Below the pieces are notes generated by a model. The model saw only the letters and a program-made list of their open reading frames with translations, did no database searches and was not told the DNA's origin. From assembly GCA_903813345.2 (NCBI GenBank), contig CAIIXF020000011.1:35810166-35874165 (forward strand): a stretch of DNA of 64,000 nucleotides, in the 5' to 3' direction. A program made the translations under genes and the position numbers. This document shows positions 1 through 64,000 of this stretch, piece by piece (within the stretch, counting starts at the first letter, position 1; every line of letters begins with the position of its first letter). Origin of the DNA: Owenia fusiformis (Eukaryota > Annelida > Polychaeta > Sabellida > Oweniidae).

Positions 1-163
1 CATATTTCCTGAGGGGTGTTAAACCAAATTTTAAAAATGGATTTCTTTTAATATTAATTTCAAAACTCTATAGATAATACTGTAGATACAGCAATGCATG
101 CCTTTCCCTAGATATAGGGTATGTTCCTGGGGTTAGGGTACCTAGAATCTCAGTAAGTATTGG

Positions 164-366
164 CAGGCCCGTAGCCAGGGGGGGATCGATGGGTTTGAGC
201 GAATCCCCCCTGACCAAAAATTCTTTCAAAATCATGTAGTTTTTCATCATTCTGAGCACTTTTTAAGTGGTTTTGGCCATTTTCGGACCAAAATTGTCAA
301 AAGTGAACCCCCCCTGGAATTTTTCAAAAAGTGAACCCCCCTTGGCAAATCCTGGCTACGGGCCTG
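164..366. mobile_element. Short inverted-repeat element (MITE-like), 203 bp
   Basis: The ends are inverted copies of each other (left CAGGCCCGTAGCCAGG, right CCTGGCTACGGGCCTG). The element is flanked by the direct repeat ATTGG at 159-163 and 367-371, which fits a 5-bp target-site duplication. It has no coding capacity. A related solo piece (CCTGTAGCCAGGATT) lies near 57179. The superfamily is not assigned. Confidence 0.7.
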
Positions 367-597
367 ATTGGATACTTGTGTATTTTGTTAAACAGCTTAA
401 TAAAGAGCTTTTAAGTTAATGTGATGATGGATTTTGATAACCAGAATAAACACACCAAAAATTAGGCATTACTTTCATTTTGCCCAACATGGTTGTGGTT
501 GATAGGGCCGCTACTGGAGAATTTATAATATTGTGACATTTCACATCATGGGTACCATGTAGATTTTGCAACAAGGAGCTGAGAAAATATTCCTTGA

Positions 598-720
598 TTA
601 TTATGTCACCACCAGAAGTGGTGAAATATTCTTAGTCTTCAAATTTTTTTGTGGACTATGTTCTGGTGTTCAGCAATCAGCATCTGGTTGGTGGTGACAT
701 TTCTGTCAATATGACAATGA
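598..720. repeat. Interspersed repeat fragment with TGTCACCACC ends
   Basis: The segment opens with TTATGTCACCACCAGAAGTGG, a near-palindrome, and closes with a TGGTGGTGACATTT motif. The same signatures bound the insertion at about 36443-38719, and related sequence occurs at 59120-59250. It looks like a short relic of the same family. The rest of 372-820 shows nothing recognisable. Confidence 0.45.
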
Positions 721-820
721 TTGGCAAAAAATGGCTTGTTAGATCTGATTTGCTGCTGATGTTATGCACAGATAATAATACATAATATGTCAGAAGAAAA
801 ATATAAAATAAAAATGTTTT

Positions 821-903
821 GTCAGAAGTGGGATTCGAACCCACGCCTACAGAAGTAGACTGCGACCTGAACGCAGCGCCTTAGACCGCTCGGCCATCCT
901 GAC
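821..903 (-). tRNA. tRNA-Leu (anticodon CAG)
   Basis: Read on the minus strand this is an intronless 83-nt class II tRNA. The 7-bp acceptor stem pairs GTCAGGA with TCCTGAC-type ends. The A box is TGGCCGAGCGG and the B box GGTTCGAACCC. The anticodon loop TTCAGGT gives CAG, which reads CTG (Leu), and there is a long variable arm as expected for tRNA-Leu. A T-rich pol III terminator (TTTTT) follows a few bases downstream on the minus strand. Confidence 0.95.
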
Positions 904-1097
904 TTATAAGACTATGGTGACAATCTTACTACCATCAATAGTCTGAGTAAACGAACTTGCAAAACGTGTGTTTTCATCTTGTGTTTTGGATTAATTTTGT
1001 TATCCTTTTATTAATATGCTTGCTTGCATAGTTCAAGCCTTAATAAATGGCTCATATATAGCTATTTTCGTCGATATAATTTTGACCTTTCGTTGTT

Positions 1098-1124
1098 ACT
1101 TCCGGGTATCAACAATATGGCGGC
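1098..1124 (+). promoter_or_regulatory. Possible TATA-less promoter motifs (ETS- and YY1-like)
   Basis: ACTTCCGG (1098-1105) matches an ETS-type site and CAATATGGCGGC (1113-1124) resembles a YY1-type site, a pairing often seen at housekeeping promoters. No first exon could be tied to it. It may be chance or the start of an unrecognised transcript. Nothing else is recognisable between 904 and 1305. Confidence 0.25.
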
Positions 1125-1305
1125 TTATTTAGCGCTCAGTTTGCATGCGAATTTTCTTTAATATTCGGCCTTACCTAGCAAATCAACGCATATCACTCAT
1201 GCTATTATTACATACAATGCTAGAATTAATCGAAAATGACGAGAAAGAAGGTCATATGTGAGGCTGTTTGTTGAGAGTCTCAGTTTCGCGCTATGTTTTC
1301 ACGAA

Positions 1306-1377
1306 GCGTCGGTGGTGTAAAGGTTAGCATTGATGCCTTCCAAGCATTAGATCCGGGTTCGATTCCCGGCCGACGCA
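1306..1377 (+). tRNA. tRNA-Gly (anticodon TCC)
   Basis: A 72-nt intronless tRNA including the discriminator base. The acceptor stem GCGTCGG pairs with CCGACGC and the discriminator is A. The B box is GGTTCGATTCC. The anticodon loop CTTCCAA gives TCC (Gly). A T-run follows at about 1380, consistent with pol III termination. It is 404 bp from the tRNA-Leu and on the opposite strand. Confidence 0.95.
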
Positions 1378-1411
1378 TGTTTTTTCTTTACTTTTCAATT
1401 TGGGCCTTTTA

Positions 1412-2070
1412 ACATTTGCCTCACCTATTTACATTTGCCTCACCTATTTACATTTGCCTCATCAGTTTACATTTGCCTCACACATTTACATTTGCCTGAA
1501 ATATTTACCTCATCTATTTACACTTGCCTCATCTATTTATATTTGCCTCATCTATTTACATTTGCCTCAACTATTTACATTTGCCTCGCCTATCTAAATT
1601 TGCCTCACCTATTTATATTTGCCTCATCTATTTACATTTGCCTCATCTATTTACATTTGCCTCATCTATTTACATTTGCCTCACCTATTAACATTTGCCT
1701 CAACTTTTTACATTTGCCTCACCTATTAACATTTGCCTCAACTTTTTACATTTGCCTCACCTATTAACATTTGCCTCAACTATTAACATTTGCCTCACCT
1801 ATCTAAATTTGCCTCACCTATTTATATTTGCCTCACCTATCTATATTGGCCTCACCTATCTAAATTTGCCTCACCTATTTATATTTGCCTCATCTATTTA
1901 CATTTGCCTCAACTATTAACATTTGCCTCAACTTTTTACATTTGCCTCACCTATTAACATTTGCCTCAACTATTAACATTTGCCTCACCTATCTAAATTT
2001 GCCTCACCTATTTATATTTGCCTCACCTATCTATATTGGCCTCACCTTTTAACATTTGTCTCACCTATTT
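1412..2070. repeat. 19-bp minisatellite, about 35 copies
   Basis: Contiguous copies of a 19-bp unit close to CATTTGCCTCACCTATTTA start 35 bp after tRNA-Gly. There is higher-order structure: a block of several units including the variants CAACTTTTTA, CTATCTAAA and TATATTGGC occurs near 1729-1855 and again near 1916-2045. Several open frames cross it on the plus strand, but they only translate the repeat. Confidence 0.95.
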
Positions 2071-2161
2071 CTAGATCATGGCTTCCCCATTCTGCTCTTG
2101 CATGACAAAGAAGGTTCACATCTGCATGTTATGCTATTTATAATGTAAATGTCCATTTCAG

Positions 2162-2300
2162 AAAATGTATCTAGTAATGGAGCTATGTGAGAGGGGAGAG
2201 CTGGCTGACATATTAAAGGTTAAGGGTCAACTTCCGGAGGATGATGTAAAAACTGTTATGAAAAAACTTGCAAGTGCAATTTCTTATCTCCATAAAAATG
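2162..2300 (+). CDS. STK33: STK33-like exon: hinge to E helix
   Basis: The acceptor TTTCAG ends at 2161 and the donor GTAAGT starts at 2301. The exon begins in phase 0 (KMYLVMELC) and ends in phase 1 (SYLHKN plus one base). It encodes the kinase hinge and the helices leading to the catalytic loop. The intron that follows (2301-3493) shows nothing recognisable. Confidence 0.88.
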
Positions 2301-5300
2301 GTAAGTGATATACTGCTATGAGGAGGAAATATTGAATGTAAAGACTAAACATGATTGAACATTGAACATCTAGAGGTTCTATCTTTTCATGGTTCAACTT
2401 TGAAACTGATCTGCTATTTATTTTAATTCTTTAATACTTATACAATAATTGAATATCTGCAATGATTCCAACAAAAAAAATCCATCAAAGCAAAATCACT
2501 GTTGATTTAATGTTAATAGAAAAAATAATGGACATCAAAAAACAAAGTGGATTTTCACCTCCATTCCCAATCCATCAAACATACAGTGCTATCTTTTAGA
2601 AGTTAATATCTTCCCTGGCTCTTGTATAGATTGCAGCCTGGGGTTGGCAGATCAGGAGTGCGATGTAGTTTAATAGTTTGAATTGGGAGTAGGTTGTTAC
2701 CAGTTCCACCAATAGGTGGCTCATTCTGGTCAGATAGCACTGCGGGTATAGTAGAAAGTTAACTTAAATATTGTAAAATTGTATATGAAATTGTTAAATA
2801 AAGACAACTAAAACAGAAAAAACTTAAATATTCATCTGACGTGTTTTAGTGGTTCAATTTTCATATCACCCTTATGTATCTAATAGTTAAGCAAATTAAA
2901 ATATTATCTGTCCAATACAAGAAAAGATATTTCACTTTTTGTGATTTTATAACATGGGGTCTATGGGGAATCTCCCCGAACTAGGAGTTATTAAATGACG
3001 TAAATTAAGATTATTTCTACTCGCAGCTAGTCTATAATGAAACATACATCACTGCATGTATATATTAGATGTAGATCTATACAGGTGGATCATTCCAAAA
3101 AGTTTGTATGTATAGTTTTTAATCTAGCTTGCAGATAAACTAAGATTAACTTTGAAGTATATTTGTTGTACTTGCAAGGGTAACCTCAATTTTGAAGACA
3201 TATTGCTAACCCCAAGTCAAGAAGTCAGAAGTTTAGAATTACATAGGTCTATATTAAGAAAATATAGATATAACAAAGCGGAACTCATTTCTGTAAAGTT
3301 AATTTAGCTGGTTTATGAAAAAATGATTATTAAAGGTAACAGTTGTGTAATAGGAAAACAGTGGGTTCAAAGGTATGCAGAAGCCAACAAATTAAACGCA
3401 GCTTATAATGTATTTTTAATGTTTTTAATGTTTTATTCAACACCTGACCTGACTTACATCAAAGGATTATAATTTCATAATTTAACATTTCAGACATAGT
3501 TCACCGAGATCTGAAGCTAGAGAATATACTGGTTGGTAGGAATCCTGAAGATCCTGCAGACACATTCCATATTAAGGTGGGTTGCTTGGTTTGGTGGTCA
3601 CATTCCATATTAAGGTGGGTTGCTTGGTTTGCTGGATACATTCCATATTAAGGTGGGTTGTTTGGTTGTTTGATACATTCCATATTAAGGTGGATTGTTT
3701 GGTTTGTTGGATACATTCCATATTAAGGTGGATTGTTTGGTTTGTTTGATACATTCCATATAAGTTGGGTTGCTTGGTTTAGTGTATACATTCCATATCA
3801 AGGTTGGTTGTTTGGTTGTTTGATACATTCCATATTAAGGTGGCTTGTTTGGTTTGTTGGATACATTCCATATTAAGGTGGATTGTTTGGGTTGTTTGAT
3901 ACATTCCATATTAAGGTGGGTTGCTTGGTTTGATTGATACATTCCATATTAGGGTAGTTTGTTTGGTCTGTTGGATACATTCCATATTAAGGTGGATTGT
4001 TTGGTTTGGTTGCTACATTCCATATTAAGGTGGGTTGCTTGGTTTGGTGAATACATTCCATATTGTTCAGTTTGGTGAATAGTAATTCCGCATTAAGGTG
4101 GATTGCTTGGTTTAGTGGATAGTGGTGGGTTGCTTTATTCAGTGGATACATTCCACATTAAGTGGGTTGCTTGATTGTTTGATTAATTCCATATTAAGAT
4201 GAATTGTTTGGTTTGATATACACATTCCATATTACGGCAAGATTATTATTTGATGGATACATTCCCTATATGAAAAATAATGAAAAACAAAAATATTAAA
4301 TGTTTTCCCCTTGTTATATTATTTTTTTCGGATTATGCACATGTCGACCTGTATCATTTATACTTCAGGTGACAGATTTTGGCCTATCTGTTGTAAAAGA
4401 TGGTCCAGGACATGAGAATATGATGCAGGCTTTTTGTGGCACCCCTATGTATATGTGTAAGTTATAACAACATGTTTCAGACTTTAAAGTATTTATAAAC
4501 TACATTGTATTTTGAAGCATTGAGTTACATGTTGTAAAATAGTTTAATGTTATGACATTAAAATCTTTAGTTGAGCTATGTGAAATCTTTGACATTCATT
4601 GATTTCTACCAGGTCTCTCTTTACATTCATCTTCATTATTACAATATATCAGGAGAATATCTTAATTTTCACCAATAGGCTTATGAGTGTTCCATTGTCT
4701 GTTATTGTCATTAAGCAGCTTTAACAGCTTTACAAGAACACTAATGTTACGTGAAGCACATCCAGTCCAAGTTTCTTTTGGTTATCTTAGACATGTTGCT
4801 TTGTAGCTCCTGAGATTATAGACAACAAAACCTACAGTCAACAATGTGATGTATGGGCCATGGGAGTCATCGCTTTTATGTTGTAAGTATTTTCCCTTTG
4901 GTGATAAGTAATATACTCAATGACTTATCAATGATAAGTATATACTTAGCATTCTACCTAGGATTTTTGTCAAGTGTGTGCCAAATTCTTATTTGCACAA
5001 TCCAAACCAAAATTGGTCAATATATGCCCATTTTCATGGTTTTTCTCATTTTCAAGTGGGTGAAAACATATTTTTAGGTGGATGCAAGCCTTTTTTTAAA
5101 AATCTCAGGTGGGTGCTGGGCCCACTTGCTGTAATGCTGGGGAGATCGCTGAATCACTGATACTGTATATGTATAAGTTTGCCTACTGAGCTGACACAGT
5201 GGACATCCTATATATTGATTTGTAATGTAATATGCTCTTCTCGCATATTACACGTGAATCCTTACTGCCTTTCATTTATGATATGTACAGTTTAGTGAAC

Positions 5301-8300
5301 TTGTTGATATTTTTAGCAAATTGTCATTTTAGATACAATTTAACTTTATACTTGATTTAAGATAAAGTGTGTTTAAATCTCAACAAATACTTTATGTTTG
5401 TAGATTGGTTGGGAGTCCCCCTTTCAAGTCAAAAGATGAGGATTCTCTGTATGAACTCATTAAGAAAGGAGATATGGATTTCTCATCACCTTTATGGGCA
5501 TCTATTAGTAAAGGAGGTATGTGTGAAATGCACGATCGCATGAGGCTGATGTATTGTTGTATGTTACACTTAACACATAAGTGGCCATTTCCACCATAGA
5601 TCACAAGGAATCCCATCAACATTGTTATACGAGAGACTTCAATTGAATTGTCATTGTTTGTGTAAAGTCTTTGTGAGTGAATTGTCACAACCTTGATATA
5701 AATAGGTATTGTATAAATTGTTCTTCAGTTACATGTACTCCGACCCATACTTTAAATATGTTGTAGTGCTACAATGTGAATGTTGTTCTTGTAGCTAAAG
5801 ACTGCATCTGTGGCATGCTGAAGGTTGACCCTGCCCATAGGCTTACTGCAAGTGAGGTGGTCGACCACTCATGGATCTCAGTAAGTCGCATATAAAAGGG
5901 TGCACCACAAGATAGTACAGTATGAACCCATTTCCAACTCCATGTGTTATTTATAGCATTTCTAATATTGCTCTTTTCATAATATGAAGAGTTCACGCTT
6001 TATTCCCACTTTCCATTTTATAGACATTTTATATTAAATTAATATTACTGAAATAATGATTCAAAGGTTGAATACTCAGTCAATACTAATTTTTAGTTCA
6101 ACTCAAAATATCCATGGTTAATCTATTCTATTCCAGGGGCAAGAAGGCCAGGGTAGGACAAATGTATTAGAAATGATGAAACAGTTCAGGTTAAATCAAG
6201 ACATGGACGATGACGGAAGTGCAATAATTGGTGGAGCTGCTGACGGGGATGCGGAAAAGCCGAACTCTGCGGGTGTCGAGTCTGCTCGTGGGGGAAGCGC
6301 AGGAAATGACACTAAAAATAAACCTAAGGTAAATTTAAGATTTCAGGCTTTGTTCCAGATTGACAATACATGGATGCTAATTTAAATATGCATATATTCC
6401 TGAATAAAAAAAGATCAAAACATTTTATCATTTTGATCTATCTTTGTCTATAATTGAAATACAGCCATGATTAAATTTATATTTTTGATTATCATTATGC
6501 AATGAATTTTTGTTTAACTATCCAGTAATAAGTGGATTTGTTTGATGTGTTTTGAGTGTTGATTAATGATTAATTTATTAGATTGTTTGATTATAATTTG
6601 TATTTGCACCTTTTGTTTGAGTTGCGCTTACAATTTAACAGTTAGCAGAATAGTATTGCATGGAAAACAACTACATTAATAGCCATAGTTACATAATTAA
6701 ACATGCTAATACGATATACATGTAGCATTATAAGTAACATGTTATAACACTACACTCTAACAAGATACAAGTACTAGCTTTGGATAAGTCACAATAATAG
6801 CAAATTACCCATACCTGGACTGGACCCATACCATGTTCCCCATACTTCTACTCATACTATATTCCCCATACCTGAACCCATACTATATTCCCCATACCTC
6901 AGCCCATACTATATTCCCCATACCTGAACCCATACTATATTTCCCATACCTCAACCCATACTATATTCCCCACAGTTATGCACTCATTTTGAGACGAGGT
7001 GTAGACTATCGAATAGACAAGAAGAACCATAGCTATGAAATTAACCCAAATTATAAGGTGCACAACTATGGAATAGACTAGAACCATCGCTATGAACCCA
7101 CATTGAAACAAGGTGCACAACTATGGAATAGACTAAAACCATAGTTACATGTATGAATCCACATTGAAACAAGGTGCACATCTTTGGAATAGACTAGAAA
7201 TCAGCACATTCTTTCTTTCAGACCACTTTAGGGCCGTATACTAGTTTGAGACCAGATTTTCGTCGAGCATCGACAGGAAATTTAAACTTAGTAAACCTGA
7301 GGCGACAATACTCCAACCTACCTTCAACTCTTAAACCACTAGTATGTTAAGAAAATGTTTGCATTTCTTTTAATTCATAATTCTGTTTATTTCTCTAAAT
7401 TCTTTCGATCATAAACTATCTTCTTTAAAATTGTATTTAATAATTGTGTTTTTTATGTTTAATTACTGTAATTCCCTATCATGTACCAGTTGTATAAAAT
7501 ATATTAATAAATACTTATGCACTTTGTTATTGCCTTTATAATGCTAGTCTTTACATTATTTAATTGCTTCTTTACATTATTGAACCTTATTTACATCTTC
7601 TGGTTTTTCAATGGCTATTAACAGCAAAACACATTGGACTCATTTTGCTTTTGATGTTGTTGTTTTGTACAGTGCATTTACATTTATACAATTTATGAAA
7701 TTGGTGCCATAATGAATAAAACCAGTTTGTAAAAGGAGGGGGGGGGGTATCCCAATATGCTTGCAAGATGCATTAGGGGTACATTAAAGGCCTAGTCTCT
7801 ATAATGTGTATATAAAGCTAGCTGTACACCAATGGAACATTGTTTGACTTTGTTCCTTTTGTTCGAACTTATCTACTGTCCACTTGTTATCGGACGTTTT
7901 GTCTGATGATCTCCGAGTATTGCACCATTTTGTCAGAAAATGGTCATATGATTGTTACATCATGATAAAATTCATTTGCCTGGTTAGGGTCTCTGGAAAA
8001 GAATTAACATGTTCATGTCATGAAAATATTTCATTCTTGGTGTATGGCTACCTTGTGGATACAAATGACATCCCAATTATAGGGGACTGGGCATTTCTTA
8101 AAACCATGACAGTATGACACCCCTAGTGTATTTCCTTTACTGTACTGTACGTTGAGTTTTACTTTTTGAAATTTTCAAACTGACCATTCAGTATGGCACT
8201 AACACAGCTAATACAGGGATGGTGTCCAGCTGATCATTTGTCATGGAGGGGAGGGGGTAAATGATGATTTCATTTGTGAAGAAAGTTGATTTTTTGAAAA

Positions 8301-8769
8301 ATTCAAGTTAACGGCAAATCATCATTATCGAAATTTGTTACATGTGGTGAGAGTGAGTTACTTATACTATAATGAAATAACTTTCCCACAATGGTATTAA
8401 AATACGGGTGACACCATCTCTAAAATTATGTAAAATCAACATTCAGAATGCTATGTCTAAAACAAAACTGCTTTCATTTTCTAGGTAAGTCTTGGTAAAA
8501 CAACAAGATCTCCGAGCATTCCAACACCAAATAGCACATTGCCAGTTCAGCGAACACCAAAGTCAGGAATGAAAACTACGACTCCGTCATCCAAAACCCC
8601 CACATCTTCTAAGAGCCCCAGTTCAAACAGACAGAGTTCTGTAACAAATAGGAGCCCAGTTACTTCAGGAAAGTCTTCGTCGGGAAATAGGACTTCACAA
8701 ACCCCTATAAAACCTATGTTAAATAATAACAATACACCAAAAATTAAAAAAACTGAAAAGAAAGTATAG
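2162..8769 (+). CDS. STK33: STK33-like serine/threonine kinase, 3' part of gene
   Basis: Eight coding exons chain in consistent phase: 2162-2300, 3494-3576, 4369-4456, 4807-4882, 5404-5516, 5795-5880 and 6137-6328, followed by either 7222-7350 or 8485-8769. Visible motifs are hinge region YLVMELCERGELAD, catalytic loop HRDLKLEN with the catalytic Asp, DFG, an SPE in place of the usual APE, DVWAMGV in the F helix and the C-lobe VDPAHRLTASE. After the catalytic domain comes NVLEMMKQF, then an acidic, Ser-rich tail. The wording of these motifs matches the CaMK-group kinase STK33. The glycine loop and VAIK lysine are not between 1 and 2161, so the 5' exons lie outside the window. Phosphotransfer activity is inferred from the intact HRD and DFG. 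Confidence 0.9.
3494..3576 (+). CDS. STK33: STK33-like exon: catalytic loop HRDLKLEN
   Basis: The acceptor is TTTCAG, and the donor AAG|GTGGGT is weak. It encodes IVHRDLKLENILVG and an Asp/Pro-rich insert ending FHIK. The last 18 bases of the exon and its donor are the seed of the minisatellite that follows. Confidence 0.9.
3559..4270. repeat. Minisatellite copying an exon 3' end and its splice donor
   Basis: About 18 copies of a 36-38-bp unit, ACATTCCATATTAAGGTGGG followed by TTGCTTGGTTTG-like sequence, run from inside the STK33-like exon into the intron. The first copy contains the coding bases of ...HIK and the real donor at 3577. Many later copies keep AAG|GTGG(G/A)T. The unit is not a multiple of three. 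The copies diverge towards the 3' end. Confidence 0.93.
4369..4456 (+). CDS. STK33: STK33-like exon: DFG and activation segment
   Basis: The acceptor is TACTTCAG and the donor GTAAGT. It begins in phase 0 with VTDFGLSVV and runs to FCGTPMYM, ending in phase 1. The Mg-binding Asp of DFG is intact. Confidence 0.9.
4807..4882 (+). CDS. STK33: STK33-like exon: SPE and F helix
   Basis: The acceptor is TTGTAG and the donor GTAAGT. It encodes SPEIIDNKTYSQQCDVWAMG, where the first residue of the APE motif is Ser. It ends in phase 2. The introns on either side (4457-4806, 4883-5403) hold nothing recognisable. Confidence 0.88.
5404..5516 (+). CDS. STK33: STK33-like exon: G-helix region
   Basis: The acceptor is TTTGTAG and the donor GTATGT. 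It encodes LVGSPPFKSKDEDSLYELI followed by KKGDMDF and WASIS, the expected C-lobe segment. Phase 2 in, phase 1 out. Confidence 0.88.
5795..5880 (+). CDS. STK33: STK33-like exon: C-lobe VDPAHRLTASE
   Basis: The acceptor is CTTGTAG and the donor GTAAGT. It encodes AKDCICGMLKVDPAHRLTAS and VVDHSWIS, with the invariant kinase Arg in AHR. It ends in phase 0 at the end of the catalytic domain. Confidence 0.9.
6137..6328 (+). CDS. STK33: STK33-like exon: post-kinase tail
   Basis: The acceptor is TTCCAG and the donor AAG|GTAAAT. The 64 codons start GQEGQGRTNVLEMMKQF, which fits the conserved segment after the STK33 catalytic domain, and continue into an Asp-rich then Gly/Ala/Ser-rich stretch. It ends in phase 0, compatible with both downstream terminal exons. 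Confidence 0.85.
6806..6974. repeat. 26-bp tandem repeat in intron
   Basis: About six copies of a unit close to CCCATACTATATTCCCCATACC with CTGAA or CTCAG variants. Confidence 0.85.
6994..7199. repeat. About 62-bp tandem repeat in intron
   Basis: Three to four diverged copies share AAGGTGCACAACTATGGAAT, AGACTAGAACCAT and ACATTGAAAC. They lie directly upstream of terminal exon A. Confidence 0.7.
7222..7350 (+). CDS. STK33: STK33-like alternative terminal exon A
   Basis: The acceptor is CTTTCAG, phase 0. It encodes 42 residues beginning TTLGPYTSLRPDFRRAST and ending KPLVC before TAA at 7348-7350. The tail is basic (FRR, NLRRQYS). An AATAAA lies at 7506-7511. It is mutually exclusive with exon B because it ends in a stop codon. 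Confidence 0.7.
   Translation, partial: TTLGPYTSLRPDFRRASTGNLNLVNLRRQYSNLPSTLKPLVC
7351..8484. other. Spacer between alternative terminal exons
   Basis: This is the intron of the long form and the 3' UTR of the short form (AATAAA at 7506-7511). A G-run lies at about 7737-7747. No other feature is recognisable. Confidence 0.5.
8485..8769 (+). CDS. STK33: STK33-like alternative terminal exon B
   Basis: The acceptor TTTTCTAG ends at 8484 and the frame is phase 0. It encodes 94 residues, VSLGKTTRSPSIPTPN then a low-complexity Ser/Thr/Pro/Lys tail ending KIKKTEKKV, stop TAG 8767-8769. The exon opens with GTAAGT, itself a consensus donor. AATAAA is at 9093-9098. The 3' UTR holds short repeats of GACTAGCTGTACTGTTTGG near 8850-8920. 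The Ser/Pro/Lys tail is like that of vertebrate STK33. Confidence 0.75.
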   Translation, partial: VSLGKTTRSPSIPTPNSTLPVQRTPKSGMKTTTPSSKTPTSSKSPSSNRQSSVTNRSPVTSGKSSSGNRTSQTPIKPMLNNNNTPKIKKTEKKV

Positions 8770-9431
8770 CAAAATGTATAATGAACTTAGGAATTGGAAT
8801 CGCCATTTGGACAACACCATCGTTGTGTGACGGTGCATGCTTGAATGGACTAGCTGCACTGTTTGGGACTAGCTGTACTGTTTGGGACTAGCTGTACTGT
8901 TTGGACTAACTGTACTGATCAGTTTTACATTCCCCTACTAGCAGAAGTTCCTTAAGTTCCTATTCATCAAGATTTCAAGGCATTTTTGATGTCCCTGACA
9001 TTGGAGATTTAGTAATGAGTAAATGCTGTGTACACCTAGTAACAATTCTTTTTGATTTGATCACAGTGGTGACTTATCAGAAATGAACTTGAAATAAAGG
9101 CTTGCAAAAAGTCCTTTACAGCTGACCACTTCACCTTATCCCCCCATATTCACTGATTTCAGAAATATAGCTTACTAACACAGTAAACAGTAAAACTTGT
9201 GGAAGTAAAAGCAATGTACAGAGATCTGTGTAAGATTAAGTCAACAGTTCAAGGGACTTTGAAAAGTATTCCACCAATGGATGTGTTCTACTTGATATTG
9301 CGCTTAGGGGAATTTGAGTGGGGACTGATGCAAGACTATTATCATATGACATGTGCCATCATCCATGTATGATCATTCATAAAATTATATTTATATCAAT
9401 GACATCCGTCCAATTTGTCATAGTACATGTA

Positions 9432-9825
9432 CAGAGTGACCCCAAAATGCAACCCATCAATAAGAATGTGTAGGATATAAATATAAAATTGTATTTACCA
9501 ATTTGTTACTTCAATCTAAAAATCTTAAACTGCAAAACTTTGTTTAAACTCAGTATTTCATCCTTTTAAGTTCAAGTTAAGTTTTTAATTTTTCAACAGC
9601 GTGCAGCTTTTAGCTTTATACTTTTCAAAACTTGCCCCATTTTTCATTTATCTTGCCCCAGATATTCAGCCAATCAGCAAAATTAATTTAATCACTAATA
9701 CCCTAAATTGTACTGTACCCTATTTTGGACTCTATTTTGGCAATACCAATCAAGAAGATTCCATTCTTAAAAAGTTAAATATAAATAAATATAGAGAGGG
9801 TAGCATTTTAATTTGGGTTACCCTG
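9432..9825. mobile_element. TA-flanked MITE, 394 bp
   Basis: The ends are imperfect inverted repeats: left CAGAGTGACCCCAAAATGC, and the reverse complement of the right end is CAGGGTAACCCAAATTAAAA. TA flanks both sides (9430-9431, 9826-9827), as for Tc1/mariner-type insertion. It has no coding capacity. The sequence from 9826 to 11885 shows no recognisable feature. Confidence 0.6.
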
Positions 9826-11885
9826 TATTATTTATCTGATTTCTGTTCAAAATGATCCGTCCAGTTTTGTTTTATGCAAGATGATTATATGGCTGATATT
9901 TTATAAGGTTTAATTAAAACAAACATTCCAAGAGTACAATCCGTCCACAAGGTGCTAAATATTTATCACATTTTGTCCAATTCATGTATATATGCAGCCA
10001 TACTAGGGTACAGGGTGTTCTTTGGGTAACAGAAGTTTGTGGAATACCTTGTGCTGTAGATAGCATTGTAGTCATAGTAGCAGCAACCAGTAAGGTAGTT
10101 TTAAATATTTAATACACACTCCATGATATAAAAGGTTTATATACTATTCAGTATACACTACTGAATGATTAATGAAGACAAAGAAATGGAAAGTCAGTCA
10201 GCCCGATCATGTAGCTCTGTAAAATCATCCAGAAAGAGAGGGATATGGGTTCAACCCTTGCTAGGGTGGACTGATTTTTTCACATCAAATCAAATGACAA
10301 TTTTCCAATTGGCGTACTTTCTCACTGGCGTTATAAGTAGTATAGGATAACCGACTGTTCATTCTGAACCATTCAACCTATGCATAATTTGTAATAATTC
10401 TTCATGATCTCAAAACCAATTTGTAATTCACAAATACATGTATTTGATCATTGTATTGTAATGAAGTCCACAAGTGAATGGTTAAAATTATTTATCTTGT
10501 ATAAAGAGTAACTACAGCAACTGATATTTTCAGTAGATCCTGCCCTCTTTTATGGAGAAAAGAAACTGTATTATATTTGTTAGATTCACGATGTTATATT
10601 ATAGCAGGTGGCAATTTTTTCAAACAGAGGGAGGGTTAATTTATTGTTTTTTTCAAAATAAATGTAAGAGTTTTTGTGTAAACATGGCTACCTAGAACCA
10701 TTATGGTCAATAAACTTAGTTTCTTTGTGCAAATGAAAGAATTTTTTCCTGGATGTATTTTTGCCATATAAGACATATTTAGTGTTTGGAAAAAGGAAAA
10801 ATTTGTTTAAATATTTATCAGGAATCCATGTTTATATTTAGATGTTAATTTCATATAATTACACGTACATGTATGTTTATGATGGATTGTTTATTTCTAT
10901 TTCTATTCATAACCTGCATTGAACTAAACTACATGTTAATATGTTAATGTTCGTCTTTGTACAGTAAACCCAGTGGAAGTGGAATGCCTTTGTTACCTCA
11001 AAATTGTGTTTCATTTTGGAGATGTGTTTTATTTTATATTGTTGAGTTAATGGAAACAGGCCTTTGAAATGTTCCATTTACAGAAATACTGTACTAGATA
11101 TAGTATTCCACTTCACGGGTTTAACTCATACTCTGTTTAAACTCCTCGCGGTTTCTTAAACTCATTGCTGATAAAATTATTCTTATCAGCTTTTGAGATT
11201 CACAATCCAAGAATCAGAGACATAGAGTATGATAAAACAAATGTTAACGATATTGTCAATTAATTCTGCCATTGCTTGGATATTCACAAATATTCAACAT
11301 CAAAGTGTTTTAAACATCAGTTGATTAAATATAAACTCTATTGATGGCCATAAAAGAATAATTTATTAATGCAACTGCTAATGATGAAACATTATGCAAA
11401 ATGAATATTTCCACTATTCTGATTGGTTTTAGAGAAATATGGGTTGACGCATTACAAAGTAACATTGTTATAAGTCAGAAATATTAGCATGTGAATTCAA
11501 GGGGTCAAAAGTTATTAAGGTGAAGATGATATTTCTTCAATTTGATGCTTATAGACTAAGTTTAGTTGGTCTTAATAAAACCATAATGACTCGTGTATGC
11601 TTTAAATAGCCAATTTCTTGTATTTTAGAGAATATATATGGCAAGTTAAAATTAACAAATGTTTTTTGTTTACTAGTATTAATTTCTATCTGAACAGTTT
11701 GTTATGATATATAACAAGGGAAAATACATGCACATAAAAATGAGGATTTAAGGTTTAAATGATAAATGTGTTTTTCAATTTTATTGATATTTACATTTTA
11801 CATTTATGTATAACATAACATGGGTTATTCCTCACATAATGCCAAGTATACAAATACAGTAATATATTAGCCTAATAAAGCAAAC

Positions 11886-12342
11886 TGAAAATGATATGAA
11901 ACTGAGACTTCCCATTTAATTTCAAGACAACACAATGGCAAATAATCTACAAGCAACTAAACTGTGAATTAAACATAGGGTGATTCAAAGAAATGCAACC
12001 CTATAACTTTGGAATTTTTTCTCAATTTCAACGGAATCTACAGGAATTTTCTCTACAATATAATTGAGAAATAGATTCCAATATTAGAGAATTGTATTTT
12101 TGCATTACCAAGCTACAATTGTTGCTAATGGTAGAAAGTGGCTAACTGTTTGGATGCCTCAAGCAAGCAGGCCCATCAGAACCAGACAACAACTATATAG
12201 CACTTTCAAAACGTTCAAAGTGCGATAAAAAAGTGAATCAAAAGATATAGACTTCCGCTTTTCTTCGACACTGAAAATGATATGAAACTGAGACTTCCCA
12301 TTTAATTTCAAGACAACACAATGATCTACAAGCAACTAAACT
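11886..12342. repeat. Duplicated flanking blocks beside the mariner relic
   Basis: A block containing ATGATATGAAACTGAGACTT and GCAACTAAACT occurs at about 11889-11962 and again at 12276-12343. A second block, starting TATATAGCACTTTCAAAAC and including AGACTTCCGCTTTTCTT, occurs at about 12193-12270 and again at 13281-13357, on either side of the transposon. The region was duplicated before or during the insertions. Confidence 0.75.
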
Positions 12343-13280
12343 AACTCGGTCAATTTTGCATATTTTGAAATTTCAGAATTATTTAGTCCATTCAATGTGA
12401 ATTTTGTTGTGAAAGTTTGATAATAATCTACCAATTGAGTCAAAAACTACAGCTCCTTAAAAAACATGCGCAAATCTCATCTCTATGCACAATTCAATCC
12501 GGCAAACAAAGCTGTTGATGATCCTCCTACACACATGTCTTTCTGAATGGACAAGTTTGTTCCAAGAACAATTGCTACTGGGGCTTACATCCTCCTGATG
12601 AAGTGTTACATCATCCATTGCATTCTGAACAATGCACTCCCTGGGTGGTAATGAGGAAACATGGAATCATCAGTCCCTTTTGGTTCGAAGGTGACTGGGG
12701 ACTTGCTATCACCATGAACAAGGACCAGTAAGTTCTCACCAAGTTTTGGAGGTCACTAAGCACCAGAAGGGACATCTAAGAAGATAATTAAGCAGTGGTT
12801 TCAACAAGCCCATACCACCCCAACACTGCAAATGATATGCTGAAAGGGTTTAGGCAATGCTTTGGTGGTCAGCTCATCAGTTGCAGAACGCAAACCATAT
12901 GGGCAGCTCATTCACCTGATCTAAATCCCCCAAGTTTTCATCTTTGAGGATTTCTCAAAGCCAATGTGTATACTGACAGGCCCTTAACAATCTTAAGAGG
13001 GCAATACCTACCCCAATATTTACCATTCACATTAATGTGTATAGGTAAGGGTCATTAACAACTTTGTTCGCAGGATTCGTTTGTGTATAGAGAGAAGTGC
13101 CCACTTTGAGCATATTTTGTAAAGACTGTAGTTTTTGACACAATAAACAGATTATCATCAAACTTTCAGAACAAAATTCACATTGAATGAACTAAATAAT
13201 TCTCAAATTTCAAGGCAAAATATGCAAAATTGACCGAGTTATTCAACTTTCTTACGGTCCTGTTTTTTTTGGACACCCTG
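12343..13280 (+). mobile_element. Degenerate Tc1/mariner-type element, copy 1
   Basis: The right end is GGACACCCTG followed by TA. The left end has lost about 45 bp of the terminal repeat seen in the copy at 47644-48640. On the plus strand it encodes broken transposase pieces, including [21 protein letters not shown] and NNFVRRIRLCIERSAHFEH, which fit the C-terminal half of an IS630/Tc1/mariner DDE transposase. Several stops interrupt it. The left arm carries a second, diverged transposase 3' end in the opposite orientation. Confidence 0.85.
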
Positions 13281-13587
13281 TATATAGCACTTTCAAAACT
13301 TTCAAAGTGCAATAAAAAAGTGAATCAAAAGAAATAGACTTCCGCTTTTCTTTGACACTGGAATAACATGTCAACCAATTTAATTCTTATCTTTTTATCT
13401 TCATGATTCAGGCATTTACTTTCATGAGATATGACTTTGTTTGGCAATATGGCACCTGTCAAGAACCCAGAACCTTAATTATGCAAAATAATTCCAAAGA
13501 ACCACCTGTGCAATAAGCAATGTATACCATCAGAGCTGCATAAAGTACATTATACTACAATAACTTTGAGCTAGCATCAACATTGTA

Positions 13588-13898
13588 TTATGAATCTGAG
13601 CTAGCTTTTACAAAATTCATCATCATTGCTTTTTTCTTAGGAGGTTCAGCATTGTCATCTTTCTTAATCTCCTCTTGTAAATTATCCTTAACTTCAACTT
13701 CTGAGTCTTTATCAGTCTCTTCAGACTTCTCTGTTTTTTCCTCTGTTTTGTCTTTGATTGGTTCACTGTCTTTATGGGTGTCGGCTTCTGGATTGAAGCC
13801 AATGCCGACATGTTTACGTGCTGCTCCACTGAGTTTGTGCTCTAAGCTTTGAGTAAATTGTTCTTCCAGATCATGCTTTGTTTTCTCAACCTCCTCCT
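13588..13898 (-). CDS. SMAP: SMAP exon 4, acidic C-terminus
   Basis: The acceptor is ATTTTCAG, phase 1 in, and the stop TAA is at 13590-13588. It encodes EEEVEKTKHDLEEQF, LSGAARKHVGIGF, a long Lys/Glu/Asp-rich stretch and the end motif MMMNFVKASSDS. Confidence 0.92.
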
Positions 13899-16034
13899 CT
13901 GAAAATAAACACAGAGCGATGTTAGAGATAAATTCATACTTATTATCAGACACAAACACAATGTTTTAACGACTTGGACTTTTTTGTTTTGTATTTGGTT
14001 CGTAGTTCAAAGGTAATTACCAATCACAACTAAAGCAGTTTTTATTTTGCTGATTCACATTTTATAACTTATAACATATTCAAATATGAATCCAGTTTAC
14101 ACAAAAACCCAAATTCTACACTGGTGGGACTTGAACAGGACATGTTCGGATCTGGGAATCAACAAGGGGGGGGGGGCAAATTTCTGGTCAGAGAAAAAAC
14201 GCTTAAAAAATTTTGAAATTTTGAGACCCATTTTCTCCAAAATTTAGCCTGAAATTAAAAAATAAGGCCTTACAAGGCCCAATTATGGCCAGAAAGGCCC
14301 ACTTTTAAGGGCCTTAAGGCCTTTTTTGGCCCAAATTTTTTTGAGCCCACCCCCAGCCCCCCCCCCCCCCCCAGTGACATGTACATGATGATTTTTGTTC
14401 TAAAGCCTTTTTTCATTCAGTTTTTGATCCCATTTCATGTATCTTTTCAATTTTGAAAAGCTTTACTCACTAGATTCATTGCCCTAAGTCTAACAGTTTA
14501 ACAATATGATCTTAGTACAGCAGACTAAAAATGGGAAAGTAATGTACTCAATTAAGTACTCACCAGTTTTTCCATGGTGTGTTTTGTTTTCTCCAATCAC
14601 AAATTTCCCATGATGCTCTTTCTGGAAATCATTCAGTTATTCATCAGGTAATTTAATTAAAACAATAAGCTCTGAGAGGAAATACAACATTGGACAAGAT
14701 TTTACTAGTCACTTAAAATAATCAGGTTTGTCAAAGTAATGTAGTGACATTTGGAAAATGGGACAGCACTTGCAATTGTTGACCTCACCGATTGAAGTAC
14801 ATATGCAATTTGGTAGCCTAAGTACCACCTCAGTGAGTTAGTGAAGAGCAGTGTATCCAATCCAAGACTTCATGAAATCATTTAAAATGATGTATCTTGA
14901 TCCTTAAGTATAAACAAGAACTCAGAGTGCAATTTATCAATTTGAACTATTTCATTTGACAGAATGACTTTATAGCATTCTTTAGGTCTTTAGGAAATGG
15001 ATCAAGACGGACCTGATTACATGAAAGTCAAATGATGAATTTGAAAATATTCACAATTGCCCATGGGTTTTATTTGAGTGATTAAAGTATACCTTTAAAT
15101 GATAATTTTACCTTTGCTCCACCCATTAATCTTAAGAATTTATTCTTTCGTTCCTCATCTCCAAGATCAGCTTTTTCCCATTCATTGGCAGATTGGACCT
15201 AAAAGTAAAAAACAGGATATTGAAGATTGAAAATCAATTTTAAAGAAGTAATGCTGATCTACTCTCTGCTTTTGAATTTGTCAGAGGCAGGTTATTCTAA
15301 ATACATTTTTAATAGCTAAGCCCTTGTCCACATCAAAGATGTGGTGGTACGGAGCTTCCTTACATTGGGTATTGTGACATGAAAGTAACAAGTAGCTAAC
15401 ATTGACATGGTTGTGAAGGAGGACGAGCTTTTAAAAAAAATTGGTCAATTTAAAGTAAGTTCAAAGACGTTGATTTCAGTTTTTGCACTCTTTATATCTC
15501 GAAATCGGTGTAAGATTTTAATAAAAAGTCAGTAACTAATACATGGTATATGTGGAATCTTTAGAGGGATGTTAATATCCTGATTTTCAACCAAGTAACG
15601 GACTTCGTTTACATGTACGGTATCCGTGTGATGATTCCGACCAAAATGCTTTCGTTTTTGGCATTCGGTTTTTTGCTGTATCGGTGATCACTTTTTTTGA
15701 AGCTTTTCTAAAGGAATATTTTTTCTTGACAATAATCAGATTATGCGTATTTGCGTGACATTAGGCTATCTGTCACGCAAAAAAAACTGGCGTGATTTCA
15801 AAATTTGCAGCTAATGCGTGATAAATACGCAAATTGTGGGACAGTTGGACGGCCTGTATTCAGGTCTGAAGTAATTGTTGTATTGCACTAATCTTTATGT
15901 ATACTGATAGGCCTAGAGTAGACAATAAAAATGACAACAACAATAAGCATCACCTCATTCTCCAGTGCTCGTTTTTCTCCCTTGGCATCGTTATTATCCG
16001 TAGTTGTGCTGTTAGATTCTCTGTTTGCACTCAT
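13588..16034 (-). CDS. SMAP: Small acidic protein (SMAP / C11orf58 family), complete
   Basis: Four coding exons on the minus strand: 16034-15954, 15198-15112, 14621-14564 and 13898-13588, giving 537 nt and 178 aa. The protein starts MSANRES, has the family core ERKNKFLRLMG, a VIGENK segment, LSGAARKHVGIGF, an Asp/Glu/Lys-rich linker, and ends MMMNFVKASSDS. The same landmarks in the same order define vertebrate SMAP, which has a similar length (about 183 aa). Its molecular role is poorly defined. No domain with known catalysis is visible and the protein looks largely disordered. It is head-to-head with the eL42 gene. No clear polyadenylation signal was seen just downstream. Confidence 0.9.
14564..14621 (-). 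CDS. SMAP: SMAP exon 3
   Basis: The acceptor is TTTCCAG and the donor GTGAGT. It encodes KEHHGKFVIGENKTHHGKT and one further base. The intron on its 3' side (13899-14563) contains a G-run at about 14165 and a C-run at about 14358, which look like a small low-complexity insertion. Confidence 0.85.
15112..15198 (-). CDS. SMAP: SMAP exon 2: conserved ERKNKFLRLMG core
   Basis: The acceptor is ACTTTTAG and the donor AAG|GTAAAA. The 29 codons include WEKADLGDEERKNKFLRLMG, the most conserved block of the family. Both ends are phase 0. Confidence 0.93.
15954..16034 (-). CDS. SMAP: SMAP exon 1
   Basis: The ATG is at 16034-16032 and the donor GAG|GTGATG. It encodes 27 residues, MSANRESNS, then a Thr/Asn/Asp stretch and KRALENE. 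The MSA.RES start matches the family, which supports the chosen start. Intron 1 (15199-15953) shows nothing recognisable. Confidence 0.88.
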
Positions 16035-16339
16035 TGTCGACACCTATCTATACGAAAAAGCTTTATCTGAGTTTGTATTTTCGCAATATTCGACAAAGCG
16101 TGAATATTATTTTTTTCAAAAACGGGCACTTGTCTGTCCGGGCCTAACGTAGCCCATCAGAAATATGAAGACACTGTCTAAGAACCAGGAAAATCTATAA
16201 TTATATATATTAATTAAAAATTAATAAATTTTTTACTTGAAATAATTTAAATCTGCAGATAACTGGATAAAAAGATGAGAAATATGAATTCAGTCCGTAA
16301 TACTTATTTTACTTCCTTTCGGCCATATTGCTTTTAAAA
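16035..16339. promoter_or_regulatory. Bidirectional promoter between SMAP and eL42
   Basis: The two start codons are divergent and about 305 bp apart, so the 5' UTRs and both promoters must share this interval. On the eL42 side a pyrimidine tract, CTTCCTTTC (16312-16320), lies about 20 bases before the ATG and fits a 5' TOP tract, the translational control element of ribosomal protein mRNAs. ACTTCCTTTCGGCCATATTG resembles ETS/YY1-type motifs. The middle is very AT-rich. Confidence 0.7.
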
Positions 16340-16342
16340 ATG
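16340..16342 (+). CDS. RPL36A: eL42 exon 1 (start codon only)
   Basis: The coding part of exon 1 is exactly the ATG, followed by donor GTGAGA at 16343. The next exon then supplies VNIPKQRK in phase 0. This layout, with the ATG at the end of a TOP-type first exon, is common in ribosomal protein genes. Confidence 0.85.
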
Positions 16343-18984
16343 GTGAGAATTTTGAATACCTTTGAAAATCCATCAACATCGCCTTTATCTACAGCATTAT
16401 TTCAGTTTTTTGTCCATATTCCAATATTTGTATGTTCCATCTTTATTTATATTGCAACGTACATGAGATATCTCCCTGCATTCTTAGAGAAAAACAAATA
16501 ATATTCACATTTTAGACCACAAAAATATATTTTTCTAAAAATTGTCTCCAGTTTTATATGATTTCTATTGCACCAATGACATAACTCTTAGCATTGATGA
16601 AACATTGAATTGTTGAAAAAACTCAAGTTTATTTGTTGCCTGAAATCCACCTTTTGTCACTCCAGGTAAACATACCGAAGCAGCGTAAAACCTTCTGTAA
16701 GGGACAGAAGTGCAAGAAGCATTCTCTCCACAGAGTGTCCCAGTACAAGACTGGCAAGGCCTCGCTTGTATCACAAGGTTTGTGTTTTTGTTATTTCACT
16801 GTCTAGGTGTCCATGACTCCACATTGAAATAAATAATAACAAATAATAGAGCTTCTCCAATTAGGATTGACTGACACACTACCAAAAGTCAATGGAAAAT
16901 TATCCTTAAACTTACTCACTTCGAGAGCCATGTTAGATTTTGAAACTTATTGCTCTCAAACGGAGAAATGGACAGCTGAACAATAGTGACCTTTGAAACA
17001 CTAATTAAGTCGATCAGCGGCTTACTTTTGTTCTCTAGAGTCTATTTCACTGTTTAATTGCGCCAGTAAAACCTAAAAAATAAGAAATCAAAATATCATT
17101 ATGCAATAATATATGGAAAAATATATTCCTATTGTACATGAATGACATTTGTATATCTTGGATTGCTTCTAGTTTGGCTTATAAAGTGTTTGGCCTCTTA
17201 TACTTGGATGCGTCTCTGCCATGTTATTTTCAATAAGATAACCTGGCTGGAATTCTTCAAATTACAAGAGGGCACAGGCTTATTGCACAAAAAACTAAAA
17301 AATCTGAAATATACAAATGTCATTCATGTACAATATGAGTATACTTTTCCATATATTATTTCACAATGGTCTCCCGATTTCTTATTTTTGGGGTTCTACT
17401 GACAGTGAAATGGACTCTACTTCCATCTGATATTATCTTTTATCAAACATATGCTGTATTTATCATAGAATAGAATCAATTTCAGCTAGAGTTGGCGTGG
17501 AAAATTTCAATCAGCGATTATCTGCCAGATTAAGCTCGGATCCGTTGATTACGATCCATTGATTGGTCAATGCAATGTGCACCGGAAGAAATAACTTTTG
17601 TTTAAATTACAATAATTTCTAATAAGTAAGTGTCAAAGTTACCCCGTCCATTATGTCAACATTACCCCATACTTCGATATTACACCCCTTTGCCCTATTG
17701 TGCTAAGATTCCATTTGAATCTATTCCAGTAATATACATTTGCTTTTATAGGAAAGAGGCGTTACGACAGAAAACAGAAAGGATATGGAGGTCAAACAAA
17801 ACCTATATTCAGGAAGAAGGTAAGGCTTGTAACCATCAATTTGATTAATAGAGAACACAAAATAAAGAACTATTGAACGCACAGAACGCACAGATGCATA
17901 AATGTGATCCTTTAGTCAACATCAATATTCTGTCATATTATGAATATTTATGCTGTAAGTCAACTTGATTTGGCAGTTGCAAAAATTGCCAATCCATGTC
18001 TTTGTCAATTTTTCAGAGAGATCCCCTAGAAATATTATGTCCAGTATAAATGCACATTCAGTTATCTGCGTCTCTTTATATATTTTAAAAGTGCAAAATT
18101 TTAGATTATTACTGCAATATGTCAATTCTGTCTGGGATAAGAAAGGGTGGATGCTGTTTGGTTGATCATAATCTACTAAATTTGCCAAATTCAATCTTAG
18201 TTAATTTTCCCTTTTTGTCCAAGTCGGCAAATTAAGTTGCTCCAAATTATTCATTTTTAACTCTCTTCCAGGCCAAAACAACAAGGAAAATTGTGTTGAA
18301 AATGGAATGCACAGAATGCAAATATAGGAAACAGCTCCCCATCAAGAGAACTAAACATTTTGAATTGGGAGGAGACAAGAAAAAGAAGGTATGTACAGAA
18401 TTACTTTATTTTAACAATTATTCTAGATTAACTTGAATGAATGTTTCTTGGCTTTTTAATAGTTATACTTAAATTCTAGTCAGATGATAGTGTTTGGAAT
18501 AAAGTATATTATACTCAAAATTTGTAACTATTATCTTAATAAAACTACCAAATCCCATCTGAAAGTTCATTTCCACTCTCACTATTGAATGGATGGACAA
18601 TGCTAAGAGCAAACATTTCCTAAACTGAAGTGGGGGCCTCAGGCTTATCTCCATGGAATTGAAACCTGATACCCCAATCCCTCCTCCCTACTTTACAAAA
18701 CCCTTTGGAGATCTGCTTTAAATGGGCTTATTAGCCTTTTGCAGATTATTGATGTAGTTGTAGATCACTGATCATGATGCTGCACCATTTTTACCCAGGC
18801 CTCTCATTTGTCTCAATTTTATTATATTCAGCAATTCGGCAGTGATTTCAAATGCTAACTCTTCAGCTCTTAGCATTTGAAAACCCTTTAACCTTCTCCA
18901 TTTGTGTTCTGTGGTCTATGGTGTATAAAAACGTATGCTTAACATTGTTGTTTTACTTTCCAGGGCCAAATGATCCAGTTCTAG
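16340..18984 (+). CDS. RPL36A: Ribosomal protein eL42 (RPL36A), complete
   Basis: Five coding exons: 16340-16342 (only the ATG), 16666-16777, 17752-17819, 18272-18388 and 18964-18984, giving 321 nt and 106 aa, the standard family length. The protein opens [20 protein letters not shown], carries [17 protein letters not shown] and ends [18 protein letters not shown]. Four zinc-ligand cysteines are present as C-x4-C in the N-terminal half and C-x2-C (MECTECKYR) in the C-terminal half. It is a component of the large cytosolic ribosomal subunit near the E site. A TOP-like tract precedes the start and AATAAA follows at 19045-19050. Confidence 0.96.
16666..16777 (+). CDS. RPL36A: eL42 exon 2
   Basis: The acceptor is CTCCAG and the donor GTTTGT. 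It encodes [19 protein letters not shown] through ASLVSQ, phase 0 in and phase 1 out, with the first cysteine pair. Confidence 0.93.
17105..17360. mobile_element. Inverted-repeat MITE in eL42 intron 2
   Basis: About 50 bp at the left end (starting AATAATATATGGAAAA) is repeated in reverse complement at the right end (ending TTTTCCATATATTATT) with few mismatches. The inner part includes ATACAAATGTCATTCATGTA. The 256-bp unit is non-coding and could fold as a long hairpin. No convincing target duplication was seen. Confidence 0.7.
17752..17819 (+). CDS. RPL36A: eL42 exon 3
   Basis: The acceptor is TTTATAG and the donor GTAAGG. It encodes [17 protein letters not shown] and IFRKK. Phase 1 in, phase 0 out. 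Confidence 0.93.
18272..18388 (+). CDS. RPL36A: eL42 exon 4
   Basis: The acceptor is CTTCCAG and the donor GTATGT. The 39 codons, [20 protein letters not shown] and [11 protein letters not shown], hold the second zinc-ligand pair. Phase 0 on both sides. Confidence 0.95.
18964..18984 (+). CDS. RPL36A: eL42 exon 5
   Basis: The acceptor is TTTCCAG. It encodes GQMIQF and a TAG stop at 18982-18984. The C-terminal GQ.IQF is invariant in the family. It is too short to be found as an open frame but is fixed by homology and phase. Confidence 0.93.
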   Translation, partial: GQMIQF

Positions 18985-19044
18985 AGTTGGAGACAATTGG
19001 ACTAACTATTGGACTATTCCTATTCTGTGTATACACATCTGTAA

Positions 19045-19050
19045 AATAAA
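19045..19050 (+). terminator. Polyadenylation signal of eL42
   Basis: AATAAA lies 61 bases after the stop codon, followed by GT-rich sequence. From 19051 to 20834 nothing else is recognisable. Confidence 0.75.
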
Positions 19051-20834
19051 GGAGAGTGAAATGAGAATGAAATGTTTTGTTATTTTTGTGATGGAGCTTT
19101 TCCATGTCCCATAATGACAGAATGATTGCATGCTAACATGAGGGAGCAAAAAGGTGGAATAAATTAGGAATTGAACATGTTGGAGACACTCAAAGGCTCA
19201 GAGATATGTTGAGGAGTTTGTACATTCAAAGAAGGATATGTAAAATGTTAAAACCTCGAAACCATGAGAAATATACAAAACACATCTTGAAAAAGTGGCA
19301 CATTATGAATGTGAAATGATTTCTACCATTTTGGTTTTTGCAGTTCATACATTGAAATATTGCAGATTGTGAAAATAGAGGGCTAAGGTATTTGATCTAT
19401 GTGATCTGCAAAGTCATTTAAGGTTAGAGTTGATCTGTTCGTTGCCATGCAATTATTGCATGAACATCTCATAAAAAATCTCCAGATAAACTTGTAATTT
19501 TGCCGGGAATGAATGTGGGTACAAGTAACATAGCATTTTATTCAAAGAAAAATAAGTTATAGTATATTCAGAAAACTGTGAGTCTGATGAATTCATTAGA
19601 GCAATAAATATGTTTTCAAGGCAATCAATTATGCAGCTATGAAAGTGATAACTTGAGAGGTTTGAGGTATACGGACTTGAAATTCGTATAGTGATATACA
19701 TAAAAAGTAGTACTTGTGCATCATTAAACTTAGGGCAATATTGTTTTCAATGGACTTGAGTGCAAACAGAAGGTGCAATAATGTATTACTGCCTCATCTA
19801 TCTGAAAGGAAATCTTGTTATGAAAATACTTCAAAAGAAAACTGTTTTATGTAAATTCACTGACCTAAAATGTATCTATGTTAGAGCTTATACATTTACA
19901 GGATGAAAGGGAAAATCAATAGACAAGTCTAGTATTCAGCAGCCACCTATTGATTATGATGTTATACCTAAAGTCTTTGGCAGATATTGGATAAATTAGT
20001 ATTTCTAAACTTTGCTGCCTGCAAAGTATGACATCTTAAATCTATTATGTTCCCCAGTCTCCTTGGTTCACTCAAAAGCTCTGAAACTTACATTTTTGCT
20101 TGGATCTTTCATCCAAAGGAGAGTAAATGTATATTTATTAAAGGATTTAACCCTGTACTCTGTGCATTGTGTGCTAAATATATCCATTGAAGGTGTCGGT
20201 TCCAAATCTGCATGAATGCGCAGTGGGAGTGCAAATTTTATGAAACAATGCCTGAGTGGAACGAAGCAGCCACAATGTATTGAGTCACTCCTGGACTTAA
20301 ATTCTTTTACACATTGCAAAATATATTCTAGGAAATCACGTAAAAGATACAAATTCACTGAAAGAATATATTATCAATGAAAATTTTTTCAAGGGCCAAG
20401 TTGGCAAAGTATCAATTTCAATTTGGAGAGTCAAGTTATCACCTTGACAACTGAATTGGTAATAAAATGCACTGGAGTTATATCTGAGACTTACATGTTA
20501 TATAAGATACTATGTTTTGAATGGCTTGAATTGGACACACCTTGCCTAGGGCTATGTGCACGAATTATGTACATGTAGTTATCAACTGCGATAAATTTTT
20601 TCAAAAAAAGCTTCATGAGATATTGGGAAGACTCCTCCAATTTCAATATTGTCAGTCTGTTACAAATCCATACATTATCCATTTAATATCATTGTCCAAC
20701 TCAGTAACCTTTCCATTTTGCTATAATAAGTATTAGTTCTGGAAGAAGGTATCCTATATGATCCAGATCTTTTTGTTGTGTTGTGTCTTACGTTGTAATA
20801 ATTCCCACTGGACATGGGTTTAGAGAATCAGCAA

Positions 20835-21195
20835 TGGTAGTGGTACATCTGGCTGGCTAAGTGTCTGTCTATTTTATTCTTGAACTGGTTGATACTTTCC
20901 ACATCAATGGCAGACTGGGGTAGACTGTTGCAGGTGTTAACAATTCTGTTGCCAAGGACGTTTTTTCTCACATCAAGTCTGCTGTATCTTTGATTTAATT
21001 TTTCTGTGTTTCCTCTTGTCCTGGTATTATCTGATTTCTGGGCGATGTCACTGATTTGTATTCGGTCGTAACCTTTGAGAATCTTGAAGATTTGATGAGA
21101 TCACCCCTCGGCCTTGTTCTATACAGTAAAGAGGGAAGTTTTAGTTGTCTCATTAAAACATCATATAAAACATCCAATCCAAGAAGCATATATGA
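20835..21195 (-). pseudogene. LINE (non-LTR retrotransposon) ORF2 C-terminal fragment
   Basis: On the minus strand, in two frames joined by a frameshift near 21005, it reads LLYRTRPRGDLI, then RYSRLDVRKNVLGNRIVNTC and NSLPQSAIDVES. This is the usual C-terminal region after the reverse transcriptase of CR1/Jockey-type elements (RRGDLI, RKNFF, WNSLP). It is truncated at both ends and adjacent to a MITE. Confidence 0.75.
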
Positions 21196-21197
21196 TA

Positions 21198-21841
21198 CAG
21201 GGTGTCCCGAAAGTATGGGTCCTCCCCTAGGCAGACATATTCCAGTGTCCTCATAGTATGTGTCATATATCATTTTAAAGCTCATCCAAAGTTACATTGA
21301 TTTGCCAAGTATCATGGTTTAACTCCCAAATGGGAAAAAGTTACAGTCATTTTAAAAGTTAGTGTTTTGTCAAAATAAAGTTCAATTTTACACCACATTA
21401 CTAGTCAATGAGTCCCCCCTTGGCCATGTTAACAGCAGCAATTATCTTCAGATATGACCTTAAAAGCCCTTCAAATAGGGGTGTTGAATTTTATATCCCT
21501 CTTAAAACCTATTAAGGCACTTTAGAAGAGTTTACTTAGAGATTGTACCCTCACCATTCTCTTTTTCTAACTACATATCCATCCGACCCGAAATGAATTG
21601 CTGCTGTTAAGATGGCCCGGAAGGACACATTGACTAGTGATTTGGTGTAAAATTGAACTTAATTTTGACCAAACACTAAATTTTGAAATGCCTGTAATTT
21701 TTTCACATTTGAGAGTTGAACCATGATACTTGGCAAATCAATGTAACTTTGGATAAGCTTTAAAATGATATATCACACATACTATGACGACACTGGTATA
21801 TGTCTGCCTAGGGGGGGGGCCCATACTTTCGGGACACCCTG
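21198..21841. mobile_element. TA-flanked MITE with long inverted ends, 644 bp
   Basis: The left end is CAGGGTGTCCCGAAAGTATG and the right end is its inverse (CATACTTTCGGGACACCCTG). The inverted similarity extends about 130 bp inward (CAAGTATCATGGTT on both sides). TA is present at both flanks. There is no transposase frame, so it is a non-autonomous Tc1/mariner-type element. Confidence 0.85.
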
Positions 21842-22197
21842 TATATAGTTTAGTTTATTTCTTTATTTACAGTGGTCAGTCTTACATCTACAATTCTTAC
21901 AATTCAATACAATTTTATATAGCTGAACTTCCTATGATCCAATGCAGATTTCTGAAAATCGTGTGGAGTTTTATGTTGCTACATCTTTGAAAGGTGTCAG
22001 CACCTCCTTGACTATTCTACTTTGCCATCTATAAATAAACTTTGAACTAGAACAATGTTATTGATTTCTGGTGTGTCATGAATCACCATTTGGGCGCGTC
22101 ACGAAACAAAAATCAAACTGCTTTGTTTTTATTTTGATAATTTTCTCATAGATTTAGAGTTTGCGTAATGTTTCGAAGCAAATATTCAGTTATTTGG

Positions 22198-22230
22198 ATG
22201 CACGTATATACAGGGATATGCGAGGAATAA
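22198..22230 (+). promoter_or_regulatory. Overlapping upstream ORF before the EGF/LamG start
   Basis: An ATG at 22198 opens a 10-codon frame ending TAA 22228-22230, out of frame with and overlapping the presumed start at 22218. If transcription starts upstream, ribosomes would meet it first. It may dampen translation, or the transcript may start after it. Confidence 0.3.
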
Positions 22231-22278
22231 TACTTGTACTTCTATGCGCAGGCATAATCCAAACTAATGCACAAGAAG
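22218..22278 (+). CDS. EGF/LamG gene exon 1: signal peptide
   Basis: It encodes [20 protein letters not shown], a classical signal peptide with a cleavage site near NA|QE. The donor is GTAAGA, phase 1 out. The start is chosen because it directly precedes the hydrophobic core and the phase matches exon 2. Confidence 0.8.
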
Positions 22279-25200
22279 GTAAGACTTTTTGACAGTTGGA
22301 CTTTTCTTTTGATTCTTTTTCATTTTGCAAGCAATTGCGAACGTGACTCACTAAATATACTCTACACTCAGTCTTTGAGTTAGAGCAAAAAAGAAATGTG
22401 TACTCATTCACTGAATGGCATGCTTTCGTAATAACTAGATTTACCAAGACTGTCTCTTTGTTCTGATCTTTGCGCGCATACAGTGTCTACGTTATATTTC
22501 AAAACATGAAAAACATATATTTCTTACCTCTAAGGATTCATTACACCACAAGAAACGTTCCCCAAAAGACAAAAAAAGTAGTGACAGTGTCAACTAGCAG
22601 TAATATAGGCTTACTTCTTGCGAAAGCTAATCGGCCAAAATGTTTGCCATCAGAGGCTATGAACTTTTCGTCAAGTGCACACAAGATCAGAATGGAGTGA
22701 TGGTCTTGGCACAAGATAATCCTGGATATCAAGTGACTATAGCTCAGCTGTGTTGACTTATAAGACATGGTGCTCAGTGGACTTTGAACCAGAACGTCCC
22801 GGGTTCAATTCCGACATGGAGCATTGAATTTTTCACTCTTTCATATCTATGGGTTTTCAAAAGAGTTCATATCTAAATCCAGTTGTTACACTACAGCTCC
22901 TCAGAGGCGTCTTTGGGTTCTTAAGTTTTGATGTAAAATCATTTCGAAACTTTCCATGGCCAATTGACAGCTTCTGCAAAATCTGTACCCAAATTTTACT
23001 ACATTGTATATTTTAGTGATGGTACGATAAATCGGCAACTCGAATAATCACTCATTTGGGGAAAAAAGTTAAAAAATTGATTTTCGTTTTCATCTCCGAT
23101 TTTTGCTAGAATTGGGTAGCATTTGAGTTGGGCTACGTCAATTCGAGTCAAGAACACTACTGTAAAAGTACTTACATGTGGGTCTATAAGCAGCTAATAA
23201 AACGTAAAACAACATGTAGTAAACAAACTTGTTTGTTCATTTTTTTCTAACCTAATCTTCACAAGCAGTTCGTTCAGTGTGCTCTACATAATTTGGAATG
23301 AAAAGTTTGTATATGACATTGCTAGGAGAATATCTTTAACATTATAGCTAACAATAGTAGCTAGAACACTACTACTAAGTATTGTCATCAGACAGTTCAA
23401 ATATAACTTACTTCAGGGTCTTGTCTTGTCTTTGGGGTGCTGTGAATTTTAATAGCTGGAACTTCCAGTAGCAAAATAAACAAATGCATTTTGAAAGTTT
23501 ACTTCCGGCCCCGGGAGTCTGTTTTGTTTGTTATTAGCCCTTAGAGTTGATAAATAAACAAAATGCATGTTTGAAGGTATGTAACACATGAAACTTTATT
23601 CATCTTTTCAATTACATCGATGATTTACATCAAAAAAGTGGTTGGGAGGTTCCCTTCAAAAATTTGGAAAAAAAAATCGAATTTATTTGAATAATCGTCG
23701 TTAATTTGCTCACTAAATGAGTCGGAAAATTTGGGCGAGTCCCACCACTGGTATATTCATTGGTAGACTGTAAATCTAGTAAATCTAGTAAATCTAGTAA
23801 AACTAGTAAATCTAGTAAATCTAGTAAAATCTTGTAAAAACTGATTATTCAATGTCTAAGATATAAAGAGCAAATGTCGAAAAAGCACTGAAAATGTCTT
23901 TGTATGAATGAAATGAACATGTAGAAAAAATTCTATCTTTTATTTCATTATATTTAGTTACAAAACAACTATATGTTAGTACTGGATAACAAAATGGTTA
24001 TCAAATGGTACACCCATTTTATCATCATACACAACCCACCCAAGAAGCATGCTCTATTAACAAATTAAGCCACATATTTAAGGACTGAGGGGACAATGCG
24101 TACCATCTAAATGACACAGGCTTGTTTTTCCCTCACAAAATGTTATAATGCTTAGCCTATCAGATAATTTAGTTATTGCTTATTTTTTGGCGATGCTGTT
24201 CAATTGACAATATTTGTAGAAGTCCCAATATGAGAGGAATGGATAAATGGCAATTTTAAAATTGATTTTGCCAACCCCCAAAAATAATAAAAACAATCAA
24301 ATGCTGTAGTAAGGGGAAGAGTGAGACAACTTACTGATTGATCTATTTGCTTTACCTATACATAAAGTATAGTATGGCATTTCTACAATGCTTTCCATTT
24401 ACGTTTTGATTATGATATGTTCCTTGTATTCCTTGTAATTAATAGTTTAAAGCCATATCATATCAGCCCCTTAAACATCATTTTTTATTATAATATTTCA
24501 CAATTTTGTTAAAAAATTTGTATATTGATTATTTGATGAAGGGAATGACTCTGAATTTTAATGCAGAGAAGGTATTTTTCTAATGTTGTAAAAGGAATCA
24601 TAATCACCAATACTCTTCATTGAGACTGACATTGATATCAAATGAATGGTCCCTAAAAAGTTTACAAGATTTTACAAGATTTTACTAGATTTACTAGATT
24701 TACTAGATTTACGAGGTTTACTAGATTTACTAGATTTACAGTCTACCATATTCATTCCTTTATTCAGAGGGAGAGCCTTGCTATATGAATCGGTTGTAAC
24801 TAGACTTCAGATTCTTTTCAATTCAGCACCTTTCAACTCCATACTGTAAACCACTCCCCCCAGTTTTTAGCAAGTTAAAATGCTAAATTCTGTTGAAAAT
24901 AATTGTGATGGATATACTAAGAGCCTGGAAATATTGTAATACATGTAGTTACGCAGTCAGTCACTACGTCACTGCTCAATACATGGTCCCATCTAGCGAC
25001 AGAAATCAAACAATGAAGTTTAAAATCATTCAATTTGCATAATTTGGTCATTTTTGGGTTATTTCTACAAGGGATTTGACTGAAAATATGTCAAATTGTT
25101 ACAGGTAACACTGACAATTTTAACTTTTGGAAATATCTACTCATTGGAGAATTCTGCCTAGATTGACCAAAATATTTTTTGATTTTGCAATTCCATGGGC

Positions 25201-28200
25201 AAAGGCAAATTCCGTCGGCGCTCTGCAAACACGGAATCCTGGAGGCAGTGGTTAACGAAAAGTTTTTTATGGTCTTTTGTATTTCAGTTTCTAGAATGGC
25301 ATTAGATCATCATGTGCTTATGTGTTATCATTTATCAACATGAATTGCAGTGATTCATTCTAACCTGACTGTTCAGAGAGAAAGTGCGCATGGCACATTA
25401 TGAATTCTATTGTCATTTTATGCCCCTTCTGCAGATTCTAAAAGAACCTAATGTATTTTATTTCTTTTGAAGGATATCCACATGACTGCCCCAACATTCC
25501 ACCAGCATTCATTCAGGTGTTCTGTGGCAACCCCGACAACCCACGCGAGTGTATCTTAGATTCATGGCTCTGCGATGGAGGAGCTGATTGTGAGAATGGA
25601 GCTGATGAATCTGATGCTACGTGTGCTGCAGGTCAGTAGAAAAAGCATTTATGACTACAGTTGAAAACATGATTGCAAAAAGCAACTCAATTTCCAAGTT
25701 GCCGAATAAGTAACTCATTTCTCCAAGTTCATTTCCAAGCATGGAAAGTGATTACCATTGGCAGTCAGGTAGCTGAGAATTTTGAATCCTGTGATAGGAA
25801 AGATGTAAAAAAATTTACATTATGGGCAAAATGAATCTGATGAAAATATGTTTAAAAATTATTGAAGATATCCAAGTTTACTTAGCTTAGTGACAGTATA
25901 TTTATTGATTTCATATGCAAATATTGTACTAATAACTTATTTATTGATTTCATATGCAAATTAAATTTTGTACAAAGGTCTTAACATTGCAATTTACTTA
26001 TTTAATAAGATTTTAAAAGTTGATTGAAAAATACATTGACAAGCTGTTTGCCAAGTCATTGATTACAATTCAGATTTGATTTAATTTGAATATGTTTGTA
26101 TTTACTTTAAACTTGAAATACATGTTTGTGAGACTGTGGCTTGCTCTCTTGATGAGAATGGTAATGGTCCAACTGGTTTTATAATTTACTAATAAACAGA
26201 ATTTTGTTTTACATTCCTAGGAAATGCATGTGATTCATCGCCATGCCTCAATGCTGGGACGTGCAATAACATCCCTCCTGTAGAGGGCACCTCAGTTGGT
26301 TATTTCATCTGTCAATGCCGCCCTGGCTTTTCTGGGGTGAGGTGTGAGGTAGAGGGTGAGGTTACGACAGGTTCTGGGGAAGAGGTAACATCTCATTTCA
26401 ATAGTACCACCACCCTCATGTCAACATTAAAATCTAGTACCACAACTGAGAAAACTAGTACCACAACAGTTAAGCCAAGCACCACAACAGTAAAACCAAG
26501 CACCACAACAGTTAGGATAAGTTCTGCAACAGAGAAGACTAGTACCACAACAGATAAGCCAAGTACCACAACAAAGAAGAATAGTACCACAACAGTTAAG
26601 CCAAGTACCACAACAAAGAAGGATAGTACCACAACAGTGAAGCCAAGTACCATGACAGAGAAGTCTAGTACCCCAACAGTAAAATCAAGCACCACAACAG
26701 TAAAACAAAGTACCACAGCAGTAAAACCAAGCACCACAACAGTTAGAATAAGTACCGCAATAGAGAAGTCTAGTACCCCAACATCAAAACCAAGCACCAC
26801 AACAATACAGCCAAACCCCACAACAGTAAAACTAAGTACCACAATAGAAAAGTCTAGTACAACAACATCAAAACCAAGTGGATCTACTCAGAAAGTAACT
26901 TCAAAACCTGATGTTGTAGTAAGAATGCAATTTTCTTTTTAAGCTTCTCATTTTTATAAAGTTTTGGATATTCTTAGTGGGATTTGTTGTTTAACATTGT
27001 GGGCACAAGAAATCACCCATTGTGGGTGCAAGGAATCGCCCACTTTTCCTTCTGTTTTTTCATCCTGTTGGGCCATCCTTTTAATTTATGCCATTGGTCC
27101 TATTTCTTACTTTTGTTTTGGAGAAATTACTAATTTATCGATTTTATATCATTTAGAATGCAAAGTTGAGTTTTGTAAAATACTTAAAAGTATTATTATA
27201 AACCCAATAAAAAGATTGATTGTTTGTACATTTTTTGCAGACATTAGCCCCAGTAACATCCCTACCCCCTGTAGATGCATCAGTGTGCAGCCCTGACCCA
27301 TGCAGTAATGGTGTGTGTACCCCTCTCAGAGATGGCTTCCATTGTAACTGCAGGCCAGGTAAGATTACTTTGATCCTAAAGCACTGATATTAGCACTGAA
27401 TTGTCATAACTCCAGTTTCAAAATCAGAATGTGAGAAAAAACATTTTATGGTTTTTAATGGATCATGGGTTTTCTTTAATAGAGAATTTATTTGGTTCTA
27501 AGGTGTGTTTTATTATTTAGGGAGCAGTCATAACTGTCACACATTTTAGCTTTTGTTTTTAATTAGCTAGGTTATTTCTGAAAAAAGAAGAATACTAGTA
27601 CTTCAGACCAATACAATAGTAATCACTATTGTATTGGTCTGAAGTACTAGTCATGTATCACAAACACCTACATTCTACTCTTAGACTACTACCTAGCAAC
27701 CACTTTTGTTAACCTCTAATTCTGACAATCGTTACATTATAATTGACTCACCCCATAAAACACACATAAAATCAACTAATTTTTTATTAATTGTTATTAA
27801 GAAACTTGATTAGCAAATCTGATGCTGTCTTTTTTTGGAATATACAAACTAATAGTGTAATATAAGGAAAGAATTAATGCCCGCCCCTGTAGTGCAGCAT
27901 ATCAGCAATGTTGGATCCAAGGCATATGCCTTACAGCATCAAATAGAGGTTTTCAGTGTTTTATCTGTTTAATATTAATTTTATAATAATATTTTACAGG
28001 GTATGCAGGAAAGCAGTGTGACGAGGGTGTTAACGCATGTGCCTCTCAGCCTTGTAAGAACCAAGGGACATGCTCTATAGCATCAGAGGGAGGGTTCCAA
28101 TGTTTGTGTAGAGATGGGTTCACAGGGCGTCAATGCCAGGAGGAATATAACGAATGCATTAGTAATCCATGCAAGAACCAGGCCACATGTAAGGACCAAG

Positions 28201-31200
28201 AGAATGGATTCCTGTGTGAATGTGCACCAGGGTGGGAGGGTGAGTACATCATGCCACTGATTGGCTAGGTTGAGGGACAACTGAAATAGTAATTTAAACC
28301 TAAAGGAATCAATTTTATTTAATAATGGATGTATGTATTTGGATATGTCATCTAATCAGTTATGTTGCAACTGTTTCATTTTACTGAATGTGGTAGTTGT
28401 TTAAGTAAGCAATATTTAAATGTTTTGTGACATTCCCCCAAAGATTTCACAGTTACTTGTCATTTCTTTTATAATGGTTATTCGCGAGAACTCCTCATTG
28501 GCCTTACAATGGAGAAAACCACATTTTTGTAGCTGCAAGTTGAGAAAACCTATTTCACTTGTGCTTTAAGCTAAAAAACTGCTTATCTGTTCAACTTGAA
28601 AATTGTGTCAAAATCTGACCAGGTTTTGGCCATGCTTGTTCAGGTACATGGTGGCACATTGTGTCAAAATCTGATCAGGTTTTGGCCATGCTTGTTCAGG
28701 TACATGGTGGCACATTGTGTCAAAATCTGATCAGGTTTTGGCCATGCTTGTTCAGGCACATGGTGGCACATTGTGTCAAAATCTGATCAGGTTTTGGCCA
28801 TGCTTGTTCAGGTACATGGTGGCACATTGTGTCAAAATCTGATCAGGTTTTGGCCATGCTTGTTCAAGTACATGGTAGCCATTTTTCCCTTCAAAGTGTG
28901 ATATTTTATTGATGTGTGTCTTCCTAAGAGAACTTGTACATGAACATGTAATATTATGATCCCCAGGGATTGATAGCCCCCTCTTAATTGAGAATTCCAG
29001 GGACCTAATTACAACAATTTACCTTATAGCACCTTTATATTCAATTTGGCAATGGGGGAATTAACTAATAACTAGAGCATCTCTTTTCACATTCTTTTAA
29101 AACCCTGTAGCTTTAAACCTCCCTCATATTTATCTATCATTCGATGTCCTTATCTGATGTTAAATGAAGTTTTGACAACTCACTAGTTCATGCTTTTTTG
29201 ATTGTATATATAGTGAATTATCTTGACTCATTAAATCTTGTGTGACGTTATATTATGCAACAGATGTTTCCGTAATTTGAGAGACTGCCTTATAACAAGA
29301 AAATAGTGGTATTTTGACATTGTTAATGCCTTGTTGATTGTAGGTGCAGTTTGCCAGTTTAGTGTAAATGACTGTAGTTCAAATCCCTGTATGGGTGGGG
29401 CACCATGTGTAGATGGCCATAACGCATACACATGTAGTTGCCCTAGTAACCTGGCTGGAAAGCATTGTGACAGACAACAACTCTGCCCGCAAGGTAGGTA
29501 ATATATTGGAACATACTGAATATTCATTGAACTTGTTTGATCAGTAAAGCCTTAGGTTAGCATCTTTTGCAATATCTGAAACACTTTATGAATATTAGAA
29601 AAAGTAGAGACCTATGTTCATTTTTTCAAATTTGGTTACAAATTAATTAGCATCATTATTTGGTTGATTAGTTCGAATGTTTGAATGTTCCAATGTTTTA
29701 GGTGATCCATGCAAGAACTTTGCTGTGTGTTCAGTGGACCCTGAAGGAGACCCTGTGTGTTCCTGTCTGCCTGGTTATTCAGGGCTGAACTGTGAAATAG
29801 ACCGTGATGAATGCATCAGCAACCTATGTGGAGCTAATGGTGAGAAAATATATTGTAAAATTAAGACTGTATTATCAAAGAGCAAGTTATTAAAGGCCCC
29901 ATATAAAGTTTAAACCATTTTGGCTTATATTGTAGTCTTACCCAATGTTATCAAAGTGTGATATGTGAAACTTTTTGTTTAAATTTCAAAAAGTGGTTTT
30001 TGATAGACTTTTGTTCCAAAATTTGTGAATTTATTTAAAACCAACTTTTAGAGGTCACTCATATCTTCTAATTAGCCACAATTCATACCAATGCATAGCA
30101 TTCATCCTCCCATGTTTTTGCCGAAAAAATTAAGAAAATCAGTTCATAAATAAACGAGAAATGAACTTATCAGTGCATGAAAATGGTTCTGAGAAAAATG
30201 CATTTCAAAATTTTAGTTCTCATAGAAACCAATGGTACCATGATATCTAAAACATAATTTATTCTTCCTTTAACCTGGTTAGACAATCAACATTGTTTTT
30301 TTATGAAAGTCTAACATATTTAGAAAAGATTGATATAGAAAAAAAATTTCAATTTTTTTTAAAAAGTTTTTGCTACCTTAGTGACATCACTAATGTTTCA
30401 AAATATTTTTGATATGCTAAAACATTGAAGTGGCCCATTATATATGGCATTTTATTATTGAAATAGTGTGTCCTTTGTTCAATCTTTGCATTGGCGTTAA
30501 AAAGATAATCTTTTTTGAAATGCATTGAGAAATATTTGATGATTAAGAAATTTCAACTTTTTTTGAAAAATGGCGGGAAATTTGAATATTTGAGAAATGA
30601 AATGCTCACAACCTTTTTTTTCAAAAATATTTTTTCGTTCAAAAATCTCTAAAATCACTTTTTAAGTCCTGACAAATAGTAAATGAATGATAAAAAAATA
30701 TTTTCAAACTTTAGACGGGGACTAACAATTTAAGTTACATGAATGAAAAGTTTGTCACATACATTTAGTTAATTGGGCTTTTTTGATTTACATGGTGGCC
30801 CTAGGGAATAACATACTCATGTGTTTGTCTTTCTGTCCATCCTTCCTTCTGTCCATTCATCAATCATTTTTGGACAAATGAAAACATAAATTCATATAAT
30901 TATATAATTCATATATGATTTACCACCCTGGGTATAGTCTGTCACGTGACTTCATGGATGACGTGTGCGCGAGTGATTCGCATTTTCTTTCGCTTGAGGT
31001 TTGTAATCACACTTTTTACATGTTTTAAGATTTTGTATCTCTTTGAAACTTGTCCCGTACCATCAATGTCTGAAGACGATCTAATTCACCAAATATCTCA
31101 TCCAAGCATGTCCCGGTTAAAGAGAAATTCGCACTTTTGTGTCTCGCAAAATGACGTGTGCGCGAGTAAATCAAATTTTACAAAGGATGTGTGCGCGAGT

Positions 31201-34200
31201 CTAACATATTTATATTCATTTTAAATAATTCTGCAAGCTAGACACAATTCAATTCAATTCAATTCAATTTATTCCTTAATAATACAATAATACATGGTAC
31301 ATATAAAAGAATTAACAGGTGACATCATTTCTGATGTTTATACCCGTACATGTAAAAGCATAATATTACAGATATTAAGAGTAAAAGTAAGGTCAAGGAA
31401 TCAAACATATCAAGGTTGTGTTTTGTCTAAGGGAAAATCGAAGAGGGAGGGGGAGGTGCATCATAGATAAAAAGCTATCAAGTTTAGTGTCCAGTACCCA
31501 GGCTTGGAGTTATATCTGTATATATTTCTATAAAGGAGATAGAGCATGAATAAGGAGGCTGCAGTACATAAATATAAAAAGAAGAAGATCATGCATACAA
31601 CGCCAGAATATGTTTCTTATATTTAGACTTAAGACATTTACTTGACCTTGATGTTTTTATTTCTGATGGGAGGCTATTCCAAATAGATGGTCCAGAAAAT
31701 GAAAGCATCTTTCTGCCAAAGGTTTCTGTTTTAAATTTAGGCAAGGCATAGTTATATTTACCTCTTGTATCATACTTATGTAGTTCATTATGTCTTGTAA
31801 ATAAGTTGGGAAATATATCATGTAGGTTATTTTCATTGTTTTGCCACTTAAAGAAGAATTCTGCCACATTGACTTTAAATATATCAGAAATGGTGAGAAT
31901 TCCTAATTCTTTAAATAATGGCGGAGTGTGATCTCTAAATCCACTCTGAGTAGCTAATCTTGCAAATTTCTTTTGTATTAAGTGAAGCGAATTAATTGAA
32001 GTGATATTAGCATTTCCCCAAATGATATTGCTGTAAGTTAAATAAGAATGGATTAGAGAATGATATATAGTCATAAAGGTTTTCCTATCTAGTAAATGGT
32101 TAATCTTGTACAGAATGCCAACTATCCTTGATATTTTCATTTTGACTTTACTAATATGTTCATTCCATGAAAGATGTTGGTCAATAACCAAACCAAGAAA
32201 ATTAGTGTGTGTTACTCGTTCAATAATTTTACCATCAATAAATATCTCTAAGTTCCTGGTATTTACCTTTTTCTGCTTTGAAGTAAATAATATGTACTTA
32301 GTTTTATTAATATTGAGTGACAGTTTATTGGCTATATGCCAATCTCTGATACTATTTAATTCAGTATTCATTTCATTAAGGTTTTCCCACTGATTAAAAT
32401 ATTTGTATCATCAGCAAACAGAACAAAGAGAAGTGCTGGAGAGGTCAAGTAGATATCATTGATATAGAGTATAAAAAATAAGGGCCCTAAGACAGATCCC
32501 TGTGGAACACCACATTTGATAGTTTTGAAAGATGAAATTTTATCATTATATTTAGTACACTGGTTGCAATTTGTTAAATAACTAGAGACCCACCTTAGAG
32601 CAGGTCCCCTAAAACCGTAAAATTCCAATTTCTGTAACAGTATGCTATGATCAATGGTATCAAATGCTTTTGAAAAATCTAGAAAAAGCCCAATGCTGAA
32701 TTCATTGCTGTCAACAGATTTCTTAATTTTTTCTACAAATTGTAAAATTGCCATGTAAGTAGATCTTTTCTCTCTAAATCCAAACTGATTCAAATACAAA
32801 ATTCCAAATCTAATAATAAAATTACTCATCCTTACATACATAAGTTTCTCAAGGATCTTTGAAAAGACAGGTAGAACTGATATAGGACGATAATTGGTAA
32901 ATAGATTAAGTTCATCTTTTTTATGAATAGGGGTAACTATAGCAGTTTTTAGTTTATCTGGGAAAACACCCTGTAAGAGTGAGCTATTGAATATGTGTAG
33001 GAGAGGTTTTAGAAAATTTTTGCTGCATTGTTTAATAATATTAGGTTTTAAGTCATCTGCCCCAGCAGCTGAATCTTTTAGATTCAATTTTTGGTTCAAA
33101 TTTTAATTCACCTGCAATGCCGGACAGCCCTACAAGCTATTTCAAAACATTTATTGTCATTAAACGTAGACATGTATGTGCCATACATGAAACATCTACA
33201 AAATAGCAAACTATTCTTTAACATACTACTTTAAGATGACAAAAACAAATGTCACGTGAGTTGTATTCTGCCTTAGCTTGCAGAATTGTCTCAAGTGAAT
33301 AAAAATATTTTAGACTCGCGCACCCATCCTTCGTAAAATTCGATTTACTCGCGCACACGTCATTTTGCGAGACACAAAAGTGCGAATTTCTCTTTAACCG
33401 GGACACGCTTGGATGAGATATTTGGTGAATTAGATCGTCTTCAGACATTGATGGTACGGGACAAGTTTCACAGAGATACAAAATCTTAAAACATGTAAAA
33501 AGTGTGATTACAAACCTCAAGCGAAAGAAAATGCGAATCACTCGCGCACACGTCATCCATGAAGTCACGTGACAGACTATACCCAGGGTGTTTACACCAT
33601 TGGTTTATATTCCTCCCTCCATTTTACATTTTATAAGTGTTCATTTCATGATATTATTTCAGGTCAGTGTTTAGATGGATCTAATAGTTTCACATGTGAA
33701 TGCAATGAGGGATTCACAGGCCTTACATGTCAGACTGAAATTGACCCTTGTGAACCTAACCCATGTGAAAACTCAGGCTTTTGCTGTCGGAAGGGAAAGG
33801 CTTATTGTGGTAGTCATTTAGCAATAGGATCAGTACAGTGCTATTGTGAGGAAGGTTTGTGTACTTTAACTTGAAGTTCTCCGATAATAAGGTGTCATTG
33901 AAGAGAAATGTAAAAGTACATGATTGATGTAATTTGTCTATTTATCATTGTTCCCTTACAAATTACAATTGGCTAAACTAGAAAAACATTTGCTTACAAA
34001 CATCACTAACTTAAAGAGAAGCAACTTATAATTATACATTTAGAGGACAGAGAAATGGGAAGCTGATTTGAAATTCATCACATATTTTGAAAAGTATTGC
34101 TCTTGCGGCAAATCAGTTTTAGGGGATAGCTCATTTTTCTGCACATTTGGTATAACAGGTGACTCCAAGCTATGAGATTATTATATACTTCTGTTACTTC

Positions 34201-37200
34201 CAGGTTTTACAGGGGCCCTTTGTCAGTACAGGACAAATGTTTGTTCATCTAGCCCCTGTATGAATGGGGGTCTCTGTAGCCAAGTAGGGGAGAGCTATGT
34301 TTGTACCTGCCCACTCACTTTCTCAGGTATGAATAACAAAAAATATTTGATTTTTTTATGAACTTAGGAACAACCTGCAATAAAAAATACTCAAAATAGT
34401 CCAATTATGGAATATAAAAATATGAAAATTAATGTAATGAAATGAAATATAAACTTATTGATTAACCTCTTGAATCCCAGGCTCTAAAATTGATTGAAAC
34501 CAGAAAATTTTTCATTTTTTGTCACCTTTTGACATTTTACTACATACCTTTACAACTTTAGATGCTCAACTTAGTAAAATTAGATGGCAGAGATCATTTC
34601 TACATGTTTTAAAACAATTTTTGTGTAAATTGGATGAAAATTGTTCAAATAAGAGCAATTTTTGTGAACAATTTTGTCCCTCTGGGTTTCAAGGTCATTT
34701 CTGAGGTGACGAGAAATCTCATCATTCTGGGTAGTCAAGAGGTTAATATTAGTATTAGTATTTTGCTGTCATACTTCCCTTCTCATATTTCATCCTTCCC
34801 CATTCCCTGATTTATATATTGATATATTCGGAGAGTGTAATCTCACCTACCTGTATTTACCTGTTAATTGATTACAGGTATGCACTGTGAGGCTGAGGCT
34901 GCATGTAATAGCTCACCTTGTATTAATGGGGGCTCATGTGTAGAAGACACCCCTGGAGTCACCACATGCCTCTGTACTGACGAATACATGGGGCAATACT
35001 GTGAACATCGCAAACCATGCTCCATGTTACCATGCTTGAACCAGGGTGAATGTACCGATCTGAATGAGGTCTCCTACTATTGTACATGTCCATTCGATTA
35101 CACAGGATCACATTGCGAGACTTTCCTACCATGTGCCTCAGAGCCTTGTTTAAATGGAGCTTATTGTTCAGAACAGGCTGAAAACTTTCTTTGTGTGTGT
35201 CGCGAGCATTATACTGGTATTCACTGCGAGACTGCACTCCCTTGTGTCTCCTCACCGTGTTTGAATGGAGCTACATGTGAAAACTCAGACTCTGGATTTG
35301 TATGTTCATGCAAAGCAAATTATGGTGGGAGTCGATGTGAACAATATCTTGCATGCTACAGTGGTCCATGTCTTAACTCAGGAACATGTCAAAACACGGG
35401 AACAACATTTCAGTGTGAATGCCCCATTCAGTATACAGGATCACAATGTGAGACCTACCAGGCTTGTTACAGCAGTCCTTGTCAGAATGAAGGAGTATGT
35501 GTCAACACAGGGGATACATTTAGGTGCGAGTGCACTGAAGGATATCTGGGTGACACGTGTGATGTGGCATCACCATGTCAAAGTCAGCCTTGCAAGAATA
35601 GTGCTATATGTAAAAATGAGGGGGATTCCTTCACTTGTACCTGTCAAATACCATACATAGGAGAGACTTGTGACCAGGTAAGATGTATGACTCAAAAACG
35701 TTTTCAATTTGATTTTATTCCATTCAGATTCTCTTAGCCAATAAATAAGAATTTTATATTTAAAAAAACACTACGAAGGTAACTTTTGCATGGATGAGTC
35801 AATTTCAAAAATTAAACACAACTTCTGTTTAGAAACCCTCATAGAAATATATTAGATTATTGAACAGTCATATAACATTATTTTCAGATCAATTGGTGTA
35901 TTAGTACCCCATGTCTGAATGGTGCTTCGTGTGATTTATCAGCAGATAGCTATCAGTGTAACTGCCTAGCTGGATATACAGGGAATACATGTGATGACAA
36001 GGTAGACTCTTGTACAGGTGAGGCCCTCTAGCTTAATGTTTGTGTGTTTATGTGGAACAAGTATTGTACTTGTGCAGTTGCCGGACCATTGGGATTTCTG
36101 CCTGGTAATATGAATCATGAAAAGTTCAAAATGGAGATGATTTGATAAAATATGTTTGGTTTGCTACTCTGTCGAGTAATGCTATGTTATTAGTTTTAAG
36201 TGTAAATGATAATTCACTTATGTTTGGCATATGATCCAAAGCCCCAAGCCCAAGTCAGTTAGCTTCGACCATGGTCAACTTACTTGTGCAGCATGTAATT
36301 CTCTAATACTGTCTTATTGTTAACATGTTTAGGTGATGGTTGCTATTTTGGGACAACCATCGAACCAACTGGATGTCTATCTAAGCCCTGTTTACATGAT
36401 GGGGTCTACTATGAAGACAGCCTTGGAGTATTCTGTGAATGTAATATTATGTCACCACCAAAAGTGGTGACATATTGTTATGGTCTCCGTTTTTTTTGCG
36501 ATGGCGGTTGGTGGTTGGCGTCCGGCGGTTGGTGGTTGGCGTCCGGCGGTTGGTGTCCGGCATCTGTAACAATTTCTTACAACTTCCTATAACTTAACAA
36601 ATACTGTTTAGACTGACTTCAATTTTTTTCTAAATCATCTACATGTTCTCAGAAGTTCAAATCTGACTTTAGATTTGACATTTGACCTTCAATGACCTTC
36701 TCAAGGCCAAAAAGGTCTTTTTTCAACTTGCTTCACATTGACTAAATTTTTTTCAAAATCATCTACATGTTCTCAGAAATTCAAATCTGACTTTCGATTT
36801 GACTTTAGATTTGACATTTGACCTTCAAATCTGACTTTAGATTTGACATTTGACCTTCAATGACCTTCTCAAGGTCAAAAAGGTCTGTTTTCAACTTGCT
36901 TCAAATTGACTAAATTTTTTTTTCAAAATTATCTACGTGTTCTCAGAAATTCAAATCTGACTTAAGATTTGACATTTGACCTTCAATGACCTTCTCAAGG
37001 TCAAAAAAGGTCAAAAAGGTCTGTTTTCAACTTGCTTCAAATTGACTAAAAAAAATTTTCAAAATCATCTATGTGTTCTCAGAAATTCAAATCTGACTTT
37101 AGATTTGACTTAAGATTTGACATTTGACCTTCAATGACCTTGTCAAAGTCAAAAAAGGTCAAAAAGGTCTTTTTTCAACTTGCTTCAAATTGACTAAATT

Positions 37201-40200
37201 TTTTTTTCAAAATCATCTACATGTTCTCAGAAATTCAAATCTGACTTTCGATTTGACATTTGACCTTCTCAAGGTCAAAAGAGGTCAAAAAGGTCTTTTT
37301 TCAACTTGCTTCAAATTGACTAAATTTTTTTTCAAAATCATCTACATGTTCTCAGAAATACAAATCTGACTTAAGATTTGACATTTGACTTTCAATGACC
37401 TTCTCAATGTCAAAAAAGGTCAAAAAGGTATTTTTTCATCTTGCTTCAAATTGACTAAATTTTTTTTCAAAATCATCTACATGTTCTCAGAAATTCAAAT
37501 CTGACTTTAGATTTGACTTAAGATTTGACATTTGACCTTCAATGACCCCATCAAAGTCTAAAAAGGTCAAAAAGGTCTTTTTTCAACTTGCTTCAAATTG
37601 ACTAAAATTTTTTTTCAAAATTATCTACATGTTCTCAGAAATTCAAATCTGACTTTAGATTTGACATTTGACCTTCAATGACCTTCTCAATGTCAAAAAA
37701 GGTCAAAAAGGTATTTTTTCATCTTGCTTCAAATTGACTAAATTTTTTTTCTAAATCATCTACATGTTCTCAGAAATTCAAATATGACTTTAGATTTGAC
37801 ATTTGACCTTCAATGACCTTCTCAAGGTCAAAAAAGGTCAAAAAGGTCTTTTTTCAACTTGCTTCAAATTGACTAATTTTTTTTTTCAAAATCATCTACA
37901 TGTTCTCAGAAATTCAAATCTGACTTTCGATTTGACATTTGACCTTTAATGACCTTCTCAAGGTCAAAAAAGGTCAAAAAGGTCTGTTTTCAACTTGCTT
38001 CAAATTGACTAAAAAAAAATTTCAAAATCATCTACGTGTTCTCAGAAATTCAAATCTGACTTTAGATTTGACCTAAGATTTGACATTTGACCTTCAATGA
38101 CCTTCTCAAAGTCAAAAAAGGTCAAAAAGGTCTTTTTTCAACTTGCTTCAAATTGACTAAATTTTTTTTCAAAATCATCTACATGTTCTCAGAAATACAA
38201 ATCTGACTTTAGATTTGACATTTGACTTTCAATGACCTTCTCAATGTCAAAAAAGGTCAAAAAGGTATTTTTTCATCTTGCTTCAAATTGACTAAATTTT
38301 TTTTCAAAATCATCTACATGTTCTCAGAAATTCAAATATGACTTTAGATTTGACTTTAGATTTGACATTTGACCTTCAATGACCTTCTCAAGGTCGAAAA
38401 AGGTCAAAAAGGTATTTTTTTAACTTGCTTCAAATTGACTAATTTTTTTTTCAAAATCATCTACATGTTCTCAGAAATTCAAATCTGACTTTAGATTTGA
38501 CATTTGACCTTTAATGACCTTCTCAAGGTCAAAAAAGGTCAAAAAGGTCTGTTTTCAACTTGCTTCAAATTGACCAAATTTTTTTTCAAAATCATCTACA
38601 TCTTTTCAGAAGTTCAAATTTGACTTTACAAGTTCTCAGAAATTCAAATCTGACTTAAGTTTGAACTCATAATATTGTGAGCAACTAGGTGGTGACATTT
38701 TGTCATGTTAATGCCTTGTTTTATTATTAACATGTTTAGGTGATGGTTGCAATCCTGGGACAACCATAGAGCCAACTGGATGTCTCTCTAAGCCCTGTTT
38801 ACATGATGGGGTCTACTATGAAGACAGCCTTGGAGTATTCTGTGAATGTAATACTGTCTTATTATTAACTTGTTTAGGTGATGGTTGCAATCCTGGGACA
38901 ACCATAGAACCAACTGGATGTCTCTCTAAGCCCTGTTTACATGATGGGGTCTGCTACGAAGACAGCCTTGGAGTATTTTTTGTGAATGTAATACTGTCTT
39001 ATTATTAACTTGTTTAGGTGATCCCTTATAAAAAATTCAACCTTGAAAGTCCGAATTTAAACCATTGCACAATCATTGCACAATCATTGATCCAATCATT
39101 TATGCAACAATGCCAACGGTTACAATGCAACCATTAAAAACTATGGCAATATTGTCTCAATACAACACAAAATAATTATATTGGTCTTTAAAATATATTT
39201 TAAAATGTATGTATTTCATGCATACGTGTCAGAATTTAAATGGTTTGATCAAAAAGATATTTAAAGTATTGAAATAGTTAAGTAAACTTGTCTTGTGAAT
39301 GAAAATATATTGAACCAATTTCCATCTAACCTTGAAGGATGGTGATTGTCTCACTCGCATGTATATTATCTAGATAGCAGCAATGCTAAGGCATAGCAAA
39401 TCCCCTTGCTGCCATGACTATCATTTTTACAAAATCCCTCCGCTACTTTTTAAGTTATTGCAAAAACATTTGAAATAATCTTGATTCGGTCAAGTCTTGA
39501 ATTTTACAAATTCAGACACTTATACTTCACCTTGTAATCATCACAATTATAAAGGAAGTAAAATGTGTCTGGAAGGAAGAAATCCTTCAATTTGAAAATA
39601 ATCTGATTATTGATTTGATATTTTTATTTGAAAATGCAATCAGACATTACAGGATGTGTTTCAAATAATTAAGTTGATAAGCATAACTTTAAAAACTCTG
39701 ATTACAGTAAGACTCGGTCTCTCTAGTTTGATTAGAGTCTGCTTTGAAGGATGTGTCTAAAGAAACTTTATTAATCCATTAATCCATAAACAAAACAAAA
39801 ATAATTTGGCAAGGCAAAAACAAACCTTATTACAGAGAAACTCTCAGTTTGATTAGAGTTTTGAAAAATAAGCCCCGTTTTTTTATTTTTCAATTGACAC
39901 ATATTATTTAAACTGAAAACGCCTTTCAGTACAAATGCCCTGCCCTAGTGAATACAGTAAAACCATGGACTTTCAATCTATTGAATCCCTATGGTGAAAC
40001 TAAATAAATAAAAATGAAATACAAAAATTCTGAAAATATTATTTTCAGTTTCATATACTTGCTATTTGAGATTTCTTAGCACTTATTGAAGCAATTGAAT
40101 AAATAAATAAACCCTCAATGAACTATGAACCCTATTTCTGGTCAAGCATTTTAATTAGCCGTTCAACCGTTTTAATTAGCTGTTCAACCGTTTTAATTAG

Positions 40201-43200
40201 CTGTTCAGCCTTTTTAATTGGCTGTTCAAGCATTTTGATTTGCCTAAACCCATGAGAATATTAATATGTAGTAGGTATTGTTGTGTTGAGCATTATTATA
40301 AATTTGCCAAGAAAGAACATGGTAATTAAATCTGTTATGAATAATGTGTTTCACACATAAATATACAGTCAATATCAAAATAGTTCTCGTGTTTGTATTT
40401 TTTAAATTTAAGTGAGTCATACTCTTGATGTAAGTCTGTAAGTTGTTAACTACACATATATGGATACATTTGAAAAAACATTCTCACTAAATAATTGGAG
40501 TTCTTTTCATAATTAACATTAAAGATGCATCATTTTGGCCATATCAGATAAAGGGAAACAAACAAACTTATCAGTCTTACAGACTGGGCATTATGTCTCA
40601 TAGCTACTATATAGAAAGCACATTACTATAAAAATGTTAATTCTGTATACAAAGTTTTTAAATCTGTATGTTAAGTGATATGGATTCTCCATTATTTTTT
40701 GAAAGGCATTTTATTCTATAATAGATTTTTTAATAGAAATATGAGACATTTTTTTAAACATACCCCATTATATATTAATTATGGACAGAAATCATGTATA
40801 AGTCATTGCGCATGATAAGATCACGTGATTCAGTTTAATCGGGCGCTTCCAAATTGGTTATAGCAGGGGGAAGAAGGAGGTACAGATTCTGGATACTTGC
40901 TTAGGAGGATGGCTGATGAACATGCCAATATTGTGTTGAATTTTGCCAATAGTTAACTGAATACTGCCAATAGCTTAATGAATACCGTCAATAGTTAAAC
41001 GAATACTGGCAATAGTTTAATGAATACTGGAAAAAGTTATTGAATACTGCCAATATTATAATGAATACTAACAATTACAGGGTGGTCCAAAAAAATTGGA
41101 ACATTTGTTAATTGAACACAAAACATTTATTTTTCCTCTAAAATGCACCAAAATTTCACTGAGCATAGATCAGTCACTTATCTCTCTGATGAAAAGTTTA
41201 TAGGTGCAAATCACAAAGTTAATGCATTAAACTAGTCAATGTTTGATATGACCCTCTTTTCTTAAATATACACTTGTCAATTTCGCAGGTACTTTTTCAA
41301 GTATTCTTTATTTCAAAGCTTTAATGAACATGTTGATTGCTATACACATTTTATAAAATCATATTTAGTTGACATGAGGTATTAACATCTATGGTTTATT
41401 GGGAAACTATTGTGTTATTGTCAACTTAAGAATACCCTAAATTATTAGACTCCAGATTGAAAATCTGGAGTCTATTGTTTTTGCCAGTATTCTTATTCTT
41501 ATTAGACTCCAGATGTCAATCTGGAGTCTATTGTTTTTGCCAGTATTCTTCTTATTATTATTATTTTTCTTTAAGAGTTTTTTCAATAACTATAAGGTAT
41601 CCAGTAAAGATCATAATACAGTATATTTAGGTTCAGTATCTAGTTGGTGGGAAATTGGGTCAAATTTTTATCTAGGTCAAAGGTCAAGAACTAGGTCAAA
41701 TCCAGTACTTTGTCACTTTTTTCGATTTTCTCAGTCGTCCTTCAATATTTTCGATCCGGTTTTTTTTTCATTGTGTTCCTCATAAAAAAGTAGTATGAAG
41801 AAACACGATTTAGATTTTTGATATCTCGAACCGATTTCGAGATATCAGTGTCCGAAGACGAGGTCCGAAAAAAAATTCTCCGAATCAAATGTCCAGGATA
41901 TTAGTCTTATAGAAAATTTTCTCAGGATTCCGAATCTGAAAACCAAATTTAGATTGGACTTCCGGTTCAGAAGTTATGGCGTTTTGAAAGCTCAAAAATC
42001 GCTAAATTTGGTGCCCATGTTAATTCAATGGGAAAAAATATTTTTTTGAAGTGAAAAATACGAAATATAGACTGAGTTCAGCTTAATATAATGATAGCTT
42101 TTAAAAAAATGGGACCTCAAAAGCCATCTAGCTTCAAAATTTGGACCCCAAAATGCCTAGGTCAAAATCTAGGTCAAATTCGAGGTTTTTCCTTATTTTT
42201 GCGATTCTGACACTACAGATTAATTATATTCTTCGAAATTTTGTATACATGTAGACAAGAGTGTGCTTATAGTGTTAGCCTTTTGCCGTCAGGAAGTATT
42301 TTGCCCCACTTTTGAGATATGGTGTCCAAAAAGTAGGTTAAAATAAAAAATTCTCCAAATTTAACGTTTGAGTTATGAAGTAAGTATAGAATTTTCTCAG
42401 GAATCCGAATCTACAAACCAAATTTCGATCCCACTTCCGGTTCAGAAGTTATGGCGTGTCCAAAAAGTAGGTCAAAATAAAAATTCGCCAAATTTAATGT
42501 ATGAGTTATGAATTAGGGGTAGAATTTTGTCAGGAATCCGAATGTTTAAATCAAATTTAGATCCGACTTCCGGTTCGGAAGTTATGGCGTTTTGAAATTT
42601 CGGAAAATCGATCTGATGGTATCCTGATAGAAAGTCAAGAGTAGAGAAAAAAATATTGAAAAATTCATCCATCCTTCCTATCTGATCCTATCCTATCCTA
42701 TCCTTCCTTCGTATCCTTTCCTTCCTATCCTTCCTATCCTCTCCTATCATATCCTTTCTTCCTATTCTGTTCTATCCTATCCTTCTTTCTTATTCTATCC
42801 TATCGTTCCTTCCCATTCTATCCTATCCTACCTTCCTGTTTTATCCATCCATCTTATTCTGGATGACTCAGCTTATTCTGGATGACTCGGCTTATTTTAG
42901 ATGACTGGGCTTAAAAAAGTCTGGATCTGGAGTCTGAAATTGAACTTCGTTCAATTTCCCAAGTCTAGTTATTATTCTTCTTCGGGAGTTTTTTCAGTAA
43001 CTATGGGGTATCCAGTAAAGACCATAATACAGTTTATTTAGGTTCAGTATCTAGTTGGTGGGAAATTGGGTCAAATTTTTATCTAGGTCAAAGGTCAAGA
43101 ACTAGGTCAAATCCAGTACTTTGTCACTTTTTTCGATTTTCTCAGTCGTCCTTCAATATTTTTGATCCGTTTTTCTTTCATTGTGTTCCTGATAAAAAAG

Positions 43201-46200
43201 TAGTATTATAAATGTCGATTTAGTTTTTTGATATCTCAAACCGATTTCGAGATATCGGTGTCCGAAAACGAGGTCCAAAAAAAATTTCTCCGAATCAAAT
43301 GTCCAGGATATTAGTTTTATAGGAAATTTTCTCAGGATTCCGAATCTGAAAACGAAATTTAGATCAGATTTCCGGTTCTGAAGTTATGGCGTTTTGAAAG
43401 CTCAAAAATCGCTAAATTTTGAGCCCATGTTAAGTCAATGGGAAAAAAGATTTTTTTGAAGTGAAAAATACGAAATATAGACTAAGTTCAGCTAAATATA
43501 ATGAAAGCTTTTAAAAGAATGAGACCTCAAAAGCCATCTAGCTTTAAAATTAGGACACCAAAATGCCTAGGTCAAAATCTAGGTCAAATTCAAAGTTTTT
43601 TCTTATTTTTGCGATTCTGACACTACACTTTAATTATATTCTTCGAAATTGTGTATACATGTAGCCAAGAGTGTGCTAATAGCGTTAGCCTTTTGCCGTC
43701 AGAAAGTATTTTGACCCACTTTTGAGATATGGTGTCCGAGAAGTAGGTCAAAATAAAAAGTTCTCCAAATATAACATTTGAGTTATGAATTAAGAATAGA
43801 ATTTTCTCAGAAATCCGAATCTGCAAACCAAAATTCGATCCGACTTCCGGTTCCGAAGTTATGGCGTGTCCAAAAAGTAGGTCAAAATAAAAATTCGCCA
43901 AATTTAATGTATGAGTTATGAATTAGGGGTAGAATTTTGTCAGGAATCCGAATGTTTAAATCAAATTTAGATCCGACTTCCAGTTCGGAAGTTATGGCGT
44001 TTTGAAATTTGGGAAAATCGATCTGATGGTGTCCTGATAGAAAGTCAAGAGTAGAGAAGAAAATATTGAAAAATTCATCCATCCTTCCTATCTGATCCTA
44101 TCCTATCCTTCCTTCGTATCCTTTCCTTCCTATCCTATCCTCTCCTATCATATCCTTTCTTCCTATTATGTTCTATCCTAACCTTCTTTCTTATTCTATC
44201 CTATCGTTCCTTCCCATTCTATCCTATCCTACCTTCCTGTTTTATCCATCTATCTTATTCTGGATGACTCCGCTTATTCTGGATGACTCGGCTTATTTTA
44301 GATGACTGGGCTTAAAAAAGTCTGGATCTGGAGTCTGAAATTGAACTTCGTTCAATTTCCCAAGTCTAGTTATTTTTATTTAAGAGTAGGAAAGAAAGAA
44401 CATGTCAGAGGTGAGCGATTGCATAACCCGTACATCTACTAAACTGACAAAATCATTGTTTCCACTTTTCAGTAGAGGGGAAACTGACTAGTTATTCACA
44501 AGGCTTTATTAAAGACCACCTCTAAGAACACATGATATATCATTTGTGTTCTGGGAAACTCCTTTATTATACTGATATACATATATTGATATATTAAATT
44601 AATATTATTCATATTAGAACAAGAAAGGGGAGGGGGTTCATTTACCAGTCAAAACAGACTGCCCTGGCCTCTTTCTGGAGAATATTTAATCAGTAATATA
44701 TCCAACAATAGCCATCAAAATATGCTTGATACACATCAATTTGGGTAAAAAAATGTTGAATATGTTCATACATTTGATTTTCCAAGACAAACATATAAGT
44801 AGTTTGTTCAAGCTGAATTTTTAATCAAGATGGCTTGGACAAAATTAAACGAACAGCAAAGTGAATGAATCATTTCAAAACTGAGTCCCAGGCTTCAACT
44901 TGTAATTCAGGAGAAAAGGGGTCATATCAAACATTCTCTAGTTTAATGCATTAACTTTGTTGTTTGGTCCTATAAACTTTACATCAGATAAATAAGTGAT
45001 TGAACAGTACTCGGTAAAATTTTGGTGCATTTTAGAGAAAAAATAGCGATTCTGAGTTCAATTATCAAATGTTCCAATTTTTTTGGACCACCATGTAGTT
45101 CATTGAATACTGGCAATAATGTTATGAATACTGGCAATAGTTTATTGAATACTGCTAATATTATAATGAATGCTTGCAATAGTATAATGAACATTGCCAG
45201 AAGTGTCACTTTTATGAACACTTTTAGAAGTTTGATGAACACTAGATATGGTAATTTTAATTGTGTAAATAATGTAATTGACAGAGAACTAAACTTTTAG
45301 TAATTTTTTACTATAATAAACATGCATGTATGTTTGCAGAAAAAATATCTTAATATACTGTTGTTGAATAGAGGTACATTCAAATCAATACTTAAAGATA
45401 ATTTTAATTCAGGTAAAATGATAAGTTCAATTATCAAATGTTCCAATTTTTTTTGGACCACCCTGTAGTTCATTGAATACTGGCAATAATGTTATGAATA
45501 CTGGCAATAGTTTATTGAATACTGCTAATATTATAATGAATGCTTGCAATAGTATAATGAACATTGCCAGAAGTGTCACTTTTATGAACACTTTTAGAAG
45601 TTTGATGAACACTAGATATGGTAATTTTAATTGTGTAAATAATGTAATTGACAGAGAACTAAACTTTTAGTAATTTTTTACTATAATAAACATGCATGTA
45701 TGTTTGCAGAAAAAATATCTTAATATACTGTTGTTGAATAGAGGTACATTCAAATCAATACTTAAAGATAATTTTAATTCAGGTAAAATGATAATTTTTT
45801 GGAACGATACTGATTCAGGATGGTTGCAGGGGTTGAACTATGCAATCATTGAACAAAACATATTGCAACCATTTACATTTCAATGCGAAATGGTTGCAGT
45901 TTACAATGGTTGCAGATTACAATGATTGTCGTTGAAAAAGAGTTGACTTCACTTGGTTGAACGCAATGGTTGCACAATGATTGCTTATCATTGTACAATG
46001 GTTTTTCCTTTGATCTTAGTAGTTGAAACAATCAGTATTCAATGATTGATGGAAATGGTTTAAATTCGGACTTTCAAGAATTTTTTATAAGGGATGGTTG
46101 CAATCCTGGGACAACCATAGAACCAACTGGATGTCTCTCTAAGCCCTGTTTACATGATGGGGTCTGCTACGAAGACAGCCTTGGAGTATTCTGTGAATGT

Positions 46201-49200
46201 AATACTGTCTTATTATTAACTTGTTTAGGTGATGGTTGCAATCCTGGGATTACCATAGAACCAACTGGATGTCTCTCTAAGCCCTGTTTACATGATGGGG
46301 TCTGCTACGAAGACAGCCTTGGAGTATTTTGTGAATGTAATATTGTCTTATTGTTAACATGTTTAGGTGATGGTTGCAATCCTAGGACAACCATTGAACC
46401 AACTGGATGTCTATCTAAGCCCTGTTTACATGATGGGGTCTGCTACGAAGACAGCCTTGGAGTATTTTGTGAGTGCAAACACCCCTGGGATGGTATCCTT
46501 TGTGAGCTTGGAGTAGAGGAAGGTATGACAATCACCACTAGTTAAGAGAATTAAGACTCATCAATTCAGAACACTGTTTAGGGTTTAAATTAAAGTACCT
46601 GTGCAAATAAATCACAATTTTTGACTAGGCCTATGTCAATTTTTTTTTTTACTTCCTTGTTTTTAGGGTAACCATTCAAATCACAAGACTAATCAAATGA
46701 TGGATATGAAATTTTCCATTGTATTGACGTTTGCACCCTATACAGAAGCTGCTATAAGAAAACAAGCGGTGTGGATATCATGTGCACATGCTGCAGACTT
46801 TAACAGTCATTTTAGAATTTGAATTTAAGGCATGTTGGGTACTCGATTATATTCACTGAAAATTATGTCCATATTTGTGTACTTCATACTTTAACGATGC
46901 ACTACACATTCATCCTTTCTCCAAAGCAAAGAATTTGAAATTGCCGCTTTAATATACCATTTACAGCCTTCATTCAGTATTCATGATTGAGATGACCTAT
47001 CGATATGAATCATTTTTGAAATTTGAAAGTCATAAAGTTACTTTAAGTTTAAAAAAAGGAAAACAGTTAACCTGTATGTGCTATCTTTTAAGAAGCGGTG
47101 TGGATATCCGTCACTTTATGGACATCCGCACCACTTGTTAAGAGGTAGCACATTTTTGATCAATGTTTAAGTCTGCACTGTATGGCGTATGCACATGATG
47201 TCCTCACCACTTGTTTTTGTAGAGCACAGTCTGCATAGGGTGTTTGGAAGTGTCATTATGAGGGTTTTCATCTATAATCCTGTTCTCAGTTTTCTAAATA
47301 GCAGAAAACTATCATTTTACCATTAGATTAAAAAAATATCCTAATGCATGCTTTTAAATGCAATAGAGATAACTGCACTGTATTGATAAAAAAATTCATC
47401 ATGTTATTGTTGTTTGCAGATGTTTGTGCTGTAAACCCTTGCATAAATGGGGAATGTTGGCCAGTTGATGGACTCCCAAAATGTGAATGCTATGCAGGAT
47501 ATACTGTAAGTACTGTAAAGATGATTACTCCATCAAATGAAGTTTATAGGGATATTAACAACACAGTCTATTCATATCATCCATACTTCTGTCTGTACAT
47601 CCATCTGCCTTGATATAACTCAGATATATTGTTGTTTTATATACAGGGTGTCCAAAAAAAAACAGGACCGTAAGAAAGTTGAATTACTCGGTCAATTTTG
47701 CATATTTTGCCTTGAAATTTAAGAATTATTTAGTTCATTTGATGAGAATTTTGTTCTGAAAGTTTGATGATAATCTGTTCATTGTGTCAAAAACTACAGT
47801 CCTTTACAAAACATGCTCAAAGTGGGCACTTCTCCTCTCTATGCACAAACGAATCTTGCGAACAAAGTTGTTAATGACCCTTACCTATACACATTAATGT
47901 GGATGGTAAATATTGGGGTAGTTATTGCCCTCTTAAGATTGTTAGGGGCCTTTCAGTATACATATTGGCTTTGAGAAATCCTCAAAGATAAAAATTTGGG
48001 GGGTTTAGATCAGGCGAATGAGCTGCCCATATGGTTTGCATTCTGCAACTGATGAGCTGACCACCAAAGCATTGCCTAAACCATTTCAGCATATCATTTG
48101 TAGTGTTGGGGTGGTATTGGCTTGTTGAAACCACTGCTTAATTATCTCCTTAGATGTCCCTTTTGGTGCTTAGTGCATCCAAAACTTGGTGAGAACTTAC
48201 TGGTCCTTGTTCATGATGATAACAAGTCCCCAGTCACCTTCGAACCAAAAGGGACTGATGATTCCATGTTTCCTCATTGCCACCCAGGGAGTGCATTGTT
48301 CAGAATGCAATGGATGCTGTAACACTTCATCAGGAGGATGTAAGCCCCAGTAGCAATTGTTCTTGGAACAAACTTGTCAATTCAGAAAGACATGTGTGTA
48401 GGAGGATCATCAACAGCTTTGTTCGCCGGATTGAATTGTGCATAGAGATGAGATTTGCACATTTGGGGCATGTTTTGTTAGGAGCTGTAGTTTTTGACTC
48501 AATCAGTAGATTATTATCAAACTTTCACAAGAAAATTCACATTGAATGAACTAAATAATTTTGAAATTTCAAGGCAAAATATGCAAAATTGACCGAGTTA
48601 TTCAACTTTCTTACGGTCCTGTTTTTTTTTGGACACCCTGTACATGTGAGTTCAAGCCAGTATTGAAAATGATTGCTGATTTTCGAAATGTTTTTTTTAT
48701 TAGTATTTCTTAAGATTTATTCTGAGTTTTCTATATTTTATAGATACAAAGGGCTTAACTTAGGCACTCTCTAAGTAATAAATCTCTAATGAATGTATTT
48801 CATTACAGGGTAACTTTTGTGAGCAATTGTTGACTGTGGCTTGTATCGATGCCCAGTGTAACGGTGGTGTATGCTCAGGTGATGGGGTCAGGTGTATCTG
48901 TCCCCCAGGTCAATTAGGGGCCCTATGTGACAACACAGACCCATGCTCAGGTACGTCAAATTTATGAAAAAATATGAAAATTTGAGTGCATACAAATCTT
49001 GTATGAGTATTGGGAATTCATTTTAATGAACAATTAAACATTGATGGGTGATTGATGAAGAGTGTTTTTGGCATTGCATTTCAAGCATTTCAAGTGTAAC
49101 TGTACTTCCTCCATTGAGCATCCTTATAATGGTCAATAGACCTTCCTTATAATGATCAATAGACCTTCCTTATAATGGTCAATAGACCTTCCTTATAAAT

Positions 49201-52200
49201 CAAAACTCTTTTTGGTGAATGAAATAAACTAGAATATATTGGCTTAAGATTCACAATGTCATATTTTGCAAGTAGCAACATTTGTTAACAAAATGTTGAA
49301 TATTTTTTTTGAAAAATAACAGTAACTTTGTCCTAATTCTGCTCTGAAACTGTAAGAATGACATCATAACCAATAGGTGGCATTGTTTACTGGTTTAACA
49401 TTGAAATGAAAATCACAAAGCTATATTTTGGAGAACTTTGTATCATTATCAGAGCTGAGTATTTCAGGTACTTCATCAATCACTCTAATTTGTAATGTAC
49501 TTCCCTAAAACAAATCAGAAATTCAATGCTGGAACAGTGCTAAAAGTTGGTATGGAAATGGCACTGTATTTTAGTACCTGTCATGAATTTCAGTGTCAAA
49601 TTTGCACAGACAGAGCAGGTTTCGGAACGTTTTTGCGCCAAATTTGTTCAGTGCTGAAATGGCACCAAAGTATATTGGGCGTATATAAGAGCTGGGACCT
49701 GGATGTACATTTTTTCATGAATTTCATTATATCAGAGATCGTAAAAATGATTATGGGTGTGATTTTAGACAGCCCATGCTTAAATGGAGCAACCTGTCTT
49801 ACAATAGAGCTGACATATAGCTGTAAATGTATAGAAGGCTACACTGGGGTACAGTGTGAAATATGTCAAGGTATTTCAGTATGCTGCCTTGTGTGTGTTT
49901 AACGACTATGGTGTGGTGATTGCTTAGAATTGTACTTAGATATTGTGTTTTTTCATAGATGTCACTGCTGCAGCTTAAAACAGGGCTTGCATACAGTTTC
50001 ATTATTGGTTTCATGTCTTAGAATTTAATAACCTTATTAATTTTCCCCTCAACAAATTACTAACTAGCTTTCTCTTCTTACAACAGTAAATTTTTAGATC
50101 TGTCATCATATACATAACTTTTTTTATACAGACATTTGTATGTTTCGTAATACATTGGCATAATCAAAATCAGAAAATGATTTTGAAATATATTTCATAG
50201 TTGAAAAATGTTCGTCAGCTCCACGTAATTACAAGGATAAATCGTCATAGAAAGGTGCATATAATTTTATATCTTTTAATTAAATTAATACCATTTAGTT
50301 ACCATGTTGATTACTGAAAAAATGAAATATTTACTTAATATATTCTAACTGTATTTATTTCAATTAATCATTTTGTCTATTAATATTTCTTTGTTTTATT
50401 TTACTGATTTATACAAACTATTGTCAGTTGTATCCCTATGTATTGTAAATAGGTTACCCAGATTGTCTTCTAATTTATTTAAAATTGTTAGTTATGGGGT
50501 AGGACAGGACATCAGTTTCTGTCAAAAGAAGAAATAGTATACAATGGGGGATGCGGGTCTAGTTTGTTAATCTGGAAAGATTATTTTATGTACTAGTATT
50601 ACCATTATTTATGAATTTAAGTTTAGATGGTTTGTACTTAAAGTTGTCATGACAAATGATGTTTTAGGGGAGGGTTGGAAGTTGGAACTATTCACAATGA
50701 AATTGATGGTACTGTATATAGTCGAATTCTTAGGTTAATTGGACCTTCTTAGGTTAATTGGACCTTCTTAGGTTAATTGGACCTTCTTAGGTTAATTGGA
50801 CCTTCTTAGGTTTATTGTGCTTTGTGACAGAATGATTGTTTCTTGGTCCTACCCTTTTATAAAACCCTTTTATTTCAAATAGATAAACTATGAAATAATT
50901 TGTAGTTTCAGTAATGACATGCCTTTTTATTAAATATTACTTCACCTATTTAATCTAATTCACTAATATTATGATTTAATTATATTGAATATTTTATAAA
51001 ATTTCAAAATTAGAAATAAAATTCTAAAATCAATATCTCCGATAAAACAGATATGTTGTATCAATTATTGTTAAAGAAATACAAAATCAAAAGAATGTGT
51101 AAATTGAATCATCTTGCCTGTAGATCTAAAACAGTAGCTGTATGACAATTTATTTGTATTATATGATGTATTAATTCTTTTTTGTTTCATTTTCAAAGGT
51201 AGTAGCTGTACCAGTGAAACAACAACCCCTCGTCAAAGCACTACTAAGTCCCCTCCATCAACCAGCAAACTAACATCAACCAGTACGTCACCAACCACCA
51301 ACACACCTACTGGCCCTTGTCTATCGTCCCCTTGTTTACATGGTGGCAGTTGCTATAGCAACCAAGATGGCTACATATGTGTGTGTACGCCAGGTCGATC
51401 AGGTGTTATATGCCAGTTCTCAGAATGTGATGGTAATCCATGTTTATTTGGTGGCACATGCTCAATCACAGACACGGGGAGGCTATGTGAGTGTACTCAG
51501 GGACGATCAGGGACAATATGCGAGAATTCAGCCTGTGATACAAACCCGTGTAAATCTGGAGGCGTGTGTAGTATTGACCAATCAGGTGTGAGATGTAGCT
51601 GTCAGTCTGGGTTTACTGGAGTATTCTGTGAGGTTGCCCTATGTGATCAAGTCTCCTGCAATGAAGGCCAGTGTGAGATAAACAATGATGGACATCCAAG
51701 ATGCGTATGCAGTGGTGCTCTGGGGAAAAATTGTGAATTAAGTAGGCTAACCGATATTATAATAACCATAATGTTATGATCGCTAGACAATTCCTACTTC
51801 TAGGTCTTCTCTTTGAAATGTGTTCACCATATTTTCATTTAATATTTTTGGTTTAACATTCTCTTTTTATGACTAAACTGTTGGATTTTGTACAGTTCAT
51901 GGTTCCAATTTCTACAATCTTGAAAATAATGACACATATATATAAAGGTACCATGCTTGATTTATTCTAGACTCAATTGAAGTGACCCCCCACTTCAACC
52001 ACAGTTCTTTCCTGACTGTACCAGGAATGTTAGATGCAACACAGTTCCAGATAGAGCTTCAAGTAAAAGTAGAGTCAGAGAATGGTCTCATATTGCACGC
52101 CAGCCAGTTTAATGAACCTCTTGGCGACTTTCTTACATTTGGGATCAGCAATGGGAAACCAACATTATGGGTTGAGCAAGGTACATTTAAGTAATATAGT

Positions 52201-55200
52201 CTTTTATGTATTTTTTAAATCATTGAGCATTTTACTGGCATGGCTTTGAAGAAATCTCTTTATAATGTCCATGGTACAGAATGTACTGACTAGTGACTAT
52301 ATATATATATATGATTATATGTGCCTTCACACACCTTGGATGGTTGAATGCAACTTTACTTACATTAAACAATACAACCTTCTCTAGTCTCTATAAACAC
52401 TGAGCCATTTTTACACATTTTATTTTTTTGTAGGAACTGGCACCATCAAAGTTCAATCATCAGTCAATATACTCAATAAATGGACCACTGTTTCCATAAA
52501 TAAGTTTGCTCAAACCTTAGAACTAAGCATAGATGGCAGTATAGTTCAAGGTCAAACACCTGGATCCTCACGAGGGTTAGAGGTCAAATCAGAGGTGAAT
52601 ATAGGTGGACTCCCTGATTGGTCTAAATTGCATGACATCATCACCATTCAGGATGGATTCACTGGTTGTATTCAGTACCTGAAAACAGGTGTGCAAGGCC
52701 TAAATGACATTACATGGAATCTAGTTACTTCAAGTAGTGATGTAGTAAATTGTAATACATCACCTTGTCAGCATCTTACATGTCAAAATGGTGGAAAGTG
52801 CAGCATTATAGGTGATAGTGGGCACACTTGTCAATGTCCTGTCGGATTCAGTGGACCATCTTGCACAATAGGTGAGTCAAATAAAGCATTCAAAGGTACC
52901 ATAAGTTTGCCAGATGGAAGTCACATTTGGATCCCTCAACAAAATCTCTGGTGATTTATAAAATTTCATCTGATTTGTCATTAATTTCTGTTATAATTTG
53001 TGATTAAGGAACATAAAAATTTTACAGGCTTTGATAGACTATCTAATTTTTCAAACTTATGAAGAGAGTCACTCCCTGTTAACCCATAATTGATACTACT
53101 TCAAACAGTATACTTCTAGACATTTAAAATGCTCCATGTGATTTAGAAATAGTTACACATTTCTCTTTCCAAGTGTTGCCATTTGTGCTTCTTTATTATT
53201 ATTCACCATAGCACTCCATTTCATCGAGTTTTATAAATATTATAAAATCGTATTGTTTGTGTCCTAGTTAAACCAGTATCCGTGCCATACTTCCTTCATG
53301 AAGGCTATGCATCTGTGCTGTTCCCACAATCCTCTGAATCGTTGACAATGGAGTTTAGCATCAAGCCAAGCTCCAGTACAGGAATCCTCTTCTACATAGC
53401 AGAGTCAAATGATTTCTTAGGTATGAACATGACTATGTTACTTTGTGATATTTTTATGCATGATAAAAACAATGATTGCGTCACATATGCATTTAAAGTT
53501 TATTTTATTTACTTCTTTATATCTTATTTATACACTATAACAATTATACCGTTTCCATATGACATAATATACAACAACTGAATACTAAAAAACAAGTAAA
53601 AATCAAATATTTGTCAATTAAGTGGAAGCAGGTTATAACATTTTATACAATATGTAACTATAGTATAATTTAGCATTTCTAATGATTTAGAGCGATTCTT
53701 TGTGTTGTTACAATATAGCTTTTTATCACTTTTAGTCCTTGCCCTTGAGGATGGCCATGTATCTATGATAGTCAACCTGGGTTCAGGGCCAACCAGGGCA
53801 TCTAGTGAGGATATAGCAAGCATTAATACATGGAACAAGATCAAAATGACATTAAATGGAAGAATTGGAACATTGCGTGTCAATTATGGAGGCATAAAGA
53901 ATGTCACTACTCCTGGAGCAGCATTTGCCCTTAACAGTGGGGGTGTGGCTTATGTGGGTGGAGTTAGCCCAGAAGTGACATTGATTGACACTATATCAGT
54001 GACACAAGGTATGTACTTTACTGGTTACTTTTTACACAGTTTACATCATAAAACACCTCAAATGATAATGTAATAAAGTATTTTGGTAAAATACTCAACC
54101 ATAGAATTATTTTATAGGTTTTCAGGGTTGCATACAAGAAATTAAAATTGGTCCAAATACAATTCAGCCCAGTGATTATACAACTGGATATGGCATAGAG
54201 GAGTGCCCATTTGATCCATGTGATGTAAATAGCTGTTCAGATGGGTCCACATGCCTAGCAGAAGGAAATATTTATAAATGTCTATGCACAAAAGGGAAGG
54301 CGGGTATGTAGAATATTTAAGAGTTTCTTGAATATATTTGAATTTTACATTGAACATTGGTGCCATTCTATATTATATAATATATATTCTATATTATAAA
54401 ACGGATGGTAGAATATTGCATTTCACAAATACAAATTTTAGATATGTTAACATACACAAACCAGGGGTACAATAAATGAATAAAAAAAACTGTTTTTAAA
54501 TTTTCTTTAGTATTGTGTAGTATAAGCTATTATGGGTCAATTTATCATCGGTTTATTCTGTTGTATGTCTGGGAAGTGTTTTCCTTGTGTCCATAATTCA
54601 ACACAATATTAAGATATATTATTCCCTATAGGTCCTTTCTGCAATGAAAGTGTCTGTGATGTGTTACCAAGTAATGAGATATGTCGAAATGATGGAGTAT
54701 GTATTGTCAACGATAATGGTAGCACTCAATGTCTCTGCACATTGCATTACACAGGTTCTAAATGTGAAAAAGGTAATTGTGATATTATTTATACCACACT
54801 GCCATATCATGCAATACAGTAATTATCTCACTGACATGTGTCACAGTGCCATTCACTTTCATCCTGAATTTTAACAGGTTTCACTGAAATCCTTTAAGAT
54901 AATTAAAGTAGTTTTACAATGCAGCAAAAATGACTTATTGTATTTTAAATGATACTGTGACCTCATCTTGCTATATTTGTTATTCCAGATCTCAGATTTT
55001 CTCTAGCAAGATTTAAAGACAATGGTTATTTACGATTTAACAAATCGTTGGTATTTGACGATGCCACTAAAACAGGTATACAGATAGTATTTAGGATATC
55101 TGCTGGATTCACCAATGGGCTGGTCCTATGGTTTGGTCAGGTTAGTCCCTCCTTGTTTAAATGCATACCTTTTACCTAATGATTTGTAATTGTCAATCAG

Positions 55201-58200
55201 AAACGACATTTTAAAGAAAGTATTAAGGTAAAGCTTTAAGACAGTAGTGAAGCAGACTAAACCTGCTGTATTCAACATAGATGCCATTTAATCAGGAATT
55301 AAGTTGCACAAAAAATCATTTGCTTATTCGTTTAACATTCTAATTAAGATATATATGATTTTCAGAATCCTGGACATTTCTTTTCTATTGGTGTGGAGGC
55401 TTCAGTATTAGTTATAAGGTCAGTTTAATTTTTTCATAGTTTTATCAAAGGAGCAGGTAGGTTAGCGCAAACCATTTCAGATGATTCTTGAATTATGAAT
55501 ATTTTCTGATCATGAACACGGGTGTATCTTTTAGACCCATTAATTATCTTCAAGAAAAGTATATGTAATGATAATTAAGTTAATCAAACGCAGTGATCAT
55601 AAAGGGGCAATGGACCAATCAACATACTTTTTCAAAAATGTTGACCTAATTTTCACCAAAAGTGCAACATTTATAATATTGTTGAATGCATAATTAGAAT
55701 TTGTTTTGAGACATGTTATATTTCCTAAAAGGAAAAGTGGATTTCCCCAGGAATTAAAAGATAGTGAATTTGGATGAGACGAATAGATAGCAGTTCTTTC
55801 AAAGGGGAAGTGCCACTGGGAACAGTAATCTTAGAGGAATTCAGTTCTCCTTTGAAGATCTATTTGATACACCAAACTAAAGAATAGTAATGCATTAAAC
55901 ATTACGTAAAAAATGAGGTCAACATCTTTGAAAAAGTGTGTTGATGGGTTGATTGCAAGCTGAAATCTCCAAGTCCGTTTGACTTTATTATTATTGTATA
56001 TAATTTGTTGAGATAATGAACTCATGTGAAAGATATACCTGTCTTCACGGTCAGAAAATCGGCATAATTTAAGCTAAAACCATCTGAATTGTTTATGATA
56101 ACCTACCTGAACCTTACTCATTACTTGCATTTTAGTTTGTTATTCCTTGAAATGTATACCAATATATACATACCCTACTTGCCTCTTCCTCACCATCGGG
56201 GATCAAAATGTTTTATTGCTTGAAGTAATAATGGAAAATAGTGACACCTTCTATTTTGTGTTGCTTGACAAGGAAATTATGAATTGTCACAAACATGTAA
56301 ATAATTATAGCATTAATATTAGATAATTATTAATAATGGTTGGCCTTTTCAGTCTTAGGACAGTGGTATTCATATTTCAAGGCATTCATTAGTAAAGCTA
56401 ATTTTGTTCTTTAGCATTTATTTATACATGTTTGTTTTAACTTATTTCTTGTATAAGCATCATTCTGCTCTTTTTAATCAAAGTTTGATCAGAAACAATT
56501 CAATGATGCAAATGCAATATAATTCCAATAAATTGACTTTATTAGAAAAACATGACCTTTGAGAATAAACTGATGAAAGAGTTTGATTGATGCTATTCAT
56601 AGAGCAACAAAGTCGTCATTCAATTTTCTTTTGCTTCATTTGATTCACTGCCACATGACTAACCTTAATATCTATTCAAGTAAATGAATTGAAAAGTCAT
56701 TGACCTGCTTTATAAAATCACTAGAGTAAATAAATTGAATTCATATGTAAATAGAATTTATGTGCTAGTCAACTTTCTTGATATAGCACCTATCAATATC
56801 TTAAGCTATACCCAAATTTGCTTGCCAATAATAAAACCTGCTTTTAATTATTATAATCTGTGTCTCTGCTAGTTAAAAGTAATTATTCAATGATAGAAGT
56901 GCTAATTAACCTATTAGAATTTCATGATAATTAAGTTTAATTGAAACAGTCCAGTGAAAAATTTGGAATGAAAATAGTAATTTTACACACATTGAAAATT
57001 TTCAATCAAACATAGACTGTCAAGTGAACTAGAGACCTGACTCATACAAAAATCCTGTGCATTAGTTGAAAATGTCTTTGTTCTTAATAGTGTTGATTTT
57101 TAAATTCAAGTGTAAGACAAATTAATATTTTATTATATTAATATTAATAGAGTGGGTCAAACAATAACAAAATCAGACCTGTAGCCAGGATTTCTCGAGT
57201 GGAGTTCTCTTTTTCTTAAATTTACATGGACATTTGCACTGCGCATGCTATGTAGTTCAGTCCAATTGACTTAATTTTCATTGTATATACATTTCCTTCA
57301 TACTGAAAGATATATCTATCTTCGTGGTCAAAATACAGTTAATTATAGCCCTCTGAAATTGTTTGCAACAACCTATGTGGCCCTTTGTCTCACTAATTTT
57401 GCAAACCTTTCCTGTATTTCTCCTTTTTTATTGTAATGTGTAATCCATTTCATTCTGACACTAATCTTATTTTATCTAAGGTTTTATTTTTAAAAATACA
57501 TTTCATTATAAAATATTGATTCTAAAAGATTAACTGTTGCGTCAGTGTGAATTGGTAACTTTTCAAAAATTTTTTTATTTAGAATTGAATTAAATGGTCA
57601 ATTACTATGTTTAAATATTCTGATGATATTATTTTGCTCCTGTACATTCAGTCTTTGTTATAACTGAAACAGACTAATACACTACATATATGAACACAAC
57701 TAAGTGAGTGAATCTAATCTAATTTTATTTATGTTTGTGATAACCTGTGTGGCCTTTTGTCTTGCTAATGTTGTTAGGTTGTCTTTTGATTTTAAGATGG
57801 CATTTTTTGTCATTATTTTGTCCACATGAGCCAAAACTCAACACAATTAAATATTGATCATAAATGAGTATACCGTTCCTACATTTCTCATTTATTGAAT
57901 TGTAAAATGTAATCCATTTCATTCTGACACTCATCGTATTATTTAAGATTTAATTTTTAAAAATACTCTTCATTATAAAATATTGATTCTAAAAGATACA
58001 CTGATGCTTCATTGTGAATTCGTAACTTTTCAGAAAAAACTATGATTAAGAATTGAATTAATGGCCAATTATTATGTTAAAATATTCTGAAAAAATTTTG
58101 CTTCCAGACATTCCGCCCTTGTTATAGATAGGAACAGGACTAAAACACTACACTATGAAAACAATAAATGGTTCAATCATACCTAATTTCATTTATGATC

Positions 58201-61200
58201 TTTTTGGGAATTTTTGAACAGGAATTCGTAAGAACCTTTCGAACATGATAACAAATGCTATTTTAATACATTTTCCTCCAGAATTTTCCGACCTCAGCTG
58301 CTGGCTGGCAGTGTTGAATAGAGTTGTTTTGAAATCTTAAATTGATAATAGCAGCCCCAAGTAGGTTCTTTAATTATATCATATTGAAAACTATTTTATA
58401 ACCAAAACGCCTGAATGACAACAATTAAATCAGCAGTTCATGGCTCGTTTATACTAAGGAATGCCAATTAAATTAGGTGAGTGTCCATCATTTGAAAACT
58501 CTGTCCAGGCTACATCCTTGAGCGCTGTGATTTATGATGAGACCCATATTCTAAAATATATTTATGACCTTTATACGGCTACTGATTAAAGCATAATAAG
58601 ATATGAACAATGATGCCACTGACTTTAATAAGACCCTGCCTTTGATGTAAACTTAAATTAAACATGTTTTATTGATTGGCTTGGAACCTAGAAATACTCC
58701 TTTCAAGAGGTGTGACGTCACAGATAATTGACATCAGGATGAAGTGAAGTGATAAAAAGAAATCAGTCAGCAGTACAGTATAATTAGTATGAGATGGCTG
58801 ACAAGTGAAATCCTTCTATTCTCCTCTTAGAGCTATAATGGTCTCAAAAGGAGTGCATTCGATTAACTTAAGCTAATTGTCATTAGGCATAAGATTGACT
58901 GCCATTAAGATTTTGTATAAAAGTAAAAGTACTATTGTCTTCAATGCATTCATTAGCAATTTATGAACAGACAAAACTAAAAAAAAATTATATTATGTCT
59001 GTCTATGGATTGAGTTGTCTAAACTACCCCCCCCCCCCCGAATAGAATCAGAATTAAAAAGAACACAAGACCAAACCTTAAAATAATGAATTGGGTTCAA
59101 TATTATATTCACAGTTTATAATCTCACCACCATGACATGTTATAGTCTACACCTTTTTTGGATGGTGTTCAGCAGTTGGTGTTGGTGGTTGGTGTTCAGA
59201 TCTGTAACAAATGGCAAGTTTGGAATTTTGCATGTTAATGCCTTGTTATTATCAAGAGTTGAATATGTTGTAAATTGTTGATTTATCAACAAAGTATGTA
59301 ACTGACAGTGTACTCAAGATGTGAAGTGAAGGAGATTAAAATACTCAACATCGAAGTACTGCTCATCGTACCTTCATTTCCTGATAGTTTGCACACAAAG
59401 TAACTAAAGTCAACTAAGGAGTATAAAATTATTTAAAGGGGACAGTAAGAGATTTCCAGCAATATCTAGGAATTTATTTTTCCTTACTATAATGTTGACA
59501 TGTAAATTAATTGTATGTCTACACGTTAAAAGCCTTAAAGTTATATTTATGACTTGTTATCATGCTTGAAGGCATTAGGATGTGTTCAGACACAAAGGGA
59601 AAGCTACAAACAACCATAATGACACTTGTAAAGAATGCTATACTCTTTGAGGGCAATGTCCCACTGTATAACTATCTGAATAACTACAGTCCTGCAGAGC
59701 ACCTTTTGAACACATTTAAAAGAAACAATTGTATCATGTTTGTTTACATCTCAACTTTAAAAAATTGAAGGTTGAATAAAGTAAATAAATTAGTATTAAA
59801 ATAATGTAATGTAACACTTCCTAAAATTACTCCATGCGTTTTAGAAAGATGCCTAAGGTTTTAGCCTGGTTTGAAAAAACGATTGTGGATTTAAATCGTT
59901 AGGCGCTTTTAGAGTGTAGTGTAATAGATACAGATTGCCTTACCCGGGTTTTTACCATTTGCCCTAAGTGAAATAAGACGTATTTTGAATGCTACACATT
60001 CGGGCCACTGCAAAAATACAGGAAATGATGGATGGGACCCAAAAATGCAATAGGTCATCAAATTTTATCGCAAAAATTGAAAGTAACTCGAAAAGTAGTG
60101 GAGCGATTTTGTTCATATTTGATATGTGAACAATTTAAGCATGGCACATTGTCTAATAAAACTTTGGGGAGTAGTCAGCCATTTTGAAAAAAGGCCACCA
60201 TTTTTATGTGTGTTATTTTACAAGTACATGTATGCGATTTTTCAAAGATTTTATAGGTGGCTACTTAAAAGCATATTATTTCTTCTGATGACAACTTGGC
60301 TAGTGAGCAACCATTTTGAAAATGGTGGCCTTTCTGGTGTGTTGTTTTATGATGTTTGCTATATATTTCGTTCGTAAAATTGCCAGCCATTTCTGTTCGA
60401 TGGGATTCGCTACGCTTTGGCGTTGCCGTTGTTCTAGTTGTAGATGTACACATCTGCTGGATATTCTCCATATCTACATCGTTAAAAGTGCACGAAAGGA
60501 GTTTTAGAAATGACAGGTGTAATTTCAAAATAAAATTCCTAAGGCGCTTTAGAAATGTTTGTGTAATCAGGATGGCGATTTTGTAAAGTGCGTTAAACCT
60601 TTTTTTCAGGTGTAATTCCAGCAAATGTGCACTTGTATAAGAAATATAAATGTAATACATAAAATATTACAGAAGAAATCTTATCTGTATTGTTATTCAG
60701 ATTCTATTTGATAGATTAGTCAGAACTCTGGAAAGCAAATGAAGGGCATCTGCTTTGAGAAAATAATTCTAAGGATTGAATCTCACAACATGTTAGGGCT
60801 GAGACTGTTTTGGATAAACTATGTAATATGCTTGGTTCAAACAAATCAGAGTTAATGGCTGAAGCATTTGGATATTTTCCATTCACCTCCATGTTAGATT
60901 AAGAACATGTTGAGGCAAAGTGTCTACACTTCCAATGCTGTCATATACAAGAACAAGTCAATGCATCAATATACATTTTCATGATGTTGACAATAGTTTC
61001 AACCTAATGACACTCTTTTGTCCAATGTATTTATTTCAATGCATGACTTGACTTAATTTAAAAGTATCATTTACATGGAGTTATTGAAAGGAAAACTAGA
61101 TTCATCTAAGATTAGTGTTCCCATTAAGATAACTCATGCTATGAATAAATTGTATCTAATGCCCAATTTATTTGGCATTAAACATTGCAATAAAAGACTG

Positions 61201-63794
61201 CCTTTGTGGTGAAAATTAGGTTAATATTCCTGTATGTTGTAAGGATGTAGATTGCCAATTCATTTACAAAGAGATCGATTGACTAAATTATCATTGTATG
61301 CACTTTTATAGAGATAAATGTGATATTGCAGTAAACAAAGTTTAATTGACTAACTTTGTAAGATTTGTGAGAAATCGAATTAACCTAAAACACTTAAAGC
61401 AGATATGAAATGGTATTTTTAACCTAAAGGAATCTATATAATTTTTTGATAGATGTATTTGGACATGTTTTCTCATCAGTAGTGTGAAAACTATTTCACT
61501 CTAACGATCGTTATAGCTGCTTAATAAGCAATATTCGAAATGGTTGTGATGTTATTGGCCCCCACGTGATCTCTCACTGGTCCCCATGTGGCCCGTTTTG
61601 GTCCATTAGATCATGACGTCATAATGCCAAAATGTTTTGTTATTTGTTTACACAACAATCCTATGGTTGCCGTGACGCTGTGATTACTATGGAACCAATA
61701 AACCAAAGCTATATTTTGTATATGACGTTACTAATCACGTGGGGGCCAATTTGATTTATCAGTTAGTTGTTATTTCGTTATCTATGACCGTTAGCAGTTA
61801 TTTAACATTTATTTTATAATGGCTATCGCAAGAACTCTACGGTGGGCTTACAATGGAGAAAACCGCATTTTTGTAGCTGCAAGTTGAGAAAAGCTATTTC
61901 AGTTGTCCTTTAATACTAAATTAAATGTTCTTTTGAAGATATTGCACTTACTACATGAACTGTTAACAATTGGTCAGAACATTCATAACAGTTACAGTTA
62001 TAACTTTGTATAAGTTTGAATGATATATCACGTTATAAAACCCAACAGGATACAATTGATTTATATCTCTTTGGTGATCCCGAACTCACCCATGATAAAT
62101 TAGACAATCTATTTCAGTTGACAGCAACATTTCTTTTAGAAAACTGTTAATGGTTGTGCATGGTTGTACATAATCTGACTACCTTAGACCCCACTTACTC
62201 AACCCCTATGTGTAATTGGTCTCCCCATCTATGTTGCAGCAGGTCCCCGTCAGTACACTTCATTTATAACATGCCACATCTGTTTTATTTTTCTTGAATT
62301 TTTCGTATATTTATATGTAACATTGTAATTGAAAGCGGACATAAAATGCCACAAGGCGATTTGCCGCATGATTGTGTATTATGCCATGAAAAATATATCA
62401 ATGAAATAAACCTATTGTTTAAAAAAAAAGTTATAACTGTCATGTGGTACCATACAGCCCCCTGTTGTCTGTCACTTTAAATGGATCCCTTGTGTGCAAT
62501 GTGGTTGTAAATGTATCTCTGATCAAAGTACATCAATGTTGACATCAGTGTAATGATAAAAGGTTTATTCCATTCTTCCATCTGATTAGGATTGATGCCA
62601 TCCTTTTAACAAAATCCTCTTGACAGCTTCTTCTTGTTCCTTAATAAAAATAACTACAACAGTTGGTAATTAGAACCCATCCCTTGATTATAGTTGATTC
62701 AAATAATCTAGAGTGAGGTTTGCCTTTTAGAATGGCAGAAAATCATCATTTTCCCCCTCACTCAAATGAAAATAACCTCATTAATCTACACCTGTCTATA
62801 ATCAGCCACCATCCCTTTTATAGTTGATACAGATACTACTCTAGTAATCTAGAGTGAGATTTCTTTTTAATACAGAACAGAGGAAAAAATGATTTAGAAA
62901 TAAAACATCTAGCTTTATCTCACATTGGTCATTAATTTTAGCTCATCAAATACTGTATACGATGATTTTAATCCAAGTGAAATAACTTTTTAACATAATA
63001 ATAATAACATTAATAACCTAATAACATTCGTCCACAACTGTCAATGATTAGAAACTGTCCTTTGATTAAAGTTGATACAAATAATCAACAGTAAGGTTTA
63101 CTTTTTAAAACAAGAGAGGAAAATAATCAACACCTAGCTTTATCTCACATTGTCCAAGTGTAAAAATAATCATTGATATTAGAGTGCTTTTAGTTTCAAC
63201 AGATTGCACCTGATATGTCTAATAAATGGTGATAATTTGTTTGGAACCTGTTTTGTAATAATTCAGGTTCCTTAGAGGAAGGTAGTTTCTGATATGAAGT
63301 AACTTGTAATATAACTTGAAAATACACTTTAGAAGTAGATCAGGTAGACTGAAACTCATATGATGAACGGTGAAATGTATAGACTTTCTATCTTTAATAT
63401 CTGTTATTATGGCTCAGCCTTATAGAACTTCTTGCAATGTAGCAATAATAAATGGGGATTGGGAAACTTGATAAGTAGTTCAAACTAGTAAGGTAGGCTT
63501 GGAACTCATAACTAAACTAACTAATATGGTGTGCAACAATTAACATTATGTAATGTTAATTAATCCCTTGTCTAGTTATATCTTAGTCTTGGGATATATT
63601 AGCTGACTGGATGTAACACACGACCAAGACTCGGACTACATTGTGATATTCATTTTTAAATTTTCAAGGGTATTTTTGATGTCATCCATTAATAATTTTC
63701 CTATTTTCTGTTTCAGAGTGAATATGAATGAGATGGCTATTCTCACTACAAAATCGTTGGACTATGACAGCTGGTACCTAATCAAAGTTCTACG
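22218..63794 (+). CDS. Large secreted LDLa-EGF-mucin-EGF-LamG protein (EYS-like), 5' part
   Basis: Twenty-five coding exons chain without a phase conflict for 5,522 nt (about 1,840 residues) and the gene continues past the window. The order is a signal peptide (1-20), one LDL-receptor class A domain (about 25-72), EGF1, a Thr/Lys-rich mucin-like region (about 125-306), EGFs 2-21 (to about 1098), a Ser/Thr/Pro linker, EGFs 22-25, LamG1, EGF26, LamG2, EGF27-28 and the first part of LamG3. Most EGF exons are phase 1-1. About 21 EGFs, a low-complexity linker and EGF/LamG alternation resemble eyes shut (EYS)/spacemaker of the photoreceptor extracellular space. The LDLa domain is not typical of it, and agrin-, perlecan- or crumbs-like genes are less good fits. 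No membrane segment is seen so far. Confidence 0.88.
22736..22824 (+). repeat. tRNA-like sequence, possible SINE head or tRNA pseudogene
   Basis: It has a box-A-like TATAGCTCAGCTG and a box-B-like GGGTTCAATTCC about 50 bases apart, but the acceptor ends do not pair and the anticodon arm is not convincing. It lies in intron 1. Confidence 0.35.
23014..23750. mobile_element. Non-autonomous hAT-like element, 737 bp
   Basis: The left end TAGTGATGG(T)ACGATAAATCG and the right end CCCACCACTG fit hAT terminal repeats. The flanks GTATATTT (23006-23013) and GTATATTC (23751-23758) form an 8-bp target duplication with one mismatch. Inside are the subterminal palindromic motifs CTCGAATAATC and GAATAATCG. 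No transposase frame is present. Confidence 0.7.
23762..24747. mobile_element. Mutator-like non-autonomous element with repeat-built ends, 986 bp
   Basis: The ends GGTAGACTGTAAATCTAG and its inverse are flanked by a perfect 9-bp direct repeat, ATATTCATT (23753-23761, 24748-24756), as for MULE insertion. The terminal inverted repeats (about 80 bp) are built of 9-bp units AAATCTAGT. It is inserted against the target duplication of the neighbouring hAT-like element. No coding capacity. Confidence 0.8.
24757..25472. other. Remaining 3' part of intron 1
   Basis: No gene, repeat or mobile element was recognised here. Confidence 0.4.
25473..25631 (+). CDS. EGF/LamG gene exon 2: LDL-receptor class A domain
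   Basis: Phase 1-1 exon, acceptor TTTTGAAG and donor GTCAGT. Six cysteines lie in LDLa order, ending [18 protein letters not shown], with the acidic calcium cage (D..D, D.SD). The LDLa fold usually mediates ligand or lipoprotein binding. Confidence 0.9.
25899..25965. repeat. Direct repeat with two ATGCAAAT octamers
   Basis: TTTATTGATTTCATATGCAA occurs twice, about 37 bp apart, in intron 2. Each copy holds the octamer ATGCAAAT (POU-type site). The rest of the intron (25632-26220) shows nothing recognisable. Confidence 0.5.
26221..26918 (+). CDS. EGF/LamG gene exon 3: EGF1 plus Thr/Lys mucin-like repeats
   Basis: The acceptor is CATTCCTAG and the donor GTA|GTAAGA. Phase 1 in, phase 0 out, 698 nt. 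It begins with an EGF ([12 protein letters not shown] to FSGVRCEV). Then come about 25 imperfect units of [13 protein letters not shown] type, Thr-rich with a Lys in most units. The Thr clusters are potential O-glycosylation sites, giving an extended basic mucin-like stalk. The opposite strand is open too, but only because of the repeat. Confidence 0.9.
27241..27358 (+). CDS. EGF/LamG gene exon 4
   Basis: The acceptor is TTTGCAG, phase 0 in, and the donor GTAAGA, phase 1 out. It encodes a short Pro/Thr/Val linker, then the first part of EGF2, [12 protein letters not shown] to HCNCRP. Confidence 0.88.
27594..27651. repeat. Perfect 27-bp inverted repeat with 4-base loop
   Basis: The arms 27594-27620 and 27625-27651 are exact reverse complements (outer end ACTAGTACTTC, inner end CAATAGT) around the loop AATC. 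It lies within intron 4 and is the tightest hairpin in the window. The rest of 27359-27999 shows nothing recognisable. Confidence 0.95.
28000..28239 (+). CDS. EGF/LamG gene exon 5: EGF2 end, EGF3, EGF4 start
   Basis: The acceptor is TTTTACAG and the donor GTGAGT, phase 1-1. It includes [14 protein letters not shown] and [13 protein letters not shown] blocks with [12 protein letters not shown]. Exon borders fall inside EGF domains. Confidence 0.92.
28296..28575. repeat. Interspersed repeat shared with 61426-61920
   Basis: It begins AACCTAAAGGAATC and ends with TTGTAGCTGCAAGTTGAGAA and CTATTTCA. The same start, end and intervening order are seen at 61426-61920, where another short element is inserted. 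It is a non-coding dispersed family. Confidence 0.7.
28603..28880. repeat. 56-bp tandem repeat, 5 copies
   Basis: Nearly identical 56-bp units include TCAGGTTTTGGCCATGCTTG and GGTGGCACATTGTGTC. The high identity implies recent expansion. Confidence 0.93.
29344..29493 (+). CDS. EGF/LamG gene exon 6
   Basis: The acceptor is GATTGTAG and the donor GTAGGT, phase 1-1. It carries the end of EGF4, EGF5 ([14 protein letters not shown] to LAGKHCDR) and the start of EGF6 (LCPQ). Confidence 0.9.
29702..29839 (+). CDS. EGF/LamG gene exon 7
   Basis: The acceptor is TGTTTTAG and the donor GTGAGA, phase 1-1. It encodes most of EGF6 ([16 protein letters not shown]) and the start of EGF7 ([12 protein letters not shown], a calcium-binding type D-x-D/N-E start). 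Confidence 0.9.
30924..33590. mobile_element. Foldback element with 316-bp inverted arms, 2.67 kb
   Basis: The arms 30924-31239 and 33275-33590 are near-perfect inverted copies starting CACCCTGGGTATAGTC. The flanks carry the direct repeat TTTAC (30919-30923, 33591-33595). Each arm holds three copies of a GTGTGCGCGAGT motif and a CACGTG palindrome. The open frames seen in both arms translate the same non-protein-like repeat. A truncated LINE sits inside. The superfamily is unknown. Confidence 0.85.
31242..33106 (-). mobile_element. 5'-truncated LINE (non-LTR retrotransposon) inside the foldback element
   Basis: On the minus strand, reverse transcriptase sequence begins near 33099 and runs through [53 protein letters not shown] and FADDTN, then a frameshift at about 32370, then NKTKYILF and [15 protein letters not shown], ending at a stop at 31589. 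The DD-containing RT box (FADD) is intact. The endonuclease is absent. The 3' end carries an AATAAA-like stretch and a (TTGAA)n-type tail at 31245-31270. It is of CR1/Jockey-type by motif, class not certain, and not mobile by itself. Confidence 0.9.
33663..33854 (+). CDS. EGF/LamG gene exon 8
   Basis: The acceptor is ATTTCAG and the donor GTTTGT, phase 1-1. It completes EGF7 ([19 protein letters not shown]) and begins EGF8 ([15 protein letters not shown]), which has a longer central loop with two extra cysteines ([10 protein letters not shown]). Confidence 0.88.
34204..34326 (+). CDS. EGF/LamG gene exon 9
   Basis: The acceptor is CTTCCAG and the donor GTATGA, phase 1-1. It completes EGF8 (FTGALCQY) and carries most of EGF9 ([13 protein letters not shown] to CPLTFS). 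Confidence 0.9.
34878..35677 (+). CDS. EGF/LamG gene exon 10: seven EGF domains in one exon
   Basis: The acceptor is ATTACAG and the donor CAG|GTAAGA. Phase 1 in, phase 0 out, 800 nt. After finishing EGF9 it encodes seven full EGFs in a row, each close to [11 protein letters not shown]...F.C.C...Y.G..CE. All are about 37-38 residues and show six cysteines. No intron interrupts them, unlike the rest of the gene. Their similarity suggests tandem duplication or intron loss. Confidence 0.93.
35888..36017 (+). CDS. EGF/LamG gene exon 11: EGF17
   Basis: The acceptor is TTTTCAG, phase 0 in, and the donor GTGAGG, phase 1 out. It encodes [14 protein letters not shown] to [16 protein letters not shown]. 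Confidence 0.9.
36333..36442 (+). pseudogene. Truncated copy 1 of the EGF18 exon
   Basis: It has the same acceptor (TGTTTAG) and the same start as the intact exon at 46367 ([19 protein letters not shown]) but breaks off after CEC into an inserted element. One EGF cysteine is changed to Tyr (GVYYED instead of GVCYED). It could still act as a decoy acceptor. Confidence 0.8.
36443..38719. mobile_element. 2.3-kb insertion carrying a satellite, inside the EGF exon array
   Basis: The insert begins TTATGTCACCACCAAAAGTGG and ends GGTGGTGACATTTTGTCATG with TTAATGCCTTGTT. The same end motifs occur in the fragments at 598-720 and 59120-59250. It contains CGTCCGGCGGTTGGTG repeats near 36520, then a satellite of about 2 kb. 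No open frame of note. The exact borders are uncertain by several bases. Confidence 0.7.
36620..38640. repeat. About 15 copies of a 125-150-bp satellite rich in AGGTCA half-sites
   Basis: Each unit contains ATCTACATGTTCTCAGAAAT, then CAAATCTGACTTTAGATTTG, TTTGACCTTCAATGACCTTC, TCAAGGTCAAAAAAGGTCAA and CAACTTGCTTCAAATTGAC. Length varies through internal duplication of the GATTTGACTT segment. AGGTCA appears in direct repeats (spacings of 4 and 3) and as TGACCT-N5-AGGTCA. Confidence 0.92.
38740..38849 (+). pseudogene. Truncated copy 2 of the EGF18 exon
   Basis: It follows its own TGTTTAG acceptor and ends at CEC, then runs straight into the intron-derived part of the next 138-bp unit. It shares the Cys-to-Tyr change (GVYYED) with copy 1. 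Confidence 0.8.
38878..38989 (+). pseudogene. Truncated copy 3 of the EGF18 exon, frameshifted
   Basis: This is the next 138-bp unit. The EGF cysteines are intact (GVCYED) but there is a two-base expansion in a T-run (GTATTTTTTGTG), so the frame is lost before the next unit. The following unit is split by the 7.07-kb element. Confidence 0.8.
40142..40243. repeat. 21-bp tandem repeat
   Basis: About four to five copies of TTTTAATTAGCTGTTCAACCG within the 7.07-kb element. Confidence 0.8.
40952..41076. repeat. 21-bp tandem repeat GAATACTGCCAATAGTTTA
   Basis: Six diverged copies lie left of the nested mariner-type element. The same repeat resumes at 45104-45190 on its right side, so the element is inserted inside this array. 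Confidence 0.8.
41078..45095. mobile_element. Nested Tc1/mariner-type element with long terminal repeats, 4.0 kb
   Basis: The ends are CAGGGTGGTCCAAAAAAATT and its inverse, with TA on both sides. Inverted similarity extends roughly 200 bp or more (TTTGGTGCATTTTAGAG, GTTAATGCATTAAACTAG, TTTGATATGACCCCTTTT-like). There is no transposase frame. A second insertion (41443-44373) lies inside it. Confidence 0.8.
41443..44373. mobile_element. Innermost insertion: tandem 1.4-kb units with AGACTCCAG ends
   Basis: It starts ATTATTAGACTCCAGATTG with a local palindrome AGACTCCAGAT...ATCTGGAGTCT and ends AAGTCTAGTTAT. Inside are two 1.4-kb units (about 41571-42969 and 42980-44371) of high similarity. Each contains repeated GACTTCCGGTTC/AAGTTATGGCG segments and a TATCCTATCCTTCC microsatellite (42665-42850, 44077-44250). 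It is non-coding. Confidence 0.7.
45056..45793. repeat. 369-bp tandem duplication, near identical
   Basis: The block starting GTTCAATTATCAAATGTTCC at 45056 recurs at 45425 with almost no change, including the GGACCACC end of the nested element. It is therefore younger than that insertion. The small differences (CATG versus CCTG in the terminal repeat, one T in a run) distinguish the copies. Confidence 0.93.
46229..46366 (+). CDS. Possible extended form of the EGF18 exon (in-frame 138-bp unit)
   Basis: The acceptor TTGTTTAG ends at 46228. From here the frame is open through 46522 (294 nt, phase 1-1), so the use of this acceptor instead of 46366 would add exactly 46 codons. The added segment is an EGF copy whose last part comes from intron sequence ([13 protein letters not shown]). 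An earlier partial copy (46096-46228) is also open, but its acceptor has been removed by the transposon. Whether the long form is made is unknown. Confidence 0.45.
46367..46522 (+). CDS. EGF/LamG gene exon 12: EGF18, intact copy
   Basis: The acceptor is ATGTTTAG and the donor GTATGA, phase 1-1, 156 nt. It encodes [33 protein letters not shown] and [11 protein letters not shown]. It is the only copy of the array that has its own EGF C-terminal part and a donor. Confidence 0.88.
46734..47242. mobile_element. Inverted-repeat element, 509 bp, with 4-bp target duplication
   Basis: The ends CACCCTATACAGA and (inverted) CACCCTATGCAGA are flanked by TTTG (46730-46733, 47243-47246). The inner inverted blocks include AACAAGCGGTGTGGATATCA and ATGTGCACATG. 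It is non-coding and lies in intron 12. Confidence 0.65.
47420..47505 (+). CDS. EGF/LamG gene exon 13: EGF19 start
   Basis: The acceptor is GTTTGCAG, phase 1 in, and the donor ACT|GTAAGT, phase 0 out. It encodes [20 protein letters not shown] and CECYAGYT. Confidence 0.9.
47644..48640 (-). mobile_element. Degenerate Tc1/mariner-type element, copy 2 (full ends)
   Basis: The terminal repeats CAGGGTGTCCAAAAAAAAAC and inverse are flanked by TA on both sides, 997 bp. The minus strand holds transposase remnants matching copy 1 (PDLNPPNF-like, [20 protein letters not shown]). The plus strand at 48400-48480 encodes a second, diverged 3' end ([20 protein letters not shown]). Both ends therefore carry transposase 3' ends in inverted orientation. 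The transposase is broken. Confidence 0.88.
48809..48950 (+). CDS. EGF/LamG gene exon 14: EGF19 end, EGF20, EGF21 start
   Basis: The acceptor is CATTACAG, phase 0 in, and the donor GTACGT, phase 1 out. It encodes GNFCEQ, then [19 protein letters not shown] and [13 protein letters not shown], then TDPCS. Confidence 0.9.
49119..49200. repeat. About 26-bp tandem repeat, 3 copies
   Basis: Copies of TCCTTATAATGGTCAATAGACC lie in intron 14. Confidence 0.8.
49769..49870 (+). CDS. EGF/LamG gene exon 15: EGF21
   Basis: The acceptor is GATTTTAG and the donor GTATTT, phase 1-1. It encodes [19 protein letters not shown] and [14 protein letters not shown]. Confidence 0.88.
50727..50815. repeat. 19-bp tandem repeat TTCTTAGGTTAATTGGACC, about 5 copies
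   Basis: Near-identical copies lie in intron 15. The rest of 49871-51198 is AT-rich with nothing recognisable. Confidence 0.9.
51199..51741 (+). CDS. EGF/LamG gene exon 16: Ser/Thr linker and EGF22-25
   Basis: The acceptor is TTTCAAAG and the donor A|GTAGGC, phase 1-1. After [16 protein letters not shown] comes a Ser/Thr/Pro linker of about 35 residues, then four EGFs: [39 protein letters not shown] and [12 protein letters not shown]. These EGFs are again intronless. Confidence 0.92.
51971..52180 (+). CDS. EGF/LamG gene exon 17: LamG1 N-terminal half
   Basis: The acceptor is TATTCTAG, phase 1-1. It encodes [32 protein letters not shown] and [18 protein letters not shown], which fits the first beta strands of a laminin G domain. 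Confidence 0.9.
52434..52871 (+). CDS. EGF/LamG gene exon 18: LamG1 C-terminal half and EGF26
   Basis: The acceptor is TTTTGTAG and the donor GTGAGT, phase 1-1. LamG signatures are [21 protein letters not shown] and [11 protein letters not shown] with the closing Cys VVNC. Then an [19 protein letters not shown] to GFSGPSCT. Confidence 0.92.
53268..53420 (+). CDS. EGF/LamG gene exon 19: LamG2 start
   Basis: The acceptor is GTCCTAG and the donor GTATGA, phase 1-1. It encodes [40 protein letters not shown] and NDFL. Confidence 0.9.
53736..54008 (+). CDS. EGF/LamG gene exon 20: LamG2 middle
   Basis: The acceptor is CTTTTAG and the donor GTATGT, phase 1-1. It encodes [38 protein letters not shown] and [10 protein letters not shown], the typical LamG core. 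Confidence 0.92.
54118..54303 (+). CDS. EGF/LamG gene exon 21: LamG2 end, EGF27
   Basis: The acceptor TTTTATAG is chosen over a nearby TTTTCAG because it keeps the LamG closing motif [12 protein letters not shown]. It is followed by [19 protein letters not shown]. The donor is GTATGT, phase 1-1. Confidence 0.9.
54632..54772 (+). CDS. EGF/LamG gene exon 22: EGF28
   Basis: The acceptor is CCCTATAG and the donor GTAATT, phase 1-1. It encodes [20 protein letters not shown] and [14 protein letters not shown]. Confidence 0.9.
54989..55140 (+). CDS. EGF/LamG gene exon 23: LamG3 start
   Basis: The acceptor is ATTCCAG, phase 1 in, and the donor CAG|GTTAGT, phase 0 out. It encodes [20 protein letters not shown] and [20 protein letters not shown]. 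Confidence 0.9.
55366..55418 (+). CDS. EGF/LamG gene exon 24: LamG3
   Basis: The acceptor is ATTTTCAG and the donor GTCAGT, phase 0 in and phase 2 out. Only 53 nt, encoding [17 protein letters not shown]. It is too short to stand out as an open frame but is fixed by phase and LamG order. Confidence 0.85.
55600..55960. repeat. Inverted-repeat (MITE-like) segment in intron 24
   Basis: The left part, CCAATCAACATACTTTTTCA and ATGTTGACCTAATTTT, is repeated inverted at about 55912-55955 (AAAATGAGGTCAACAT, AAAAAGTGTGTTGATGGGTT). The interior is non-coding. The borders are not defined. Confidence 0.55.
57350..58195. repeat. Diverged tandem duplication, about 430-bp units
   Basis: Two units share in order TAATCCATTTCATTCTGACA, CATTATAAAATATTGATTC, GTGAATT.GTAACTTTTC and GAATTGAATTAA. 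The first runs to about 57730 and the second from there. The divergence indicates an old event. Confidence 0.75.
59120..59250. repeat. Third copy of the TCACCACC / TTAATGCCTTGTT element family
   Basis: It starts CTCACCACCATGACATG, has GTTGGTGTTGGTGGTTGGTG and GATCTGTAACAA, and ends GCATGTTAATGCCTTGTT, matching the ends of the insertion at 36443-38719. It lacks the satellite. Confidence 0.6.
61426..61920. repeat. Second copy of the 28296-28575 repeat, with a nested MITE
   Basis: The ends AACCTAAAGGAATC and TTGTAGCTGCAAGTTGAGAA match the copy at 28296-28575. The middle is interrupted at 61555-61749 by a 195-bp element whose ends are inverted TTGGCCCCCACGTGAT. That inner element carries CACGTG palindromes at both ends. 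Confidence 0.7.
62640..63180. repeat. Diverged repeats of about 200 bp
   Basis: Three segments share GTTGATACAAATAATC/TAGAGTGAGGTTT and CTAGCTTTATCTCACATTG in the same order. They are old, imperfect tandem copies in intron 24. Confidence 0.6.
63717..63794 (+). CDS. EGF/LamG gene exon 25: LamG3, last exon in window
   Basis: The acceptor is TGTTTCAG and the donor CG|GTAAGA, phase 2-2. It encodes [20 protein letters not shown] and YLIKVLR, the LamG strand with W...V.V.R. The rest of LamG3 lies beyond the window. Confidence 0.85.
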
Positions 63795-64000
63795 GTAAGA
63801 TCACGGTTAAAGCTTAAAGATTGGAACTTTAAAGGTTAAAGCTTAAAGGTTTATATCACCACTGTTCTATTTTAGACTGCCTGGATTAATGAAACTATGT
63901 CTCCTATAAACTATCAACTGCTGCATCAAATTTCTGAATGGTTTCTAATATAGCTTGGAGGTATCATGATTCAAAGACACTGTCTTTGTAACAAGATGGC

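Follow-up and report, generated by a model that had tools for sequence, protein, structure and literature searches.

Six head-to-tail copies of an intron-exon boundary unit, with two in-frame acceptors before one donor, in an EGF-repeat gene

In the potato RdRp gene PGSC0003DMG402000361, an intron arose when a segment spanning an intron-exon boundary was duplicated in tandem. There was one duplication, the duplicated segment comprised the branch site, the pyrimidine tract, the AG and the start of the next exon, and the new intron, demonstrated by RNA-Seq, uses a cryptic exonic donor (PMC4974935). The same source describes the Rogers model, in which an intron is gained through duplication of an AGGT-containing segment. 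In human UBC and VCX3A, AGGT splice sites of dual specificity lie in tandem repeats; whole coding units of UBC repeat with AGGT at their boundaries, each unit is a multiple of three and so can be retained or removed with the frame unchanged, and site use was demonstrated by RT-PCR (PMC10809524). Recursive splicing acts on exons whose start resembles a donor (PMC6224609, PMC8605326).

Here we describe six head-to-tail copies of a 138-bp unit in an animal extracellular-protein gene, within a 64,000-nt window (the whole stretch of DNA analyzed) that is free of N. Each unit consists of most of one EGF exon and about 31 bp of intron end, including the acceptor. The copies hold an intron end and an exon start, as expected for tandem duplication across an intron-exon boundary, and the acceptor was copied too, as in potato RdRp (PMC4974935). 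Unlike the potato gene, the array has six units and no good internal donor save perhaps the AG|GT boundary, and any new intron in it is putative. It shares with UBC the AGGT unit boundaries and the multiple-of-three length (exceptions are A3, of 140 bp, A4, whose boundary is lost, and A1, which is cut), but each unit is part intron, insertions break the array, and dual use of its sites is a prediction from DNA. Two AGGT copies flank a possible new intron, as in the Rogers model, although AGGT here is the already existing acceptor-exon junction. The exon start GTGATG could turn into a donor after a first splice, a likeness in sequence to recursive splicing, although its donor score is weak to moderate. 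Two known routes of gene-structure change meet in this one locus: the copying of an acceptor together with its exon, and repeats bounded by AGGT that may be retained or spliced out. Among the papers listed in literature searches limited to open-licence articles, none described a comparable EGF exon array. The features are as follows.

35888..36017, plus strand: exon before the array (hand-made exon model); a complete EGF, then VDSCTG; donor CAG|GTGAGG.
36018..36332, plus strand: original upstream intron, 315 bp, ending TAATACTGTCTTATTGTTAACATGTTTAG.
36333..36446, plus strand: unit A1, with its own acceptor; Cys3 changed to Tyr; cut by TE1; in-frame stop at 36590.
36446..38722, no strand assigned: TE1, the first insertion, a high-copy repeat with approximate borders; separates copies 1 and 2.
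38740..38877, plus strand: unit A2, 138 bp; Cys3 changed to Tyr.
38878..39017, plus strand: unit A3, 140 bp; frame lost through two additional T; another acceptor copy and GTGAT come next.
39023..46093, no strand assigned: TE2, the second insertion; 16 identical inverted end bases CCCTTATAAAAAATTC; AT target duplication.
46093..46228, plus strand: unit A4, whole body; own acceptor lost to TE2.
46229..46366, plus strand: unit A5, a 46-codon in-frame extension if acceptor 46229 is used.
46229..46366, plus strand: the same unit A5 as a possible 138-nt intron (AG|GTGATG ... TTTAG).
46367..46522, plus strand: unit A6, the intact EGF exon; phase 1-1; donor AAG|GTATGA.
47420..47505, plus strand: next exon (hand-made exon model), the opening portion of an EGF, in a matching phase.

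A preliminary description of this DNA had placed unit starts at 38742, 38880, 46231 and 46369 and a further unit split by a transposon. All four starts were confirmed, and the body of the split unit lies at 46093, behind TE2. A sixth unit, absent from that description, starts at 36335 and adjoins the original 315-bp intron. The exon end at 36017 and the exon starts at 46229 and 46367 had been given correctly, and the unit is, as proposed, a truncated exon joined to an intron end and acceptor. The original intron end occurs solely before A1, while the original exon end and donor occur solely in A6. Tandem Repeats Finder scores of 554 and 697, together with unit identities of 91-96% over 103-110 bp, rule out chance as the origin of the array. 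A search of the organism's own genome with the unit gave 6 matches, all at the array locus (3 candidates scored); no copy outside the locus was listed, a result that does not prove absence. Tandem repeats are prone to mis-assembly, but the copies here are not identical and different insertions lie between them, which makes a simple assembly duplication unlikely. With one locus and no N in the window, we consider an assembly artefact extremely improbable.

Two insertions break the array, at about 36446-38722 and 39023-46093. The single transposon described earlier corresponds to TE2, which does split the array; TE1 is an additional insertion. Searches with TE1 gave genome matches of which 40 were scored among 1309 and among 1538 candidates, the array locus included. 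TE2 separates copies 3 and 4, and its insertion point lies 5 bases past a unit's acceptor. Joining the TE2 flanks minus one AT restores the unit, giving the empty site. For the left part of TE2, 40 of 235 candidates in the own genome were scored; among the 40 other matches scored, the start falls exactly on 39023 in 25 and within 39020-39023 in 36. TE2 thus has the features of a DNA transposon with terminal inverted repeats: ends and AT duplication at the array copy and a left end that is repeated elsewhere, the right end and target duplication having been read at the array copy only.

The DNA anatomy, the reading frames, the confinement of search matches to one locus, and the ends and empty site of TE2 are shown by the data; the order of events and all splicing within the array we infer as follows, and we consider the account as a whole probable: boundary duplication, growth to six units, two insertions, and splicing mainly from 36017 to 46367 with a minor isoform from 46229. 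A tandem duplication across the intron-exon boundary would have copied most of the EGF exon and the intron end, which contains branch-point-like TTAAC/CTTAT (identified by eye), pyrimidines and the AG. Unequal exchange would then presumably have expanded the array to six units arranged head to tail, given that the variants form a mosaic across copies. TE1 and TE2 would subsequently have broken the array, so that the intron, once 315 bp, came to span about 10.3 kb. In the main transcript, 36017 is most likely spliced to 46367, which would leave the protein unaltered, while acceptor 46229 probably yields a minor in-frame isoform with 46 additional residues. A1-A3 would be remnants whose use would terminate at stop codons. 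Since the array is interrupted by two mobile elements, one could use it to test whether such copies undergo translation, are removed by splicing or do harm.

Among the unit acceptors, open products come from 46229 and 46367 only. Entry at 46367 or at 46229 (plus 138 nt, in frame) is open through to the donor; entry at 36333, 38740, 38878 or 39018 runs into stop codons. These data support the proposal that a single donor is preceded by two acceptors in the same frame, spaced 138 bp apart. The unit is indeed 46 codons long, with an open intron-derived part that reads CN(T/I)VLLLTCLG. This openness is not unusual, since 8 of 12 other intron ends of the gene are open in the same register; an open frame is a chance event of about 1 in 6.

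Splice sites were scored with matrices built from the gene's own 12 acceptors and 16 donors, which depend on hand-made exon models and are hence partly circular. Mammalian-like frequencies for acceptors were set aside; they gave -2.0 to 0.0 for the unit sites and 3 to 7 for several other sites of the gene. With the gene's own matrix, unit acceptors scored 5.7-6.25, within the range of the 12 other gene acceptors (-3.84 to 11.7). Several observations on acceptors count against the favored account. Acceptor 46229 (6.04) scored slightly above 46367 (5.70), and the sequence does not mark it as clearly minor. Acceptor 36333 equals 46367 in score and lies 10 kb closer to the donor. Three AGs between 46027 and 46100 are candidate acceptors for A4; two lead to stops, but the AG at 46079, within the TE2 end, is weak (1.37) yet in frame and open through A4-A6. 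In the 10.3-kb intron, 40 AGs score at least 5.7, six of which are unit sites, so scores alone cannot single out the sites used. Between 36040 and 36500, 36333 is the only such AG. Together with the intact original intron and the stops met by entries at 36333, 38740 and 38878, this would fit a role for A1-A3 as poison exons that lower gene output, with splicing to 36333 ending at stop 36590. However, the best donor between 36333 and 36900 (36882) lies within a mobile repeat, and we regard such a role as very unlikely.

Each AG|GTGATG might instead act as acceptor or donor, with units kept or removed as 138-nt introns in the manner of polyubiquitin. UBC works in this way (PMC10809524). TTTAG|GTGATG opens each of the five units that have an acceptor; in the extra acceptor copy ahead of TE2 the sequence is TTTAG|GTGATC. 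With mammalian-like frequencies, AG|GTGATG scored 5.8 as a donor, near some presumed donors of the gene such as 52180 (4.6) and 46522 (7.1). With the gene's own matrix, however, the site scored 2.15 by itself and, with CAG in front of it, 2.9-5.7 according to which donor was left out, versus 2.5-11.8 for the gene's 16 donors; the putative dual-use site thus pairs a donor score of 2.15 with acceptor scores of 5.7-6.25. Nor is the site special to the array, since 7 of 13 exon starts in the gene have AG|GT and two of these junctions recreate better donors (8.13 and 6.13). In this reading, the exon ending at 36017, joined to any unit, would recreate CAG|GTGATG, and stepwise resplicing to the last acceptor could follow. 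We consider dual use of this kind, resplicing included, unlikely. A potato-like new intron within the unit was rejected: the best non-boundary GT, AAT|GTAATA, scored 1.96 and leaves an intron of about 30 nt, which is too short.

Because the unit has a branch region and acceptor, an AG|GT start and 46 open codons, the array could gain copies with its frame preserved. The unit would then be both a possible exon and a possible intron, and the array may once have been one translated six-unit exon until the insertions put an end to this, with A5 perhaps still translated; we hold this to be rather unlikely. Differences between units were synonymous in 8 of 14 cases, richer than chance (P 0.005-0.035, depending on transition weight), and in subsets in 6 of 11 (P 0.020-0.084) and 4 of 6 (P 0.025-0.075). 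This excess hints that some units were once translated and counts against the favored account.

The preliminary description had further proposed that transcripts using 46229 would make A5 a new EGF-like repeat with an intron-derived sixth cysteine. Its observation of two in-frame acceptors was confirmed; the new repeat was not supported, and we consider it quite improbable. Acceptor, frame and cysteine are all present, the synonymous excess would fit, and Pfam EGF stretches under E 1 go from 3 to 4 in the joined longer protein. However, A5, which lacks the C-terminal EGF part, matched Pfam PF00008 only over profile positions 1-25 of 32 with 16.5 bits, below the 21.5-bit cut-off that A6 exceeds (27.4 bits); A2 had no Pfam match in the profile search. 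The cysteines added by each extra unit number 7, which is odd; the joined stretch goes from 19 to 26. Cys3 is missing from A1 and A2, and A3 is frameshifted. The gene's other EGFs carry six cysteines and, three residues ahead of Cys6, a glycine, but the A5 loop, C5-N-I-V-L-L-L-T-C, has no glycine. The proposed spacing of 7 residues from Cys5 to the intron-encoded cysteine, versus 8 in the intact copy, is correct, but this cysteine is not clearly Cys6, because it matches the position of the previous exon's last cysteine (C-x-G before DGC). Taking the next unit's GDGC cysteine as Cys6 supplies the glycine but gives a 12-residue loop and leaves the intron cysteine over. One row of the alignment has the intron cysteine at Cys6; in the query's first unit, that place is taken by the GDGC cysteine that follows. 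An AlphaFold model (built on 9 alignment rows that all derive from the window; mean pLDDT 69.8, pTM 0.38) offers weak evidence in both directions: the two central strands of A5 appear retained, but confidence drops at residues 40-44, the intron-derived stretch. An open frame and one cysteine are insufficient for an EGF domain, and the 46 extra residues would probably not complete the fold; additional copies could make the protein longer with the frame kept, but probably not yield a proper new domain. A PDB sequence search with the seven-EGF exon returned general EGF proteins only, such as Notch and Delta.

The window is part of contig C11, in a genome of 498,259,871 bases (525 contigs). It carries a plus-strand gene whose product combines an LDL receptor class A domain with laminin G domains and many EGF domains (Pfam matches in 8 of the 9 pieces scanned). 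Exon models were made by hand from reading frame and splice-site fit. Behind the exon at 35888-36017 lies an original intron of 315 bp with the 3′ end ...TTAACATGTTTAG, followed directly by an array of six copies (A1 to A6) of part of one EGF exon. A full unit is 138 bp long and consists of GT, 105 bp of exon and a final stretch of about 31 bp that closes with an acceptor. Only A6 has the true exon end and a good donor.

Exon before the array and the six units
35888-36017, plus strand: exon before the array, ends CAG/GTGAGG
36333: A1, directly after the original intron
38740: A2
38878: A3, with a 2-bp insertion
46093: A4, own acceptor gone
46229: A5
46367: A6, continues to the true exon end, donor 46522

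A1, A2, A4 and A5 were 91-95% identical to A6 over 110 bp, A3 was 96% identical over 103 bp, and the tandem repeat scores of the array were 554 and 697. A genome-wide search gave 6 matches, all at this locus, by a method that cannot prove absence elsewhere. The copies stand in three blocks, and 13 of the 105 exon positions differ among them. Judged by these features, the array is more than chance or artefact. The preliminary description was right that the array is real, and described it well, listing A2, A3, A5, A6 and one split unit; it missed A1.

Two insertions interrupt the array. The second (TE2, 39023-46093) carries inverted ends with 16 identical bases, and joining its flanks with one AT omitted restored TTTAGGTGATGGTTGC. 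Its left end has many relatives (best 40 of 235 candidates scored); among the matches scored, 25 of 40 other left-part matches start at 39023. The first (TE1, about 36446-38722, end positions approximate) is bounded by a high-copy repeat (best 40 of 1538 and of 1309 candidates scored). Six contiguous units therefore most likely predate both insertions. Within TE2, two 370-bp tandem copies (45055-45794) match at 99% and are therefore probably younger than the exon array; an inverted pair of 187-nt arms (41073-45100; 85% complementary, 3.65 kb apart) is perhaps a nested element. TE1 contains a minisatellite of period 135 (36871-38628, 12.7 copies).

Variants are distributed as a mosaic: CTA is common to A1 and A6, with CTC in A2-A5; TAC TAT is common to A1 and A2, with TGC TAC in the remaining units; and TTC occurs in A1, A2 and A4. 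This pattern fits exchange between units. The TGC-to-TAC change in A1 and A2 costs the unit its third EGF cysteine; growth or exchange therefore probably involved a unit whose EGF pattern was incomplete. Synonymous changes made up 8 of the minimum 14 among units (P = 0.005 to 0.035 under random mutation, transition weights 1 to 8), 6 of 11 when changes private to A6 were left out (P = 0.020-0.084) and 4 of 6 within A2-A5 (P = 0.025-0.075), in tests that are small, overlapping and uncorrected, with sites sorted by hand from the table of variable positions. The excess points to coding, but exchange with the functional exon could also cause it, and the lost cysteine in A1 and A2 and the 2-bp insertion in A3 count against coding. 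Among AG-ending 33-mers of the window, 49.6% are open in the unit's register (about 16.5% after multiplying by 1/3 for length), as are the ends of 8 out of 12 other introns in the gene.

Entry from 36017 at 36333 leads to a stop at 36590, at 38740 or 38878 to a stop at 39006, and at 39018 to a stop at 39029. Entry at 46229 or 46367 leaves the frame open up to the donor, as does 46079, a weak AG within the TE2 end. Acceptor scores were 5.70 (36333, 46367), 6.25 (38740) and 6.04 (38878, 39018, 46229), using a matrix built on 12 further acceptors in this gene (left-one-out range, -3.84 to 11.7); 46229 is thus no weaker than 46367. Because the scores fall within the gene's range and 40 AGs in the intron score 5.7 or more, six of them unit sites, the unit acceptors look usable yet not outstanding. 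The one nearest to donor 36017 is 36333. It is possibly tolerated because A1-A3 have no close donor (the best in the scanned stretches are 36882 and 39206), or possibly because the junction CAG/GTGATG is respliced. As a donor, AG/GTGATG alone scored 2.15, a level reached by 17.7% of window GTs. After CAG, GTGATG scored 5.31 with all 16 gene donors in the matrix (5.8% of window GTs as high), 5.66 without 46522 and 2.92 without 36017. With mammalian-like frequencies that we assume, AG/GTGATG alone scored 5.8, above the presumed real donor 52180 (4.6). The unit boundary would be a weak to moderate donor. In the hand-made exon models, 7 of 13 acceptors are AG/GT sites at which the exon begins with GT (29344, 29702, 33663, 34204, 34878, 46367 and 51199) vs 8.4% of all window AGs (binomial 3e-5), and donors are recreated at 2 of 11 junctions tested (scores 6.1 and 8.1).

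The proposal that a unit gives a new EGF-like repeat with an intron-encoded cysteine over-read the protein side. The A5 protein scored 16.5 bits against Pfam EGF (profile positions 1-25 of 32), below the cut-off of 21.5, vs 27.4 bits (positions 1-31) for the intact exon in A6; a Pfam scan of A2 gave no match. Lengthening the joined protein raised its EGF total only from 58.3 to 60.2 bits, though its EGF stretches under E 1 rose from 3 to 4. Cysteines in the joined stretch, whose end precedes the final cysteine of the next EGF, rose from 19 to 26; with an odd 7 per extra unit, one would be without a partner if the others pair. The cysteine encoded by intron sequence (TGT TTA G) precedes GDGC and lies at the exact position of the previous exon's last cysteine (TGT ACA G). 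In the alignment, Cys6 of the first unit in the query is the GDGC cysteine and not the intron cysteine; in the row for A4+A5, which ends at this point, Cys6 is the intron cysteine. A structure model of A5+A6 (alignment of 9 rows, all from the window) keeps both central strands of A5, with confidence blocks at 86-88 for residues 61-90 (A6), 69-74 for 11-30 (A5), 66 and 52 for 31-50 and under 50 for 40-44; it is weak evidence because its pTM is 0.38.

The locus is most likely a duplication that grew and was then broken, with one predicted minor in-frame alternative acceptor. The potato gene RdRp is a described case of duplication across an intron-exon boundary (PMC4974935). For the human polyubiquitin gene UBC, tandem repeats are described whose boundary AGGT sites serve both as donor and as acceptor; the same study gives VCX3A as an analogue and finds introns of this kind 8.4-fold over-represented in human tandem repeats (PMC10809524). 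The array shares the anatomy of both, a duplication across an intron-exon boundary and AGGT-bounded tandem repeats, with site use putative.

Elsewhere in the gene, exon 34878-35677 holds seven consecutive EGF domains without introns (period about 38 residues); most of the other exons seem to hold one to three. A Thr/Ser-rich, mucin-like repeat (26422-26879) lies in the same open frame as an EGF exon, and long minus-strand frames with FADDTN inside the gene span (31589-33102) are presumably reverse-transcriptase-like sequence.
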